This document shows positions 1-64,000 of a DNA stretch of 64,000 nt, piece by piece. The translations under genes and the position numbers were made by a program. Source of the stretch: a virus; IMG/VR virus record IMGVR_UViG_3300047440_000434, positions 1 to 64,000 of that record, one strand, 5' to 3'. Within the stretch, counting starts at the first letter, position 1. Each line of letters begins with the position of its first letter. Under the pieces are notes generated by a model. It ran no database searches and was not told the origin of the DNA. It saw only the letters and a list, made by a program, of their open reading frames with translations.

Positions 1-192
1 AACGACCCAGACGCCAACGTCAGTTTTCGCGGGCTCAGCCTAAAGCTGGGCCCGCAATTTCTGACGCTTGTGATAATCAACGCCCTTGTCCTGGGCGCGC
101 TGTTCTGGTTCACCGACGCCCGCGCCCGGCATACCGCTCACGTCATGGAGCTATTACTGGCGTCGTGTCCCCAGCTGCGTCCTGCTCAATGA
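1..192 (+). CDS. C-terminal end of a small membrane protein (partial)
   Basis: Frame 1 is open from the first base to a TGA at 190-192, giving the last 63 residues of a protein whose start lies outside the window. Residues about 16-38 form one hydrophobic transmembrane segment (FLTLVIINALVLGALFWF), followed by a short tail with Arg and His. It converges on the leftward gene ending at 143, and the two overlap by 50 bp. A small single-helix protein at the end of a rightward block could belong to lysis or to the virion; nothing visible decides between these. Confidence 0.5.
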   Translation, partial: NDPDANVSFRGLSLKLGPQFLTLVIINALVLGALFWFTDARARHTAHVMELLLASCPQLRPAQ

Positions 193-385
193 GTTCGCCC
201 TCGATCATGTCAGCCGCCCGGCGCAGGTCGTCGGCGACCCGGCGGGCTTCCTCGGCGATTTCGATATCCACGTCGATGACCGTCACGCCCATGATCCACT
301 CGCCGTCGGCGACGAAGTGACGGATCTTCAGGTTATATTCCACTGGTTTGGCGCGCAGCCTGTGCACGATGAACTGGTCGCTCAC
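143..385 (-). CDS. Small hypothetical protein downstream of terminase
   Basis: 80 aa, function not recognised. I chose the GTG at 385 because it overlaps the TerL stop as GTGA and has GGAGG six bases upstream, inside the end of TerL. The ATG at 391 would sit directly on that GGAGG. The C-terminal half is an acidic/basic helix (AEEARRVADDLRRAADMIEGEL) likely to form a coiled coil. Its place as last gene of the leftward packaging operon suggests a structural or packaging accessory. Its 3' end overlaps the converging membrane-protein gene. Confidence 0.55.
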   Translation of the reverse strand: MSDQFIVHRLRAKPVEYNLKIRHFVADGEWIMGVTVIDVDIEIAEEARRVADDLRRAADMIEGELIEQDAAGDTTPVIAP

Positions 386-1854
386 GTCCATCCTCCCGAC
401 TGTATTCTTGGTTTCGTCGACGTTACCCGCGATACCATCGACCGCATCGCCTTGCCCGTGAGATCCGCCTGAACCGAAAGGCAACCGTATTGCAACGCAT
501 CGGCTACATCGGAATACGGATGGTTGTTCTTCTCCGGTTTGTCGTCGAGGTGGCCATCGCGTCGGCGGCGGTAGTGGTACTGGGATGCCAGCGCCCTGAT
601 CAGGATTGGACAGCCCATCCGCGATATCTGGAGGGCGGGCTGACCCATTATTGTCTGCCTGAGGAGCTTTTCCACCGCCAGCAACCTCGGCGGGATGTCG
701 TTGGTAAGCCCTGGATACGCGAGAAACCCGGCACTCCGAAGCACGTCGAACGCCGTTTCCTCTGTGTGCTGCGACCGCTGGGCCCCGGCGGGGTCGGCCA
801 CCACGTAGGATCGCTTGCCCTGGAACGGCTCCATCATCAGGCGCGGGCGTAGGCGTTCCGCCACCATCTGATGCAGCCCCATGTCGTCGGTGACGATCTC
901 CTCGAAAATAAGATATCTTCCGTAACTATCCACCTGCCCTATCAACGCGCAGGGCGTGCGACCGAAATCCATCGCGATCAATATGGGCCGCATCGGATTG
1001 ACGACGACTTCCATGTCCACGACGTGGGTGTTGGCATCAAATGAGCGGCGGAACACCGCCTGACCCGCGTTGGACGTGCCCCACTCGGATCTTATTTGGG
1101 TAGCGATACGTTCTTCCGACGAGCCGGACATCGCGTTCTCGTAATAACCCGGCGGCAGGTTCTCCAGGTTCTCGGCCTGGGGAGAGAGCCCGCTGGGCTG
1201 ATGGTATAATACCCATTTCACATCCGGATTGAGCACGAGAGCTTCGTGATAGGGGGAGTCGACGTCCCACGGGTTGCTGTCGGCTATGAGTCCGAACCAT
1301 GTCGGTCCGCCGTTGATCTTGGACGGAAACCGGCCCAGGCGTTCCATCAGCGCGGAGACGATATCGTAGGGCACTTCGCGGATCTCGTTCACCCATGCGC
1401 CGGTCAGCTGCATCGACAACAACCGTCGCACGTCCTCCTTGGTGTCCAGGGGTATGAGCACCCAGTCGGAGTGGACCGACGTGCCGTCCTCCAGGTCCGC
1501 GCGTATTTGGATAGTAGAGTCGGTGACGAAATACCGGATCATCGGATTTAGGTACTGCATTACGTCGTTGAGTACAGTGGTGCGCAGTTGCTGCATCGTA
1601 TTACGGATAAGGGCGAAACGGGTGGAGCGCCGACCGTTGCCGTCGGGTTTTTGCATCCGTGCCCGGCGCAGCAACTCCATGATGCAGCCCATGGACTTGC
1701 CGGAACCCACGGGTCCGACGATGAACCGGACCAGATGGTCGTCCATCATGAACCGCTCGACCGTGGGCGGCGGGATGTAGATAAGCTGGTTCGGGTCCTC
1801 GGGGCTGTTGTATGCCGGGGGCAGGTCCAGGGTGGCGTGGTTGAGAACGGGCAT
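382..1854 (-). CDS. Terminase large subunit (TerL)
   Basis: 490-aa DNA-packaging motor: an ATPase that pumps DNA through the portal and a nuclease that cuts the concatemer. Seen: Walker A GPVGSGKS at residues 47-54; Walker B-like stretch ending LTGAWVNE near 150-157; a C-terminal RNase H-like nuclease with acidic residues in ILIAMDFGR and VVADPAG, and HPYSDVADALQYG near the end. The length is normal for TerL. Its ATG shares one base with the upstream stop (TGATG). It is read leftward, away from the portal, so packaging and head genes are divergent. It is the most diagnostic marker of a tailed phage here. Confidence 0.93.
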   Translation of the reverse strand: MPVLNHATLDLPPAYNSPEDPNQLIYIPPPTVERFMMDDHLVRFIVGPVGSGKSMGCIMELLRRARMQKPDGNGRRSTRFALIRNTMQQLRTTVLNDVMQYLNPMIRYFVTDSTIQIRADLEDGTSVHSDWVLIPLDTKEDVRRLLSMQLTGAWVNEIREVPYDIVSALMERLGRFPSKINGGPTWFGLIADSNPWDVDSPYHEALVLNPDVKWVLYHQPSGLSPQAENLENLPPGYYENAMSGSSEERIATQIRSEWGTSNAGQAVFRRSFDANTHVVDMEVVVNPMRPILIAMDFGRTPCALIGQVDSYGRYLIFEEIVTDDMGLHQMVAERLRPRLMMEPFQGKRSYVVADPAGAQRSQHTEETAFDVLRSAGFLAYPGLTNDIPPRLLAVEKLLRQTIMGQPALQISRMGCPILIRALASQYHYRRRRDGHLDDKPEKNNHPYSDVADALQYGCLSVQADLTGKAMRSMVSRVTSTKPRIQSGGWT

Positions 1855-2144
1855 CAGGTCAGTCCGATCTTACTACGGTCGTGAATGTTCCTGGGACCGC
1901 CCTGCGCTTCGAGTTCCCAGCGCGCCGCCTGTTCGTCCAGGCTGGCGGCGGCGTCCGCCCGGCTGATCTCCCCGCCTTCCATCACGCCGCCCCCGCCGGG
2001 GCCGGTGGCCAGCATGATGGGCGGATACCCCCGCGCCGCTTCCACCCGCAGGTCCGCCGCCATCTTCCTGCATGCCCTCGCCATCAGGAACGGGTCGAGG
2101 GCGTAACTATTACGCATCGTGCCCCGGCTTCGGTCCCTGGCCAT
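1854..2144 (-). CDS. Hypothetical protein between membrane protein and TerL
   Basis: 96 aa from the ATG at 2144 (GGGGA four to five bases upstream); a longer frame to 2228 is only the shadow of the next gene. Central residues are Gly-rich (GPGGGGVMEGGE), the rest helical and charged. No family recognised. It couples to TerL by a TGATG overlap. The 3' end contains a copy of the dispersed 17-bp inverted repeat at 1869-1885, within the last codons. Confidence 0.6.
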   Translation of the reverse strand: MARDRSRGTMRNSYALDPFLMARACRKMAADLRVEAARGYPPIMLATGPGGGGVMEGGEISRADAAASLDEQAARWELEAQGGPRNIHDRSKIGLT

Positions 2145-2154
2145 GGCATCCCCG

Positions 2155-2325
2155 TTATAAACGTCCGGTGAGGAGCAATATGAGCAGGACGAGGAGAAGC
2201 ACCCCGCCGATACCGAAACCATAACCATAATATGGGCCCCCGGCGAAACCCGATCTGTAGCCGTAACCTCCTCCCAGCACGAGGAGGATGATCAGGACGA
2301 CCAGGATCAGCATCAGCGGGCTCAT
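2155..2325 (-). CDS. Small two-helix membrane protein (DUF3309-like)
   Basis: 56 aa. Residues 4-18 are a hydrophobic helix (LMLILVVLIILLVLG), followed by a Gly/Tyr-rich turn (GGGYGYRSGF...YYGYGFGIGG) and a second hydrophobic helix to the end. This hairpin with a Gly/Tyr loop resembles DUF3309-type small proteins. The start overlaps the preceding gene's TGA as ATGA (2322-2325). Its role is unknown; a membrane protein inside a packaging operon could be a holin candidate, but that is only inference. Confidence 0.7.
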   Translation of the reverse strand: MSPLMLILVVLIILLVLGGGYGYRSGFAGGPYYGYGFGIGGVLLLVLLILLLTGRL

Positions 2326-2537
2326 GTGCGTGGGCTCCCATCGGGGTTACGGGTGATCGCGACGTTCACCCACATCGCGTTGGCCCGGTGCGCGCGGATG
2401 ATGAAATCCTTATCCGGCCCGTCCGGCAGGTGCTGTTCCAACATGTCGCAATAAACCTTCGCCGAGTAGCGCAGGACTTTCATCGTATTCTGTTGCGCCT
2501 CGGTCGGCATCAGGTAATCGAACGTGCTCGGGTGCAT
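2322..2537 (-). CDS. Acb2/Tad1-like hairpin protein (anti-CBASS sponge candidate)
   Basis: 71 aa with TAGGAG six bases before the ATG. The pattern is a short N-terminal arm with a (F/Y)xxxxP start, helix, the turn LPDGPDKDF, then a second helix ending RANAMWVNVAITRNPDG. This fits the helical-hairpin family of Acb2 and Tad1, which bind the cyclic nucleotide or cADPR-type signals of CBASS/Thoeris and so blunt host defence. The match is by remembered family pattern, not by search. It sits between TerS and TerL, a plausible place for an accessory gene. Alternative: an unrelated small helical packaging factor. Confidence 0.6.
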   Translation of the reverse strand: MHPSTFDYLMPTEAQQNTMKVLRYSAKVYCDMLEQHLPDGPDKDFIIRAHRANAMWVNVAITRNPDGSPRT

Positions 2538-2546
2538 GGCTCACTC

Positions 2547-3251
2547 CTATGGTGGGATTACTATGTCACGCCCGTCGGGCTCGACGGGTTCGGCCTTGAT
2601 GGTGGTGAATGTCTCGGTCTTGCCCGCGTTGGCGAACATGATCTGGATGGAGAACTTCGTCGCCTGGGGGCCACCGGAGCCCTGAGCAGCCGCGCCGTTA
2701 CCCGTTGCCTGGGACCCGGCCATGATGGAGTGCTGCTTGACGGCATCCAGGCGCGTCTGCGCGGGCTGGTTCGGGTCCAGCATGATCCGCGCCGTGGTGG
2801 GGAGCGCGGCCAGCACGGCATGGCCGGATAGCTTTTTGATCCGCTCCTGGACGTTCTCGTCGCTCTCCCAGATCGCCCGGTATTCCTTGATCCTGCGCCG
2901 GATGACGTGCTGGTCACGCAGGAAATCCGCCATCTGGGCCACGTCGGTGAAGCCATAACGGATCGCGATGGTCGCATACGTGTCCACGTTCTGGGCCACG
3001 TCGGTGCAGAACGCGTAGAGCACCTGGGGAGTGAACGAGGGCACCTGATCCAGGACCGCCGTGGCGTCGACGACGCCGTTTATCACCTCCTGGTCGGCCC
3101 GTTCCTCGTCGTCCGGCTCGGTTACTACGGGAGTAAGGTCCAGATCCGGACCGGGCCCCGTGCTCACCGTCATTTCAACAGGTGTTTCAGATACAATCAG
3201 GGGTTTTTCACTCCTGACCCAGTTACTGAAAGGGCTGTCCTCACTATCCAT
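2547..3251 (-). CDS. Probable terminase small subunit (TerS)
   Basis: 234 aa from the ATG at 3251 (GGAG six bases upstream); a GTG at 3272 is possible. The middle holds a helical region (VAQNVDTYATIAIRYGF, FLRDQHVIRRRIKEY) that looks like a helix-turn-helix recognition unit, followed by the LAALPTTARIMLD...TRLDAVKQHSIMAG stretch common in phage small terminases, and a C-terminal tail that could contact TerL. It is first gene of the leftward operon ending in TerL, as expected for TerS. Copy 3121-3137 of the dispersed inverted repeat lies in its N-terminal part. The identity is inferred mainly from position and overall pattern. Confidence 0.6.
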   Translation of the reverse strand: MDSEDSPFSNWVRSEKPLIVSETPVEMTVSTGPGPDLDLTPVVTEPDDEERADQEVINGVVDATAVLDQVPSFTPQVLYAFCTDVAQNVDTYATIAIRYGFTDVAQMADFLRDQHVIRRRIKEYRAIWESDENVQERIKKLSGHAVLAALPTTARIMLDPNQPAQTRLDAVKQHSIMAGSQATGNGAAAQGSGGPQATKFSIQIMFANAGKTETFTTIKAEPVEPDGRDIVIPP

Positions 3252-3340
3252 GGTGGTCTCCACCGGGGTCACGCACCCTATGTGGTTGCCACATAAGTGA
3301 TTTATACGCTAATGGGAAATGATACGAGGGGGCAAACCCA
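3252..3340. promoter_or_regulatory. Divergent control region between TerS and portal
   Basis: 89 bp separate the leftward TerS start from the rightward portal start, so promoters for both the packaging and the virion operons should lie here. It holds a short dyad, TGTGG-TTG-CCACA at 3281-3293, related to the larger dyad at 60495-60519. TTTATACGCTAATGG follows at about 3301. I cannot assign -35/-10 boxes with confidence. Confidence 0.45.
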
Positions 3341-5572
3341 TTGCCAGTGGCCCAAGCAGGTCTGTCGTCCAGTTCTTACCCGGCCCAGGCCCGTTCGGCT
3401 GGCGAGAACGGTGGTTTTCTGCGTGTCGTCTCCCCGGCGCAGCTAAATCAGCGCGATCAGGAGGCGAATACCCGCCGCGCGAAGGCCAGTAAGCCCCTGG
3501 AGACCCCGGATCTGGGGTCCTGGATCAGGCAACAGTGGTTTATCTTCAGAAATCACCGAAATCAGGGCAATAACCCCATAAATGAGCGCCTTTTGCGCGC
3601 TCAGCGCATGTTTGAGGGCAAATATGACGCCACCAAACTGTCCCAGATCCAGGCTTTTGGCGGTTCCGAGGTCTATTCGCGCATCGTGGCGAACAAAAGC
3701 AGGGGTGCCACGGCGCTTTTGAGAGACGTTTATCTCGGCACGGAGCGCCCCTGGACGCTCAATCCGGTCACCGATCCGCCCATTCCGCCCGAAATTCGGA
3801 CCGCTATCCTGCAGTTGATCGCCACCGAGGTCGACACGCAGCGTCAGGCGGGCCAGCCGGTGGAGGAAAATCAGGTCCACACCCGCTACGTCACGCTGCT
3901 GCACTCGGCGCAACAGGCCACCCGCCGCAACGCGATGATGCAAGCCCACGCCGCCGCCGACAAAATGGACGACATCCTCCAGGCGGGCGGGTTCTATGAG
4001 GCCATGGGCGAGTTCCTGCAGGACCTGCCCCTGTTTCCCTTCGCCGTCCTCAAGGGGCCCGTCGTCCGCATGGTCCCCCGGCTGACGTGGCTGGACAAGA
4101 AACCAAGTATTCAGAACAAGCCGGTCATGTTCTGGGAACGGGTCAACCCGTTCGACGTCTACTGGTCCCCCGGCGCTTCGGCGCTCGCCGACGCGGCCAT
4201 CATCCAGCGCGTGAGATACACACGAGCGGATCTGAACGACCTGCTGGGCGTGCCGGGCTATGACGAGACGGCGGTGCGCAACGCGCTCACCGACTACGCC
4301 AACGGATTACGCGAGTGGCTGGACGCGCCTGATCCTGAACAGGCCATCAACGAGGGGCGGGAAGATCCATCCCTGAACCGGTCCCAGTACATCGAGGGGA
4401 TCGAGTTCCACGGCAATGTACAGGGCCAGACGCTCTTGGATGAGGGCGTAAACCCCAAGCTCATTCCCGACCCGGACCGCGAATACATGATCCAGTCCTG
4501 GGTCGTCGGACGTTGGACGATCAAGACCCAGATCAATCCCTCCCCGCGCAAGCGTCATCCGTTCTACCTCACCAGTTTCGAGAAGGTCCCCGGCACCATC
4601 GCCGGGCACGCGCTGCCGGATATCCTGGAGGACATCCAGGAAGTCGCCAACGCCGCGTTCCGCGCCCTCGTCAACAACCTCTCGATCTCGTCTGGGCCGC
4701 AGGTCATCGTCAACGACGAGATGGTTTCGCCCACCGAGAACGGCGACGAGCTATATCCGTGGAAACGCTGGCATGTGCAGGGCGATCCGCTGGGTAACCA
4801 GCGCGAGCCGGTTACGTTTTTCCAACCAACGTCGAACACCCAGGAACTCCTGGGCGTCATCAACGCGGTCAACACCATGGCCGACGAACAGTCGGCCATC
4901 CCCAGGTATCTGACCGGAGAAAGCCTCTCTGGAGGTGCCGGGCGCACGGCGTCCGGCCTCGGCATGTTGATGAACAACGCCGCCAAGATCCTGCAGACCG
5001 TGGCGGCGAACATCGACACCAACGTCCTGGAGCCGCTGATCGAGGCGCTCTATGAAATGATCATGCTGACGGACACGTCGGACATGCTCACGGGCGAGGA
5101 GCAGATCAAAGTCCTCGGCAGCAAGGTCTCGGCGCAGAAAGAGACCGAGCGCCAGCGGCAACTACAATTCCTGCAGATCACCGCGAACCCGATTGATGGA
5201 CCCATCATCGGCCAGATCGGGCGTGCCCGGCTGCTGCGGTCGATCTCGGAGGGCATGGGGCTGCCGGACGACATCGTGCCCGACGACCAGACCCTCAAGG
5301 CCCAGGAGGACGCCCAGAAGCGTCTTCAGGCGGCGGGCATGGCCGTTCAGGCGCACGCCCAGGCCGCTGGTGCCCACGCACCGGGCCCGCCAGGGCAGGA
5401 GCAGGAGAAGAAACCGGGAGAGCCCCAGGGTCCGCCCGGTCCGCCGGGCCCGCCGGGGATGCCGTCTCCGGGGGCACAGGCGCAAGGCGGTCAGTCACCC
5501 AAACCAGGACCGCCCCAGGGACCTCGCGTCAACTCGTTTAGCCAGGGCACAGGAGCACCAGCACATGTCTGA
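3341..5572 (+). CDS. Portal (head-tail connector) protein
   Basis: 743 aa. It forms the dodecameric ring through which DNA enters and leaves. The family is seen in the long alpha/beta core, the DILEDIQEVANAAFRALVNN stretch, the YLTGES...GRTASGLGMLMNNA region followed by long helices (residues about 525-590, the portal stem/wing pattern), and its place ahead of scaffold and capsid. The size suits podovirus portals. The C-terminal about 75 residues are collagen-like Pro/Gly-rich (PPGPPGPPGMP), an unusual extension. The start is probably TTG at 3341 with AGGGGG about nine bases upstream. The last codons overlap the next gene's ATG. Confidence 0.85.
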   Translation: MPVAQAGLSSSSYPAQARSAGENGGFLRVVSPAQLNQRDQEANTRRAKASKPLETPDLGSWIRQQWFIFRNHRNQGNNPINERLLRAQRMFEGKYDATKLSQIQAFGGSEVYSRIVANKSRGATALLRDVYLGTERPWTLNPVTDPPIPPEIRTAILQLIATEVDTQRQAGQPVEENQVHTRYVTLLHSAQQATRRNAMMQAHAAADKMDDILQAGGFYEAMGEFLQDLPLFPFAVLKGPVVRMVPRLTWLDKKPSIQNKPVMFWERVNPFDVYWSPGASALADAAIIQRVRYTRADLNDLLGVPGYDETAVRNALTDYANGLREWLDAPDPEQAINEGREDPSLNRSQYIEGIEFHGNVQGQTLLDEGVNPKLIPDPDREYMIQSWVVGRWTIKTQINPSPRKRHPFYLTSFEKVPGTIAGHALPDILEDIQEVANAAFRALVNNLSISSGPQVIVNDEMVSPTENGDELYPWKRWHVQGDPLGNQREPVTFFQPTSNTQELLGVINAVNTMADEQSAIPRYLTGESLSGGAGRTASGLGMLMNNAAKILQTVAANIDTNVLEPLIEALYEMIMLTDTSDMLTGEEQIKVLGSKVSAQKETERQRQLQFLQITANPIDGPIIGQIGRARLLRSISEGMGLPDDIVPDDQTLKAQEDAQKRLQAAGMAVQAHAQAAGAHAPGPPGQEQEKKPGEPQGPPGPPGPPGMPSPGAQAQGGQSPKPGPPQGPRVNSFSQGTGAPAHV

Positions 5573-5753
5573 GAACAAAGTCGAGCGCACCAGCAGCGGT
5601 TCGTCGATGAAAGCATCCGGCGGCGGATCGAGCGGCGGGAATACGGGCCCCACCGGTTCTGGCCGCAGCTACCCGAAAGGGAAGTCGATCCGCCGTACGG
5701 ACTGGAACCCGGAGAAGAAGCCCGCTTCCACCTACGGAATTTGCGGAGCGTGA
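5565..5753 (+). CDS. Small Ser/Gly-rich protein after portal
   Basis: 62 aa. It starts at an ATG inside the portal stop region (8-nt overlap), with AGGAG about ten bases upstream. The first half is low-complexity Ser/Gly (SSGSSMKASGGGSSGGN), the second basic (RSYPKGKSIRRTDWNPEKK). It looks like a disordered virion or DNA-contacting peptide. No family recognised. Its stop overlaps the next start as GTGA. Confidence 0.65.
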   Translation: MSENKVERTSSGSSMKASGGGSSGGNTGPTGSGRSYPKGKSIRRTDWNPEKKPASTYGICGA

Positions 5754-5953
5754 CGTCCGACATCCTGCAGTTCTTCGCCTACGAGCATCTGCCGGAACAT
5801 CTGGCCAAGGTTAGCGCGCCGTTCGGTCAACTGGCGCGCGAACTGGTCGCCAATCTCCCGCGCAATCCAGAGCGTAGCGTGGCGCTGCGCAAATTACTCG
5901 AGGCCAAGGACGCCGCCGTGCGGGCGAGACTGTACAAACCACCGGAGGGGTGA
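5750..5953 (+). CDS. Second Acb2/Tad1-like helical hairpin protein
   Basis: 67 aa from the GTG at 5750 (GTGA overlap). The shape matches the hairpin class: FFAYEHLPEHLAKVSAPFGQLA helix, LPRNPERS turn, then ALRKLLEAKDAAVRARL helix. Similar proteins are common beside phage portals. They resemble the Acb2/Tad1 hairpin fold, but anti-defence function is not established for this subgroup. It may instead be a virion assembly factor. It differs clearly in sequence from the copy at 2322-2537, so this is not a recent duplication. Confidence 0.5.
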   Translation: MTSDILQFFAYEHLPEHLAKVSAPFGQLARELVANLPRNPERSVALRKLLEAKDAAVRARLYKPPEG

Positions 5954-5954
5954 C

Positions 5955-6293
5955 ATGGCGCTATTGCCCATTGGTGCTGGATCGGGCGTGGGTGGGACGC
6001 TGTTCGGTGGCGGGGGCGGCATCGGCGGCCCCTTCACCACCAAGGTCGGTGGCGGCAAGGACGCCAGCCACCAGCAGCTGGGCTCGCCGCACGCGGGCAC
6101 CAAAAACACCCTGACCAAGGGCGATCCGGCCCTGCGCTCGATGGGTCAATACGGGAAGGGCGGCAAGCTCGGGGTGACGTCGCGCATCCAGGGCATCAAG
6201 GGCGGCATCACCCGCCCCGTGGGCGGGCTCGGGCCGGGGCGTAAGGGCCAGCCTGGGCCGAAGGGCGACTACAGCATGAAAAATCCGTTCTGA
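5955..6293 (+). CDS. Gly-rich small virion-region protein
   Basis: 112 aa, with GGAGGGG four bases before the ATG. Low complexity: GGTLFGGGGGIGG near the start, Lys/Gly-rich in the middle, and a GGLGPGRKGQPGPKGDY tail. It is basic and probably disordered. No function recognised. It lies between portal and scaffold in the head operon. The stop codon is followed at once by repeat copy 6294-6310. Confidence 0.6.
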   Translation: MALLPIGAGSGVGGTLFGGGGGIGGPFTTKVGGGKDASHQQLGSPHAGTKNTLTKGDPALRSMGQYGKGGKLGVTSRIQGIKGGITRPVGGLGPGRKGQPGPKGDYSMKNPF

Positions 6294-6310
6294 TTTACTC
6301 CGGGAGTGAA
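6294..6310 (+). repeat. Dispersed inverted repeat, start-associated copy
   Basis: TTTACTCCGGGAGTGAA, a near-perfect dyad in the gap between two genes. Its right arm GGGAG is also the Shine-Dalgarno sequence of the gene starting at GTG 6313. It is the cleanest example in the virion operon of the repeat doubling as ribosome binding site. Confidence 0.8.
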
Positions 6311-6312
6311 GC

Positions 6313-6591
6313 GTGAGTGTGAATTTAGGCAACGACGCGATCATGGCGATCAAGGAACTGCGCGGTAACTCCCACTTCGAGAACCTCGTGGCTCACCTGG
6401 GAGCGTTCGCGCAGAACATGGTGCTCTCGTCGTGCGACGCCGACGTGAACACCCGCGTCGACAAGACCGCCTATGCGCGGGGTTTCTATCACATGTGGCA
6501 AGCGATCCACGCCGCGCACGCTGATCTGCACATGAGTCAGGTGAAGATGGCCCCACCGAAGGGCGTGAAGGGAGCAATGGCCAATGTCTGA
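6313..6591 (+). CDS. Hypothetical helical protein before scaffold
   Basis: 92 aa from GTG 6313, with its ribosome site supplied by the inverted repeat just upstream. Mostly helical (IMAIKELRGNSHFENLVAHLGAF, YARGFYHMWQAIHAAHADL). Proteins of this size and pattern often sit between portal and scaffold in podoviruses, but I cannot give a function. It overlaps the scaffold start by 8 nt. Confidence 0.6.
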   Translation: MSVNLGNDAIMAIKELRGNSHFENLVAHLGAFAQNMVLSSCDADVNTRVDKTAYARGFYHMWQAIHAAHADLHMSQVKMAPPKGVKGAMANV

Positions 6592-7618
6592 CACGATCAC
6601 GCATCAGCCGTACCTGCCCGACGCCGTTCGCCGCGCGTCCGCCCGCGCCGACGAGCTTGCCCGTGAAGCGGGCGTGGCCAACGTACCCGACGCGCCCGAG
6701 GGTGATACTCCCGTAGTAAACAACGATCCGCCGACGCGGGAGACGCGGTTCGAACTGACCCCGCCGCCCGAGGACCTGGATGCGCCGCGTGACCCTCCAC
6801 CCCAACACCAGGGCAACGAGTGGGAGCAGCGTTATAACACGCTGAAGGGTAAGTACGACTCCGAGATCCCCGAGCTACGCGGCCAGTTACAGTCCGTGCA
6901 GACCATGATGGCGCAGATGAACCAGCCGCGCCGGGCCGAGGACACGTTCGAGAACGTGCCGCGCTCGCGCCCGATGCCGCCGCCCACGCGCGAGGTGCCC
7001 CCGGAAGATGTCGAGGCTTATGGACAAGACCTGATCGAGGCGTCGCAGCGTTGGGCCGACGCGCGATACGCGCCCATTTTACAAGACTACGAACGGCGTT
7101 TGATCGCGGTCGAGTCGGGCAACCAGCAACTGGCGACGTACACGACGCAGCGTGGCGTGGACGCGTCGCTGACCCAGGCCGTTCCCGACTGGGAACAGAT
7201 CAACGTCGATCCGAAATTCATCATGTGGCTGGACCAGCAGGACGTGTTCAGCGGGCAAAAACGCAAACTTCTTATTGACAACGCTTACAATTCGGGCGAT
7301 GCGGGAAGGACCATCGCGTTCTTCCGTGCGTACAAGAACGAGCAGACCGTGGTTGGCCAGCAGCCAGGGACACAGACGTTCCAGACCGATCAGGCGGAAC
7401 GGCTACCCCTCGCCGATCTGGCGGTGCCTGGACGAGGGCGTAGCGTCTCGTCACCAGCACCCGGCGCTCCTGAGTCACGCATTTGGACGACGGCGGACGT
7501 CAACGCGTTCTATCGACAAAAGCAGCGTGGATATTGGAACGGACGTGAAGCGGAAGCTGAGCGTCTGGAGCGCGATATCATTCTGGCTCCACTCGAAGGG
7601 CGCTTCCGTCAGTCATGA
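6584..7618 (+). CDS. Scaffolding-like protein
   Basis: 344 aa, acidic and Pro-rich at the N-terminus, then a coiled-coil start WEQRYNTLKGKYDSEIPELRGQLQ at about residues 83-107. This is typical of phage scaffolds that guide capsid assembly and leave the procapsid. The rest is helical with few hydrophobic blocks, and the end is basic/helical (EAEAERLERDI), a possible coat-binding hook. It lies directly before the major capsid gene, as scaffolds do. Copy 6704-6720 of the inverted repeat lies inside it and encodes part of TPVVNN. Confidence 0.75.
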   Translation: MSDTITHQPYLPDAVRRASARADELAREAGVANVPDAPEGDTPVVNNDPPTRETRFELTPPPEDLDAPRDPPPQHQGNEWEQRYNTLKGKYDSEIPELRGQLQSVQTMMAQMNQPRRAEDTFENVPRSRPMPPPTREVPPEDVEAYGQDLIEASQRWADARYAPILQDYERRLIAVESGNQQLATYTTQRGVDASLTQAVPDWEQINVDPKFIMWLDQQDVFSGQKRKLLIDNAYNSGDAGRTIAFFRAYKNEQTVVGQQPGTQTFQTDQAERLPLADLAVPGRGRSVSSPAPGAPESRIWTTADVNAFYRQKQRGYWNGREAEAERLERDIILAPLEGRFRQS

Positions 7619-7648
7619 CATCCCCATTTGTGAGAGGAGCGGCCTTCC

Positions 7649-8590
7649 ATGGCCATCACAGTAGCGGCAACCCCATTCGCGGGTGCCAACCAGACCCCCG
7701 CGTACCATGGCACGTTCATCCCCGAGATCTGGTCAGGTAAACTGATCGAGAAGTTCTACTCGGCCACCGTGCTCAGCGCCATCGCCAACACGGACTACGA
7801 GGGCGAGATCAAGAACCAGGGCGACGTGGTTCACATCCGCACCAAGCCGACGATCACGATCAGGGATTATCAGGTCAACCAGGACCTGCTCATTGATCGC
7901 CCGTCCAGCAACATCGTCGACTTCACCATCGACAAGGCGAAATACTTCAACGAAGCCCTCGACGACATCATGGAGGTCCAGTCGGACATCAACATGCTGT
8001 CGCTCTGGTCGGACGACGCCGCCGAGCAGATGAAGATCGTCATCGACACCGACGTGCTCACCACCATCGACGCGGGCATCGTTCCGGCCAACAAGGGTGC
8101 CACGGCGGGACGCATCTCGCTGAACATCAACCTGGGTGCCACGGGCGCGCCGATCCCGATCACGCCGCTGAACATCATCGACAGCATCGTGGACATGGGC
8201 ACCGTGCTGGACGAGCAGAACATCCCGGAGACGGGGCGTTGGCTGGTCATCCCGCCGTGGGTGGCGGCGCTGATCAAGAAGTCCGACCTGCGCAACGCGT
8301 CCATCTCGGGCGACGGCGTGTCCATGACGCGCAACGGGCGGCTGGGCATGATCGACCGGTTCACCCTCTACTCGTCCAACCTGCTGCCGACGGCGACCGA
8401 GGGTGCGACCAACGCGTTCCGCATCTTCGCCGGTCACCCGCATGGTCTGACTTTCGCGAGCCAGATCACCAAGCTGGAGCAGATGCGCTCCGAGCGTTCG
8501 TTCTCGACCTTGCTGCGTGGCCTTCAGGTCTACGCGTCAAAGGTCCTGGACGGCATCGCCATCACCGAACTCTACGCCATTCGGGGATAA
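7649..8590 (+). CDS. Major capsid protein
   Basis: 313 aa. GAGGAG lies upstream of the ATG, the best ribosome site in the head operon. Seen: a short N-arm (PAYHGTFIPEIWSGKLIEKFYSATVL), the segment YEGEIKNQGDVVHIRTKPTITIRDY usual in phage coat proteins, a central helix (YFNEALDDIMEVQSDINMLSLWSDDAAEQM) and the C-terminal axial part (RIFAGHPHGLTFASQITKLEQMRSER). An HK97-like fold is expected from the family. It follows scaffold and is followed by a repeat copy and a strong hairpin, which may set its mRNA level. Confidence 0.85.
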   Translation: MAITVAATPFAGANQTPAYHGTFIPEIWSGKLIEKFYSATVLSAIANTDYEGEIKNQGDVVHIRTKPTITIRDYQVNQDLLIDRPSSNIVDFTIDKAKYFNEALDDIMEVQSDINMLSLWSDDAAEQMKIVIDTDVLTTIDAGIVPANKGATAGRISLNINLGATGAPIPITPLNIIDSIVDMGTVLDEQNIPETGRWLVIPPWVAALIKKSDLRNASISGDGVSMTRNGRLGMIDRFTLYSSNLLPTATEGATNAFRIFAGHPHGLTFASQITKLEQMRSERSFSTLLRGLQVYASKVLDGIAITELYAIRG

Positions 8591-8591
8591 G

Positions 8592-8608
8592 TTTACTCCC
8601 GTCGTAAA
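8592..8608 (+). repeat. Dispersed inverted repeat after capsid gene
   Basis: TTTACTCCCGTCGTAAA, 1-2 bases after the capsid stop codon and immediately before a UUCG hairpin. It is not used as a ribosome site here: the next gene has its own GGAGG. Confidence 0.8.
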
Positions 8609-8629
8609 CCGCTGGCTTCGGCCAGCGGT
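8608..8629 (+). terminator. UUCG-capped hairpin after major capsid
   Basis: Nine-base arms ACCGCTGGC and GCCAGCGGT enclose TTCG, the very stable C(UUCG)G tetraloop. There is no T-run after it, so it may be a weak terminator, an RNase-processing or an mRNA-stabilising element that sets the ratio of capsid to downstream products. Confidence 0.6.
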
Positions 8630-8642
8630 AACGGAGGTTCGC

Positions 8643-9023
8643 ATGGCGAAACGCAAGGGCTACGCCCAAGGCGGCAAGGTCACCACCGGTAACGCTGACT
8701 TTCGCGGGGACGCGGATATTCGCGGTATTCCCGACACGCCCCGAGGCAGGGCGTTCACGGGCGACGCGGACGTTCGCGGCATCCCCAACACGCCCACGCC
8801 CAGCGGGCGAAAGTTCGGCATGGAGAATAAATTCGGTCCCAGCGCGGCACCGGGTTTCGCCAAGGGCGGCAAGGTTAAATTCGAAGGCACGAAAAAGGAT
8901 ATGGCGCAGGACAAGGCGGGCGCGAAGAAGATGGGCATTTCCCAGCGTGCGTATGAGAAAACCGCCAAGGACAAAGCCCAGGATAAAGCCGGTCAACGCC
9001 AAATGTATGGGAAGCGCAAATGA
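8643..9023 (+). CDS. Basic GGKV repeat protein
   Basis: 126 aa from ATG 8643 (GGAGG five bases upstream); a longer frame to 8517 overlaps the capsid gene and is not real. Internal repeats: GNADFRGDADIRGIPDTP and GDADVRGIPNTP at residues about 17-55. Two AQGGKV/AKGGKV motifs; C-terminus rich in Lys/Asp/Gln (AKDKAQDKAG). It is likely a small virion protein, perhaps decorating or lining the capsid. No named family. Confidence 0.6.
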   Translation: MAKRKGYAQGGKVTTGNADFRGDADIRGIPDTPRGRAFTGDADVRGIPNTPTPSGRKFGMENKFGPSAAPGFAKGGKVKFEGTKKDMAQDKAGAKKMGISQRAYEKTAKDKAQDKAGQRQMYGKRK

Positions 9024-9307
9024 GAGCACCATCGAATTTGAAAGCCGCGAGCAAGGGCGCGGGCAAGACCAAGATGCCCGCCGGTTTCGGTGCCCCGAAG
9101 AAGTCGGGACCCAAGCTGCCCACGGGCGTCGCCGGTCCGCCCGCCCCGCCAGCGCCCGCCGGTCCGCCCACGCTGGCATCGGGTGGCCCCGGCGCGCCGA
9201 GCGCGTCCTCGGCTCCCGACGGGCCCGTGCCGCCCATGGGCTTTAACAAAGGCGGTAAGGTGAAGAAGTCCATGCCGTTCAAGCCATTCAAGAAGGGCCG
9301 TCGCTAA
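9020..9307 (+). CDS. Pro/Ala-rich small protein with GGKV motif
   Basis: 95 aa, ATGA overlap with the previous gene. Middle is Pro/Ala/Gly low complexity; the end carries FNKGGKVKKSMPFKPFKKGRR, so it is strongly basic. It shares the GGKV element with its neighbour, suggesting related roles. Function unknown. Confidence 0.6.
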   Translation: MRAPSNLKAASKGAGKTKMPAGFGAPKKSGPKLPTGVAGPPAPPAPAGPPTLASGGPGAPSASSAPDGPVPPMGFNKGGKVKKSMPFKPFKKGRR

Positions 9308-9744
9308 TGGCCAAGAAACCTGCGCCCAAACGTATGCGCGGCTACGACTATGGTGGGCAGGTGCTCAGCACGGACAGCTTTGGCCGCAGCGTGAGCGAAG
9401 GTTTCAACATGGGTATGGGCGGGGCCAAGGCTTACAAGGAAGCCGGTAAGCCCGACACGCCCAAACCCACTGATACCAAATCCGAGAACACCTCCGTTCC
9501 GAAGCAGCCTTCGGTGACCGTCGACTACATGAAAAGCCCGGCGGGCGGCGTGCCCACCATCGGCGGCAACGCGCGCGGCGGCGTGATCAAGAAGGTCGCC
9601 GGTAAGCCCATCGGCAAGGATGACGGGCTCATCCCCGCGCAAAGAGGCGAGTGGGTGATCCGCAAATCGGCGGTCAAGAAGCTGGGCAACAAGGTTCTGG
9701 GGCAGATCAACAAGGGTAAACTTCCTTCGCGCCGAGGTAGATAA
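9307..9744 (+). CDS. Virion-region protein with EWVIRKSAVKKLG motif
   Basis: 145 aa, start coupled as TAATG. N-terminus MRGYDYGGQV echoes the GGKV motif of the two genes before it. The C-terminal segment DGLIPAQRGEWVIRKSAVKKLGNKVLGQINKGKLP matches a short motif widely seen in phage structural proteins (xPAxLxxGExVIRKSAVxKxG). Its exact role is not known; it is likely a head or neck component. It couples to the adaptor gene by TAATG. Confidence 0.6.
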   Translation: MAKKPAPKRMRGYDYGGQVLSTDSFGRSVSEGFNMGMGGAKAYKEAGKPDTPKPTDTKSENTSVPKQPSVTVDYMKSPAGGVPTIGGNARGGVIKKVAGKPIGKDDGLIPAQRGEWVIRKSAVKKLGNKVLGQINKGKLPSRRGR

Positions 9745-10124
9745 TGTCGACGACGCTGGGCCGGACCTGGGGCAGCCTGATCGGTGAGGCCCGCACGCTG
9801 TTGCAGGACAAGCTGGGCACGTCCGGTCAGGGGCTTCGTTACACCGACGACGAGATGTTCGAGAGCATCAATAGTATGCTCGCCGAGGTGCGCACCAAAC
9901 GCCCCGATCTGTTCCTGCCAATCGGGCTGCGCCGCCCGTTGGCGTTCTACACCGCCGCTCACGACATGGGCACCGCGTTCCCGCTGGATACCAGCTGCTA
10001 CAGCGCGTTCGTTTACTATCTCGTTGGGCGCGCGGAACTACGTGAAGACACCTTCTCCGACGACAGTCGCGCGGTCAGCATGATGAACAAGGCGCTCGCG
10101 CAACTATTGTCGCTGCAAAGTTAG
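9744..10124 (+). CDS. Head-tail adaptor-like protein (DUF6682-like)
   Basis: 126 aa. Helical: GSLIGEARTLLQDK, then LRYTDDEMFESINSMLAEVRTKRPDLFLP, and a C-terminal helix bundle (YSAFVYYLVGRAELREDTFSDDSRAVSMMNKALAQLL). The arrangement trades on the pattern of small phage adaptor proteins that dock on the portal. Resemblance to DUF6682-type adaptors is by memory. Position after head genes and before fibres fits. Confidence 0.6.
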   Translation: MSTTLGRTWGSLIGEARTLLQDKLGTSGQGLRYTDDEMFESINSMLAEVRTKRPDLFLPIGLRRPLAFYTAAHDMGTAFPLDTSCYSAFVYYLVGRAELREDTFSDDSRAVSMMNKALAQLLSLQS

Positions 10125-10133
10125 GACCTGAGC

Positions 10134-11765
10134 ATGAGCGGATCGGCTACCGGATCGAGCCCGAACTGGGTCGCGGGTTATGTCCCCCCGGCGGGTGAAT
10201 GGAACCAGTGGTGGGCGCGCAAGATGGACGCGGACAACACCATTTTCGCTGGTGGTCCGTTTCTGTCCACGCAGGGCGGCACCATGTCGGGTGCGTTATA
10301 TTTGCCGCCCGCCAACCCGGTCGATCCCAACGAGGCGGTCCGCAAGGGCTACGTGGACTCGCTGACTTTCGCCGCCGGGCCGTTCATGCCGACGACGGGT
10401 GGCATATTCACCGGCCCCGTCACCTTCACGAGTTCGCTGGAACTGGCTGGTAATCCCGTCAATCCGCTTGATGCCGCGCCGAAACAATACGTGGACAGCG
10501 CGATCAACCAGTCCAACAACGCGATCAACGTGGCCAACGCCGCCGTGCGGCGCGCGGGCGACACGATGACCGGCTTGCTCGCGCTATCGTCTGATCCGGT
10601 ATCGCCCAATCACGCGGCGACCAAGGCTTACGCTGACCTCAGGGTGCTCAAATCCGGCGACACGATGACGGGACGTTTGACCGTCAACAGCGATATGGTC
10701 GTGGGCGTCGGGCCTCTCTACAACAGCGGTAATTTATACATTAACGCCTACAACAGTTGGGAATGGGCCTTAACGCTCGACCCCAACACTGGTGATCATT
10801 ACCAGACATACCGCACGAGTTGGTACGACGTGTGGGCTTCCGCCACCGGTACGCGTAGCTGGGTTGGCGGCAACCAGAGCCTGATGAACCTGAACGGTGG
10901 GGGAAACCTCAACGTCATGGCGCAGATAGGCAGCGGCAGCATGGTCACCACCACGCTGAGCGTGGGTGGCAACGCCAACGTCGCGGGCAACCACTCGGTG
11001 GGCTCTTTCTCCATCGGCCCGTGGATGTTTTACAACAACGGAACAGCCCAGATCCAGCAGCACACGGGCGGCTGGTACGAGTCCTGGGCGAACAGCGGCG
11101 GGGGGCGTCTCTGGGTCAACGACAACAAGATCGTCATGAACCTGGACCCCGGTGGCAGCCTGTCGGTGGTCGGCAACATCACCGGCACGCAGATATTCTC
11201 CAACCACTCCGTGTTGGCGGCGGACGGGTTCCATGCCGGGAGCTTTACCGGCGCGGCCTGTTATTTCGGCGTCAGCGGCGGTATGCGCGTCACCCAGTAC
11301 CAGCCTAACTGGTACTGGCGCTGGGACCCCAACAACGGCGATCTGTGGTGGGTCATGGACAACGGCGGCGTGCGCCCCTTTTTCAAGTTCCGTCAGTCCG
11401 ATGTGATGGCGCTCAACGATGTCGGTGCCATTGGCGCGCACGGGTTCCAGGATTTCTCCGACGAACGCGGCAAAACCGATATCAATCCCGCCACGCGCGG
11501 GTTGGCGGACGTGCTCAGGATCAACCCGATCACGTTCGTCCGCGTGGGCAAGTCACGCCAGGAACTCGGTTTTAGCGCGCAACAAATTCGCACGGTCATC
11601 CCGGAAGCGGTCTCGCCCATGGGGATCGTGCTCGCCGACGGGACGGGCGGGATCGACGACGACGAGCCGTCCCTGGGTATCCAGACCACGCCGATCATCG
11701 CCGCCATGGTCAACGCCATGAAGGAACTGGCGGCGGACGTCGCCGCGCTGAAAGCCGGGCGATGA
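10134..11765 (+). CDS. Tail fibre protein with S74 chaperone domain
   Basis: 543 aa. N-terminal half: repeated GDTMTG-type units with KxYVD and HAATKAYAD, typical of fibre-shaft repeats. C-terminus from about residue 440: FSDERGKTDI, then ELGFSAQQIRTVIPEAV, a Peptidase_S74 intramolecular chaperone that trimerises the fibre and cleaves itself off before the Ser of the SDE motif. AGGA lies about seven bases before the ATG. It acts outside the cell in host recognition. It overlaps the next gene by 4 nt. Confidence 0.85.
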   Translation: MSGSATGSSPNWVAGYVPPAGEWNQWWARKMDADNTIFAGGPFLSTQGGTMSGALYLPPANPVDPNEAVRKGYVDSLTFAAGPFMPTTGGIFTGPVTFTSSLELAGNPVNPLDAAPKQYVDSAINQSNNAINVANAAVRRAGDTMTGLLALSSDPVSPNHAATKAYADLRVLKSGDTMTGRLTVNSDMVVGVGPLYNSGNLYINAYNSWEWALTLDPNTGDHYQTYRTSWYDVWASATGTRSWVGGNQSLMNLNGGGNLNVMAQIGSGSMVTTTLSVGGNANVAGNHSVGSFSIGPWMFYNNGTAQIQQHTGGWYESWANSGGGRLWVNDNKIVMNLDPGGSLSVVGNITGTQIFSNHSVLAADGFHAGSFTGAACYFGVSGGMRVTQYQPNWYWRWDPNNGDLWWVMDNGGVRPFFKFRQSDVMALNDVGAIGAHGFQDFSDERGKTDINPATRGLADVLRINPITFVRVGKSRQELGFSAQQIRTVIPEAVSPMGIVLADGTGGIDDDEPSLGIQTTPIIAAMVNAMKELAADVAALKAGR

Positions 11766-12136
11766 TCCCAGGTCGGCTCCCCCTCACGCTCTATCGCGGC
11801 GACACCGGTCGGTGGCGGTTCAGCCTGTGGCTGGACGCCAACAAGACGCAGCCCACCGACCTGACCGGGGCCTCGGCGCTGGCGCAGATCCGTGATCGCG
11901 CGGGCGGCTCGCTCATCGTGTCCATGGAGTGCGCGATAACGCTGCCGAACCATATCGACATGGTATTGTTGTCGGCGGACTCGGCGAAACTTCCCAGTTC
12001 CGGGGCGTGGGATTTACAAGTGACCTATGCCTCGGGTGACGTCATCACGGTGCTGTCCGGTCCGGTCAACACGACGAGCGACGTTACGACGGGAGTAAAC
12101 GTGGTGACCCCGCTCCAGCTGCGGTCGGCGCGGTGA
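11762..12136 (+). CDS. Beta-rich fibre-associated protein
   Basis: 124 aa. The pattern [44 protein letters not shown] is common in small beta-sandwich proteins found next to phage fibre genes, where they may link fibre and tail. ATGA overlap with the fibre before it and GTGA with the giant fibre after it, so all three are translationally coupled. Copy 12083-12099 of the dispersed repeat encodes DVTTGVNV near its end. Confidence 0.6.
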
Positions 12137-15100
12137 GCGATACCCTCTTCATAGACGTCATCGTCGCCCCGACGGTTCAGTCCGTCGACGTCTTCACCGC
12201 GCCCGCCGAGCCGGTGCTGATCGACTACGTGGTGCCGGGTCCGCAAGGACCGCCGGGCGTGCAGGGCGACGTGGGCGCGCAGGGTCCGAAGGGCGACAAG
12301 GGCGACAAGGGCGACAAGGGCGACCGGGGCACCACCGGAGCCACGGGTGCCACCGGCCCCATGGGCCCGCAGGGTGCCGTAGGACCGCAGGGTGCCAAGG
12401 GCGACAAGGGAGACAAGGGCGACCAGGGTATCCAGGGTGTCCAGGGTCCCAAGGGCGACAAGGGCGACCAGGGTATCCAGGGCGTCAAGGGAGACACCGG
12501 AGCCCAGGGACCCATCGGCGTCACGGGTGCCAAGGGCGACAAGGGCGACAAGGGCGATACCGGAGACGTCGGGGCCACCGGTCCGCAGGGTATCCAGGGT
12601 ATCCAGGGCGAGACCGGCGAGACCGGCGCGCAAGGACCGCAAGGTATCCAGGGTCAGCAGGGTATCCAGGGTATCCAGGGTGAAACGGGCCTGACCGGTG
12701 CCGACAGTACGGTGCCCGGCCCCGTGGGCCCGCAGGGCATCCAGGGTATCCAGGGCGATACCGGTGCCCAGGGTATCCAGGGCGAGACGGGTTTGACGGG
12801 CGCGACCGGTGCCCAGGGTATCCAGGGTGAGCCGGGCCTGGACGGGGCCACCGGCCCACAAGGTATCCAGGGCGAGACGGGCCTGACGGGGGCGCAAGGT
12901 CCGCAGGGCATCCAAGGCGACACGGGTGCCACGGGCGCGGCGGGCACCGGCATCAACTTCATCGGGCAGGTTCCCACCGAGGGCGACCTGCCGCCGGGTG
13001 CTTCCGAGGGTGATGCCTATGTCGTCACCGAAACCGGTGAGATGTGGATCTGGGACAGCACCACCGGGGCGTATATCAACGCCGGTCCCATCCAGGGGCC
13101 GCAGGGCGAGACGGGCCTGACGGGTCCGCAGGGTGCCCAGGGCGTGCCGGGTGCGACCGGCCCTCAGGGTATCCAGGGCGATACGGGTCTGACGGGTGCG
13201 ACGGGACCGCAGGGCATCCAGGGAGACGTCGGTGCCACGGGCGCGACGGGGGCCCAGGGGCCGGTGGGTGCCACCGGGGCTGACAGCACGGTGCCTGGAC
13301 CCGTCGGCCCAGAGGGGCCTCAGGGCATCAAGGGCGACGTGGGTGCGCAGGGCGTCCAGGGACCGCAGGGTATTCCGGGTGCGACGGGTGCCGACAGCAC
13401 GGTGCCTGGACCGGTAGGGCCCACGGGTGCCACGGGCGCGCAGGGGCCGGTGGGTGCCACGGGTCCGCAGGGTGTTCAGGGTCCGGCGGGCGCTGACGGG
13501 TTCATCACCGAGCCGGTGGGCGCGGGCACCTGGGCACGCCTGGAGACGGGCGCGTGGCAGCGCGGCGTGGCGGTTTCCGGCGACACGATGACCGGCAACC
13601 TGACGGTTGGGCTTGGCACTGATACGGGCCGGATCATCAACATAAACGGCGCGGCGCAAGGCGGCGGCGCGTTGGGCTGGTTGGTGGGCAACGTCCAGCG
13701 GTGGGCGATAGGGCTGGATAATTACCCAGCCGAAGATGGGTCCGGCGTCGGCAGCGGCCTGTCGTTCCATCGCTACACGGACACCGGAAGTTATATCGAC
13801 TCGGTTATGAACCTGAGTCGGCAGACCGGCTCGGTCGCCATCTGGAACTCGCTCACGGTGGGTAAGGGGCTCAACCTCGGCAATAACGTGGCTGACGCCC
13901 CGTGGAATGTCTGGAGCCATATCTCGCTCTATGGCGGGCAGTATGGCTTCTCGGTCACCGGGTCTCGGCAGAACTACGTCGTACCGAACGCGGCTTCGCA
14001 CACGTTCGTGGTCAACGCCGTTGACGTCGCTCTCATCGACTACGGCGGGATCAGCCTGCTCGGCGGGACCGATATGTGGCTCGCGCGCCTGCCCACCGAC
14101 GCCCGGCACGCCACGAACAAGCAATACGTGGACGATAAAGTTAATACGGGAGTAAGCGGCTACCTGCCACTTTCGGGTGGCACGCTGACCGGCGGGCTGC
14201 AGATCAGCGCCTACGCACCGTCATGGGGCAGCTTCAACTTCGCCGCGCAACTGGTGATCCGGGGCGTCCAGAACAACGGTATCGGCATCTTCGACAGTTC
14301 CGACGCCAACCCCATGGCGATCATCAACGGCGCGGGCACGCTTGGGTTCTACGCGATGCCGCCCTGGGGCGACAGCACCACGCCGCCGATCCCACGGCTG
14401 ACGTTGGAGCCAACCCAGGCGACGTTCAGCACGTCGCTCACGGCCACTGGCAATCTGACTATCCAGGGCGTTTCCGATATATATGGCTGGTTGCGGGTCG
14501 GGGGTAATACGACGGCGGCGGAAGCGGCGGCGATCAGCACCTGGGGCGGAATAATCACGAACAATGTCAGCGGCGGCGCGGGTGAGACCGCGTTCGTTAA
14601 TGTTTATTACCCATACGGCGGCTTTCGTTTTTACCAGAAGACGAGCGACACCGACACGACACTGAAATGGCTTAGCTCTCTGGAGCCAGACGGTTTGTGG
14701 CGGATTTATAACCAGATCGTCTATCAAAACCTCCCCGGTGGCGGGAACGGCATTGGGTTCACCTTCGCGGCGGACGGCTTACATCCATGGGTGGATCTCA
14801 ACGATCAGGGGCCGCTCGCACTTAAAAGCTGGGTGAGCGCCAACTACGCGCCGATCACGGGCGGCGGGTATCTCACCGATGCGCCAAACGACTTCCGCAC
14901 CTACGGCAGACATGCCGCCGCGTGGTATCGGGTTTCCGCCGTCACCGAGTATCCAACGGGCGCGCTCGACCTGAACACACCGGACGATGCGTTCATCGGA
15001 TTGTTGCAGATCACCAACCAGACCGGCGGATTGAACTGGCCGTCTGGCAACGGCGACCAGACCGCTTTGATCCTGGCTGGTTATAACTCGAACGCTGGCT

Positions 15101-18100
15101 GGAAATCCCAGCTTATGATGGGCGGGCGCAGCGGGCACAACGGCCCGGCGCTCTGGTATCGCGCCATCGACGATACATACCCCGCCGACGCCAGTCAGTG
15201 GTCGCCCTGGTATCGGCTCCTGGGCACGGTCAACGGTAATCTGGAACAGCCCCTGACGATAACCAACGGGCTCCATTTCGGCACCGCCACGGCTCCCACC
15301 CACGCCGGGGACACGTCCCGGCATATCACGCTCTACGAGGGCTTCGGTGGCTTCTCCGTCACGGGCGGAACGATCAACATCGTTTCGGGTGGCAACACCA
15401 ATTTCGTATCCAACGCGGGTGTGACCTGGGCGGAGGTCAACTCGGGCGGGATCGCCGTGCGATCCGGCGATGTCTGGCTGTTGCGCGATCCGACCGATCC
15501 CACGCAGGCCACGACCAAGCAATACGTGGATGCGAAAGTTAATACGGGAGTAAGCGGTTACCTGCCGCTCACGGGCGGAACGATCACGGGAGACCTTACC
15601 GTCCAGGGCAATACCTTTGTTACGGGATTTAGGGTCCACGAACAAAACACCGGACCCATGGCGGGCGGCGGCTATGGTGCTATCACATGGAACACGGACG
15701 GCGCGGGCGACGTCGCCTTCGTCAACGGCTGCAACTGGGTGGCTGCTGGTTTCTCCTGGTACAACGTGCTCAGTCCCGACGGCTGGAAACGGTCGATGTT
15801 TCTGTCGTTCGACGGGGCGCTCCATCTGAACGGCCCCGGCATCGACTACAACATTGGCGGCGGCACGAACCTCATGGGGTTCAAGTGGACCGGCTCACAC
15901 GTCGATAGTTACGTGGACGGGACACTTATCGGTCGCATAGCCATGGGCGATCTGGGCAACTACGTCGCCAAGAGTGGCGACACGATGACCGGCGCGTTGA
16001 CGATCCAGGGCAACCTCAACGTGTTCCCCGGTTCACTGACGGTCAGTTACGACGCGGTGTTTGGCTTCGATAACGCCGGATATGCCGCCATCTACATGAA
16101 CGCGGGACCAGCGACCAACCGCATCACGTATTACAAGACAAACAGCGTGACGCGCTGGCTCTATGGCGTGAACGCCTCGCCCGAGAGCGGTGGCAACGCG
16201 GGCTCGGACTTCTTCCTCGCCTCTTATACCGACGCGGGCGTCGGCGGGCCGACGGCGTTCTGGTTCTCGCGCGCCACGGGCCTCGGGGTCATAGCGGGCG
16301 ATCCCGTCGATCCGCTGGGCATCGCGACCAAGCAATACGTGGACGCCAGGGCCGGGACCCCAGGACCAGCGGGCCCAGCCGGGCCTACCGGCCCCGCTGG
16401 CGCGGACAGCACGGTTCCAGGACCGGCGGGTCCAGCCGGACCCACCGGCCCCGCTGGCGCGGACAGCACGGTTCCGGGACCAGCCGGTCCGGCGGGTGCC
16501 CCAGGTGCGGCGGGTGCTACCGGCCCGCAAGGCCCGGCGGGACCGGAGGGTCCGGCGTCCACCGTCCCAGGTCCAGCGGGTCCGGCGGGTGCCACCGGCC
16601 CAGCCGGGGCCAACGGTTTCATCGCCGAACCCGTGGGCGCGGGCACGTTCGGGCGGACCTCGGCGGCGGCGTGGCAACGCAGCGTGGCGCTGTCGGGTGA
16701 TAACATGACCGGCTCGCTCACCGTGGCGAACATGGTGTCGATTAACTCGGCAACGACCTACGCGCAGCTGGTCATGTCCAAGGGCGCGGGGGCCAACGCC
16801 AACCAGATACTTGGCTACACCGGCAACTCGGTACGTTGGAACCTCCAGGTGGGCGACGCCACCGCCGAGGGCGGGGGCAACGGCGGGTCGGATTTCACCC
16901 TGAGCCGACATGACGACGCGGGGAACTGGCTAAGCCGGTCTTTCAGTGTTTCACGCGCCAACAACTCGATGACCGTCGATGGCCTTCTCAACTGCGTGGG
17001 GCAACTCTGGTCGAACGCCGGGCGCGTCATCAGTTGCAACGGTGGCTACCCCACCGTCACCGTCTACGACACCGTGGGGGCTGTCGCGAGCGGCATGTGG
17101 GTGGAGCCGAACGGCGTGCTCTACTTTGGCGACATGGACGGCGCGGGCAACGCGGTGACGGGCCGGTTCTACGTGGACCGCTCCAGCAACCTCGTCGCCA
17201 ACGCGGGTGTTTTCGCGACGCATCTTCAGTCATCCAGCGGGGCCACCATCGCCGGTAACATAAGCGCGGCGACCATGAACACGACCGGTCGCATCACCGT
17301 CAACGAGATCATGAACATCTCGGGTGTCATGCGCGTCGCCAACAACGAAGCCTACTACATGAGCCGGGGCAGCGACGGGACGTGGAATTTCGTCGAGAAC
17401 AACGGGAACATTACATGGTTCAACAGCACTGGCATCTGGTGCAGGAGCGGTCAGAGCGGGCTGTTCGCGGGCGGCACTGGCGTCGTCATGCAGTTTTCCC
17501 CGAACTGGTACTGGGACTGGAACATCAGCAACGGCACCTTGTCCTGGATGGCGAACGGTGGCGTGGCCATGACCATGGACGGGGGGTATAATACCGGGTT
17601 CCATAATGGCATCGTCATGATTAACGGGGCGCGTCTGGTCTGCCAGACCAACTGCACCGGCATTCAGTTCACCTCCGGGGCCTGGAACAGCGGCAGCACG
17701 TTCGTCTTCGGTTGGAGTAACGCCGTCTCCAACCTCGCCACGATCAGTATCGACAGTGGCGGCGCGGCCTACGCGATAGCGAACGCCTCCGACGCGCGGC
17801 TCAAGCACAACATCGGGGCATCCGACTTCGATTGTCTCGACGCGGTGTCGAAGCTGTCGCTGGTCGAGTTCGACTGGCTGCAGATTGATAACCCGTGGAA
17901 ACTACGGGAAGCCCGCGCCACGCCGAGGACCAGCGCGATCAGTCGCCATAAAGTGCGCGCGGGCCTGATCGCCCAGGAGGTGGCGAAGATAATCCCCGAG
18001 GCCGTCCAGCACGGGGAGGATTTCGAGGACCATCTCGGTCTCGTATGGAACCTGGACAGCAACGTCATGAACGCGGTGCTGATCGGTGCGATCCAACAAC

Positions 18101-18144
18101 TCACCGCGCGTATCAATCAACTCGAACAAAGGACACTCCACTAA
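12133..18144 (+). CDS. Giant collagen-like tail fibre with S74 chaperone
   Basis: 2003 aa from GTG 12133. Order: short beta N-terminus; Gly-X-Y collagen-like runs at residues about 36-272, 320-456 and 1408-1496; between them shaft modules with GDTMTGxL, [22 protein letters not shown] and beta-rich insertions; C-terminal S74 chaperone from about 1885 ([26 protein letters not shown]) with a final coiled coil. The collagen runs should form long trimeric rods, and the beta modules probably carry receptor binding. Two almost identical repeat copies (14140-14156, 15538-15554) encode the [10 protein letters not shown] units. It is the longest fibre of the phage. Confidence 0.85.
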
Positions 18145-18491
18145 TGGCCGCGCTTATCATCCCAAACAACACGACGTTCGGTTCCATGACGAACCAGACC
18201 GTGAGCAACCTGCTCAAGCTCAACACCACCATGGCGCGCCTCAAGGACGCGCTGGCCACGGCGTCGGCTGGCTACGAGGGCGTGGCGGGCACGCAGTACG
18301 AAGCCGCCACCATGGGCATGAACATGCCAATGTCCCAGAACAACTTCGGCATCGTCCCCAAGGTGGACGCGGCGGGCGCGAACGGCACCGACTACGAATA
18401 CGCGGTGAACACCCTGACCGCGCAATGGGACACGTTCTGGGCAGCCGCCGAAGCCTCGGTCAACCAACTCGATAACGGTTCGAACTTTTAA
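18144..18491 (+). CDS. Small fibre-cluster protein
   Basis: 115 aa from ATG 18144, coupled to the giant fibre stop (TAATG). Thr/Asn/Ala-rich, helical (VSNLLKLNTTMARLKDALATASAGYEG). No family recognised. It may be a fibre chaperone or attachment factor. Its stop TAA lies inside repeat copy 18487-18503. Confidence 0.6.
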   Translation: MAALIIPNNTTFGSMTNQTVSNLLKLNTTMARLKDALATASAGYEGVAGTQYEAATMGMNMPMSQNNFGIVPKVDAAGANGTDYEYAVNTLTAQWDTFWAAAEASVNQLDNGSNF

Positions 18492-18503
18492 TACGGGAGT
18501 AAA
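18487..18503 (+). repeat. Dispersed inverted repeat, stop/start junction copy
   Basis: TTTAATACGGGAGTAAA. It contains the TAA stop of the upstream gene in its left arm and GGGAG, the ribosome site of the gene starting at 18507, in its right arm. This is the same arrangement as in the leftward small-gene cluster, but on the + strand. Confidence 0.8.
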
Positions 18504-18506
18504 AAC

Positions 18507-18743
18507 ATGAGTGGATCACAGCAGCCGACACAACAGGACATCACCGCTCTGATGGCCATGGTGACATTGCCCATCGGGCGCTGGAACCAGGTACTGGAAG
18601 TGCTTGGCGGACAGCCCTGGAAAGAGATCAACCCCACCATCGTCGACATCCATCGCCAGCTGCAGGACGCGGTGAACGCCCAGATGGGCCAGGGCGGCAA
18701 TGGCATGGAGACGTTGCGGCAGATGAAAGAAACCCAGTCATGA
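18507..18743 (+). CDS. Small hypothetical protein
   Basis: 78 aa; the ribosome site comes from the repeat copy directly upstream. Helical throughout (DITALMAMVTLPIGRWNQVLEVLGGQPW, IVDIHRQLQDAVNAQMG). Function unknown; overlaps the next start by 4 nt. Confidence 0.6.
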   Translation: MSGSQQPTQQDITALMAMVTLPIGRWNQVLEVLGGQPWKEINPTIVDIHRQLQDAVNAQMGQGGNGMETLRQMKETQS

Positions 18744-19150
18744 GCTTGCCGCCCCTGCCCAAGGGTGGGACTTACCCGGCGGTACCGGCGTTGCACTTCG
18801 TGGTGCCGCCGGACCCGCCCGGCGCGAGACCTTTGTTGGTGCCGGGGACGACCGAGATGCCGCCACCCCTCGGGGGCGTGGAGGACTGGATGCGGTCGCC
18901 CAACTGTCCCAACAACCCGCCGGACTGCCGGATCAGCGTCACCGCGTCGCCCGTCACGACGCCGACACCCGATCCCATCCATGATGGCATGGGCGATCCG
19001 GTGCCGCCGTTGGTGGTGGCGGCGGTGTCGCGCGGGTCATGCACGACGTGCAACCTGGAGTGGGACATCACGCGGGGGCCGGTTGGTCCCAACGAGCAGC
19101 CGATCACGCCGGTAGGCCCGCCCGTGCTCGCTCCGCTAGTGCCCAGCTAA
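18740..19150 (+). CDS. Pro-rich hypothetical protein with Cys pairs
   Basis: 136 aa, over 20 percent Pro, little secondary structure expected. Four Cys in two spots (CPNNPPDC and CTTC) could form disulphides or bind metal. No family recognised. It lies within the fibre cluster and may be a virion linker. Confidence 0.55.
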   Translation: MSLPPLPKGGTYPAVPALHFVVPPDPPGARPLLVPGTTEMPPPLGGVEDWMRSPNCPNNPPDCRISVTASPVTTPTPDPIHDGMGDPVPPLVVAAVSRGSCTTCNLEWDITRGPVGPNEQPITPVGPPVLAPLVPS

Positions 19151-19162
19151 CAGGAAACAGCC

Positions 19163-19867
19163 ATGTCGGGGTCGTTCGTCTATAGTTCCGCCGTCGGGCA
19201 GTTCATCATCGGGGTAAGCCCGATTGAAGGCTCTGGCATACCCATCGACCCCGGTTCCGGCGGTCCTGGGTCGAGCATCGGCTCGGGCGCGGACTTCGAA
19301 CGGCTCTACGACAACATCCAGACCATGCTCCCGGCGATCACCCTGCCGGTCATCGAGATGGAGTTGTGGAACACGGTCCAGGAGTTCTGCATCCGCAGCA
19401 CTTACTTCCGTAGTAAAATCCACTGGGAGATGGGGCCGGGCATCAGCACGGTGGACTTCAATCCGTTCAACCTCGATATGGTCGTGGTCTGGGTGCTGCA
19501 TGTGCGGGGCCTGACGCACTGGGGCATCAATCCGCCAGCGGTGCTTTACGACATGATGCCGCCCACGAACGGGCGGTCCGGTGACGCCCTGGTGGCGCTA
19601 CGGCCCGTTCGGTTCGACGTGCTTAAACTGGGTGCGATCCCGGAATTGTTCACGACGTGGTTCGAAACCATGCTGGATGGGACGCTGGCGCGGCTCTACG
19701 CCATGCCCGCCAAGCCCTGGTCCACGCCGCAGCTGGCGCAATACCACGGCACGCGCTTCCGTCAGGGAATGGGACGTGCGCGGGACATTGCGGAGCGATT
19801 ACATTCTCACCAGCAATCGCCTCGCAGGGCGTTTCCCTATTTCGCTCACGGGCGAAGGAAGCAATAG
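19163..19867 (+). CDS. Tail adaptor/tubular-type protein
   Basis: 234 aa with AGGAAA six bases before the ATG. After a Gly-rich N-arm, residues about 50-80 hold ITLPVIEMELWNTVQEFCIRSTYFR. The C-terminal LARLYAMPAKPWSTPQLAQYHGTRFRQGMGRARDIAERL resembles the end of T7 gp11-type tail tubular A and related adaptors (short loop, then a long basic helix). This suggests a ring between portal and nozzle. Family assignment is by pattern only. Copy 19401-19417 of the repeat lies inside it. Confidence 0.55.
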   Translation: MSGSFVYSSAVGQFIIGVSPIEGSGIPIDPGSGGPGSSIGSGADFERLYDNIQTMLPAITLPVIEMELWNTVQEFCIRSTYFRSKIHWEMGPGISTVDFNPFNLDMVVVWVLHVRGLTHWGINPPAVLYDMMPPTNGRSGDALVALRPVRFDVLKLGAIPELFTTWFETMLDGTLARLYAMPAKPWSTPQLAQYHGTRFRQGMGRARDIAERLHSHQQSPRRAFPYFAHGRRKQ

Positions 19868-22822
19868 ATGCTCGTCATCCGCGTCGATAAAGAAACACCC
19901 GACATCACACGGATCGTCGTGGATATGGCGTGGTGGCTGGACCCGAACGAACACATTACCCAGATCGTTTCGGCTGAAGTCATCGAGGGAATGTCGGGTT
20001 GGTCGGAAGCCCCCTATCCGCCGCCCGACAGTCCGCCGCCCTACGACCCGACGCCGCTCATCCTGAACAGCGTGGCGCTGGACGCCACGCAGCGGCTGCT
20101 CATCATGTTCGTCGAGTTCGGCACGGCTGGGCTGGCCTACACGGTGCAGTTCATCGTGGATGGCACGTCCGCGCGCCGGGTCACGTTCGAGGTAGGCGTC
20201 CAGATCACGGGCGTGCCGCCGGAACAGCCCATGCCGCTGCCCCCGCCACCCCTGGGGCCGGGCATAAATCCCCTGGATTGGTATCTGCCGCTCAAGGGCG
20301 GCAAGATGGAGGGGCCGCTCTACCTGTTCCGCAATCCCCGGTATCCGACCGAGGCGGTCACCAAACACTACGTCGATGGTATGTCCTGGGTGTCGGGACC
20401 CTACATGCCCGAGGCCGGGGGCGAGTTCACCGGCCCCGTGAGCATGGGCGAGAGCACGCTGACGCTCGCGCCGGACGGGCCGTGGGAACCACTGGACGCC
20501 GCCAGCAAGCAATACGTGGACGGGCTGATTGGGACGATGACCCTGCCCTATCTACCATTGTCCGGCGGCACGATGGGCGGCTTGCTCACCCTCGCGGTCG
20601 AGCCGCTCGACCCCATGGACGCGGCGACCAAGGGCTACGTCGATACGCAGATCGGCGGCGAGAACATCGTCATCAGCGTCAATGGCCGCACGGGCGCGAT
20701 TGTCCTGCACGAGCAGGACATCTCCGACGCGGGTGGCGCGCTGCTGGACAGCCCGACGTTCTTTGGCACGCCGCACGCGCCCACGGCGTTACCGGGGACC
20801 AAGACCACGCAGCTGGCCACGACGGAGTTCGTCGACGCGGCGGTGGTGCTGTCTACTACGGGAGTAACCAGCTTCAACACCCGCACGGGGGCGGTGGCGC
20901 TGACCCTGATCGACGTGACGTCCGTGGGCGGTGCGCCGCTCGCGAACCCGACGTTCACGGGCAACCCCTCCGCGCCGACGCCGCCGCCGGGGGACAACGA
21001 TACGTCCATCGCGACCACGGCGTTCGTCACGAGCGCCATCGTCGCCAACACGACGGCCAACGTGACGAGCTTCAACACCCGTCAGGGCGCGGTCGTGCTG
21101 ACCAGCGCCGACGTGGCGGCGGTCGGTGCCGCACCGCTGGCCAGCCCGGTGTTCACGGGCGACCCTCGGGCACCCACGCCCTTGCTGGGCGACAACGATA
21201 CCTCCATCGCCACCACCGCGTTCGTGCAGGGCGTGGTTGGTTCGCTGGCCCTCGGCTTCGTCACCAGCTTCAACACCCGCACGGGAGCGATCACGTTCAC
21301 CGCCGCCGATCTGACGAGCGTGGGCGGCGCGTTGCTGGCGAGCCCGGTGTTCACGGGCAATCCCCAGGCCCCCACCCCATCGGCGGGAGACAACGACACC
21401 ACCATCGCCACCACGGCGTTCGTGACCAGCGCGGTCGCGGCGGTTTCCACGGGCGCGTATCTGCCTCTCACGGGCGGCACGCTCGCGGGGCCGGGCAACC
21501 TGACAGCCCAGGGGTTCGTCAAGGCGCAGCTTGTCACGGCGGAGATGGCGAACGGCTACCCGCAATACATATTCAGCAATACGGCGGGCGGCACGAACGC
21601 TAAGCAAGCCTCGATTTACATGGGCCCCGACGGCAACATCACAGGGCAGTTCATCGACGACTCGGGCACCGTGGGTAACGCGTTCCTACAGGCCAGCCGT
21701 AGCGGAGCCAGCGTCGCGACACTGGCGCTCAGCGCGCCGAATATATACCTCAACGGCGCGTCGCAGATCAGCGGCGGTGCCGTCGTGCTCGGCGCGATGC
21801 AGGTCAACGGCGTCTTCAACGGTCGTGGCAACATCATATCGGTCGGCGGCGGTAACAACTTCCTGGGCTCGCACCACGAGGGCAGTTCCTGCGTTGGTTT
21901 CTGGAACGCGGCCAACGTGTTCTATTTCGGCAACGCCGATGGCAATGGCATCGTGCAGCCCAACCCGCGCGTGACCATCGACACGGCCAGCAACGTCTGG
22001 GTGAACAACGGCGGTGCCCTCACCGCCGGTTACGTGCGCTCGACCGGCACCGTACAGGCGGACGGCTCGGTCAACGCCAACGGGAATGTTTCCGGGTCCA
22101 CCATCTCATGCGCTGGCCGGGCCACGCTCAACGATATCATGTGTAGTTCTGGTGTGTTTCGCGTCGCCAACAACGACAATTACTACATGAACCGGGGCAC
22201 CGACGGGACGTGGAACTGGGTCGAGGGCGGCATCATCAACATGTCCGTGGACGCATCCGGGTCCATAAGCGCCCGTAACGTCATCACGGCGGGGACCAAC
22301 TGCAACGCCGTCGGCGGTCAGATGGTCATGGGCTACGGCGGCAACGGTCGTGTCTTACAGTTCAGCCCCAGCTGGTACATCGACTGGAACATCAGCAGCG
22401 GTACTTTCTCGTTCATGCACCCCAGCTTCGCGGCGGGGACCTGGATCGTCTACGCCGACGGGCGCTGCTTCAACAACGTCGCCGATGTCGGCGGGCATGG
22501 CCCCTACGTCGATTACTCCGACGAGCGCGCCAAACATGGTATCGGCTCAACCGGCGTGGGGCTGGCCGAGGTCCTGAAGATCAAACCGATCCGCTTCCGG
22601 CGCATCGGCGATCAGTTCAAGGACCGCGAGGAGATCGGTTTCAGCGCGCAACAGCTTCGGAGCGTGATCCCCGAAGCGGTGACGGAGTTCCCGTTCACCC
22701 TGCCGGACGACGCGGGCGATGACCCGGCGCTCGGCATGGTGACGACGCCCATCGTCGCGGCCCTGGTCAACGCGGTGAAAGAACTGCAGGAGCAGATCCA
22801 CCAACTAAGGAAACACAAATGA
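19868..22822 (+). CDS. Tail fibre with repeated shaft modules and S74 chaperone
   Basis: 984 aa. N-terminal about 130 residues are a beta domain ending in Pro-rich linker, then GDTMTG/KxYVD shaft units. Four copies follow of a roughly 55-residue module: TSFNTRTGAVxLT, DVxxVGGAPLA, FTGxPxAPTPxxGDNDTSIATTAFV. C-terminal S74 chaperone from about 883 (YSDERAKHGIG, EIGFSAQQLRSVIPEAV). The region before the chaperone (RVANNDNYYMNRGTDGTWNWVE, FSPSWYIDWNISSGT) closely matches the same region in the 2003-aa fibre, so modules have been exchanged or duplicated. Host-recognition role. Confidence 0.85.
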   Translation: MLVIRVDKETPDITRIVVDMAWWLDPNEHITQIVSAEVIEGMSGWSEAPYPPPDSPPPYDPTPLILNSVALDATQRLLIMFVEFGTAGLAYTVQFIVDGTSARRVTFEVGVQITGVPPEQPMPLPPPPLGPGINPLDWYLPLKGGKMEGPLYLFRNPRYPTEAVTKHYVDGMSWVSGPYMPEAGGEFTGPVSMGESTLTLAPDGPWEPLDAASKQYVDGLIGTMTLPYLPLSGGTMGGLLTLAVEPLDPMDAATKGYVDTQIGGENIVISVNGRTGAIVLHEQDISDAGGALLDSPTFFGTPHAPTALPGTKTTQLATTEFVDAAVVLSTTGVTSFNTRTGAVALTLIDVTSVGGAPLANPTFTGNPSAPTPPPGDNDTSIATTAFVTSAIVANTTANVTSFNTRQGAVVLTSADVAAVGAAPLASPVFTGDPRAPTPLLGDNDTSIATTAFVQGVVGSLALGFVTSFNTRTGAITFTAADLTSVGGALLASPVFTGNPQAPTPSAGDNDTTIATTAFVTSAVAAVSTGAYLPLTGGTLAGPGNLTAQGFVKAQLVTAEMANGYPQYIFSNTAGGTNAKQASIYMGPDGNITGQFIDDSGTVGNAFLQASRSGASVATLALSAPNIYLNGASQISGGAVVLGAMQVNGVFNGRGNIISVGGGNNFLGSHHEGSSCVGFWNAANVFYFGNADGNGIVQPNPRVTIDTASNVWVNNGGALTAGYVRSTGTVQADGSVNANGNVSGSTISCAGRATLNDIMCSSGVFRVANNDNYYMNRGTDGTWNWVEGGIINMSVDASGSISARNVITAGTNCNAVGGQMVMGYGGNGRVLQFSPSWYIDWNISSGTFSFMHPSFAAGTWIVYADGRCFNNVADVGGHGPYVDYSDERAKHGIGSTGVGLAEVLKIKPIRFRRIGDQFKDREEIGFSAQQLRSVIPEAVTEFPFTLPDDAGDDPALGMVTTPIVAALVNAVKELQEQIHQLRKHK

Positions 22823-23025
22823 GCAAGATCGGACCCCGGAACGTCAATCCCAGTTCGAAAGGAAGCTCGCCCACGCATGTCGTGGCGGGCGGGCCGGGAC
22901 ACAGCTTCGCGCAGCAACCCATTCCCGGCCCCACTTCGACGGGCCAGCCCAAGTCGATGAAGAAAGCCTTGTCGAAGAGCCCCCAGCGGGGCATGGCCAC
23001 CGGCTTCCCCGGCAAAGTTCGTTGA
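22819..23025 (+). CDS. Small Pro/Ser/Lys-rich protein
   Basis: 68 aa, ATGA overlap with the fibre gene. Basic and probably disordered (NPSSKGSSPTHVVAGGPGH...KSMKKALSKSPQRG). No function recognised. Confidence 0.5.
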   Translation: MSKIGPRNVNPSSKGSSPTHVVAGGPGHSFAQQPIPGPTSTGQPKSMKKALSKSPQRGMATGFPGKVR

Positions 23026-23038
23026 AAGGATAAGCACA

Positions 23039-23374
23039 ATGCCCTCGTTCCTCTTCCCCAACGGGACGTTCTACGCCGACAACAACGTGGCACCGTTGAT
23101 GGCGGCACCGGCTTCCGGCGCGGTCATCTCCATGACCGGTCCGAGCCTTTACCTGACCCCTCTGGCCACCCTCGCCACGCTGACCATCAAGCTCCCGATG
23201 AGCCCCAAGATCGGGCAACAGGCGATCATCATGTCCTCGGCGGCGGTGACCGCGCTGACCGTGCAGACGTCCGCTGGTGCCGCTATCCCCGGCTCGCCCA
23301 CCGCGCTGGTGGCGAACACCAAGGTCATCATGCAGTTCATGGGCGGGGCCACGGGCTGGATCTGGGCGAAGTAG
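23039..23374 (+). CDS. Small beta-rich protein, first of a tandem pair
   Basis: 111 aa, AAAGGA nine bases upstream. It starts MPSFLFPNGTFYADNNVAP and ends KVIMQFMGGATGWIWAK; hydrophobic beta stretches lie between. The next gene is a clear paralogue with the same start, middle (SLYLTP) and end. Such small beta-rich proteins next to fibres could be head or tail decoration. Function unknown. Confidence 0.6.
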   Translation: MPSFLFPNGTFYADNNVAPLMAAPASGAVISMTGPSLYLTPLATLATLTIKLPMSPKIGQQAIIMSSAAVTALTVQTSAGAAIPGSPTALVANTKVIMQFMGGATGWIWAK

Positions 23375-23713
23375 TTGCCGTCGTTCCTACACGCTAACGG
23401 CACGTTCTTTCCCGATGGGGGGATCGCGCCGCAACGTATGTCGCCCGGCAACGCCACGACTATTCGTATGTCCGCGCCCAGTCTCTACCTGACGCCCGCC
23501 GGTCCAGTGGGGGGTATCATGATTTCGTTGCCGCGCCCCGCCGGACCGGGTGCGACGGCGACGATCCTTTCCTCGCAGCCCATCGCCGCGCTCGTCCTGG
23601 TGGCGTTCGACATGGGCATACTGACCGGCGTGCCCACGGCTTTGGTGCCCAACACCAAGGTCGTGATGCAGTATATGGGCGGTAGCAACCTGAACTGGGT
23701 ATGGGTGAAATAA
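23375..23713 (+). CDS. Small beta-rich protein, second of a tandem pair
   Basis: 112 aa. It begins at TTG 23375, the codon right after the previous gene's TAG, so it depends on translational re-initiation. MPSFLHANGTFFPDGGIAP, SLYLTP and TKVVMQYMGGSNLNWVWVK align with the previous gene; the middles have diverged. It is a tandem duplication with old divergence. Function unknown. Confidence 0.6.
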   Translation: MPSFLHANGTFFPDGGIAPQRMSPGNATTIRMSAPSLYLTPAGPVGGIMISLPRPAGPGATATILSSQPIAALVLVAFDMGILTGVPTALVPNTKVVMQYMGGSNLNWVWVK

Positions 23714-23717
23714 TCAG

Positions 23718-25496
23718 GTGGTATCACTGGCGGTAAAGGATTTCGGCGGCGAGATACCAAGGCGGGGGCCCAGGCTCCTGCCCGACAACATGGCCGTCGA
23801 AGCCGTCAACACCGATCTGGCGAGCGGACCGCTGGATGGGCTGCCGCAGCCCAAGCCGATCATCGACCTGTCGGGTTCGGCCCCGTGGGAGGTGCGCCGG
23901 GCGTATCGGATGCCCGGCCCCGTCGAGGGCCAGCCGGACGTATGGTTGCCCCTGCCGAGCGAGTTCTCCTCGGTGTGCCGGTCGCCGCTGGCCAACGATA
24001 CGCTGCACCGGATCTTCTGGACCAACCCGCCCGGCTCGCCGGACGCGGGGGCGTGGTGGAACACCTACGAGCGCCTCGCGGCGGGCGGCACCGGGGGCAA
24101 TGCCCACTGGAACATGGGGTTTCTCCCACCCGACATATCCGCCGGGGCCGCGCCGGTCATCTCGTCGGTAACCGGCGGGACGCCCGACATACCGCTGGTG
24201 GAACGGTCTTACGTCTATACCTTCATCGACACCTACGGCACCGAGAGTTCGCCGTCCGCGCCGTCGAACGTGATGGCCGGGACTTCCGACGGGGTGTGGC
24301 ACATCACCAACCTGCCAGCGACCGCGCCGCCCATGCCCGCTGGCAAGGTCTACCCGCCGCCGACCAGGACGCGCCTGTACCGAACGCTGACCGCCGCCAC
24401 GCAAGGCGCGCAGTTCTACTTCGTCGTCGACCTGCCCTTTGGGACGACGGCCTACGACGACGTGCTCCCCGATACGACGGTAGTAAACAACAACACGCTG
24501 CTCAGCGTGAGTTTCGCGCCCCCGGTGGACGGGCTGGATGGGCTGCTGTCCATGGCCGGTGGCATGATGGTGGGGTTCACCCGGAACACCGTGCACTTTT
24601 GCGAGCCCGACCGGCCCAACGCGTGGCCCGCCGGATACGACCAGAGCCTGATGTATCAGATCGTCGCCCTGGGCGTGTGGCAGCAGCAACTGATCGTGCT
24701 CACCCACGGGTTCCCCAGCACCGGGGTGGGCAACCGCCCCGACCAGTTCACCTTCTCGCAGATCCAGACAGCCGAGCCCTGCGTCGCGCGCGGATCGGTG
24801 GTCACCGATCTGGCCGGGGTTTATTACGCTTCCCCAAATGGGCTGGTGGCGATCAACTACTACGGGATGCAGAACCAGACCCTGAGCAATATGACGCGTG
24901 AGATCTGGGCCAACGTGTATAACGCGACCAAGATCATCGCCGCCCGGCACCGCGCGCAATACCTCGCGATCAACGATACCGGCGAGGGCTTTATCATTGA
25001 TTATTCAGAACAACGCATGGGCATCATCCATGTCTCGCCCTTCGCGGATATCGTCTGCGTGTGGAACGATGTTTTCACTGGCGACACCTACATGATCGGC
25101 GACGGACGGGTTTACCAATGGGACGCGGTTGATACGCCGTCACTGACCTACCGGTGGGTGTCACGGGAGTTCTACTTTCCCGCCCCCGTGTCACTGGGCG
25201 CATGTCAGGTGGCGCTCGATCCGAGCGTGGTCGACGCCGCGCCGCCGCGCATCCTGCCGCCCGCCGACGTGGTGGACCCCACCCTGATCCTGCCCAACGG
25301 TGTCAACGCGCTCTTGCGGCTTTACGTGGGCACGCCCGCCGAACTGGTGCACGAGGAGTGGCTCCAGAAGGAACAGTGCATCTTCCGGTTTCCCTCCGGT
25401 CGTAAAGCCTTCAACTGGCAGTTCGAGATTGTCTCACGGGTGCCCATCCACTCGGTCGAGATGGCGTCCACGATGCGGGAACTGAAGGGTGTCTAG
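23718..25496 (+). CDS. Tail nozzle / DNA-stabilisation-type protein
   Basis: 592 aa from GTG 23718. The N-terminus (VKDFGGEIPRRGPRLLPDNMAVEAVNTDLASGPLDGL) is the signature of podoviral proteins such as P22 gp10-type stabilisation proteins and T7 gp12-type nozzles: RLLPDNxAxxAxNxDLxSGxL. The middle holds fibronectin-like beta strands (YVYTFIDTYGTESSPSAPS) and beta-propeller-like repeats, for example the segment YQWDAV. It should form the tail tip through which DNA leaves. It overlaps the next gene by 8 nt. Confidence 0.7.
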   Translation: MVSLAVKDFGGEIPRRGPRLLPDNMAVEAVNTDLASGPLDGLPQPKPIIDLSGSAPWEVRRAYRMPGPVEGQPDVWLPLPSEFSSVCRSPLANDTLHRIFWTNPPGSPDAGAWWNTYERLAAGGTGGNAHWNMGFLPPDISAGAAPVISSVTGGTPDIPLVERSYVYTFIDTYGTESSPSAPSNVMAGTSDGVWHITNLPATAPPMPAGKVYPPPTRTRLYRTLTAATQGAQFYFVVDLPFGTTAYDDVLPDTTVVNNNTLLSVSFAPPVDGLDGLLSMAGGMMVGFTRNTVHFCEPDRPNAWPAGYDQSLMYQIVALGVWQQQLIVLTHGFPSTGVGNRPDQFTFSQIQTAEPCVARGSVVTDLAGVYYASPNGLVAINYYGMQNQTLSNMTREIWANVYNATKIIAARHRAQYLAINDTGEGFIIDYSEQRMGIIHVSPFADIVCVWNDVFTGDTYMIGDGRVYQWDAVDTPSLTYRWVSREFYFPAPVSLGACQVALDPSVVDAAPPRILPPADVVDPTLILPNGVNALLRLYVGTPAELVHEEWLQKEQCIFRFPSGRKAFNWQFEIVSRVPIHSVEMASTMRELKGV

Positions 25497-26268
25497 GAAC
25501 CCCAACGTCCCGCCGGTCCCGCTGCCGCTGGCCGATATCAATTCCCTCGTGGCATCCGTCACGCAGATGCGTCAGGGCGTGGAGTCTCTCGGCGGGCTGC
25601 GCGGCGACGACCTGGATCGCGCGGCCACGCTGCGCGAACTGAAGATGGCCACTGGCGAGGCCAGCAACCAGGGCCCGCCTGGGCTGACCGGCCCGCCTGG
25701 GCAGTCCGGCCCGGCTGGTCCGGCTGGGCCCGCTGGTCCGGCTGGCGCACCGGGAACACCGGGCACCCCAGGCGCGGCTGGTCCGCCGGGACCCGCTGGC
25801 GAGGACTTCAGCGGCGGCGGCGAGATGACCGGGCCGTTGACCGTGATCATCACACCGCCGATCACCGAGACCTACGGCATCGCCGTGGAGGGGGTCGTGG
25901 TCACGCAGCCGGGGCTCGCCGACGGTTACGCGGTGAACCCCCTGGGCGTCGGCGTGCACTGGCAGAACGGCTTCGTCTCGACCGACAACGCCTCGGTCAA
26001 CGGGCTGGCGCTGGGCTACCAGGGCTTCACCTCGGGCAACAACCGGTCGAGCCAGCCGATCATCCTGTACAACAGCGATGCCGCCGGGCTGCGCCACCCC
26101 ATCACCATTCAGGCGCGCGGCAGTAATCAACTGGCGATTTTCGGCGACACGCCGCTCAATGTGCAGATCACGGGCGATTTGCACGTCAGCGGCACCATCG
26201 GCAAGGTCGCCGAGCTTGAGGAGCGCATCGCGCTGCTGGAGCTACGTCTGACGGATGCCGGGCTATGA
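25489..26268 (+). CDS. Short collagen-like fibre protein
   Basis: 259 aa from GTG 25489. An N-terminal helix (INSLVASVTQMRQGVESLGG) is followed by a Gly-X-Y run at about 61-104, a GGGEMTGPLTV shaft unit and a beta-rich head with a terminal coiled coil (VAELEERIALLELRL). It lacks the S74 chaperone. It is likely a short fibre or an adaptor that joins the longer fibres to the tail. Confidence 0.7.
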   Translation: MSRNPNVPPVPLPLADINSLVASVTQMRQGVESLGGLRGDDLDRAATLRELKMATGEASNQGPPGLTGPPGQSGPAGPAGPAGPAGAPGTPGTPGAAGPPGPAGEDFSGGGEMTGPLTVIITPPITETYGIAVEGVVVTQPGLADGYAVNPLGVGVHWQNGFVSTDNASVNGLALGYQGFTSGNNRSSQPIILYNSDAAGLRHPITIQARGSNQLAIFGDTPLNVQITGDLHVSGTIGKVAELEERIALLELRLTDAGL

Positions 26269-26726
26269 GAGAGATCAGGATCGACCACATCCCCGACGGC
26301 GAGTGGGTCATGACCCGCGTGGGCGGGATCTACAACGAGAAGACCGATCACGTCGTGGCGATGCACCAGAACGGCAGGATCGCCGGGGGGCTGGTATATA
26401 CTGGGTATCTGGGCGCTTCGATCATGATGCACTCGGCGGGGACCGAGGGTAACTGGGTCACCAAGGACTTCCTCTGGATGATCTTCCATTACGCGTTCGT
26501 TCAGTTGGGATGCCGTAAGGTTCTCGGCCTCGTCCAGTCGTCCAACGCCCGCGCCCTGTCGATCAACATGCGGCTTGGGTTCATCCCCGCCGCGCGCATC
26601 CCCGAGACTTACGTGGATGGGTCCGACCTGATCATCCTGACCATGGACAAAGCTCAGTGTAAGTGGCTCGCCATGACACCGGATAAATACCGTAGTAACA
26701 CGCCTGACCTGTCGGAGTTTGTGTAA
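26265..26726 (+). CDS. GNAT-family acetyltransferase
   Basis: 153 aa, ATGA overlap with the short fibre. The GNAT fold is suggested by the central beta strands around VVAMHQNGRIAGGLVYTGYLG and the late motif SSNARALSINMRLGFIPAARI (Asn and Gly-Phe as in the acetyl-CoA binding end). GNAT genes at this spot, between fibre and ejection proteins, occur in other podoviruses; their substrate is not known. Copy 26683-26699 of the repeat is in the 3' end. Confidence 0.7.
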   Translation: MREIRIDHIPDGEWVMTRVGGIYNEKTDHVVAMHQNGRIAGGLVYTGYLGASIMMHSAGTEGNWVTKDFLWMIFHYAFVQLGCRKVLGLVQSSNARALSINMRLGFIPAARIPETYVDGSDLIILTMDKAQCKWLAMTPDKYRSNTPDLSEFV

Positions 26727-27592
26727 TGGGTGGTAAAGGTAGCGCACCGCCGCCTCCCGATTATTCGGCGATGGCGCAGTCGTCCACGGACTCGGCGAAG
26801 ATCTACGCGGACGTGTCCCAGCAGCAACTCGACTGGGCCAAGGAGCAATACAAGGATCAGGCTCCGCAGACCAAGCAGTTCATGGACGAGGCGCTGGCGT
26901 CGTCGAAACAATCCAGGGCCGCGCAGGACGAGCAACTCGACAACGCGCGTAAATCGCAACAGTTCTACGAAAGCACCTACCAGCCCATCGAGTCCCGGCT
27001 GGCCAAGGAAGCCACGGATTATAACTCCCCCGCGCGTGCCAATCAGGCGTCGGCCATGGCGCAGGGCGACGTGGCCACGGCGTTCTCGGGCCAGCGCGCC
27101 GCCGCCCTGCAAACCCTGGAGGGGTTCAATATCGACCCCAGCCAAACGCGTTACGGCGCGCTGGACCTGGGCACGCGGATCTCCCAGGCGGCTGCCCAGG
27201 CCAGCGCGGGCACGCAGTCACGGCTGCAGTCCGAGGCGGTGGGACGCGGGCTGGAGACCCAGGCGGCGAACATGGGGCGCGGCTACGCCGGGCAGGTGGT
27301 CAGCCAGTATGGCGGGTCCACGGGCGCTGGCACCGCCGCCACCGGCCAGGGGGGCGCGGGCATCAACGCCGGGATCAACACATCCAACGTGTACGGGTCC
27401 ATGATGGGCAACCCGACGCAATGGGCGAGCATGTCGAACACCGCGTCGAACTCGGCCATGAACGCCACGAATACCGGCTACCAGAACCAAATGGCCGGGT
27501 TCAACGCCAACGCGGCCATCGCGCAGAACACCACGTCGGGCATCGGCAGCATGGTCGGTGCCGCCGCTGGCGTCGCGGCCATCGCGATATGA
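26726..27592 (+). CDS. Internal virion / ejection protein, small
   Basis: 288 aa. It begins MGGKGSAPPPPDYSAMAQ, a common start of podoviral ejection proteins, continues with long Gln/Ala/Ser-rich helices (residues about 25-110) and ends in a Gly/Asn/Ala-rich hydrophobic tail (MVGAAAGVAAIAI). It is likely packed inside the head and released with DNA. TAATG start coupling; ends ATGA into the methyltransferase gene. Confidence 0.65.
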   Translation: MGGKGSAPPPPDYSAMAQSSTDSAKIYADVSQQQLDWAKEQYKDQAPQTKQFMDEALASSKQSRAAQDEQLDNARKSQQFYESTYQPIESRLAKEATDYNSPARANQASAMAQGDVATAFSGQRAAALQTLEGFNIDPSQTRYGALDLGTRISQAAAQASAGTQSRLQSEAVGRGLETQAANMGRGYAGQVVSQYGGSTGAGTAATGQGGAGINAGINTSNVYGSMMGNPTQWASMSNTASNSAMNATNTGYQNQMAGFNANAAIAQNTTSGIGSMVGAAAGVAAIAI

Positions 27593-28266
27593 TCGACCAG
27601 AACAAGCTCAACGAGGCATCCGAACAGGCGCACAAAACCGGCTTACGGGTGCTGCAGGGTTTCCGCCTGGACACCACCGACCAGGGCCACGTCATGGCGT
27701 TGCTCCACCACATGAACCCCGGTCAGGGCACCAAGTGGGTGGATGTAGGATGCGGCTTCGGCGAGCCCGCCAAGCTGATGAAAGAGCTACGGCCCGACCT
27801 GCTGTTCTGGCTGGTGAACAACAACACGTTCCAGCTGTCGAAATGTCCCACCGACATGCCGACGTTCTGCTGCGACATGAACGAGATGCCCTTTGATCGT
27901 GAAGAGTTCGACGGGGCGATGTTCCTTTATTCGCTGTGCCACACGGACGATTTCGTCATCACGTTGCGTGAGGCGGCGCGCGTGGTGCGACCGGGCGGCA
28001 AGCTGTTCGTCTACGACTACGTTCGTTTCGAGGGCGACGACCAGCTGTCCATGGACCACCTGAACGCGCGGTTCATCCCCTTCGACATGCTGCGCGCCGT
28101 GGCCAGGGCGGGCGACTGGGAGTTCGAGTCGTTCGTGTTACCCCGAGGCAGCGACGCGATCTTCCGGTCCGTCATGCCGAACCAGTATTTATACGCGCAG
28201 ATCTTCAGGGGGCTCCGTCCGATCATATGGAAAGCGACTCGAACGGGATGGCTTCCCAAGGCATGA
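27589..28266 (+). CDS. Class I SAM-dependent methyltransferase
   Basis: 225 aa from ATG 27589 (ATGA overlap). Motif I VDVGCGFGEPA at about residues 47-57; an acidic motif II region (MNEMPFDREEFDGAMFLYSLCHTDD); post-motif TLREAARVVRPGGKLFVYDYV, as in small-molecule methyltransferases. The DNA-methylase (D/N)PPY motif is absent, so DNA-base methylation is unlikely. It stands with a GNAT and a PP-loop enzyme inside the virion operon, so virion protein or small-molecule modification is possible. Confidence 0.75.
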   Translation: MIDQNKLNEASEQAHKTGLRVLQGFRLDTTDQGHVMALLHHMNPGQGTKWVDVGCGFGEPAKLMKELRPDLLFWLVNNNTFQLSKCPTDMPTFCCDMNEMPFDREEFDGAMFLYSLCHTDDFVITLREAARVVRPGGKLFVYDYVRFEGDDQLSMDHLNARFIPFDMLRAVARAGDWEFESFVLPRGSDAIFRSVMPNQYLYAQIFRGLRPIIWKATRTGWLPKA

Positions 28267-29000
28267 TCGACCTCGCGCCCTTGTTGCGGCACGCCCCCGG
28301 CAAGCGCGCCCTGTCGTTCTCCGGTGGCAAGGACTCGATGGCGGTCGTGGAGTTACTACGGGAGTATCTCGATGAGATCACGATCTACCATCTCGATACG
28401 GGTGACCTGCTGCCCGAGATGCGCGAAAGCGTTGCGCGCGTGGAAGCGTTCGCGCCTCACTTCGTTCGTGTTCAGACGGACGTATCGGCGTGGATCGCCG
28501 TTCATGGATTGCCGACAGACCTGCTCCCTTTCCACAGCCACGCTGTCGGGCATCACCTTGGACAAGCTACCGCTCACTTGGTCGGGCGTTACGACTGCTG
28601 TTACGCGAACCTGATGTGGCCGTTATTCGAGCGCGTCTACAAAGACGGCTGCTCGTTGTTGATACGCGGCACCAAGCGGGTGGACATGCCCCGGTTGCCA
28701 GCCGAGGACGGCACGGTCGCCGACGGGGTGGAACTCTGGTATCCGCTGTTGAACTGGTCGAACGATCAGGTGTTCGCCTATCTCGGGGAGCGCGATGTAC
28801 CGCTCCCGCGTGTCTATGATTATGTAACGAACTCGCCCGAGTGCGCGCGTTGTTCCGCGTGGTGGGGTGAGGGGCGATCCGCCTACCTGAAGAAATACCA
28901 CCCGGAACTATGGGCTCAGTACGACGCGCGGCTGCAGGTGATCATCGACGCCGTGGCACCGTCGCTGGCCCTGCTCCGACAAGAAGCGGGGATAACGTAG
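28263..29000 (+). CDS. PAPS-reductase-like PP-loop enzyme
   Basis: 245 aa from ATG 28263 (ATGA overlap); ATG 28227 would give 257 aa. PP-loop SGGKDS at residues 20-25 and IYHLDTGDLLPEMRE follow the PAPS reductase/ATP-pyrophosphatase fold. ECARCSAWWGEG near the end gives a Cys pair. Such enzymes activate sulphate, tRNA or nucleotides with ATP; CysH-type and DndC-type proteins are the nearest known relatives by motif. Partner genes of DNA phosphorothioation are absent here. Substrate unknown. Copy 28352-28368 lies inside it. Confidence 0.7.
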   Translation: MIDLAPLLRHAPGKRALSFSGGKDSMAVVELLREYLDEITIYHLDTGDLLPEMRESVARVEAFAPHFVRVQTDVSAWIAVHGLPTDLLPFHSHAVGHHLGQATAHLVGRYDCCYANLMWPLFERVYKDGCSLLIRGTKRVDMPRLPAEDGTVADGVELWYPLLNWSNDQVFAYLGERDVPLPRVYDYVTNSPECARCSAWWGEGRSAYLKKYHPELWAQYDARLQVIIDAVAPSLALLRQEAGIT

Positions 29001-32000
29001 ATGGCGCTGTATCTGGGATCTTTCGCTGGTGGGATGTTCAGCGGCGCGCAGAGCATCTTCGGCCTGTATAAAGAGTATCAGGGCGTCAAGCGCCAGTCGG
29101 AACTCGACGACATCGCCGACAAGCGCAAGGCCGCGCGCGACGAGGAAGAGGCGGGGATCAAAAAGGGCGTCGGCGGCTCTCGCGCCGTGCCCGGCACGCA
29201 GGACTTTACCGGGACCGGCGGCGAACAATACGGCCCGCCCGCGCCGACGCCAGCATCCGCGCCGGGGGGCGAACAATACGGCCCGCCGGAAGCGCCGGAA
29301 CAGTATGGCCCACCGGAAGCGCCGGAACAGTATGGCCCGCCGGAAGCCTACGGCCCGCCCGAATTATACGGCCCGCCCCGACCGGGCGAACAATACGGCC
29401 CGCCCGCGCCGCCCCAGCCCAACAACGTCCGCGCCGGACGCACGGGCTCTCCCCCCGGTCGCCCCGCGTCGCCGGGTATGCGCGGTCGCGGCGGTTCGGG
29501 TGTCGCCACGCCGCGTGGCCAGTACGGCCCGCCGGAAGACCCCAACATGGTGGGCGGCATCTCGCGGCAGACGTATCCCTGGGACCCGGCGAACCCCATC
29601 GGCACACAGGCAATCGGCGCGAACGGTTCCGCCGTCGACCCGCGCTCCATCCAGCCGGGTGCCGCGTCGGACGTCGCGGCGCACGAGGGCGTGCAGCCAG
29701 AGCCGTCCCCGCCCCCCTCGCGGTATCCCACGGAGGTCACCAACCAGCCGGTGGGCACGACGGTTGGTCTGGGCGGTGGCCCCAGCGCGTTGTCCCGGCC
29801 CAGCGCGATCTCGAACCAAAGCCGGATCTCGAACCAGCCGGTTGGAGCCACGACCCAGGGGGCACCAACCGGGATCTCCAGGACCGCGCCCACCAATCAG
29901 CCCATCCCGAGCCAACAGCCGGGCGGGCCTTACATGCCACCGGCCCAGCGCGATCCTCGGCCCCCGCAGCAGCAAGGCCCGACCGAAGCCATTCCGCCCG
30001 GCGAGACGGTGCGGGAGGGACCACAACAAGGCCCGCCCGAGACACAACAAGGGCCTTACATGCCGCCGCCCCAGCGGGACCCCCGGCCCCCGCAGCAGCA
30101 GGGTCCCACCGAGGCGATCCCAGGAGCGCCACCGCCGCAGGGCGTCGGTGGCCCGGTCATGCGCGGCGGTCCAGGCGTGCGCGGCGGGATGCCACAGGCG
30201 TCAGCCGAGCCGCCCTCGCTGGGACGTCGTTTGCTCAACTCCATCATCAGTCCCGCGCACGCCGAGGAGGTGCCGCACCCCGAGCGCGAGCCCGGTGCCA
30301 TTCCGCCAGGAGGTGCCAGTCCTCCCGGAGGTGCCAACGCACCCGTGGAGTTCCCCCCGAAGGGGCCGGTCCAGAACGTGCCCCCCTCGCCATTGGCGGG
30401 GCAGACCACGGCGGCACCGCCCGCGCAGACGCAGGGCATCACGACGGCGAAGCCACCCGTGGCGGCGGCACCCACGGGCGGACCGCCGTCCGCGCCAGCG
30501 GTCACGCCACCACATCCCACGGCGGGACCGGTCGCGGTGGCGGGCACCCAGGGCAAGGTCGAGCAGTCACAGTCCACGCCGCCCGTGCTGGCTCCCCCGG
30601 TGAGCGTTTCCTACTACAACCAGACCAAGGCGAGTCACCCGGAGCGCATCGCCATGGTCGAGCGCGCCATCAGGGCCGAACACGCCGAGGGGCTGGTCTC
30701 GCCCGAGTACATGCTGGCCACGATTGCCCGCGAGAACCCAGGCTGGAACAACAACATCGACCACGGCACGGGCGTGACGGGCTACCGGTCCAGCGCCAAG
30801 GGCATCGTGCAGATCATCGACAGCACGCGCCGGGGCATCGACCCGAACGGTGAACTCGACTGGCGCGACCCGGAGCAGAACATCCGGTTGGGCGTGCGGC
30901 TCTACAAGGAACAGGCGAAGTCCCTCGGTGCCAACTCATTGCAGAACGCGATGGTCTACCGCGCCGGTTACACGTTCCTGAATGGCGTCAAGAACCATGG
31001 CTGGGATGGTTATGCCGCGCTGGGTCCAGAGCAGCGCAGTCAGGTCACCGACATGATGAAAATGTTCCCCGGCACCAAGCTGGCGGACATCCCGCTCCCG
31101 GCCACGGGCGCGGGCCACGGCAGCTACGACGCGGCGGGGTTGTATCAGCGGGCGCAGAAAGAAGGCCCCGATGGGTTGCTACGCGGGCTGGCCGAGACGG
31201 GACCGGCGGGCCTCGGCATGTCGGATCGCTGGCGCGCTTACCAGGGCGCGCTGGAGGATCACCTGATCCGGTCCGGCCACCCCGAAATGGCACCCATGGC
31301 GGCTGAGTGGACCGCGCAGATGTCGCACCAGGGGACCATCTCCAACCTCATCGCCGCCGATCAGGCGATCATGGGCGGGGACGCGCACACGGCCATCCAG
31401 TATCTCGCCAAGGCGCACGCGTTCTTCCCCGACGGCACCTACGCGCGTTTCGGTGCCGACGATAAGGGCCAGATCTGGGGCTACCAGATCTCCGAACAGA
31501 GCGGCAAACCCACCGGCCCGCCCCGGATGGTCACGCACGATGACGTGGCGAAGATGATGGTCGGGCTGCAGAACCCGGTGACCTACGTGAAGACCATGCA
31601 GGAGATGCGGAAGAACAACGCCGCCATTGATCTGAGCGAAGCGCACGCGGACTACTACAAGCAGTTGCCGGGCATCAAAGAAGAACAGATGAAAGCGGCG
31701 CAGGAGAAGGAAGCCGCGCGGCAACAGGCGGCGCAGGAGAAGGAAGCCGCGCGCCAGCAGTCGGCGACCGAGAAAGCCGCCGCCGCCGAGAAAGCGAGGA
31801 TCGAGAAGCAGGACCTCATCGCCGGGCACACCAAGGACGTCGATGACGAAACGGCCAAGGTCTACCCGCCCGAGCCGACGGACTCCGCGCGGTTCACGCC
31901 AGAGGAATACCCGATGGCGGCGAACGTCTACCGCCAGCTTCGCAAGCACCCGGAGGTGGGTGGTGCCGACATGAGCGGCACCGACGCCTACCGTCTCGCC

Positions 32001-32459
32001 AACGGCCTCGCCGCCGGGGCGACGGAGGGCTCCAAGAACCCGCAGCTGAAGATGCAGTTGCTGCCCTCCAACAAGGAGGGCCAGGAACCGGCCTGGGCCA
32101 TCACGGACAAGGACGGCAAGGTCCAGAGGCTGTTGACCTACCAGCAGGGCGAATACGTGCGCGGCATCATCGGGCTCGCCGGGTCGGCACCCTTGAAGGC
32201 GGGCGCGCCCCCCGGCGCGGCGGCACCCGCGCCAGCCGCCGCTCCCGCGCAACCAGCGCCAGCGGCACGGCCACGGGCGTTGCCTGGACCGGGCGGTTAC
32301 GCGCCACCGGCTCCCCCGCCAGCGCCAGCCGCGCCCTTGCAGGTGCGGCCACCCGCGCCCCGGCAGACCGGCACGAACCCGCGTGGGCCAGAGCCGGACG
32401 ATCCGATCTTCGGCAAGATGTCGGCCTTACCGAGGCAGGGCATATCCAGGATGGCATGA
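29001..32459 (+). CDS. Ejection protein with lytic transglycosylase domain
   Basis: 1152 aa. Order: N-terminal helix region; eight YGPP units (residues about 75-180); a very long Pro/Gly/Gln-rich disordered part to about 540; SLT-like lysozyme domain about 552-700, with the likely catalytic Glu in ATIARENPGW and GIVQIIDSTRR, DPEQNIRLGVRLYKEQAK. Further on, a charged coiled coil about 893-945 (KEAARQQAAQEKE) and a Pro/Ala-rich tail. By family (T7 gp16-type) it opens peptidoglycan as DNA enters the host. That implies a walled Gram-negative host. Confidence 0.8.
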   Translation: MALYLGSFAGGMFSGAQSIFGLYKEYQGVKRQSELDDIADKRKAARDEEEAGIKKGVGGSRAVPGTQDFTGTGGEQYGPPAPTPASAPGGEQYGPPEAPEQYGPPEAPEQYGPPEAYGPPELYGPPRPGEQYGPPAPPQPNNVRAGRTGSPPGRPASPGMRGRGGSGVATPRGQYGPPEDPNMVGGISRQTYPWDPANPIGTQAIGANGSAVDPRSIQPGAASDVAAHEGVQPEPSPPPSRYPTEVTNQPVGTTVGLGGGPSALSRPSAISNQSRISNQPVGATTQGAPTGISRTAPTNQPIPSQQPGGPYMPPAQRDPRPPQQQGPTEAIPPGETVREGPQQGPPETQQGPYMPPPQRDPRPPQQQGPTEAIPGAPPPQGVGGPVMRGGPGVRGGMPQASAEPPSLGRRLLNSIISPAHAEEVPHPEREPGAIPPGGASPPGGANAPVEFPPKGPVQNVPPSPLAGQTTAAPPAQTQGITTAKPPVAAAPTGGPPSAPAVTPPHPTAGPVAVAGTQGKVEQSQSTPPVLAPPVSVSYYNQTKASHPERIAMVERAIRAEHAEGLVSPEYMLATIARENPGWNNNIDHGTGVTGYRSSAKGIVQIIDSTRRGIDPNGELDWRDPEQNIRLGVRLYKEQAKSLGANSLQNAMVYRAGYTFLNGVKNHGWDGYAALGPEQRSQVTDMMKMFPGTKLADIPLPATGAGHGSYDAAGLYQRAQKEGPDGLLRGLAETGPAGLGMSDRWRAYQGALEDHLIRSGHPEMAPMAAEWTAQMSHQGTISNLIAADQAIMGGDAHTAIQYLAKAHAFFPDGTYARFGADDKGQIWGYQISEQSGKPTGPPRMVTHDDVAKMMVGLQNPVTYVKTMQEMRKNNAAIDLSEAHADYYKQLPGIKEEQMKAAQEKEAARQQAAQEKEAARQQSATEKAAAAEKARIEKQDLIAGHTKDVDDETAKVYPPEPTDSARFTPEEYPMAANVYRQLRKHPEVGGADMSGTDAYRLANGLAAGATEGSKNPQLKMQLLPSNKEGQEPAWAITDKDGKVQRLLTYQQGEYVRGIIGLAGSAPLKAGAPPGAAAPAPAAAPAQPAPAARPRALPGPGGYAPPAPPPAPAAPLQVRPPAPRQTGTNPRGPEPDDPIFGKMSALPRQGISRMA

Positions 32460-32462
32460 ACC

Positions 32463-35400
32463 ATGGCGTATGATCCCGACGACGATGCCGAACTCGATAC
32501 TCCGGTAGTAAGCGAAGGCCCGGCTGACCCGGAGCGAGAGTCGGCGTGGGACTGGCGCGAGCAACAGGCCACACAGCCCACCGCGCTGCCGCAACGCCCG
32601 TTGCAGGGACCGGCGCAACCGGCGCAGCCGGAACAGGCACCAGCGCCTAAAACGGGACTGACGCGGGTCAACGCCCCGTCGCTGGCTGACCGGGCGTTCG
32701 CCAAGCGGGCACCCCGGCTTGAGGATTACGATACCGCGAACCCGATCATGACCGTCGGGAACGCGCGCGAGCCACCGCCGCCCGAGGCGGGCGTCGGGTC
32801 GAACCTGCTGAGCGTGGTATGGAAGGGCGTGCTGTCCAACGCCGCCGATATCATGGGCGCGGCGCGTTTCGCGGAACAACAACTCACGTCCGATCCCGAG
32901 ACGAACACCTGGATCGAGGAGCAGCGCAAGTCACTCGAAGAGCAGGTCGCCAAGGATTACTCGGACCCTAAACTCCAAAAGATCATGTCGGCCAGCTGGA
33001 TGTCGATGTTCGGCGGCAGCACCGACGCCAAGGGCAACCATATCCCCACCCCCGGTGAGGTCGGGTGGATGAACTACTTCATGTACAACACGGCCTCGAT
33101 GATCCCCACGGTCGCGCTGGCCGTGCTACCGGCGACGACCACGGCCAAGGTCGCCACCAAGCTCATGTCGTCGATGGGCGCGGTGTCGAAGACGGCCAAG
33201 GCGGTCGGCACGGCTGCGAGCATCGGCGAGTCGGCGGGACAGTTCGGCCTTCAGAACATGGGCGCGCTCTACAACAGCGTGTCCGAGGAAGTGATGCGGA
33301 CGCCGGAAGCGGAGATGCGCAAGTCTCACGCTTACGTGGAACTGCGTAACACCGGTCAGTCCGACGAACAGGCCAAACAAACCCTCATCAAACAGACCAT
33401 TCCGCCGATGGCGCTTCAGGCGTTGCTGGTGGGCGGCGCGGTCGGAGCCGGGTTCCTCGGCATGGCGGCGCGCGGCGGGATCGCACCGCTGGTGGGTCAG
33501 GGACTGAAGGCGCGCATCGTCGGCGCGGGCGTCGGCGCGACCGAGATGGGCGCGATGATGGGCGGGCAAGCCGCCGCCAATACGGCCCTGGGCCAACAGG
33601 CCGAGCAGGGTATCGGCATCCGCGAGGGCTACGACACCGACGCGATCCGCGCCAACGCCGTCGCGGCGGCGGGCGGAAGCCTGGGCATGGGTGCCACGTT
33701 CGGGGCCTACCATCCGCCCGTGGCGAGGCCGCGCGCCGAGCCGCGCCCCGCGCCGGACGTGGCCCCCGATCACGACGCGGCACTGAGGGCGGCGTTGCCG
33801 CAGCCAGACGCCGCGCCCGATACGAGTATGCCACCACCCGAGCGCAACCCGCTGGCGACCGCGCCGCCGCCCGAGGCCGCGCCGGGCGAGCAGCAGGAGA
33901 TGTTCCATCCCACCCAGCACGGCCCCACGGTCGAGCCGGGCATGGCACCCGAGCCCCCGGCTCCCGAGCGCACGGAGTTTCCACCCTCCATGTCGCCCGT
34001 GGACACTGGTGATCGCACGCCCGGCTACAGGGAACCACAACACCCATCGTATGCGCTCACCGAGCCAGAGCCCGGCAAGCGTCCGGCGGTCAAACCGCCA
34101 GAGCCCGGCTTGCCCATCGTCACCGAGCCGACGGCGGACCCTGGGCTGGGGATGCACGGAGCGGAGCAGCCGGACCTGCTGGGCGGCGAGCCGACGCGCT
34201 ACGCGCCGCCACCAGAGTCCACACCCCCGGCACCCGTGGAAGCGACAGCCGCCCCACGAACTGTCGACAGTTCACGGGGCGGATCGCGCGCGGCACCGGG
34301 AGAACCACCTCCATCGGCGGGTATGAAGGTCGGGGATATCCGTGACGCGCTGATGTCGGAACACGGCATGAGCCTGTCCGACGTGAAGGGCATGAGCGCC
34401 GCCGACGCGCGAGCGCGCTATGATAAACTCTCGGCGCAAGCTAGGGTTGGCGAGGGTTCAGCCCCCACGACTGGCGAGCGGTCACGCCCCGGCGAACCAG
34501 TAGTGGCCCCGCCGACCGGAGAGGCTCACTCCCCTCAAACGTCGGCGGGGGTTGAGACCCCGGCCACGAAAGCCGTGGCGGCGATGGGTGAAGCCAAGGC
34601 GGCGGCGGGCGAGGCCAAGGCGGCGGGCGAGTTGCGGGCGCGCCTGGACTCGTCGAAGAAAGCCCTGGACGAAGCCAAGGCGGCACGCGAGGCCACTCCC
34701 ACGCACGGCCCCGAGCCGCGCGTCACCGAACTCGCGGCGGAAGTGGCGGCGACCAAGGACTTCCGGCCCGCGTCGGAACCTACTCCGGTAGTAAAAACCC
34801 CAACGGTGTCCGAGACGCTGAAAGAGGCACAGGCGGCGAAGGGTCCGCCCGATGCTCAGAAGCGCAAGGAACTGCGCGCCCTCGGTGTCCCCAAAGCTGG
34901 CAAGATGAACAAGGCCGAGCTTCAGGAAACCTACGCGCGCGTGATGAAGGAGCAGGAGGAAGCCAAGCGCGGCTTCGTCGCCGAGCCCGTCAAGCCGCCC
35001 GAGCCCACCAAGGCGAGGATCACGCTCGAAGCCGAAGCGCCCAAGGCCGCGCCCAAGGCGGCTGAACCCAAGGCCGCGCCCAAAGTGCCCGAGCCCAGGG
35101 TCGCGCCCAAAGCGGCTGAACCGGCGGTCAGGGGCACGCTCAGGGCATCTCCCAAAGCCGCCGAGAAACTCAAGGAAGCCGCGCCCAAACCGGTCGAGAA
35201 GAAGGTCGATGCGCGGGCCGAACTATCGGAAGAGGAAGCCACGGCTGATCGCGCCAAGGAGATCGCGCGCGGTAAGGCCATGGAGGATATCGGCTTCGTC
35301 ACGCGGAACACGGTCAACCGCGCGCCGCCCGGCACGCCCATGCACAGGGCCATGCGTCAGGCGGTCGAGGATCTGGGGCGGCTGGTCAACCTGACCGATG

Positions 35401-38400
35401 GTTCGCGCGAGCATATCACCGACGTGACCAACCGCATGTTGGAGCCCCGGTCCGGCGATACCGAGATCGCGGCCAAGGCTCGCGCCGAAGTCGCCAAGGC
35501 TTACTACGAGCGTAACATTGGCGAGAAATACAACGAGCGCACGGGCGATGAAGAGGGAGCCCCGGTCAGCGAAGCCGCCGCCGCGCAAGCGGAAGAGGTC
35601 GCCGAGCGCACCGCGTCCGCCGCGCAAGGTCCGGCCAAGGCCGAGGACATCGAGGCCAAGGGCACGGGCGGCGGCACGGGCGAGAGCGCCGGGCAGACCA
35701 TGGGCCTGGAGACCAAGAACCAGGACGTCACCAAGACATCCAACTCGGATCGCAAAGCCGGTGACTGGTTCAAGAAGATCCTCGATACGTCCGACCCGAC
35801 GACGGTGCATGACGCCGCCGATACTTACGACAACGTAAACGGCAGGGGACGCCCCCGCGACAAGGAGTATGCCACCCTCGCCGACGCGCTCGCCACCGAG
35901 ATCAAGCGCGTCAACACCGCGTCTAACTCCAAGCTGTTCCGGGATAATCTGGCCGAGATCGCCAAGCGGAAGATCGAGGGGAAGCCGGGCACTGACGCTT
36001 ACGAGGCGCGGGTCAAGAAGCGCGACGCGGCGATGGACCGGATGACGGACGCGCTGAAGGACTTCGAGCCCGAGCGCATCCAGCAACTGGAAGCCGCGCT
36101 CAAGGAGCTTACCGACGCGGGCCGGGGCAAGCGCGCTGATATCGGCGCGAAGATGGGCGAGCGTATCGCCCGGTCGCACGAACTGGCACCCGACGCGCCG
36201 CGCGTCCTGAAGATGGCGCGTGACCCGCGTCTGAGCGCGGGCGTCGAGAACCTTATTCGCACATCGGAACGGAACGATGTCGAGTTGACCGACCGGGACG
36301 TGCTGAACCACATCATCAACGATCCGCTCGTTCGCAAAGAACGTCCGGCGTTGCGGGCGCTGGCCCAGCAACTGATCAAGGTGGCGCGGGACGTGCAGGT
36401 CATGACGCCGCTGCGCGCGTTCGAGCAAGGCCGCATCACCAAGGAAGACTACAACGCCTACACGGCGTTTGGCCGGTTCGATGCCAAGGACGGCAAGGGC
36501 AACGACTTCATCACCATCAACATCGACAGGGACCACCCGCAGGGCACGCACCTTGAGACGGCGCTGCACGAGATCACGCACTCGGCTTACTCCGACTACA
36601 TCGCGTCGCTGGAGAAACAAGATCCGACCCACCCGGATCTGCTGGCGCTGGAAGCCATGCGGACGGAGATCGGCTGGCTCGCTTACGAAGCGCACAAAAA
36701 GGGCGAACTGGACAGCGTGGCGTACGAGAACATCCGTTACGCGACCAGCGATCCGCACGAATTTCACACCATGATGATGAGCAACGCCGACCTGCACGCG
36801 TTCACCGCGTCGCGGAAGGCACCCACGGACCTTACCGACGCGCTGGCCCGGCTGGGTCACTGGCCGCGCACCGGGACCCTGCGGTCCATCTGGAACAGCT
36901 TCACCAACATGGTGCGCAAATCGCTGGGCTTCGAGAAACCGAAGTCCGAAGCTGAATACACGCTGTTCGATCACGTCATCCAGCCCGTCACCGACATCGC
37001 CAATCGCGCGGCGAAGTTCAACCGGCAGCTGTTCCCGCGCGACGAAGCGGGCGTGTTGTTGCACGACCGGGCGATACGCACCGACGCCGAGCCGCTGAAC
37101 TGGGGTATGCGCGACGTGCTGGGCGACAGAGCGGGCGAGGTGGCCACCCGCGCCCTGGCTCTGGCGGGCGACCGGCTCAAGCCGCCAGCCGTGCACAACC
37201 TGCTGCAGACCATCCACCTCGACCGGATGGTGGATCGCTACGGTAGTAAATTCCAGGACGGCGCGGTCAACCACATCAAGAACGTCCGCACGGCGGTGGA
37301 GCGGGCCGGGGTGGCGAGCCGCCGGTTCCTCGACAAGTTCAGCGCCGAAGCGGGCGAGATCACCCGCGAGCTTGTCAAACACGATGACGTGGCCGAACTG
37401 ATGAACGACGCGGGTTATGCCCGTGCCGCGCTGGGCACGCGCGATGCCGCCGCCAACGCGCATCTGACCTCACGCGAGGAGCGCGCGACGCTGGCGGCGT
37501 TGCAGACCAAGTTCGATACGATGCCCGCCGAGAAGCAGGAACTGTACAAGAAGACCCGAGATTTCCTGAACAAAAAGTATGCCGCCGAGCGGGACGCGGT
37601 ATCCAACAACCTGATCAATCGTTTCATGCCGGGTTCGTCGGACGCCGAGAAGGCGACGATGCGCGACATCCTGAAGAGCAAGACCAAACTCGATGCGTTC
37701 CTGAAGAAGCCCGAGAACTTCGCCATCGCCGACGAGAGCAAGCGCATCGCCAAGGGCATGGCCCATCTGACGCGGCTGGGCTTCGTCGACGGCGACTACT
37801 TCCCCATGCGCCGCTACGGCGACTTCGTGGTGGAGTATGGCGGGCAGCACGGCGATCCTGGGTATGGCGTGCAGTTCTTCGAGGGTGCCAGCGAGGCGGC
37901 GGCGTTCCGCAACAAGATGCTGGCCGACGGCGTGCCGGACGTGAGTTCGGTGCGCGAGCGCAACTCCATCGTCCAGCGTGGCGAGATGCGCCTGTCGCCC
38001 GTGGTCGAGCAGATGATCGACGCGGTGAAGAAGGACCCCGCGTTGCGGGCGCACGCGGCGCAACTGGAGGAAATGGCGGGGCACCTGCAGCTTCAGTACG
38101 CGTCGGGCTGGGAGAAGGACGCCGCCAAGCGCAAGTATGTGCTGGGCGCGTCCAAGGACGTGGCCCGCGCCATCGCCACCGACCTGGAAGCCTCGGGCCG
38201 TCGCATCGGCACCATCGAGCACGGCGGCGAGCGGGACGCCGCGCTGGAAGCGATGAAGCACTTCAACGACGCCACGGGCCGGGACCCCAACAACGCCGAC
38301 AACACGGACCGGGACCGGGTTTATCACGAGTTGCAGCAGCGGTTCCAAAAGGGAGCCGAGATCAACCACACCGGCTGGCGCGGCATGGCCCGGCGCTTCT

Positions 38401-39980
38401 CCGCGTTCGGCTACGCGCAAAGCATGATGAGCATGTCGCGCGCCCCGGTCGAAGCCTACGAGATGACGTCGAAGATGCTGGCGTTCATCGGTGCCCGGCA
38501 CGGGTATGGCCGCGCCGCGCTCGAACTGGGTAAGGCCCTCAAGGATCTGGGCCCTAAAATCGTCGCCCGAGGCGGGGCCAACACGCTCGACGCGCTGCTC
38601 GGCAAGCCCATGAGTTCGGTGAACTACCGGTTCTCCGAGATGGCCAAACAGCGTCTGCTCGACCGTGGTTACGACCGTAGTGAAGTCGATGCGTTCTTCA
38701 AACACTTCGACGACAACGGGCTGTTGGACAACACCCAGGCGGCATCGCTGCGGGAACTGGCGCGGCCCGGCAAGGTGGGCAACGTCTGGGACCGGTTCAT
38801 CGAGGTGTCCAGCGCCCTGACCCACGCCACCGAGGAGATGAGCCGCATCGGCGGGGCGTGGGCCGCGTTCCGCACCGCGCGCGGCAAGGGCGAGGCGGTC
38901 CACGGCGCGCTCGACTTCGCCGAGAATACGCTGCGTAAAGCGCCCAACTACTCTGAAGCCAACCGGGCGCGCATCACCACGAGCAAGGGCTCGCTCGGCG
39001 GCATGGCCGCGCCGATCATGCAGTTCAAGCAATACGGGCTGAACGAAAGCTGGCTGATCGCCAACCTGTTCCGCGACTCGTTCAAGAGCGCCGACCCGGC
39101 GGTGCGCAAGGAAGCGGCCATGCAACTCGCTGGCACCATCATGATGCACTCGCTGGCGGCGGGCGCGCTGACGTGGCTGGCGGACCCGGTGCGCTACCTG
39201 GGCGGGGCCTACGATCTGGCGACGGGCAACAAACCAAGGGACCGGATGCTGGACATGCGGAAGTGGCTGTCCGAGACCCTCGGACCCACGTTGGGCGAGG
39301 TCGTCGGGGCGGGCGTGCCGCATCTGGCGGGCATGGACCTGAGCCACCGGCTGGGCGTGAACAACATGTTCAACATCCCCCAGCTGAACGGGTTCACCCC
39401 CAAGGACTGGGCCGAGTTCACCGGGCATCTGGCGTTCGGCGCGCAGGGCGAGGACACCGGCAACGTCGTGTCAGGCGTGGCCAAGATGGTGGACGGGGAC
39501 ATCACGGGCGGACTCACCGCCATGCTGCCGCGCATCCTGCGCGACCCGGTGAAAGCCTACGGGCTCGCCAACAAGGGCGTCACCGACAGCCGGGGCAAGG
39601 AGATCCTCTCCCCGAAGAAGATCAGCCCGCTGGAGATCGCCTATCAGGCCATCGGCATCACACCGTCGGATGTGAGCGAGGCGCGGATGGGCCGTCAGGC
39701 CATCGTCCAGGCTCGCGAGCAGGTCACCGAGACGCGGACCAAGCTCATGCAACACTGGCTGGAAGCGGACCCCGCTGATCGGGCGGACGCATGGGCGCGG
39801 ATTGCCCGCTACAACGCCGACGCGAAGACGAACCTGGGGGCGAAGATCACAAGAGATCAGCTGGTGAAACAACTCAACGAACGGAAGAAGAGCCAGTCCT
39901 CGCCGGGCACGTACGGATTGAAGCTGCCCAAGGCCAGCGCCCGCCAACTGAAAGAATACGGCGCGTTCGCCCAGCACTGA
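32463..39980 (+). CDS. Giant ejection / polyvalent protein with HEITH motif
   Basis: 2505 aa, the largest gene here. Hydrophobic, Gly/Ala-rich segments at about 205-370 could insert in a membrane. A long Pro/Glu/Ala/Lys-rich linker (about 400-910, EAPKAAPKAAEPKAAPK) follows. HEITH at 1369-1373 is a HExxH zinc-metalloprotease motif. The C-terminal third (RRFSAFGYAQSMMSMSRAPVEAY, MAAPIMQFKQYGLNESWLIANLFRDSF) resembles the large polyvalent protein domains of podoviral ejection proteins. It probably enters the host with DNA, forming a channel, with protease action on itself or a host protein. Five intragenic repeat copies. Confidence 0.75.
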   Translation: MAYDPDDDAELDTPVVSEGPADPERESAWDWREQQATQPTALPQRPLQGPAQPAQPEQAPAPKTGLTRVNAPSLADRAFAKRAPRLEDYDTANPIMTVGNAREPPPPEAGVGSNLLSVVWKGVLSNAADIMGAARFAEQQLTSDPETNTWIEEQRKSLEEQVAKDYSDPKLQKIMSASWMSMFGGSTDAKGNHIPTPGEVGWMNYFMYNTASMIPTVALAVLPATTTAKVATKLMSSMGAVSKTAKAVGTAASIGESAGQFGLQNMGALYNSVSEEVMRTPEAEMRKSHAYVELRNTGQSDEQAKQTLIKQTIPPMALQALLVGGAVGAGFLGMAARGGIAPLVGQGLKARIVGAGVGATEMGAMMGGQAAANTALGQQAEQGIGIREGYDTDAIRANAVAAAGGSLGMGATFGAYHPPVARPRAEPRPAPDVAPDHDAALRAALPQPDAAPDTSMPPPERNPLATAPPPEAAPGEQQEMFHPTQHGPTVEPGMAPEPPAPERTEFPPSMSPVDTGDRTPGYREPQHPSYALTEPEPGKRPAVKPPEPGLPIVTEPTADPGLGMHGAEQPDLLGGEPTRYAPPPESTPPAPVEATAAPRTVDSSRGGSRAAPGEPPPSAGMKVGDIRDALMSEHGMSLSDVKGMSAADARARYDKLSAQARVGEGSAPTTGERSRPGEPVVAPPTGEAHSPQTSAGVETPATKAVAAMGEAKAAAGEAKAAGELRARLDSSKKALDEAKAAREATPTHGPEPRVTELAAEVAATKDFRPASEPTPVVKTPTVSETLKEAQAAKGPPDAQKRKELRALGVPKAGKMNKAELQETYARVMKEQEEAKRGFVAEPVKPPEPTKARITLEAEAPKAAPKAAEPKAAPKVPEPRVAPKAAEPAVRGTLRASPKAAEKLKEAAPKPVEKKVDARAELSEEEATADRAKEIARGKAMEDIGFVTRNTVNRAPPGTPMHRAMRQAVEDLGRLVNLTDGSREHITDVTNRMLEPRSGDTEIAAKARAEVAKAYYERNIGEKYNERTGDEEGAPVSEAAAAQAEEVAERTASAAQGPAKAEDIEAKGTGGGTGESAGQTMGLETKNQDVTKTSNSDRKAGDWFKKILDTSDPTTVHDAADTYDNVNGRGRPRDKEYATLADALATEIKRVNTASNSKLFRDNLAEIAKRKIEGKPGTDAYEARVKKRDAAMDRMTDALKDFEPERIQQLEAALKELTDAGRGKRADIGAKMGERIARSHELAPDAPRVLKMARDPRLSAGVENLIRTSERNDVELTDRDVLNHIINDPLVRKERPALRALAQQLIKVARDVQVMTPLRAFEQGRITKEDYNAYTAFGRFDAKDGKGNDFITINIDRDHPQGTHLETALHEITHSAYSDYIASLEKQDPTHPDLLALEAMRTEIGWLAYEAHKKGELDSVAYENIRYATSDPHEFHTMMMSNADLHAFTASRKAPTDLTDALARLGHWPRTGTLRSIWNSFTNMVRKSLGFEKPKSEAEYTLFDHVIQPVTDIANRAAKFNRQLFPRDEAGVLLHDRAIRTDAEPLNWGMRDVLGDRAGEVATRALALAGDRLKPPAVHNLLQTIHLDRMVDRYGSKFQDGAVNHIKNVRTAVERAGVASRRFLDKFSAEAGEITRELVKHDDVAELMNDAGYARAALGTRDAAANAHLTSREERATLAALQTKFDTMPAEKQELYKKTRDFLNKKYAAERDAVSNNLINRFMPGSSDAEKATMRDILKSKTKLDAFLKKPENFAIADESKRIAKGMAHLTRLGFVDGDYFPMRRYGDFVVEYGGQHGDPGYGVQFFEGASEAAAFRNKMLADGVPDVSSVRERNSIVQRGEMRLSPVVEQMIDAVKKDPALRAHAAQLEEMAGHLQLQYASGWEKDAAKRKYVLGASKDVARAIATDLEASGRRIGTIEHGGERDAALEAMKHFNDATGRDPNNADNTDRDRVYHELQQRFQKGAEINHTGWRGMARRFSAFGYAQSMMSMSRAPVEAYEMTSKMLAFIGARHGYGRAALELGKALKDLGPKIVARGGANTLDALLGKPMSSVNYRFSEMAKQRLLDRGYDRSEVDAFFKHFDDNGLLDNTQAASLRELARPGKVGNVWDRFIEVSSALTHATEEMSRIGGAWAAFRTARGKGEAVHGALDFAENTLRKAPNYSEANRARITTSKGSLGGMAAPIMQFKQYGLNESWLIANLFRDSFKSADPAVRKEAAMQLAGTIMMHSLAAGALTWLADPVRYLGGAYDLATGNKPRDRMLDMRKWLSETLGPTLGEVVGAGVPHLAGMDLSHRLGVNNMFNIPQLNGFTPKDWAEFTGHLAFGAQGEDTGNVVSGVAKMVDGDITGGLTAMLPRILRDPVKAYGLANKGVTDSRGKEILSPKKISPLEIAYQAIGITPSDVSEARMGRQAIVQAREQVTETRTKLMQHWLEADPADRADAWARIARYNADAKTNLGAKITRDQLVKQLNERKKSQSSPGTYGLKLPKASARQLKEYGAFAQH

Positions 39981-39997
39981 TTTACGACGGGCATAAA
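39981..39997 (+). repeat. Dispersed inverted repeat at operon end
   Basis: TTTACGACGGGCATAAA directly after the stop codon of the giant gene and just before a terminator hairpin. The right arm GGCATAAA is a variant shared with the copy at 63248-63264. Confidence 0.7.
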
Positions 39998-40028
39998 AAT
40001 AGCCCCCGGCGATAGAACCACCGGGGGC
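39990..40028 (-). terminator. Leftward Rho-independent terminator
   Basis: Arms GCCCCCGG (40002-40009) and CCGGGGGC (40021-40028) with an 11-nt loop. Read leftward, the stem is followed by TATTTTTATGCC, a proper T-run, so it ends transcripts coming from the lipoprotein and early genes. It keeps them out of the antisense side of the virion operon. Read rightward there is no T-run. Confidence 0.8.
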
Positions 40029-40085
40029 AAGGGTGATAGCGTTGGGGTAATCTCGCGAGAAATGCTAAAAACTCGCGCTCGGAGC

Positions 40086-40253
40086 CTACCGCCGACGTAG
40101 CTGGGTTAGCAAGAGCATCTCCCGCTGAACTTCCAACATGTCACGTTGTATCCTGGCCTGTTCGACCCCCTCCAGCCGTCGGTCCAGGTTGTCCTGACCG
40201 ACGCACGAGGGGAGGACGAGCAACACAAGAAGGCACACGGCACGGGGCTTCAT
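40086..40253 (-). CDS. Small lipoprotein (o-spanin candidate)
   Basis: 55 aa, AAGGAG six bases before the ATG. Signal peptide with hydrophobic core VCLLVLLVLP and a lipobox LPSC, cleavage before Cys 17. The mature part is a 39-residue polar helix (DNLDRRLEGVEQARIQRDMLEVQREMLLLTQLRRR). This fits an outer-membrane lipoprotein such as an o-spanin, though the Pro-rich part of Rz1-type spanins is missing and no i-spanin partner is seen beside it. It is the last leftward gene before the terminator. Confidence 0.65.
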   Translation of the reverse strand: MKPRAVCLLVLLVLPSCVGQDNLDRRLEGVEQARIQRDMLEVQREMLLLTQLRRR

Positions 40254-40317
40254 GAGTCGCTCCTTGGGCTGATCGGTTTACTACCGTATTATCATAGGAC
40301 ATTCCGGGGGAAGGGCC
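40254..40317. promoter_or_regulatory. Divergent gap with repeat copy
   Basis: 64 bp between the leftward lipoprotein and the rightward HNH gene. It contains repeat copy 40277-40293 (TTTACTACCGTATTATC) midway. A rightward promoter for the HNH gene must lie here or read through; I cannot place boxes. Confidence 0.45.
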
Positions 40318-40572
40318 ATGGCCAGTAAGTCGCACGCCAACTACATGCGTAATCGAGCATGGTATCTGGCCCGCGAAGCATCGCCCGAGGGCGTCAAAAA
40401 GCGCGTCGAACGAGATCAGGCCCGCACCAAGGAGATCAAGGCGGGGAAGTTATCCCCGCACTCGAAACTCACGGTGGACCATAAGAAGCCCTTGTCCAGG
40501 GGTGGCGGGAACGCGACCAGCAATCTGGCGCTGGTAAGCGGCAAGAAGAACCGAGAGAAGTTCAATCACTGA
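40318..40572 (+). CDS. HNH endonuclease, small
   Basis: 84 aa, GGAAGGG upstream of the ATG. A basic N-terminal helix region is followed by the HNH core LTVDHKKPLSRGGGNATSNLALVSGKKNREK (Asp-His, then Asn and the final basic helix). Small HNH proteins in phages act with the terminase in cos cutting or as homing nucleases; here it stands far from TerL, at the meeting point of virion and early genes. It is the only rightward gene in this stretch and its end overlaps the converging gene by 11 bp. Confidence 0.8.
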   Translation: MASKSHANYMRNRAWYLAREASPEGVKKRVERDQARTKEIKAGKLSPHSKLTVDHKKPLSRGGGNATSNLALVSGKKNREKFNH

Positions 40573-40738
40573 ACATGCTGTCGGGGGGCGTGAAGGTCGG
40601 GTATTTGTAGAACACCCGGTTACATTTGGCGCATCGAAACGCCATCCATATGGTGCCTCGATGCGTGCACGATACGACGGTGCCACGGTGCTGGCCCAGC
40701 CTGTGTAGCAGGGCGTGCCATAGTTGTTCGAACGTCAT
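40562..40738 (-). CDS. Small zinc-ribbon-like protein
   Basis: 58 aa from ATG 40738 (ATGA overlap with the gene before). CTHRG...FRCAKCNRVFY gives three Cys and a His that may hold zinc. The N-terminal helix is TFEQLWHALLHRLGQ. It is probably a small nucleic-acid or protein binder. No family recognised. Confidence 0.55.
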   Translation of the reverse strand: MTFEQLWHALLHRLGQHRGTVVSCTHRGTIWMAFRCAKCNRVFYKYPTFTPPDSMFSD

Positions 40739-41127
40739 TCCGCCGCGACGGCTACTTCGGGCAGCTTGTCTTTCCACTCGGGTAATCCAATGGCGAGCAT
40801 CTGTCGTATGCGCCCGTTGTCGTTGACACAAACCCGTTTGCCCATCTCTATGATCCTGCGTTTCTTGAGCAGGGGCACACGCCGGGGTGAGAAACTGTCT
40901 CGTCCCATGGCGTTGGCTTTGGCGATCTCTATCGTGGCCATGGGGTGTCCGTAATCCTGGAGAGTAAGAACCGTCAGTTCTTCCAGGACTGAAGCGTTGG
41001 TGTCGCGGGCCGCTTCGTGTGATGTATCCGGGTCGGTATGTCGAACCGCGCCGGAAGTATCATTGGGGCGTAAGCCAGCGACTATGGCTCTGGCCCGCCG
41101 CATACGATCTTCGCTTTCCTTACTCAT
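40735..41127 (-). CDS. Winged-helix-like DNA-binding protein (DTSHEAA motif)
   Basis: 130 aa from ATG 41127 (a longer frame lacks a ribosome site). The HTDPDTSHEAA motif followed by EELTVLTLQDYGHPMATIEIAKAN...SPRRVPLLKKRRIIEMG is a phage pattern of a short linker and winged helix. It may regulate transcription or help recombination. Downstream of primase in the leftward operon, it is one of two candidates to bind the dispersed inverted repeat. Confidence 0.6.
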   Translation of the reverse strand: MSKESEDRMRRARAIVAGLRPNDTSGAVRHTDPDTSHEAARDTNASVLEELTVLTLQDYGHPMATIEIAKANAMGRDSFSPRRVPLLKKRRIIEMGKRVCVNDNGRIRQMLAIGLPEWKDKLPEVAVAAE

Positions 41128-41302
41128 ATTGTTCACTCCTTGTGTGGTAGTCTTCGATCTCCTGATGGAGCAGCCGCGCCCGGCCCTCCTTGAACGCCGC
41201 GACCAGCACCGGGTGCTGGGCACAACCAATACACAACGCCACATCCACATTGTCACGCACGCCGATGGGACGTTCGCAGACGCCGCATGAGATGTTCCTC
41301 AT
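41120..41302 (-). CDS. Zinc-binding small protein
   Basis: 60 aa. CGVCERPIG...LCIGCAQH gives a CxxC-x(n)-CxxC zinc ribbon in the first half; the rest is helical and charged. ATGA coupling to the primase stop and an 8-nt overlap with the next gene. Possibly a DNA- or RNA-polymerase-binding accessory; function unknown. Confidence 0.6.
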   Translation of the reverse strand: MRNISCGVCERPIGVRDNVDVALCIGCAQHPVLVAAFKEGRARLLHQEIEDYHTRSEQYE

Positions 41303-44244
41303 TTCGACGCATCCGAGGGAGACTTGCGCAGCAGAGCCGCCACCGCGTCGTCGTTGACGCTGTTGGCGATGTCGGCCAGCCGCCCGGTCAGCGGGATGTC
41401 GATGACATGGCTCACGCCGCCAGCGAAGCCGGTGCCGCCGCCCAGGGATTTCCGATGTTGTACCGCGCCCATTTTATCCACCAGTTGTTTAATGATGACG
41501 GTGGCCGGAAGGCCCCGTGAATGTAGCCACTCGTTGAACGCCGCCCGGTTCACCCGCAGGATCTTCGCCGCCGTGGCGATCTGCAGCCGCACCACGTTGC
41601 CACGCGGCACGCCCGACATGGTTACCTTGCCCGCGCCGCCGCTGGAGAAGTTGTCGGTCCGCAGCCGGTAGTCGGCTTGCGAATAGACGAAGCCGTTGAC
41701 GATCTCCTCCACGTCCAGACCGCCCGCCGCCGCCACCATGGTGCGGGTGGCCCGGCTCTCGCGCTGCGCCAGGAACGCCGTCTTGAGCACGCCCAGGATG
41801 CCCGGCACGTCGAAGTTAAACAGGCCCAGTTTACGTCCGTAGTAAGCACCGACCAGGGTGCATGCCATGGCGGTCACGCTGAACCGTTCGTCGCGCTGCA
41901 TCTTCAGCCCGTCCGACAGCATCTTCATCGTCGATGAAAGTTTGTTTTGCACTTCTTGTAAATGCGTGGCGACGTACTGGAGATACACCCGACCGGCGTG
42001 CCCGTAGTTGGTCTCGCACAGCTTGATGGACTGACCCGCCATGGGATCGAACGCCGTCGGGATCTTCGCCATCTCGACCTCGAGCAAACGCGCCAGACCC
42101 GAGTCGGTGCCGTCGTCCCGCGCCAGCAAATAGTCCTGGCATGGACGGTTGGAGGTGAACACCAGCATGGTCTCCCACTCGCCCACCTCGCGCAGGGTGG
42201 TGTCGGAGTTCATGCGGGAGCGTTCCTTGCCCTGGGGGATGGTGAAGATCATCTCCACGAACGCGTCCTGATAGTCCTTGCGGACCCGCAACTCATCCCA
42301 ATACCGTATTAAAATCCTCGGCTCGCTCAGGGATTTCATCACCGCGTTGGGCGTGTCCTGCATGGACTGCATGGACCTGGGATCGCCCCACACCGACTGG
42401 CCCACCTTGATCGCCGTGCTCTTGCCGATGCCGCTCTCGGTCGACCAGAAGCTCATGGTCATGCCGCGCACGTCGCCGCAAAGGGATATGAGCACGGCAC
42501 CGAACGACGTGGCGATGATGCCCTGGCAGTCGGGACGGCCCCCCTCGAACAGCGCCGCCGCCTTGCGCCAGTTGGCCATGTCCCCGGCTGGCCGATACAT
42601 GGCGGCGATCTTGGGGTCACCGCCCGGCACTTTGTCTATACTACCGTCGGTCTTGTATAGGGTTCCGGCGATAGCCACTCCGATCCGGTTGCCCCGCGCG
42701 TCGATGTTCCACCCGAAGGGCCTGACCACCTCGGTCTTTACTGTCTGCTGCAGCCGTAGCTGCGATATCCACGCCATTACGAAGTCTCCCGCGTGCGCGG
42801 CGGTATGCCGCGTGACCGCCACGCCCTGCTTCGAGAAGTAGCCCACCTGGATCTGCGTGGTCATGTCGGCTTCATTGGCCGCGACGGGATAGTCACGGCC
42901 AGCCAGCTTGTAGGTGAAGCTCAGCCGGTGCCCGCCCGTGGGCAGTTCATCCAGCCGGGGTTTCGCCACGTCGCCAAAGAACAGGAACACCCACTCGGCG
43001 TCCTCACCTTTGCCGTCCATGCGTTGGATGGCCGTCTCGCCCGCCAGCACCACCCGCCGATATTTGTAGGGCAGGTCTTCCACGTCCACGCCCAGCGACA
43101 AGGGCGAGGTGATCTTGTCCTTGAAGGGGCATGCCCCGCACACGCCGGGCCGGGTCATGTCGTAATGTTTGCAGGTAGGCGCTCCAAGAACCTTGCCGTC
43201 CGTCTCCTTCTCGGCCCGCGCGAACGCGGCCTCGGTCTTGTCGGCGTCGTAGTCCGCGTGGTCTTTGCTTATGGGATGGATGAAGTCCTTGCCGTCCCTG
43301 GTATGCACGGCCATCGAGATGTTGCCGAGATACCAGAGCGGGTATGGATCGCCCTCGCCGCCCTTGGCCAGGGACAGCTTGATCTGCTCACACCTTTTGG
43401 CGATCTCAGCGAACTGGAACCGGCTCTCGATGCGAGCCGACTGGTTCAGCCCCGGCCCACCCGGCGGGATGTAGGAGGGGCGTGGACCGATGGAGGTGAC
43501 GGTGGCCCCGCCGTGGGTGCCGGTGGCCCGCGCCTTCTGCACCCCGATCCAGGGCGTCAGCTTGGCCATGATGTCGGCGTTGGCATAGTCGTTCGCCGAC
43601 AGCTTCGGGAACCCCTCGACCGCCACCGGCTGGCCCGACTTGAAGTTGAACGTCCCAGGCGGGCGCATGATGCGCGCCCCGTCCACCGTGGGTGCCGTGT
43701 CGCCCACCCAACCGTGCGCGACCATCGCCTCGCGCAGCGCGTCGGCCATGGGTTGCCACTCACCGAGCGTGATGGCGGTTTCGAGTATCCAGTACCAGTG
43801 AAACCCGTAGCCGCTGTTCACCCACATGCTGGGCATGGGCAAGCCCGTGGCCTTCGTGAAAGCCTTGAGCCACTCGATGGCTTTACTACGGTCGTGAAAT
43901 ACCTTGGTGGCGTCTTTCTTGTCGCCGTCCCGCTTGACGTCGGCGTCGATGACCAGCGTGCGTATCAGATGCACGTTGGCCTGTTCGCGCTTGGCGCGGA
44001 TCGTGGGCTCGCCCTTCTGCGAGGTGCCGATTTCGGCGACGTTGTAGGATGCGACAGCGAAATAGGCGTCGGCCTTGATGCTCGACGCCCATCGTAACCA
44101 ACTCGCCGCCTGGGATACCTGTGCCGGTGGGAAACTTCGTGAGGCCCAGCCTCGTCCTTCGCCCTTCCATGTGATGGTCAGATAATTCCCTTGGACGGGA
44201 ACCACACGCGACAAAAAGCCTTCTACATCCGCTGCCGTGTTCAT
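41299..44244 (-). CDS. Primase-helicase (AEP-like primase plus ATPase)
   Basis: 981 aa. N-terminal archaeo-eukaryotic-type primase: metal-binding LVIDAD (Asp 100, 102), then GFHWYWIL with His 149, VDGARIMRPPGTFNFKSG. A Cys cluster (CKHYDMTRPGVCGACPF, about 368-384) can bind zinc. The C-terminal ATPase has Walker A TESGIGKST at about 600 and a Walker B-like IRYWDELR near 650, as in DUF927/superfamily 3-like helicases. It should unwind DNA and make primers at the fork. AGGGG six bases before the ATG. Three repeat copies lie fully inside plus one partial one. Confidence 0.75.
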   Translation of the reverse strand: MNTAADVEGFLSRVVPVQGNYLTITWKGEGRGWASRSFPPAQVSQAASWLRWASSIKADAYFAVASYNVAEIGTSQKGEPTIRAKREQANVHLIRTLVIDADVKRDGDKKDATKVFHDRSKAIEWLKAFTKATGLPMPSMWVNSGYGFHWYWILETAITLGEWQPMADALREAMVAHGWVGDTAPTVDGARIMRPPGTFNFKSGQPVAVEGFPKLSANDYANADIMAKLTPWIGVQKARATGTHGGATVTSIGPRPSYIPPGGPGLNQSARIESRFQFAEIAKRCEQIKLSLAKGGEGDPYPLWYLGNISMAVHTRDGKDFIHPISKDHADYDADKTEAAFARAEKETDGKVLGAPTCKHYDMTRPGVCGACPFKDKITSPLSLGVDVEDLPYKYRRVVLAGETAIQRMDGKGEDAEWVFLFFGDVAKPRLDELPTGGHRLSFTYKLAGRDYPVAANEADMTTQIQVGYFSKQGVAVTRHTAAHAGDFVMAWISQLRLQQTVKTEVVRPFGWNIDARGNRIGVAIAGTLYKTDGSIDKVPGGDPKIAAMYRPAGDMANWRKAAALFEGGRPDCQGIIATSFGAVLISLCGDVRGMTMSFWSTESGIGKSTAIKVGQSVWGDPRSMQSMQDTPNAVMKSLSEPRILIRYWDELRVRKDYQDAFVEMIFTIPQGKERSRMNSDTTLREVGEWETMLVFTSNRPCQDYLLARDDGTDSGLARLLEVEMAKIPTAFDPMAGQSIKLCETNYGHAGRVYLQYVATHLQEVQNKLSSTMKMLSDGLKMQRDERFSVTAMACTLVGAYYGRKLGLFNFDVPGILGVLKTAFLAQRESRATRTMVAAAGGLDVEEIVNGFVYSQADYRLRTDNFSSGGAGKVTMSGVPRGNVVRLQIATAAKILRVNRAAFNEWLHSRGLPATVIIKQLVDKMGAVQHRKSLGGGTGFAGGVSHVIDIPLTGRLADIANSVNDDAVAALLRKSPSDASK

Positions 44245-44259
44245 TGTTGACCCCTAAGT

Positions 44260-44287
44260 GAAAGAGGGCGTGGCTGGCACCACGCCC
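44260..44287 (-). terminator. Leftward hairpin between SSB-like and primase genes
   Basis: Arms GGGCGTGG (44266-44273) and CCACGCCC (44280-44287), six-base loop, followed leftward by TCTTTCACTT. It lies between the end of the SSB-like gene and the primase start and could terminate part of the transcripts, lowering primase relative to SSB. Confidence 0.6.
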
Positions 44288-44300
44288 CCAGAGGTCAACC

Positions 44301-45350
44301 TCAATCGTCGTTGAGCAGGTTGCTGATCTCGTCCTCTAACGAGGCGGGCGCGCCCTGGATGACCACGGTCGCCGCAGCTGGCGTGGCTGGCGTGGCGGAA
44401 CCCGTCGCCTTACGGGCCGGTGCTGGCGCGGCTGCCGCTGGTTGCGGTGGCACCGGAACGGGCGGCGGGGGAGGTGTCGGAACCGGGCTCGGTTCCGGCT
44501 CGTCCGGCTCGCTGACCTGCGCCGCCGGGGACGGGCGGGCCAACTGGAGATGCGCCGGGCGCGCCCCCAGCGCCGAGGCCGGTTCGGATATCACGTCCGC
44601 CGTCGCGTCCTCCAACATGCGTTGGACGATATCGGAACGACCGTGCTCGATGACCGTGGAGTAGTCCTCCGCGCTCTCGATCCAGCCGATGCTGTTGAAC
44701 GTCAGTTCCTGGTGCGTCACGGCGGGGTTGAACCCGATGCGCGTCACCACCTGGGAAATGTCGGCACCCAGCCGCTCAAGCTGGCGTGTATAACGGTCGA
44801 GATTAGCAAGCGAGGTCGGTGGGATGTCGAGCAACATGGCACCGCCATAGACGTCGTTGTTCACGTCGCCAGCGGGAACCATGGCGATGCGACGGCCATC
44901 GCGGCACGCCTTCGCCTTGCGTCCGTTCTCGGTCGTGGCCGAGCCCCAGATATTCTGCGGGCACGTGGCACACATGCTGTTCTGTTTGAGTGCGCTGGCC
45001 GGATCAGGTGATACCCCGTTCACGCTGAAGCAATCAGGAGCTTTGCTCTCGCCAGCGGCGAAACCGTTCTGATACCACTTCTTGCTGATCGCGCTGGCGA
45101 TACCGACGACCACCATGTCGACGGATTGCACGGGCGCTTTCGGCAACGGCTTGCCCTGGTGGTCGGTGCCAGCCGACATTTCGATGAGGATCTCCTCCCC
45201 ACGGTAACGCACGCGCCAGTTCTTGCCGCGAATTTTAAGCACCGCGAACGATGCCTGGAGATTGGCCCGCGCCGCCTGATTGAGGCGCAGCCCGTTCGAC
45301 CCCATGAGGTGCTGCGGCGCGGCACCGAGGTTAACCAACTGATTGTCCAT
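44301..45350 (-). CDS. Single-stranded-DNA-binding-like protein
   Basis: 349 aa from ATG 45350 (AAGGAG eight bases upstream). N-terminal two thirds: beta-rich with a Cys cluster MCATCPQNIWGS...KACRDGRRIAMV, a layout seen in phage single-strand-binding proteins of this type. A long Pro/Ala linker follows, then the acidic end SLEDEISNLLNDD, the hallmark protein-docking tail of SSBs. It would coat single strands during replication and recombination beside primase, nucleases and polymerase. Confidence 0.65.
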   Translation of the reverse strand: MDNQLVNLGAAPQHLMGSNGLRLNQAARANLQASFAVLKIRGKNWRVRYRGEEILIEMSAGTDHQGKPLPKAPVQSVDMVVVGIASAISKKWYQNGFAAGESKAPDCFSVNGVSPDPASALKQNSMCATCPQNIWGSATTENGRKAKACRDGRRIAMVPAGDVNNDVYGGAMLLDIPPTSLANLDRYTRQLERLGADISQVVTRIGFNPAVTHQELTFNSIGWIESAEDYSTVIEHGRSDIVQRMLEDATADVISEPASALGARPAHLQLARPSPAAQVSEPDEPEPSPVPTPPPPPVPVPPQPAAAAPAPARKATGSATPATPAAATVVIQGAPASLEDEISNLLNDD

Positions 45351-45355
45351 TTGTA

Positions 45356-45799
45356 TCACTCCTTGTCCGATGTGGATAACTTGGCGGTGTCGCTGGCGCG
45401 TCGCACATTGACTACCACCTCCGACGAAGTTTCAACCCCCGGAACGGTTTCCTTCGTGGTCTCAGTTAGTTCCTGTAACGCGAGTTTGGAAATCCGTGCT
45501 TCCAAAAGATCCCACGCGTCATGCTCACGTATGTAACCCAGAGCCGCCGCCCAGTCCGTGACCTTGGCCGACGTGCGCACCGCCTGATAGGCCGTGCCAT
45601 GTGGCGACTTCATCGACTTGAGCCCCGACTGGTGCATCGCTTCGAGCATGTAGGCTTCCAGCTTGTCGAGCGCGCTGGTGTAGGGCTTCATCGCCTCTTT
45701 ATGTTGATCCTCCAACACCTTCTTTTTGTCACGAATTTTGACATACTTTTCAATCATGTTGTCCACGGTCATCCGTGGACGTTCGACTGTTTCACCCAT
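45356..45799 (-). CDS. Hypothetical replication-region protein
   Basis: 147 aa from ATG 45799 (GAGGAG upstream). Helical N-terminus (MIEKYVKIRDKKKVLEDQHKEAMKPYTSALDKLEAYMLEAMHQ), then SMKSPHGTAYQAVRTSAKVTDW and an acidic/Thr-rich tail. Such proteins often accompany phage SSB and recombination genes. No family confirmed. Confidence 0.6.
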   Translation of the reverse strand: MGETVERPRMTVDNMIEKYVKIRDKKKVLEDQHKEAMKPYTSALDKLEAYMLEAMHQSGLKSMKSPHGTAYQAVRTSAKVTDWAAALGYIREHDAWDLLEARISKLALQELTETTKETVPGVETSSEVVVNVRRASDTAKLSTSDKE

Positions 45800-45804
45800 T
45801 TGTT

Positions 45805-45987
45805 TCACTCCTCGCTATCAAACGTCGGTAACACCCTTCCGAAACCAGCACGCCGTTTGTCCCGGTGCATGGCATCTTCCATCTCGGCTTCACGCTCGAT
45901 CCGTCGGAGGAAATCCTCCACGCTTTCGTTGGGGCGCTTACGTTGCCAGATCCAAACCGGCATCCCTCGCGTGCCATACGCCGCCAT
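45805..45987 (-). CDS. Small hypothetical protein beside HicA-like gene
   Basis: 60 aa, AAGGAGT before the ATG. Basic/acidic (VWIWQRKRPNESVEDFLRRIEREAEMEDAMHRDKRRAG). It directly follows the HicA-like gene, so it could be its partner, but no HicB fold is visible. Function unknown. Confidence 0.5.
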   Translation of the reverse strand: MAAYGTRGMPVWIWQRKRPNESVEDFLRRIEREAEMEDAMHRDKRRAGFGRVLPTFDSEE

Positions 45988-45990
45988 GTG

Positions 45991-46182
45991 TCACTCCTTT
46001 CCAAACACACGCCTCAGATCCTGGTTTAGCTCCTTGCCGCCACGTATGCCGTCACCCGGCGTGCTGCCGGTGAACACCATGCCGCGCATGCCCGGCTTGG
46101 TTAGCTTGAGATGCTGGCCCTTGGTTTTCGTTACCACATAGCCCCTGCTCTCAAGTTCACGTATGCGTTTGTTGGTACTCAC
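45991..46182 (-). CDS. HicA-like dsRBD-fold small protein
   Basis: 63 aa from GTG 46182. Pattern: RIRELESRGYVVTKTKGQHLKLTKPGMRGMVFTGSTPGD...KELNQDLRRVF, which matches the small HicA mRNA-interferase fold with the catalytic His in G-(S/Q)-H. Phage copies often lack an evident HicB antitoxin and may act as RNA-binding regulators. The ribosome site GGGAG comes from repeat copy 46188-46204 just upstream. Confidence 0.6.
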   Translation of the reverse strand: MSTNKRIRELESRGYVVTKTKGQHLKLTKPGMRGMVFTGSTPGDGIRGGKELNQDLRRVFGKE

Positions 46183-46187
46183 ATTGT

Positions 46188-46204
46188 TTTACTCCCGTAG
46201 TTGG
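46188..46204 (-). repeat. Dispersed inverted repeat, start-associated copy
   Basis: TTTACTCCCGTAGTTGG on the + strand; read leftward it gives GGGAGTAAAACAATGTG in front of the HicA-like gene. The outer right arm is degenerate, while the arm used as ribosome site is intact. Confidence 0.7.
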
Positions 46205-46247
46205 TTTTTTCATTGCGCGGGGGGTGGTCAGCGAACTCACATTACGT

Positions 46248-47822
46248 TTAGAACGCCTTCTTTTGTTGATGGAACAAATCCAGCAAACAATTCTGCATAC
46301 GCTGACGCTGACGCAACTTCGTGTACGTGGCCTGTTCGACGGGGGTGCCTACCATATGGACGATCATCGTCTTATGTTTCTGCCCTGGTCGATTGATCCG
46401 CGCGTTCGCCTGTTCGTAAATCTCAAGACTCGTGGTCGGCGAATACCAGACAATAGTGTCCGCCTCGGTCAGTGTCAAGCCATGTGCTAAAGTTTGTGGA
46501 TGCGCAACGATTATCCTAGGCGTGGAAGTTCCCTGGAAATCACTGAAGATTTTATCACGCGCCGCACGACCGATACCGCCGTGTATGATCGCGATATCAT
46601 ATTTTTGTTTACGCAAATACGACGAAACACCGAGTAGCGCGTGCATGAACGGAACCATGACCAGTACTTTCCGCTCGGTCTCATCAAGCACTTCGGTCAA
46701 CGCCGACAATCGCGTCGTCGCGTCCATTTCGTAGACGGTATGTTTGTCGGTATAGAGATAACCGCACGACACCTGTAGCAACTTGTTATGCAACACGCCC
46801 TGGTTGACCGCCGAGATGTCCTCGTTCTTCTGGGTCAGCATGTGGGCCTTGTGATATAACAGCGCGTAGGCTTTCTTCGCGTCCGCGTCGAGCATGACCG
46901 CCCGGTCGACAATCGAGCACTCCGGTAGCTCCATCACGTCATCGCGTGTGTAACGCACCGATGGCGACATGGCCTGACGCACGATGGTGTTCGCGTCCGG
47001 TTTCGGATACCAGCGGAACTGGTTGATCCGCCGCATGGTCAGATCCTGGAAGGACGTGAACGAGCGGGTGGTGCGCTCGGGTGTGAGCAGCCGCACCTGC
47101 GCCCAGGCGTCCGTTGGGGCGTTTGGCGTGGGGCTCCCGGTCAGCCCCCAGGCGTATTTGACGCCGGGATGGGCGATAAGGGCTCGCGCTGAGTTCCACA
47201 ACTCCGTGCGACGATTACGATAAATAGCCAACTCGTCCAGAACAACAATATCAAAGCCCGCTTCCTGGACCGCCGTGCCGAGGACTCGTAATCCATGATG
47301 ATTTACCACACATATGTCAGAACCTGAGTTCAACAGCTTGATACGTTTTTCTTTACTACCGTAGAGAACGACCACCCTGCGGCCCATCACCAGCTGGAAC
47401 AGTTCCTTTTCCCAGACGGGGGTGAGCGTGCTGAGCGGCGCGACCACGATCATTCGTTTGGCCTGACCGGTCCGCATGAGGTAATCGGCGGCGTAGATGA
47501 CGGATCTGGTCTTGCCGGTCCCCATCGAGCTTAGGACGTAGCACCGGTCGCTCTCGGACAGCAGCGCCGCCGTGGTGCGCTGGATATCCCACGGTTTGGT
47601 GTTCAGCCAGTCGTAGCGGGTCAGAATGGGTGCCGGGACGGGGATGCCCACGTTGCGGGCGATGCGGGCCTCGTCGGGCTTGTTGGGCAGCAGGAGCATC
47701 CGCGAGCCCTCCCACATGAAGGGCCTCGCGTGCGGCACCGCCGACGCCAGCGCGCCATCCCATGGGACGGCGACGTGCTGCCCGTCCTTGGTTATGAATG
47801 TGATCGGCGTTTCGGCGTTCAT
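46248..47822 (-). CDS. SNF2-like superfamily 2 helicase
   Basis: 524 aa from ATG 47822 (ATGA overlap with the nuclease gene); a frame extending to 48011 is only overlap. Walker A SSMGTGKTRS; DEAD-type VVLDELAIYRN; motif III LTGSPTPN; motif VI EQANARINRPGQKHK. This is the DEAD-like ATPase arrangement of SNF2-type DNA translocases. Coupled to a VRR-NUC nuclease, it probably remodels or processes forks and recombination intermediates. Confidence 0.8.
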   Translation of the reverse strand: MNAETPITFITKDGQHVAVPWDGALASAVPHARPFMWEGSRMLLLPNKPDEARIARNVGIPVPAPILTRYDWLNTKPWDIQRTTAALLSESDRCYVLSSMGTGKTRSVIYAADYLMRTGQAKRMIVVAPLSTLTPVWEKELFQLVMGRRVVVLYGSKEKRIKLLNSGSDICVVNHHGLRVLGTAVQEAGFDIVVLDELAIYRNRRTELWNSARALIAHPGVKYAWGLTGSPTPNAPTDAWAQVRLLTPERTTRSFTSFQDLTMRRINQFRWYPKPDANTIVRQAMSPSVRYTRDDVMELPECSIVDRAVMLDADAKKAYALLYHKAHMLTQKNEDISAVNQGVLHNKLLQVSCGYLYTDKHTVYEMDATTRLSALTEVLDETERKVLVMVPFMHALLGVSSYLRKQKYDIAIIHGGIGRAARDKIFSDFQGTSTPRIIVAHPQTLAHGLTLTEADTIVWYSPTTSLEIYEQANARINRPGQKHKTMIVHMVGTPVEQATYTKLRQRQRMQNCLLDLFHQQKKAF

Positions 47823-48133
47823 CCGTGCACCATGATCCCTTCCAGGTATTCCTCTAGTTCGCCAAATCCCTCGGTGTCGTCCATGCCGACGATCAGGAAC
47901 GTCGTGGCTCCCGACCGGCGCATACGCTCCATGACACGCTCTTGCAGCCGCGTCGTGCGGCCCGACTTCGCCTTGGCCTCGATGGAGAAGAAGCGCCCGT
48001 TGGCGCAGCAAAGAAAATCAACGGTGCGACTGCCCAGCCCCATTTGCACGGGCATGAAATAGTATATCTCCTCTTCGTATCGGTCCAGTAGTTTCTTGAT
48101 TTTGTCTTTGACCTTACCCTCTGGGGTGCTCAT
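47819..48133 (-). CDS. VRR-NUC nuclease
   Basis: 104 aa. Nuclease core: MGLGSRTVDFLCCANGRFFSIEAKAKSG (Asp, then Glu-x-Lys) and LQERVMERMRRSGATTFLIVG, as in virus-type VRR-NUC domains of the PD-(D/E)XK superfamily. Family members cut branched DNA. The ribosome site GGGAG is in repeat copy 48136-48152. ATGA overlap with the SNF2-like helicase gene indicates a joint function. Confidence 0.8.
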   Translation of the reverse strand: MSTPEGKVKDKIKKLLDRYEEEIYYFMPVQMGLGSRTVDFLCCANGRFFSIEAKAKSGRTTRLQERVMERMRRSGATTFLIVGMDDTEGFGELEEYLEGIMVHG

Positions 48134-48135
48134 CT

Positions 48136-48152
48136 TTTACTCCCGTCATAAA
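48136..48152 (-). repeat. Dispersed inverted repeat before VRR-NUC gene
   Basis: TTTACTCCCGTCATAAA. Read leftward, GGGAG lies six bases before the ATG at 48133. Confidence 0.75.
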
Positions 48153-48484
48153 CTAATCAGCACATATGCTATGAGTTCGGGGTCGATGACCGCGTATTCG
48201 ATCAGCATGTTCTCGAAGCGTTTGGTTATGGGCAGCATGGGTGCGCTGGCCAGCACGGTCTCGTTGCCCTTTCGGATGACCCTCCACCACGAGTCCCGCT
48301 TGTCGTCCCGATGGATGGCCACCCACGGCACGCCCTCGTGCATACCCACGTCGAACAGGATCTTGTCACGAACCTTCCGGGGGAACTGACGGCGCAACAA
48401 TCGGGTTTGGATGCCATACGAAGCGGTGTTGCCGAAGTCTGTTATGTTATAGGTTTTCAGTTCGCTCCGGGGGATGCGCGTCAT
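48146..48484 (-). CDS. Hypothetical protein between nuclease genes
   Basis: 112 aa, ATGA overlap with the gene before. Mixed alpha/beta (RKVRDKILFDVGMHEGVPWVAIHRDDKRDSWWRVIRK). No family recognised. It is co-transcribed with helicase and nucleases. The 3' end runs into the repeat copy before the VRR-NUC gene. Confidence 0.55.
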   Translation of the reverse strand: MTRIPRSELKTYNITDFGNTASYGIQTRLLRRQFPRKVRDKILFDVGMHEGVPWVAIHRDDKRDSWWRVIRKGNETVLASAPMLPITKRFENMLIEYAVIDPELIAYVLISL

Positions 48485-48906
48485 GGCGCATCCAGTAATA
48501 TCCTGGAGATATGTTCGTCCGACGGAAACTTGTCCACGTCGTGCAGTTCAAGTTCGCGCATGTTATCGAAGCAAACCGTGATGCGGTCCGTGCCGAACTC
48601 CAACCGGGATATGCGCGCCAGCACCCGGAACGGTAGCTGATCAACCAGGATCTTGGTGCGCGCCTCGATGAACACGCGCAATGGTTGTACGGCCACGTAC
48701 GGCGTGGACTGTCGCGCGGCCCCCAGAACATTCTGGTATGTGTTCGCCGCCTGTGCCGCGTTCCATTGCGCCGTGACGTTCGCGGCTATCTGTGCCTGTC
48801 GCGCCTGCGTCATGGCGATGCCGATGTTGTTGTAGTTTGGGTCGTTGGGGCCGTAACTCGGTGCCCCGGCTGCCCCGCTAAGGCCCAGCGGATCGACACC
48901 CATCAT
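48481..48906 (-). CDS. Hypothetical Ala/Gln/Asn-rich protein
   Basis: 141 aa from ATG 48906, two bases after the nuclease stop with GGAAG about five bases upstream; an ATG at 48999 would overlap that gene by 92 bp. Residues about 25-70 are Gln/Ala/Asn-rich helix (AMTQARQAQIAANVTAQWNAAQAANTYQ); the C-terminal half is beta-rich (FRVLARISRLEFGTDRITVCF). Function unknown. Confidence 0.5.
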   Translation of the reverse strand: MMGVDPLGLSGAAGAPSYGPNDPNYNNIGIAMTQARQAQIAANVTAQWNAAQAANTYQNVLGAARQSTPYVAVQPLRVFIEARTKILVDQLPFRVLARISRLEFGTDRITVCFDNMRELELHDVDKFPSDEHISRILLDAP

Positions 48907-48907
48907 A

Positions 48908-49585
48908 TCACTTCCCATGGAAGGGGCAGGAGGTAACCGCACACCACCGCTTACATAGCCCGCCAGGGTTTGGAGGATATTCCTGTGCTTGTCTGGCATG
49001 AACCATTTTCCCCACGCGCGGGAGGATGTCCCCCCAGATCTCGGTCACGCTCTCACGGGTAAACGTGGCGCGCTCGATATGATCGTAAGCGATGAACGCC
49101 AGCGCGGCGCGGATCTTCTTCACCTTCGTCGCATGGGCGAAAGTCACCACCGCCGCCAGCTGCAGCTGCGTCATGTCCTCGGTCGGCTTGCCCGTCTTGT
49201 AGTCGATGACGGTAGCGCGCTCGCCGTTGATGTTGGTGTAGTCCAGCACCATGCGGAACCACGCCCCACGCCCGAAAAACTTAGACGGTGACAGCGAACT
49301 GTCGAGCGCCAGCTTCTGCTCCGTGTGCACCGAGCCCTCGGCGTTGGCGAGCTTGTCCAGCAGCTTCTCGTGCGGCACCAGATCGGGCGGCAGGGGCGTG
49401 CCACGGCCCACGCGGGCGTCGAACGCCTCGTGGATGCGCTTGCCCTCGATCAAGGGCTTGCCCTCGGGCTCCTTGACGTCCTTGGAGACGTTGTAGGCGT
49501 AGTAGCGGCGCGGGCAGGTCTCGAAGTTCTTCAGCGCCGTGTAGCTCCAGGAGAAGCCCTCGGGGTTTACTACCGTCGTGCTCAT
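48908..49585 (-). CDS. RecB/Cas4-like PD-(D/E)XK nuclease with Cys cluster
   Basis: 225 aa. N-terminal WSYTALKNFETCPRRYYAYN with one Cys, His in the LIEGKRIHEAFD helix, catalytic ATVIDYKTGK (Asp, Lys), then helix TQLQLAAVV. The C-terminal CKRWCAVTSC supplies three Cys, so four in all could hold an Fe-S cluster as in AddB and Cas4. Such nucleases trim DNA ends for recombination. ATGA overlap with the next upstream gene. Repeat copy 49566-49582 covers the first codons. Confidence 0.75.
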   Translation of the reverse strand: MSTTVVNPEGFSWSYTALKNFETCPRRYYAYNVSKDVKEPEGKPLIEGKRIHEAFDARVGRGTPLPPDLVPHEKLLDKLANAEGSVHTEQKLALDSSLSPSKFFGRGAWFRMVLDYTNINGERATVIDYKTGKPTEDMTQLQLAAVVTFAHATKVKKIRAALAFIAYDHIERATFTRESVTEIWGDILPRVGKMVHARQAQEYPPNPGGLCKRWCAVTSCPFHGK

Positions 49586-50094
49586 GCGGCTTCATCCTTG
49601 GTTTTATGGGTCTTGTCCCATTTCTCTTGTTGTTCCGCCAGATACGCCGCTTTGTAATCATCCACGTTTTCGTAAACACGGTCATAAGGAACGCAGACCT
49701 TACCGTCCGGCATGGGATTGCCGGAACCCTCCATATTAGACCCCCAATCGTCCGTCATGATCGGTGTGACGATGCTGAAATCAGGTCGTTTCAGTGTTAT
49801 GGTCCAGGCGACGACAGGAGCCAGGTACACTCCAACTTCGGTCGGTCTGGCGGTATGATCATCGGTTTCATTACCAACCCATGGCACATAGACAAAAGCA
49901 TCCTTGGCCGCTGGAATTATAGTCGCCAGGAGATGGTCGGGATCGAAAGGCCGCTCCGTGGTATAGGTGGTCTTACCGTCGTAAAGCCGCCACGTTTCCG
50001 CACCTGTTTTCTCGTCCAGCGCTATCAGGCGGGCTTCATGGATGAGGTCCAGATTTACCCATCCATGCCCACCCGTATCGAAAAAACGGCTCAT
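49582..50094 (-). CDS. Hypothetical protein between polymerase and nuclease
   Basis: 170 aa, AAGGAG before the ATG, ATGA overlaps on both sides. It has beta-rich parts (EVGVYLAPVVAWTITLKRPDFSIVTPIM), an acidic middle and a basic helical end (YKAAYLAEQQEKWDKTHK). No family recognised. Tight coupling suggests a role in replication or nucleotide control. Confidence 0.55.
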   Translation of the reverse strand: MSRFFDTGGHGWVNLDLIHEARLIALDEKTGAETWRLYDGKTTYTTERPFDPDHLLATIIPAAKDAFVYVPWVGNETDDHTARPTEVGVYLAPVVAWTITLKRPDFSIVTPIMTDDWGSNMEGSGNPMPDGKVCVPYDRVYENVDDYKAAYLAEQQEKWDKTHKTKDEAA

Positions 50095-51950
50095 GTGTTC
50101 ACTCCTTTCTCAGCTTCGAGTAACGTCCGTCCCCAGCCCCCTTCGCTCGCCAGCGGCAGGTCCGGTGCCCATGTGGGGGCCACGGCGAAAGCACGTTCCA
50201 ATACCGCATCGAAGTCACGCACTTCGCTTTCCGGCACGAGGTAGTCATGGCTATCGTATGTGCTCATGAACGGGCGGTATCCCGAGTCGCGATGCACGGC
50301 GAGCATTATGTCGGTAACGACGATCCGAGCCAAGCCCTGAGTTATATTCTCGATGAATTTAGCGCCATATATTTTGCGCGGGCCACCGAACACGCCACGA
50401 TAAGTCGTCTTACGCCCCCATACGCCATCGTCCGGTTCCTCCTTCAGATCCGGGTAGGCGATAGCCATGCCGTTGGGCAGGTAGACGCACTCGTCGCCGA
50501 TCTCGATGACGGGGATGCCGGGGTCGGGCACGTCGCGCGGGTTGATCATTCGTTTCAGCGCGCCGTTGCCCCGCCACCATAGTTGCTTGATCGGCGCGTA
50601 TTCCTCCCGGTAGAAGTCCACCAGCTTGGCGGCTTCCTCCAGGTCCAGGGCGACGCTCACGCCCCCGTTGCCGATATACAGGGCATGACGGAACTTCACA
50701 TGGCCCGCGCCATAGCCGAGGCTCAGGATCGCGGTCTTGCCGGTGAAGCGTTCGAGCGTGTCGGCCTTGGTGATTTTACGACCGTAGAACTTCCATGCGA
50801 ACTCGGAATAAACGTCGCGTCCCTCGCGAAACGCCTTGACCAGCTTGTCGCACCCGGCCAGCCACGCGACCATGCGCGCCTCGATCTGCGATGAGTCCCG
50901 ATGCACGATGCGCATACCCGGTGGTGCCTCGATGGCGTCCCTTATGGGCGAGCCCCGGCGCAGGTTGGCGAAGTTATACCCGCCGTCGCCAGAGAAACGC
51001 CCGGTGTGCGCGCCGTAGTATTTGTAGGGCACCGGCATACCCACGTTACGCTGCGACAGGTTCAGCAGCGTGGCGGTGCGTGTCTCGTCGATGGTGGACT
51101 TGGCACCCAGGCGTACCGCCAGCGCCACCTGCGCGTCCAGGGGTATGTCGGGGTCGGCGCACAGATCCTTGAACTCCCGGTCGTTCCTGGCCAGCGCGAA
51201 GGTGGGCTGCCCGGTCGTGGGCGAGATCTTGGTCGGCGGCTCGACACCATACGACCGGAGTAACTCGGCGAACTTGATGTTCGAGGAGAACACCTCCTCG
51301 GGGATATGCGACACGCGAGCGAGCGACGCGGCCTTCTCGGCCTGGACCAGATGCAGGTACTCGGCCAGCTTGGCGGCGTTCAGCCGGGCCTGGGGCTCGA
51401 TGAACATGCGCAAGCTGAGATCCAACACCTTTAGTTCGCTCGGGGGGAATACCTTGATGAACCTGTCGAAGATGGCGCGGCAGAGGTCCGTGTCGTGCGC
51501 GCAGTAGTTCGCGTAGGTGGTGCGCTCCATGACGTTCAGGCTGGCGAGCGTGCGCCCCATCATGTCCTGGACCGTGGTGCCCTTGGCTTCCAGTTTGAAG
51601 TGCGCCGCCAGCTTGGCCAAGCTGGCATAGGTCAGCACGGGCCGGGTTATGGCGTTGGCCATGCCCAGCGTGTCCAGGTAGAGCGCGGGGACGATACCGA
51701 AGCGCCACGCCAGTATCGCCCCGTCGAAGCGCATGTTGTGCGCCAGCGCCGCCGTCTTGCTCCAGTCGATACAGGCGAACCCGGCGCGTATCGCATCCTC
51801 GCCGATGTTTACTACCGTCGGTCGATCCCCCACTTTCATCGAACACATGATCGCCTCGAAGCGCGGGTCGAGGATGTAGTCCACCTCGCTCATTTTCTTC
51901 AGCGAGTATTGTTTGTCGTAGTAAGTCTCGAAGTCTATCGTAACGATCAC
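50091..51950 (-). CDS. DNA polymerase, family A, with exonuclease domain
   Basis: 619 aa from GTG 51950 (GGAGG five bases upstream). N-terminal 3'-5' exonuclease: TIDFETY (Asp 5, Glu 7), AHNMRFDGAILA, and YCAHDTDL. Polymerase motif A HRDSSQIEARMVAWLAG, motif B RFTGKTAILSLGYG, motif C STYDSHDYLVPE. Motif C keeps the catalytic Asp but has Tyr where most members have Glu (HDE). It replicates the phage genome with the primase-helicase. Four repeat copies lie inside. Confidence 0.85.
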   Translation of the reverse strand: MIVTIDFETYYDKQYSLKKMSEVDYILDPRFEAIMCSMKVGDRPTVVNIGEDAIRAGFACIDWSKTAALAHNMRFDGAILAWRFGIVPALYLDTLGMANAITRPVLTYASLAKLAAHFKLEAKGTTVQDMMGRTLASLNVMERTTYANYCAHDTDLCRAIFDRFIKVFPPSELKVLDLSLRMFIEPQARLNAAKLAEYLHLVQAEKAASLARVSHIPEEVFSSNIKFAELLRSYGVEPPTKISPTTGQPTFALARNDREFKDLCADPDIPLDAQVALAVRLGAKSTIDETRTATLLNLSQRNVGMPVPYKYYGAHTGRFSGDGGYNFANLRRGSPIRDAIEAPPGMRIVHRDSSQIEARMVAWLAGCDKLVKAFREGRDVYSEFAWKFYGRKITKADTLERFTGKTAILSLGYGAGHVKFRHALYIGNGGVSVALDLEEAAKLVDFYREEYAPIKQLWWRGNGALKRMINPRDVPDPGIPVIEIGDECVYLPNGMAIAYPDLKEEPDDGVWGRKTTYRGVFGGPRKIYGAKFIENITQGLARIVVTDIMLAVHRDSGYRPFMSTYDSHDYLVPESEVRDFDAVLERAFAVAPTWAPDLPLASEGGWGRTLLEAEKGVNT

Positions 51951-51959
51951 CCACCCCTC

Positions 51960-52775
51960 CTATGTGAAAGTCCTGTCCGTCGGCAACTTCTCCCAGAAGT
52001 CCACGGTCGCCACGATGGGCTCCTGAGTATGGTCGTAGGGCGTCAGCATCATGCCCGCCGCGAGCACGGTGTCGGCCAGCTTCATCAGCGGGCGCAGCTG
52101 GTCCATGACCGTCGCGGCTGGCTCGTAGATAGCCAATGGCCTGTGCACGGCGTGCAACCTGTCCTTCCACGTATCGTGCCACAGTTTGTCGCTACTCCGT
52201 GACAGATGATAGGGCGTGCCCTCCACGTCATTGATGAGCGTGGCGAGCGTGGGCCACATGCGATGCAGGTGCGCGCAGGTTTTCGCATGTGCGCTCACCA
52301 CGTCCCTGACGACCGCGATGGTAATCTCGGTCATGCGCTTTTGTCGCACCGCCCTGTTGAGCCACGCGGCCAGGGCCTTTTGCTTCTCCTCGGGCAGCGG
52401 CTCACGGTCGAAGTTCAGGCTCGCGTAGCCTTGCGCGCCGATGGCGAACGACAGCGTGCGCATGTAGCTGTCCGGTTCCTTCCTCAGGTAGATGGGCTTA
52501 CGCAATTTGAGTCTGATGACGGCACCGCGAAGCAGCCCCGGCAGCTGCTCACGCTGGAAACCAAAGCGCCCGTCAGCATACGACGGGAGTGAAACCTTTT
52601 GCTTCGCGAGTTCGCGCATCGTCTCCACCTGATCACGCGGCATCGCCAGCATTTGCACGTCCTCGTGGTCGAGTGGGAAGTCCGAGAAGGCGTAGTCGAG
52701 CGTGCGTCCGCACAGCCGCTCCGCGCGCTGGCGCAGGAAGGTCTGCACGCTGTCGGAGATTTTCCAATTAGGCAT
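51960..52775 (-). CDS. Hypothetical replication-region protein
   Basis: 271 aa, GGAG upstream. It starts MPNWKISDSVQTFLRQRAERL; helical with a central alpha/beta part and a beta end (EPIVATVDFWEKLP). Not recognised. It lies directly upstream of the polymerase, so a role in replication is likely. Repeat copy 52577-52593 lies inside and is read as SLPSYADG. Confidence 0.55.
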   Translation of the reverse strand: MPNWKISDSVQTFLRQRAERLCGRTLDYAFSDFPLDHEDVQMLAMPRDQVETMRELAKQKVSLPSYADGRFGFQREQLPGLLRGAVIRLKLRKPIYLRKEPDSYMRTLSFAIGAQGYASLNFDREPLPEEKQKALAAWLNRAVRQKRMTEITIAVVRDVVSAHAKTCAHLHRMWPTLATLINDVEGTPYHLSRSSDKLWHDTWKDRLHAVHRPLAIYEPAATVMDQLRPLMKLADTVLAAGMMLTPYDHTQEPIVATVDFWEKLPTDRTFT

Positions 52776-52778
52776 AAC

Positions 52779-52901
52779 TCACTCCTTCTTTATGTAAGCG
52801 TCATAGACACAGCCCGCGAGAAACCCGATGGCGAGCGTGATCACGATGTCGAACAGGTCGAACTTCGGATAACCGATCCAGTCCAGGAACGGGTTCATCA
52901 T
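52779..52901 (-). CDS. 40-aa single-helix membrane protein
   Basis: It begins MMNPFLDWIGYPKFDLF, continues with a transmembrane stretch DIVITLAIGFLAGCVY and ends DAYIKKE. ATGA overlap with the regulator before it. The AAGGAG for the next gene lies in its last codons. The size and topology would suit a holin-like or membrane-anchoring peptide. Confidence 0.6.
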   Translation of the reverse strand: MMNPFLDWIGYPKFDLFDIVITLAIGFLAGCVYDAYIKKE

Positions 52902-53353
52902 TGGTTGTTATCCTGCGGCTCGGAATGGATGGCGAAGTATTTGGGCGCGATGTGCATCACCAGCCCTTGCTTCTTCATGTTCGACAGACGCCCCGACGCC
53001 GTGCCGTTGGGCATGTCCGCCAGATCCGCCAGTTCCCTGGCCGTCAGCCCCTGCTCGCCCGCCGCTTCCAACGCGGTCTTCACGATGTCGACGGTCGGCG
53101 TGTCATAGGTCCTGGGCTTGTAGGTCCCGCGCTTGCGGCCCGTACCCGTCCTGACCTTGCGCGGCGGCAAGCCCTCCGTGACATACATGCCGTTGGACTT
53201 CACTCCGGTCGTAAACTCCGGGATTATTTCCGATGTCCCCTCGGGCAGATCGGCGATCATGCCCTGGATGACACGCATGTGCGTGTGCAGCATCTCAGCC
53301 TGAGCGCGCAGCTTATCGTGCTGCGCGACCAGATACCGTCTTACTTCGTCCAT
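52898..53353 (-). CDS. Winged-helix regulator (MarR-like C-terminus)
   Basis: 151 aa, GAGGAG before the ATG. N-terminal coiled-coil helix (LVAQHDKLRAQAEMLHTHMRVIQGMIADL), a Pro/Arg/Lys-rich linker, then TPTVDIVKTALEAAGEQGLTARELADLADMPNGTASGRLSNMKKQGLVMHI, a typical winged helix. Copy 53199-53215 of the inverted repeat lies in its linker (EFTTGVKSNG), so it could autoregulate. It is the best candidate in the window for a repeat-binding protein, by inference only. Confidence 0.65.
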   Translation of the reverse strand: MDEVRRYLVAQHDKLRAQAEMLHTHMRVIQGMIADLPEGTSEIIPEFTTGVKSNGMYVTEGLPPRKVRTGTGRKRGTYKPRTYDTPTVDIVKTALEAAGEQGLTARELADLADMPNGTASGRLSNMKKQGLVMHIAPKYFAIHSEPQDNNQ

Positions 53354-53366
53354 GTGTTCTCACTCC

Positions 53367-54617
53367 TCAGATTTTAATACGAACCGTGTCGCCGAACGGC
53401 CCCACGGCGTCGCCCGTCGCCGCCCAGATCACGGGGTAGGCTGGCGCTTCGTCGGGGAAAGTGCCCTCCATGTCCGTCAGATAGATCAGCGCGTCGGGAC
53501 GCAGGTCCTGCTCCTTCACGTAGTCGAAGACAGGCTCGAAGCACGTGCCGCCGCCACCCTTGATGCCCTTCACGCGCAGGGCCTCGAACTCATCGACCGA
53601 CCAGAGTTCATCGACCTGCGAGACAGCGGCATCGCAGCCGATGACCACGATGCGTTTGGGTCGCACGTCCTGCAGCACGCCGCTCAGTTCAGACATGAAC
53701 ACCTGCATCTCGTCCGGTCCGACCGAGCCCGAGGTATCGACGCCGACTACTACGGTATTACAACCATAACCGTTACGCCCCGGCATGATCGTGATCGGGT
53801 TCATCACCAACCTGCGCCGGTTGGGTTTCGTCCATGTCTCGCCGCGATAGCCCACCTTGCCCGTCACGAGCAGACGCACGTGCTCACGCCAGTTGATCTG
53901 CGGTGCCAGTATCTCCTCGACCAGACGCTGGATGCTGCCCGGCACGTCACCCATGGCCTTGGCGACAGCGTAAGCCTGGGCCACGGCTTCCTTGAACTCG
54001 CTCTCGCTGGGCAGGTCCGTGCCACCATCCGCGTCCGTGGACGGCTCCAGGATCTCGTCAAAGGTCCCGTCACCGTTGAGCGCCTGTTGGTCGCCCTTCT
54101 GTCCGCCCTGCCCGCTGCCCTTGCGCTTCGGTGGCGGCGGGCACATGCCCGGTTTGAACAGCCGCTCGTAGACGTCCTCCCACAATTCGCTGCCCTTGAT
54201 GGCCTTATCGAAGAGCCACGCGGGATTGATCGTGCCGACGCCCGTCTCGACCAGATCGGCGTTAATACAGTAGTCAGCGCAGACGTTGCCGAACTTCTGA
54301 TCGTAGGGCAGGTTCCTCAACTTGCCTTCGCGCTGGTAGTGGATCATCCGCGTGGGATGCTGGCTCACCAGATGGCTCATCTCATGGGCGAGGATGAACA
54401 CCTGCTCTGGCACGGTGAACCCGCAGATGTAATCGGGATTGAGAAGTATGCGACGCCCGTCGGTCGCCGCCGTCGGCATGTCCTTCGTGAACACCTCACG
54501 GCCCAGCGAGTAATAGAGGTGGGAATAAAAGGGACTGGAAACCATGAACGCCACGCGGGCGATTTCCATCTTGCGCTCCTGCTCGGGTGTCAGGGTCGCC
54601 ACTTTCATTTTAGCCAT
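53367..54617 (-). CDS. VWA-type metallopeptidase-like protein (DUF2201-like)
   Basis: 416 aa. The N-terminal part carries LAHEMSHLVSQH, a zinc HExxH at residues 78-82, with further helices. After a Gly/Lys/Gln-rich linker comes a VWA domain with MIDAS motif VVGVDTSGSVG (about 292-302) and YLTDMEGTFPDEAPAYPVIWA. This fold pairs with MoxR AAA ATPases such as the one at 56217-57383. Together they are thought to act as a chaperone or remodelling machine. Ribosome site AGGAG is in repeat copy 54623-54639. Confidence 0.75.
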   Translation of the reverse strand: MAKMKVATLTPEQERKMEIARVAFMVSSPFYSHLYYSLGREVFTKDMPTAATDGRRILLNPDYICGFTVPEQVFILAHEMSHLVSQHPTRMIHYQREGKLRNLPYDQKFGNVCADYCINADLVETGVGTINPAWLFDKAIKGSELWEDVYERLFKPGMCPPPPKRKGSGQGGQKGDQQALNGDGTFDEILEPSTDADGGTDLPSESEFKEAVAQAYAVAKAMGDVPGSIQRLVEEILAPQINWREHVRLLVTGKVGYRGETWTKPNRRRLVMNPITIMPGRNGYGCNTVVVGVDTSGSVGPDEMQVFMSELSGVLQDVRPKRIVVIGCDAAVSQVDELWSVDEFEALRVKGIKGGGGTCFEPVFDYVKEQDLRPDALIYLTDMEGTFPDEAPAYPVIWAATGDAVGPFGDTVRIKI

Positions 54618-54622
54618 GTAGT

Positions 54623-54639
54623 TTCACTCCTGTAGTAAA
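54623..54639 (-). repeat. Dispersed inverted repeat before VWA gene
   Basis: TTCACTCCTGTAGTAAA; read leftward it ends in AGGAGTGAA, the ribosome site of the VWA protein gene, directly downstream of the upstream gene's stop. Confidence 0.75.
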
Positions 54640-54837
54640 TTACACGCCTTCTTCGTTCGTGCGCAAGGTGGTGTTAAGCGCCTCGACGATGGTCATGCCA
54701 TGACCATACAGCGCACGCCGCGCTATGATCACGTCGGAATGTCCGGGGCTATGAAACACGATGTCGTACCATGCCTCGTCCGTCTTCCCCCCGGCTCGCA
54801 CGAGTCCGTAGCGCGGTTCATTCGTTTCCATGTTCAT
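54640..54837 (-). CDS. Small hypothetical protein
   Basis: 65 aa, ATGA overlap with the DUF3150-like gene. Pattern PRYGLVRAGGKTDEAWYDIVFHSPGHSDVIIARRAL, short beta-rich. Function unknown; it lies inside the MoxR/VWA gene group and may belong to it. Confidence 0.55.
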   Translation of the reverse strand: MNMETNEPRYGLVRAGGKTDEAWYDIVFHSPGHSDVIIARRALYGHGMTIVEALNTTLRTNEEGV

Positions 54838-55781
54838 AATCCCCAGCTTGCCAGCTTGTTGTTGATCGCTTTCGCCTGTCGCGCCACGTCGGCCCGAGCT
54901 TCCTGAGACTGGCGCAGCATCTTCGGCGTGATGCCATCCAGCATCCGGTCGATATCGCTTACGACCGTATTAACCCGGTCGTCCCCGGCGCAGTTGAAAC
55001 CGGGCAGCAACACGAGCAGTTCACGCACGTTGTCGATGGTGTTCACCTTGAACGTGGCGGTCGGGTCGTCGAGCCGCTCGATCATCTTGCCCACCACGTC
55101 CTTCACGCGGCCCCACATTTCCGCCTGGGCGGTGTTCACCGCCGACAGCTGGCGCGCCTTGAGTTGCTTGCCCAGCCGTTCGAGCATCCCGTCAGGCAAG
55201 CCCTGGAACGCCCCAGCGGAGGGGATGGGCAGGAAGTCGAACGAGAGCTTGAACGACTCCCGTATCTCCTCCTGATCGGGGTAGTCCTCGGGCGCGGCCA
55301 TGCCCGCGAGGTTGGCCTGAGCACGCAGCACGAGGTCGGGATACATGAGCACGAAGTTATCGCGCTTGCCCATGGCGGTGCGGCGCAGCTTGCTCATCTC
55401 CGTGAGATACTTATCGAAGAGCATGTTGGGCAGCAGACGCGGCCCCTGCATACGCTGCAGCGCCGAGACGGGCTTGCTCACCCATGGCAGGGTCAGTTCA
55501 TAGTGCGCGGCGCGAGCGGCCATGTAAGCGGCCTTCACGTCCTTCAGTTCAGTGTCGCACCCGGCGAGCAGGTTCTTGATGTACTTGCCAGTGTTGCCCA
55601 CCGCGCCCGCGTCCTCCTTGATCTTGTCGCCCACCTTGCGGTCGGTGCGCTCGCCGGACCAAAGCGAGATCGTCAGATCCGCGAGTAGCGCCGTGGCCCG
55701 CACGGCCTCGGTCAGGTCGGCCCGTGTCACCGCGTCATCGTCTGGCACGGGTGCCTGGGAAACGTCCACATTAGAGTCCAT
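54834..55781 (-). CDS. DUF3150-like partner of MoxR/VWA system
   Basis: 315 aa, AGGAG before the ATG. Helical with the recognisable string ELTLPWVSKP, GPRLLPNMLFDKYLTEMSKLRR, FVLMYPDLVLRAQANL, PEDYPDQEEIRESFKLSFDFLPIPS, which matches DUF3150-type proteins found with AAA and VWA genes in phages and bacteria. A long C-terminal coiled-coil follows. Probably part of the same complex as the ATPase and VWA metallopeptidase. Family by pattern only. Copy 54958-54974 lies inside. Confidence 0.6.
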   Translation of the reverse strand: MDSNVDVSQAPVPDDDAVTRADLTEAVRATALLADLTISLWSGERTDRKVGDKIKEDAGAVGNTGKYIKNLLAGCDTELKDVKAAYMAARAAHYELTLPWVSKPVSALQRMQGPRLLPNMLFDKYLTEMSKLRRTAMGKRDNFVLMYPDLVLRAQANLAGMAAPEDYPDQEEIRESFKLSFDFLPIPSAGAFQGLPDGMLERLGKQLKARQLSAVNTAQAEMWGRVKDVVGKMIERLDDPTATFKVNTIDNVRELLVLLPGFNCAGDDRVNTVVSDIDRMLDGITPKMLRQSQEARADVARQAKAINNKLASWGL

Positions 55782-55799
55782 TGGTTACTCCTTTGTTTA

Positions 55800-56147
55800 C
55801 TACAGTCGTAGTGATACCATTATGATGCCGCCCCACATATGTGGTTCCTGGCTACCGAACCAGTTATTTATCCTGGTTAGTGTGTTGAGCCGCAGGTCCA
55901 TGTCCGTGGGGACCACATGACGCCCATTGTCGCGGCACAGATACCCCTCGATCCAGTCACGCGCCGCGTTGATGGCGTCTTCTCCCACGAGGAAGAGTTC
56001 TTCGTGCTGTTCCACGTCATGGCGATACGCCCCCCCTCCAAAAAGATGCTGGAACCTACGGTAGAACATCCATATCTTGATGTGATCCCCGTTGACGGCC
56101 ATCTGGGCGGCGATGTTGGCCATGGCCGACAAGTGCCTGGGTCTCAT
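55800..56147 (-). CDS. Hypothetical protein in MoxR/VWA cluster
   Basis: 115 aa, GGGAG six bases before the ATG within repeat copy 56150-56166. HIKIWMFYRRFQHLFGGGAYRHDVEQHEELFLVG, then GYLCRDNGRHVVPTDMDLRLNTLTRINNWFG. No family recognised. Confidence 0.55.
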   Translation of the reverse strand: MRPRHLSAMANIAAQMAVNGDHIKIWMFYRRFQHLFGGGAYRHDVEQHEELFLVGEDAINAARDWIEGYLCRDNGRHVVPTDMDLRLNTLTRINNWFGSQEPHMWGGIIMVSLRL

Positions 56148-56173
56148 TATTCACTCCCGTCGTAAAGGTTGGG

Positions 56174-56212
56174 CTGGGCAGGGGGTAATTTCCCAGTATT
56201 CCCCCTGCCCAG
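56174..56212 (-). terminator. 12-bp hairpin after MoxR gene
   Basis: Arms CTGGGCAGGGGG and CCCCCTGCCCAG with a 15-nt loop, directly after the MoxR ATPase stop (leftward). It is followed by CCCAACCTTTACG, so the T-run is poor. It may be a terminator or an mRNA-end stabiliser. Confidence 0.6.
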
Positions 56213-56216
56213 GGGT

Positions 56217-57383
56217 TCAGGCCCGCGCCGCGATCAGCAGGTCCTTGTTCTTGATCAGCCACTGGCTGAACAATGGCGAGTTCGCCACCATCTTGGCGCG
56301 TTGCTGGTGTTTGGTGATGGTGCCCACCGCCAGCGTCTGCATCTCGATGTTGAGCCGCCCGATGTAGCGGATAATCTTGTCCCCATTGGTTGGTGACACG
56401 TTATGCGCCAGCATGTGCGCGCACACCATCTGCGCGTCCTTGGTGGCGGGGAGCTTCGCCGTCATCGGGTCCTTCTCGATGTCGGCGATGTCGGGGAGCA
56501 TGTCGGCGAATTTGATGTGCGTGAAGTATTGCGCGCTCTCGCCGCCGCCGATCCAGCCCTGGCACACCTCACGCGCCACGTTGTCCGACGGTAGTAAACC
56601 ACGCTGCTCATCCTCGTCCGAGCGCAGCGCCCGCAGATCCCGGTCCATTAGTATGAGCGTGCGAGGGGTGCAGAAAGGCCCGTCACCGGGAGGAACTTCC
56701 TCGCGGAACACCAAGTGTGGGTTCTTCTCCGCGAAGCTGACCGTGAGATAGTGCGGCTGCTCCTCCAAAGGCAGGTTGTTCACCCAGTCCAGCCACGTCG
56801 GCAGGTGCGCCTCGATGTTCACCTCCATCCGCCTGTTGGTGACGAAAGTTAACGCCCTCATCACGCCCGAGCGGTCGCTCAGGCGGTTGCTGGCGGCGAT
56901 GACGCGCCATCCCAGGGGAAGCCGCGTGTTGCCCACTTCGCCGTGCAGCACCAGTTCCGCCGCTGCTTTCTTGCAGTCATCGTCGGCCTGACCGAACTCA
57001 TCGAGGAAGACGATGCCCACACGCGGCATCGCGCCGTCCCAGGTGCCAGACAGATATTTACTACCGTCGGGAGTAAACACCACCATGGTGGCCTTGGTCG
57101 GATACCACGGCGGGGTCGAGAACACCGTGTCGAGCCCCGTCGGGGTCTTCTGCGGGATCATAAACCCGCGCACGTCGATGCTCTGGATGGTGGCGAGCAT
57201 CAGGGTGGTCAGGCCCACGGGTTCGTTCAGCGCCCTGGCGAGCGCGAAGCCGACGTCATCGACCGTGCTGGACTTGCCCACACCCGGTCCCGACTTCCAC
57301 TCCATGGCGTTGGCCCGCTTACCCGCCTTGAGGGCGGCGATATGGGTGCGGACGGCGACCTGGAGAGCTTGCGTGAGGTTCAT
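56217..57383 (-). CDS. MoxR-type AAA+ ATPase
   Basis: 388 aa. Walker A GPGVGKSS at 32-39, QSIDVRGFMIPQ (MoxR signature region), Walker B IVFLDEFGQADDD about 124-134, sensor-1 Asn in RVIAASNRLSD. By family, MoxR ATPases work with VWA proteins to remodel target complexes; the DUF3150-like and VWA genes lie downstream. Ribosome site AGGAG is in repeat copy 57389-57405. A composite repeat (57057-57077) and another copy (56582-56598) lie inside. Confidence 0.8.
   Translation of the reverse strand: MNLTQALQVAVRTHIAALKAGKRANAMEWKSGPGVGKSSTVDDVGFALARALNEPVGLTTLMLATIQSIDVRGFMIPQKTPTGLDTVFSTPPWYPTKATMVVFTPDGSKYLSGTWDGAMPRVGIVFLDEFGQADDDCKKAAAELVLHGEVGNTRLPLGWRVIAASNRLSDRSGVMRALTFVTNRRMEVNIEAHLPTWLDWVNNLPLEEQPHYLTVSFAEKNPHLVFREEVPPGDGPFCTPRTLILMDRDLRALRSDEDEQRGLLPSDNVAREVCQGWIGGGESAQYFTHIKFADMLPDIADIEKDPMTAKLPATKDAQMVCAHMLAHNVSPTNGDKIIRYIGRLNIEMQTLAVGTITKHQQRAKMVANSPLFSQWLIKNKDLLIAARA
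57057..57077 (-). repeat. Composite dispersed repeat
   Basis: TTTACTAC, then CGTCG, then GGAGTAAA: two arms of the repeat with a longer spacer, or two overlapping copies. Located inside the MoxR gene. Confidence 0.6.
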
Positions 57384-57404
57384 ATAGTTTCACTCCTGTA
57401 GTAA

Positions 57405-57617
57405 TTAACGAGGACTGGCGAGGAAGCTCCACAAAAGCACGCCCACGACCGCCATGATGGCGAAGCCGAGGATAGCCACGATAAACGGATGCAGCACGAG
57501 CCCGAGCACGCCGTAGACCATTGTCGCCCCGTAATACATGATCACGAGGAAGACAGACACGAGGATAAACCCGACTATGGGCGGCGTGTTGTTCGGCGCG
57601 GGATCATTCGTTTCCAT
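57405..57617 (-). CDS. Two-helix membrane protein (holin candidate)
   Basis: 70 aa. The N-terminus is short and Pro-rich (TNDPAPNNTPP), then two transmembrane helices (FILVSVFLVIMYYGATMVYG and FIVAILGFAIMAVVGVLLWSF) and a short basic end. The size and topology resemble class II holins, but no endolysin is next to it. Ribosome site supplied by repeat copy 57623-57639. Confidence 0.6.
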   Translation of the reverse strand: METNDPAPNNTPPIVGFILVSVFLVIMYYGATMVYGVLGLVLHPFIVAILGFAIMAVVGVLLWSFLASPR

Positions 57618-57623
57618 TTCCTT

Positions 57624-57875
57624 TCACTCCTGTATTAAAGTTTCAATTATCGCCAGCAACACCAGCGATGTCTCGTCGAACCGGACCACGCGCCCGGCTG
57701 GGCGACGCTGGGGCGCGAGCGGTATCACGGCGACGCTCCCGCCCGGATATCGCCAGCCGTCCGCGTATAACCCGCGCAGCCACGTCTCCAGCGCGAGTGC
57801 CGCCGTGTCCGCCGTGATCCAGCCGGACGCGGGCATACCATCACCGACGTATTCGGCGATCACGAACCAGTTCAT
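57624..57875 (-). CDS. Small paralogue A of the cluster
   Basis: 83 aa. It begins MNWFVIAEYVGDGMPASGWITADTAALALETWLRGLYADGWRYPGG and ends ETLIQE, where the last residues and stop are read from the repeat. Related to the next gene (see 57885-58169). Function unknown. Confidence 0.6.
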   Translation of the reverse strand: MNWFVIAEYVGDGMPASGWITADTAALALETWLRGLYADGWRYPGGSVAVIPLAPQRRPAGRVVRFDETSLVLLAIIETLIQE

Positions 57876-57884
57876 CGGTCTTAT

Positions 57885-58169
57885 TCACTCCCGTATTAAA
57901 CTGTTGATCTCATCCATGAACTCCCGTTTTATCATGGCGACGATGGCGTGCACGGCCAGTGAGTGCCGAGGTAGCGTCACGGTATTCTCATGGCTGGCCA
58001 GCGCGTCGCCGAGTGAGGGCCACGCTGATATCGCATCTCCGTTCCACGCATACCCGGCTGAGTACGCGAGCCGCAGCCATGCCTCGACGGCACCCATGGC
58101 GTCATCCGCTTCCACCCATTTCGATGCTCCGCCACCCTCTGGGTAAACCGTCCCGACGTACCAGTCCAT
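57885..58169 (-). CDS. Small paralogue B of the cluster
   Basis: 94 aa. MDWYVGTVYPEGGGASKWVEADDAMGAVEAWLRLAYSAGYAWNGD aligns with paralogue A (MNWFV..., WITADTAALALETWLRGLYADGW), so the two arose by duplication. It ends NSLIRE, encoded by the repeat copy 57884-57900. Function unknown. Confidence 0.65.
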   Translation of the reverse strand: MDWYVGTVYPEGGGASKWVEADDAMGAVEAWLRLAYSAGYAWNGDAISAWPSLGDALASHENTVTLPRHSLAVHAIVAMIKREFMDEINSLIRE

Positions 58170-58192
58170 CTCCTTTCACTCCCGTATTAAAC

Positions 58193-58324
58193 TCATTTGC
58201 AGGGTTGTGTCGGTGCCGTATTGGAGGGCACACCGGGTTGCGGGGGGAAATACAGGGGCAGCATCACATGCTGTTGCCACTGGGCCAGCATCAGATACGA
58301 TGCCAGCGTCAACTCAATCATCAT
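58193..58324 (-). CDS. 43-aa hypothetical protein
   Basis: It begins MMIELTLASYLMLAQWQQHVMLPLYFPPQ and ends TAPTQPCK; AAGGAGG upstream. The start overlaps the previous gene. The first 25 residues are moderately hydrophobic. No function recognised. Confidence 0.5.
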   Translation of the reverse strand: MMIELTLASYLMLAQWQQHVMLPLYFPPQPGVPSNTAPTQPCK

Positions 58325-58505
58325 AATCTCCATCCTCCTTCGCCATCGCGATAAGCACCTTACTCACACGCTCCAACCACGGGATGAAGCGGGGATCGTC
58401 CGTCAATGATCGCGCACCCTCGACGGTGCGGGTCAGGCCGCGCACATGATTGATCTGCGCCTCGACCGTCCGATACGCGAGCACCTCGTCCATCACGTTG
58501 CTCAT
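58314..58505 (-). CDS. Small helical protein
   Basis: 63 aa with GGGAG seven bases before the ATG, from repeat copy 58509-58525. Helical (VLAYRTVEAQINHVRGLTRTVEG, WLERVSKVLIAMAKEDGDYDD). No family recognised. Confidence 0.6.
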   Translation of the reverse strand: MSNVMDEVLAYRTVEAQINHVRGLTRTVEGARSLTDDPRFIPWLERVSKVLIAMAKEDGDYDD

Positions 58506-58509
58506 TGTT

Positions 58510-58671
58510 TTACTCCCGTATTAAACTACAGTCGTGCGCGACGTAGCCATCACATGGGATGTCGCACTCAACCTCGGCGTATGCCATGTCGCGTGCTTCC
58601 TGCTCATTCTCCGCTTCATAGTCAGCAGCATAGTCACGGATGATGTAGGTTTTCACCATATATTTCGGCAT
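58510..58671 (-). CDS. 53-aa acidic protein
   Basis: It begins MPKYMVKTYIIRDYAADYEAENEQEARDMAY and ends HDCSLIRE, so the last five residues and TAA are encoded by the repeat copy 58509-58525. This resembles the small phage N-terminal beta-strand proteins with an acidic helix. Ribosome site from repeat copy 58676-58692. Confidence 0.6.
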   Translation of the reverse strand: MPKYMVKTYIIRDYAADYEAENEQEARDMAYAEVECDIPCDGYVAHDCSLIRE

Positions 58672-58676
58672 TGGTT

Positions 58677-58862
58677 TCACTCCCGTATTAAATTAAACGT
58701 ATCACACACCTCGGCCAGCGCGGCGATGCGCACCATGTCGCGCTCCATGGCGAGCAGGGGTTCGCGCAGGTGCTGGCCCAGACCCTGCGTGTTCGCCATG
58801 TCGCGATAGCGGTCGGCGGCGGCGAGCAGCCCGGTTATCAGGTGGTCCTTGTTTACGTCCAT
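58677..58862 (-). CDS. 61-aa helical protein
   Basis: 61 aa from ATG 58862 (GGGAG seven bases upstream); a GTG further up is unlikely. Helical (DHLITGLLAAADRYRDMANTQGLGQHLREPLLAMERDMVRIAALAEV) and ends FNLIRE, read from repeat copy 58676-58692. It resembles short phage coiled-coil proteins. Function unknown. Confidence 0.6.
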   Translation of the reverse strand: MDVNKDHLITGLLAAADRYRDMANTQGLGQHLREPLLAMERDMVRIAALAEVCDTFNLIRE

Positions 58863-58986
58863 CGTTTTACTCCCGTAATAGGTGGTCCCCGCCTCCCACA
58901 CCCGTTCACTGGTGGAGAGCGCCGCATGGGGTCGATCCCGGTCAACATGCGGTCGAGCGTGGTAAGACGGCGGGGGTAGCCACTGG

Positions 58987-59226
58987 CTACGCTTGTTCCG
59001 TGGCCCGCTCCAATGCCGCCATGACCCTGGCCTTCGTCACCTCCTCGGGCAACAGGTCGCGATACTGGACCACGCCGCACGCGGCGAGCCATGTGTCGAG
59101 GTTGAACCGGGGGTTGTCGCGTTTCAGCGACCTGCCCAGGGCGTGCGCCGCCACGGACCTGATCAGGGGGCTCTCGATGTCAGCGAGCCCGGCGGCGAGC
59201 GTGACGTAGTGGCGTTTGGTCATCAT
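58987..59226 (-). CDS. 79-aa hypothetical protein
   Basis: It begins MMTKRHYVTLAAGLADIESPLIRSVAAHALGRSLKRDNPRFNLDTWLAACG, a helical pattern with a basic patch that may bind nucleic acid. Ribosome site AGGAG is in repeat copy 59232-59248. The 124 bp downstream of it (58863-58986) hold no convincing gene. Confidence 0.6.
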   Translation of the reverse strand: MMTKRHYVTLAAGLADIESPLIRSVAAHALGRSLKRDNPRFNLDTWLAACGVVQYRDLLPEEVTKARVMAALERATEQA

Positions 59227-59227
59227 G

Positions 59228-59569
59228 TTATTTCACTCCTGTCGTAAATTTACTCGTGTCGGGCTCGCGAAGCGCGAACTCGATGGGCGGGGGGTTGTCC
59301 CTACGTTGATAGCCAACCCAGTGACTGGCCCATATGGTTTCGAGGCAGCCCGTGCGGTCGTGCAACTCGATGCGAGCGATTGAGCGGGCGTTGCGGGCGA
59401 CCATGGGCGCTTCGGCCAGATCGCAGGGGTTATCGGACTGCGCCGCGCATGTGATACGCGGGGGCTCGCCCCTGGGCGTGTGCCATGTGACCATTATGCG
59501 GTAGGTTTTGGTGGGCGTCGGCCACTCGGCATCGTAGGTGCGCGCGCGGCCAGCGTTGCGGTAGTTCAT
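59228..59569 (-). CDS. 113-aa hypothetical protein
   Basis: It starts at ATG 59569, sharing one base with the upstream TGA (TGATG). Pattern YRIMVTWHTPRGEPPRITCAAQSDNPCDLAEAPMVARNARSIARIELHDRTG; beta-rich. It ends SKFTTGVK, the repeat translated in another frame. No family recognised. Confidence 0.55.
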   Translation of the reverse strand: MNYRNAGRARTYDAEWPTPTKTYRIMVTWHTPRGEPPRITCAAQSDNPCDLAEAPMVARNARSIARIELHDRTGCLETIWASHWVGYQRRDNPPPIEFALREPDTSKFTTGVK

Positions 59570-59793
59570 CAGCGTGCCCCCGGTTCATTCGATGCCGCCC
59601 AGCCCGGCACCGGCCTCGGCCCGATCATCGGGGCGATGCGTATGACCCGCGCGCCGTGCAGCTTATCGCGCGGGTCGGTGCGCTCATCGCATCGACGCAG
59701 GGCGTAGGTGCACGCGTTGTGATAATCCTCGAAGTCGCTGCGCCGCCACACCCAGTCGCCGTCTACACATTCCCACGTTATCTCATAGTTCAT
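59569..59793 (-). CDS. 74-aa hypothetical protein
   Basis: From ATG 59793 with GGGAG seven bases upstream (repeat copy 59797-59813). MNYEITWECVDGDWVWRRSDFEDYHNACTYALRRCDERTD..., three Cys. Function unknown. Confidence 0.6.
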   Translation of the reverse strand: MNYEITWECVDGDWVWRRSDFEDYHNACTYALRRCDERTDPRDKLHGARVIRIAPMIGPRPVPGWAASNEPGAR

Positions 59794-59815
59794 TGTTTTA
59801 CTCCCGTAATAATGT

Positions 59816-60277
59816 TCAGCGCACCCGTTGCGGATTGCGCCATCGTATGGCCCACGAGTCCGGCCCATCACACTTCAGGCAGATGCGCGTCCAATCGGTA
59901 AGGAACTCGGTGATCGGTTTGTACACCCGGCACATGCGGCACATGCGATGCGAGAGCCGGGGGCCGGTGTTCTCTTTCTGCCCGCGCTGCTCGCGGTAAC
60001 GCTCGCGGTAGTATTTGTTGCGGCCCTCGCGGGTCATCGTGATCGCGGGTTCGCCGCTCGCCTTACGCTCGGCTTCGAGCAGTTTCACGCTACCGGATAG
60101 GCTACGCATCACACGTTTGAGTTTACAGTGCAGGCAAACCTTATGCCGATGCGTTTCATAGTCCGCGTTGACACGATATTCTCTACAGTTGCGACACTTG
60201 CGCCCCGGATTGTTAGCGTCGAAGCGGAGCGTGTTGGTCTCGAAGGGGGGTGGAGAGGGTAGTGTGGGTTTCTTCAT
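59816..60277 (-). CDS. Double zinc-ribbon protein
   Basis: 153 aa from ATG 60277 (AAGGAT about ten bases upstream); an upstream frame to 60571 is not supported. Two repeated units, CRNCREYRVNADYETHRHKVCLHC and CRMCRVYKPITEFLTDWTRICLKC, each CxxC-x(15)-CxxC, the pattern of zinc ribbons in phage HNH/endonuclease-VII-like proteins. Between them is a basic helix with Tyr/Arg repeats (YYRERYREQRG). It likely binds nucleic acid. Confidence 0.6.
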   Translation of the reverse strand: MKKPTLPSPPPFETNTLRFDANNPGRKCRNCREYRVNADYETHRHKVCLHCKLKRVMRSLSGSVKLLEAERKASGEPAITMTREGRNKYYRERYREQRGQKENTGPRLSHRMCRMCRVYKPITEFLTDWTRICLKCDGPDSWAIRWRNPQRVR

Positions 60278-60494
60278 GGTGCGGTAGATCCTTATGTCGG
60301 GGTCAGGGTTGGAGCGATTGTTTGTTACTCCGGTATTAAACAAAGGCACAACTCGACAGCGCCAGATCATGGCTATTATGGACAGAATGTCATTTTCAGG
60401 TGTCATTCCCTGCCAAGCAAAGTCGAGCACGGGACAATGGTCGATCCCGAATAAGTGATTGATCGAACGCGATAATTCGCGGCGGCTTGCTATA

Positions 60495-60519
60495 CTGTTT
60501 GTGGTGTTGCCACAAACAG
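60495..60519. promoter_or_regulatory. Strong dyad, possible operator
   Basis: Ten-base arms CTGTTTGTGG and CCACAAACAG with loop TGTTG. A shorter form of the same core (TGTGG-TTG-CCACA) lies in the divergent region at 3281-3293, which suggests a shared regulator. Confidence 0.55.
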
Positions 60520-60608
60520 GAGGGCTTAGGAACCAGGGGGCATAGAGAGTGCGCGACATGGCAGTCCTCACGCGTAACGTGATATGTTTGGTGCAGCTTC
60601 ACATGGCA

Positions 60609-60652
60609 ATCATTATTTATTTATATATAATTTTAATAATATCAATAACTTA
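60609..60652. promoter_or_regulatory. AT-rich island
   Basis: About 44 bases, nearly all A/T, in a genome where few such runs exist. Leftward, TTGATA followed by TATAAA is present, with a spacing of about 14 bp instead of 17. It may be promoter DNA or a duplex-opening element of an origin. Confidence 0.5.
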
Positions 60653-60773
60653 GAGCGCGGTCGAGCCCAGCAAAAGTGCTGCAATTTCTTGGTCGAGCAC
60701 GTCGGATCAATGGGTTACCTTGCGGCACTCGATCCATGCGGCGCGGAAAACATTTGTTAGTTGCGGGCGTGCA

Positions 60774-60908
60774 CCGGATCATTCGATGATCCGGCCCTGG
60801 CCCTACATATTCACTCGCTTTGTCTAGCGTGCGCACGCTAACGCGCACGTTAGAGCAAGCGAGCGGGGGGTATCATCCCCCCGCCGCTCATACCCACACA
60901 CTAGTGTG
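60774..60908. repeat. Cluster of five palindromes
   Basis: Arms: CCGGATCAT/ATGATCCGG (60774-60794, loop TCG); TAGCGTGC/GCACGCTA (60825-60840, no loop); CTAACG/CGTTAG (60838-60853, loop CGCA); GCGGGGGG/CCCCCCGC (60863-60884, loop TATCAT); CACACT/AGTGTG (60897-60908). A larger dyad CTCGCTT/AAGCGAG (60814-60863) encloses the middle two. Confidence 0.7.
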
Positions 60909-60912
60909 GAAA

Positions 60913-60930
60913 GTTACTACCCGTAGTAAA
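60913..60930 (-). repeat. Dispersed inverted repeat with two-base centre
   Basis: GTTACTAC-CC-GTAGTAAA, the only copy I found with two central bases, placed between the palindrome cluster and the end of the gene at 60932. Confidence 0.7.
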
Positions 60931-60931
60931 C

Positions 60932-61885
60932 TCAGGCCACCAGCAGGGACGTCATCACCTGACGCTCGATCAGGTTGGCGCTCGCGGCGGCACGCGCCGC
61001 CGCGTCACCGATCAGGCTATCAAACTCATCGTAGTCCAGCACGCCCTCGGCGACATCGGCTTCCGCTTGCGCGGAAGCCTCAGCAGGGGCAGGAGCGGCG
61101 ATGACAGGCGCGGGGGCTTCCACTACCGGCGGCGGCGTAAGCGCCGCCTGAGAGGCAAGCAGGGTCTTACGCGCGGCAAGCAGTTCCTCGGTCGTGATCG
61201 TGCGGAGATACTCGGCGGCGGTTTGCAGTTCCTCCATCCCGAAGTCCGCGTGGAAGGCGTCGATGCTCGCGATGATGGTCTTGAGGCGCGCGGCCACCTT
61301 GGTGGCGTTGTGGTCCGGGTCGTTCGCCACCGCGTAGTCCACGAGGTCCTGCTTGGACATGCTCCCGTTGAGCGTGCCATCCTTCACGGCGCGGGCGACA
61401 TTCATCAGCAGGTGGTAGAACCTGCTCTGCCACTTGCGAACCGGGGTTTTGATCGCGTCGCGATCCTCACGCTCGACCGATGCGAGCAACTCAGTCTCAT
61501 CGGCCCATGCCTCATCGCAGATTTCCCGCAGGTTCGGCAGGTAGCCGCGAACCTTGGGGCTCGCGAAGGTCTTCATTTCGGAGATGAACACGCCCACGCT
61601 CTTGGCGCTGCGCGATGCGTCGCCGCCCGATGCGTTGCCCATTTTCGCGGCACGCTCGCAAGCCTGCGCCACTTCGCCGTTGGTCCAGTCCTCGGCGTGC
61701 GCCATCGCGGCCACGTCCGTTACCACGCTGAGCCGGGTATTGCTCCCGTCACGCGATGCCTCTTGCATCGCCTCTTGCGCGTCTTCCATGCGCTGCGTGG
61801 GTTCGGCGACAGCCGAGCACGCGGCGCGGATGCGGTGCGCGATATCGTCAACGCGGTCGGATACCATCGGGGTTGATTTGGCCAT
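60932..61885 (-). CDS. Hypothetical early protein, 317 aa
   Basis: GGAG about nine bases before the ATG, within repeat copy 61891-61907. N-terminal helix bundle (RVDDIAHRIRAACSAVAEPTQRMEDAQEAMQEAS), a Ser/Gly-containing loop, then helices (KWQSRFYHLLMNVARAVKDGTLNGSM, LVDYAVANDPDHNATKVAARLKTIIASID) and an acidic Ala/Pro-rich tail. Such a helical protein first in an operon could be a DNA-binding or replication factor. Not recognised. Confidence 0.6.
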   Translation of the reverse strand: MAKSTPMVSDRVDDIAHRIRAACSAVAEPTQRMEDAQEAMQEASRDGSNTRLSVVTDVAAMAHAEDWTNGEVAQACERAAKMGNASGGDASRSAKSVGVFISEMKTFASPKVRGYLPNLREICDEAWADETELLASVEREDRDAIKTPVRKWQSRFYHLLMNVARAVKDGTLNGSMSKQDLVDYAVANDPDHNATKVAARLKTIIASIDAFHADFGMEELQTAAEYLRTITTEELLAARKTLLASQAALTPPPVVEAPAPVIAAPAPAEASAQAEADVAEGVLDYDEFDSLIGDAAARAAASANLIERQVMTSLLVA

Positions 61886-61934
61886 GGTGTGTTACTCCGG
61901 TATTAAAGTTGAGGGTCCAAGCAATGCGCTTGCT

Positions 61935-64000: not shown

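Follow-up and report, generated by a model that had tools for sequence, protein, structure and literature searches.

What does a dense cluster of palindromes do at a place where no protein gene accounts for it? The question is raised by positions 60774-60930 of a 64,000-nucleotide stretch of viral DNA (the window), for which an earlier note had proposed a replication origin, a complex operator or a terminator array. The answer bears on more than one phage: for a large group of uncultured podoviruses, previously without annotation, it maps the main control region in a form that can be tested.

Genome setting and the palindrome cluster

The source record, a virus contig of 64,310 bp, repeats ~155 bp of one end at the other with a few mismatches, which makes the map circular, at ~64.15 kb. 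Its gene set is that of a podovirus, with a T7-type portal/head-tail adaptor, a major head protein and an internal virion protein. A terminase, a family-A DNA polymerase, a primase/helicase with DUF927 and a PD-(D/E)XK nuclease are also encoded, together with giant tail-fibre and DarB-like proteins, including a 2505-aa protein that resembles DarB/LPD39 antirestriction proteins. None of the proteins scanned was recognised as an RNA polymerase. The structural genes are read rightward from 3.3 kb, and the replication genes leftward from ~60.3 to 41 kb. A search of a phage collection gave no close match to the virus; the terminase is 42% identical to that of Rhizobium phages, and a terminase search gave 67 loci. 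In relatives, the large terminase subunit (382-1854) keeps 92-99% identity, compared with only 62-79% for the 317-aa protein next to it.

This 317-aa protein is encoded by g317 (60932-61885, minus strand), the last gene of the first leftward group. It matches no Pfam or PHROG family. Orthologs are found in the close relatives L002, L003, L004 and L006 at 62-79% identity and, more distantly, in L041, L048, L051, L052, L092, L065, L079, L081 and L086. The stop codon occupies 60932-60934, and the palindrome cluster begins 2 nt past it. The next gene, for a 153-aa cysteine-rich protein that is 78% identical in L004, lies at 59816-60277 on the minus strand, leaving ~650 nt between the g317 stop and the start at 60277. 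Comparison supports no protein gene in this gap (60279-60931). One frame opening with ATGATC was rejected: it has 46 open codons in the window and in L002, a stop after eight codons in L004, and unrelated lengths elsewhere. A search of Rfam gave no family above the gathering threshold in the window, and the noncoding stretch itself returned weak matches only (E at least 0.78).

The density of palindromes claimed for 60774-60930 holds up, and all those named are present. Counting arms of 6 nt or longer, this interval has eight perfect dyads, whereas 500 dinucleotide shuffles average 0.3 and never exceed 3; the densest 157-bp span for perfect dyads in the 64 kb starts at 60828 and overlaps the cluster. 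From left to right, the dyads are CCGGATCAT-TCG-ATGATCCGG at 60774-60794 (arm 9, loop 3); those at 60825-60840 (arm 8, loop 0), 60828-60849 (arm 7, loop 8) and 60838-60853 (arm 6, loop 4); the hairpin at 60863-60884 (arm 8, loop 6); CCACAC-ACTA-GTGTGG at 60894-60909 (arm 6, loop 4), which encloses another at 60897-60908 (arm 6, loop 0); and a copy of a genome-wide repeat at 60914-60929 (arm 7, loop 2). The overlapping dyads at 60825-60840 and 60838-60853 are indeed enclosed by a larger one (60814-60834/60843-60863), but its 21-nt arms are 86% complementary, so that it is imperfect rather than perfect. The repeat copy is likewise a perfect dyad with two central bases, but spans 60914-60929 and not 60913-60930.

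Long palindromes are also found nearby. The window has 11 perfect dyads whose arms reach 9 nt or more; six fall within 60.5-62.7 kb, two of these inside g317. The two intergenic gaps just upstream of g317 hold long perfect hairpins, at 61935-61960 (13-bp arms) and 62697-62722. The former, between a 110-aa gene and g317, is a perfect 26-bp palindrome, ATTGCGCGCGGTTAACCGCGCGCAAT, the longest perfect dyad of the window.

A conserved hairpin pair behind g317

In the homologous stretches of L002, L003, L004 and L006, only two of the cluster's structures are kept, termed here hairpins A and B. The stem at 60774-60794 is specific to the window, only its CGAATGATCC half (minus strand) being kept in relatives, and the dyad at 60894-60909 is absent from all four. 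Judged by the relatives, the five dyads of the cluster are not one unit. Hairpin A (60863-60884, minus strand) is an 8-bp GC hairpin, GCGGGGGG-AUGAUA-CCCCCCGC, with a compensatory GC-to-AU pair in L003. Hairpin B (60814-60863, minus strand) is a ~20-bp imperfect stem with compensatory changes at three pairs; in the window it comprises 20 bp with one mismatch and a bulge. The two abut without a spacer, share base 60863 and are located 2-120 nt past the g317 stop.

Pairing is maintained across the relatives. For the two hairpins together, 95 of 96 cells are paired and four pairs carry changes on both sides, compared with 38-57% pairing in slid controls; close relatives are few, four sequences being usable for these counts, and neither E-values nor shuffles take phylogenetic dependence away. 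RNA folding z-scores range from -4.4 to -6.0 in the window, L002, L003 and L004, and are -8 in L041 and L065. In a strand test based on G-U pairs, the minus strand accommodates 95 of 96 cells and the plus strand 87 of 96, with one excluded pair pointing the opposite way; as the minus strand was the one used to predict the structure, the preference is only suggestive. In the loci searched, a covariance model of the element matched no additional complete copy. A GUUAG loop with CUAAC downstream can also be seen by eye, a candidate for a large pseudoknotted RNA.

In most relatives a strong hairpin follows g317, and among the more distant ones its placement is similar while its sequence can be unrelated. 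Directly after the g317 stop of L041, a 9-bp hairpin abuts a perfect 19-bp hairpin, reproducing the same design; L065 carries a single long stem there, L048 a short hairpin, and L081 and L086 a strong hairpin followed by TTTT. No obvious hairpin pair follows the stop directly in L051 and L092. Long stems of ~18-22 bp also occur in L004, L041, L065 and L081, and in most relatives no part of the noncoding stretch folds more strongly than the first ~100 nt past the stop. Conservation of place and shape, and not of sequence, is what would be expected of an RNA 3′-end signal.

Two mechanisms of 3′-end formation deserve comparison. In phage T7, processing hairpins cut by RNase III sit between early genes. 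These also are ~20-bp stems with internal loops in the untranslated gaps of the early operon, kept in position and free in sequence, and the ~20 bp of double-stranded RNA (about two helical turns) expected of such a site is present here in an intergenic gap. The present element differs from those of T7 in that a second short hairpin is stacked on the long one, that ~500 nt of noncoding DNA follows instead of the next gene, that the phage has no recognised RNA polymerase of its own, and that its cleavage is a prediction. Intrinsic terminators resemble it as well: a stable GC-rich hairpin lies directly past the last stop of a gene group, and its counterparts in L081 and L086 have TTTT tails. Unlike them, the window and its close relatives have two abutting hairpins, one of ~20 bp, and no U-tract; the tails in the window read UCGCUUGCUCU and UGAAUAUGUAGG, and a terminator scan lists nothing at 60774-60930 on either strand. 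In this phage group the missing U-tract speaks against canonical intrinsic termination, although one is present at the corresponding position in distant relatives. In the window, RNase III processing or 3′-end protection is as likely as termination.

These features bear directly on a plain form of the terminator array first proposed, in which intrinsic or Rho-dependent terminators of the upstream operon are followed by nothing but the promoter of the next. The location past a stop codon, the TTTT-tailed hairpins of L081 and L086 and a promoter in L041 (below) are in its favor. It is nevertheless unlikely, as the U-tract is absent from the window, L002, L003, L004, L006, L041 and L065, terminator stems are usually shorter than ~20 bp, and a conserved 12-mer and an extreme AT island farther along the stretch are left unexplained.

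The best explanation combines an operon 3′-end RNA element, formed by hairpins A and B, with an adjacent control region that is most likely an origin and/or an upstream promoter; as a joint proposal, it has about an even chance of being correct. Leftward RNA of the first operon would most likely be cut or ended at the hairpins, yielding a protected 3′ end. The pair would mark the 3′ boundary of that operon through RNase III-type cutting, 3′-end protection or termination without a U-tract. Beyond it would extend a ~350-nt untranslated control region that includes an IHF-type bend site, the 12-mer and the AT-richest stretch, and that would feed the next operon, containing the replication genes, via its leader. 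Counting against this reading, neither hairpin in the window is followed by a U-tract, although near 40.0 kb, also leftward, the same phage has a hairpin with TATTTTTAT behind it.

The adjoining, probable control region

Within the gap, the hairpins occupy the side of the g317 stop and an AT island occupies the middle. The island, placed correctly by the earlier note 120 bp to the left of the cluster, spans 60595-60654 and contains 49 A/T among its 60 bases. No 60-mer of the window is richer in A/T, and the island also ranks first in genomes G001 and G003 and second in G002; it may serve as an unwinding element or as part of a promoter.

All full relatives carry TAACYCATTGAT, or a close variant, past the hairpins and ahead of the next gene; it could serve as a short tag marking the control region in distant relatives. 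In the window, this conserved 12-mer (TAACCCATTGAT, 60706-60717, minus strand) misses the IHF consensus YAANNNNTTGATW by one base, and TAACYYATTGAT has a single exact occurrence. On the opposite strand, the 12-mer matches that consensus nearly or fully. A second copy, TAAGTTATTGATA (TATCAATAACTTA), at 60640-60652 on the minus strand, matches the consensus WATCAANNNNTTR fully and is one of only two full matches in the window. Such matches number 0 to 3 per genome, with one inside the noncoding stretch in the window, L002, L034 and L041. Among 17 distant-relative records searched whole, the 12-mer occurs once in 12 and never in five, and a reversed control pattern occurs in none; the match in G006 has an ordinary AT context and probably arose by chance. 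In the distant G005, G007, G008 and G017 the 12-mer is not at an AT island, which suggests that it may serve a function without one. In L126 and L117 (G008 14709, G005 44526; also G017 10905), it extends into a longer conserved ATTGATAnnGGCTGnGnTGTGGCGGAACGGCAC. Two wider searches were set aside: 24 of the 26 viral-contig matches to ACATTNTGTCCATAATAG are unrelated coding sequence, and a genome-contig match, L037, is unrelated.

An origin is a natural candidate for this arrangement. Bacterial oriC and plasmid origins include IHF-assisted origins with an AT-rich unwinding element. Here too an IHF-consensus site adjoins the part of the genome richest in A/T, and both sit in noncoding DNA before the replication genes, so that an AT-rich element of the expected kind is present. 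The difference lies in the initiator sites, as the noncoding stretch contains neither convincing iterons nor a DnaA box (TTWTNCACA), and in the standing of the origin itself, which here is a candidate. The ~350 nt beside the palindromes would fit an origin better than the palindromes themselves. In four genomes, the extremes of orientation-corrected GC skew fall 2-4 kb away from the 12-mer, with opposite sign by lineage; the skew is not decisive because its sign varies and the genes on the two sides agree only partly in orientation.

Two forms of the origin proposal can be distinguished. Tentatively, the family may keep a DnaA-independent origin, built from the IHF-like 12-mer (usually once per genome) and the AT-rich element and insulated by the shape-conserved pair of processing hairpins. 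If the region is an origin, replication in these phages starts without DnaA boxes or obvious iterons. More doubtful is a DNA-level origin comprising the whole of 60.28-60.93 kb, palindromes included, in which palindrome extrusion, IHF bending and AT-rich unwinding would prepare opening by the primase-helicase. The first-ranked AT island, the IHF-consensus site, the conserved and usually single-copy 12-mer, the skew extremes near it and the six of 11 long perfect dyads in 60.5-62.7 kb would all suit such an assembly, as would the encoded DUF927-type primase/helicase and family-A DNA polymerase. It is weakened by the missing iterons and DnaA boxes, by the inconsistent sign of the skew across lineages and by the poor conservation of most palindromes; moreover, the hairpins change completely in sequence and stay in position after the stop, a pattern better suited to an RNA 3′-end signal.

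With the terminase genes a few kb away, the IHF-type site could also belong to a DNA packaging or cleavage site (cos/pac), and the related contigs L038 and L039 end here at homologous positions. This possibility is very remote. The record ends overlap by ~155 bp elsewhere, consistent with the circular map, other contigs cross this place with no further clustering of contig ends, and the likely small-terminase gene lies at 2.5-3.3 kb.

Beyond the control region lies the conserved leader of the next leftward gene (60279-60400, minus strand), in which a GACATTCTGTCCATAATAG block precedes a Shine-Dalgarno repeat, TTTAATACCGGAGTAA, at 60325-60340. In the leader region of L041, at the far end of the stretch, a good sigma70-type promoter is found (TTGACA-18-TACACT). 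Two other promoter assignments were rejected. A conserved TTGAT fits as a -35 box in the window, L002 and L034 and has no -10 partner in L051, L092, L065, L066 and L074; for N4-type hairpin promoters, no RNA polymerase was found and the 60774-60794 stem is not conserved. The block GACATTNTGTCCATAATAG ahead of the next gene (60395-60420) is strictly conserved in L002 and L004, and within it GACA-TTC-TGTC forms a small dyad adjoining a possible -10 box.

The 16-nt repeat and neighbouring noncoding DNA

The palindrome nearest to g317 belongs to a 16-nt repeat, TTTAATACSGGAGTRA, which is distributed genome-wide, near-palindromic and carries the Shine-Dalgarno core GGAG; it occurs also in G001-G003. 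The window contains 27 copies of Shine-Dalgarno type (e.g. 60325-60340, 61892-61907 and 58510-58525), 16 of which lie 3-11 nt before an ORF start. Some copies run over the stop codon of the gene upstream (LIRE*), and others are found in different settings, in part within genes. The repeat is reminiscent of the start-associated sequences (SAS) of cluster K mycobacteriophages, a Shine-Dalgarno-bearing repeat placed 3-7 nt before start codons (PMC3203893). As in SAS, the GGAG core often lies a few nt before starts and the copy can overlap an upstream stop. The present repeat differs from SAS in its sequence, in being near-palindromic and in occurring also inside genes, and the cluster's own copy differs in being without the Shine-Dalgarno part. 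This atypical copy (60913-60930, minus strand) contains the perfect palindrome TTACTAC-CC-GTAGTAA, lacks GGAG and has no gene start after it. Relatives show imperfect, ordinary or intermediate forms at the same place, such as TTTAATACGGGAGTATG in L002 and TTTACTACGGTAGTATG in L004.

This copy could mark an operator cluster for a phage DNA-binding protein, with the palindromic repeat as the repressor site and the remaining palindromes as auxiliary sites. The copy at 60914-60929 is perfectly palindromic and has lost its Shine-Dalgarno part, and palindromic versions of the repeat, near-perfect palindromes TTTACTAC and GTAGTAAA, stand on both sides of the 12-mer in L066 (9200-9300) and L080 (12000-12100). 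Such an operator is improbable, however, as the window has one copy of this kind, none is found by the same test in G001-G003, and the other palindromes are unrelated in sequence. A multi-site operator is not supported, since hairpins A and B are the only conserved palindromes and the window has no second repeat copy in palindromic form. Of the three functions first proposed for the cluster, the terminator array finds support in the form of an operon-end hairpin, the origin would fit the adjoining ~350 nt better, and the operator finds no support.

Upstream of the first leftward genes, a second apparently noncoding stretch of ~800 nt occupies 62640-63460. It may be a second conserved noncoding element, since the related DNA of L004 (GTGTGGAAAGCCCCCGGCGCAACGGGATGTCGCTACC) has a different reading frame.
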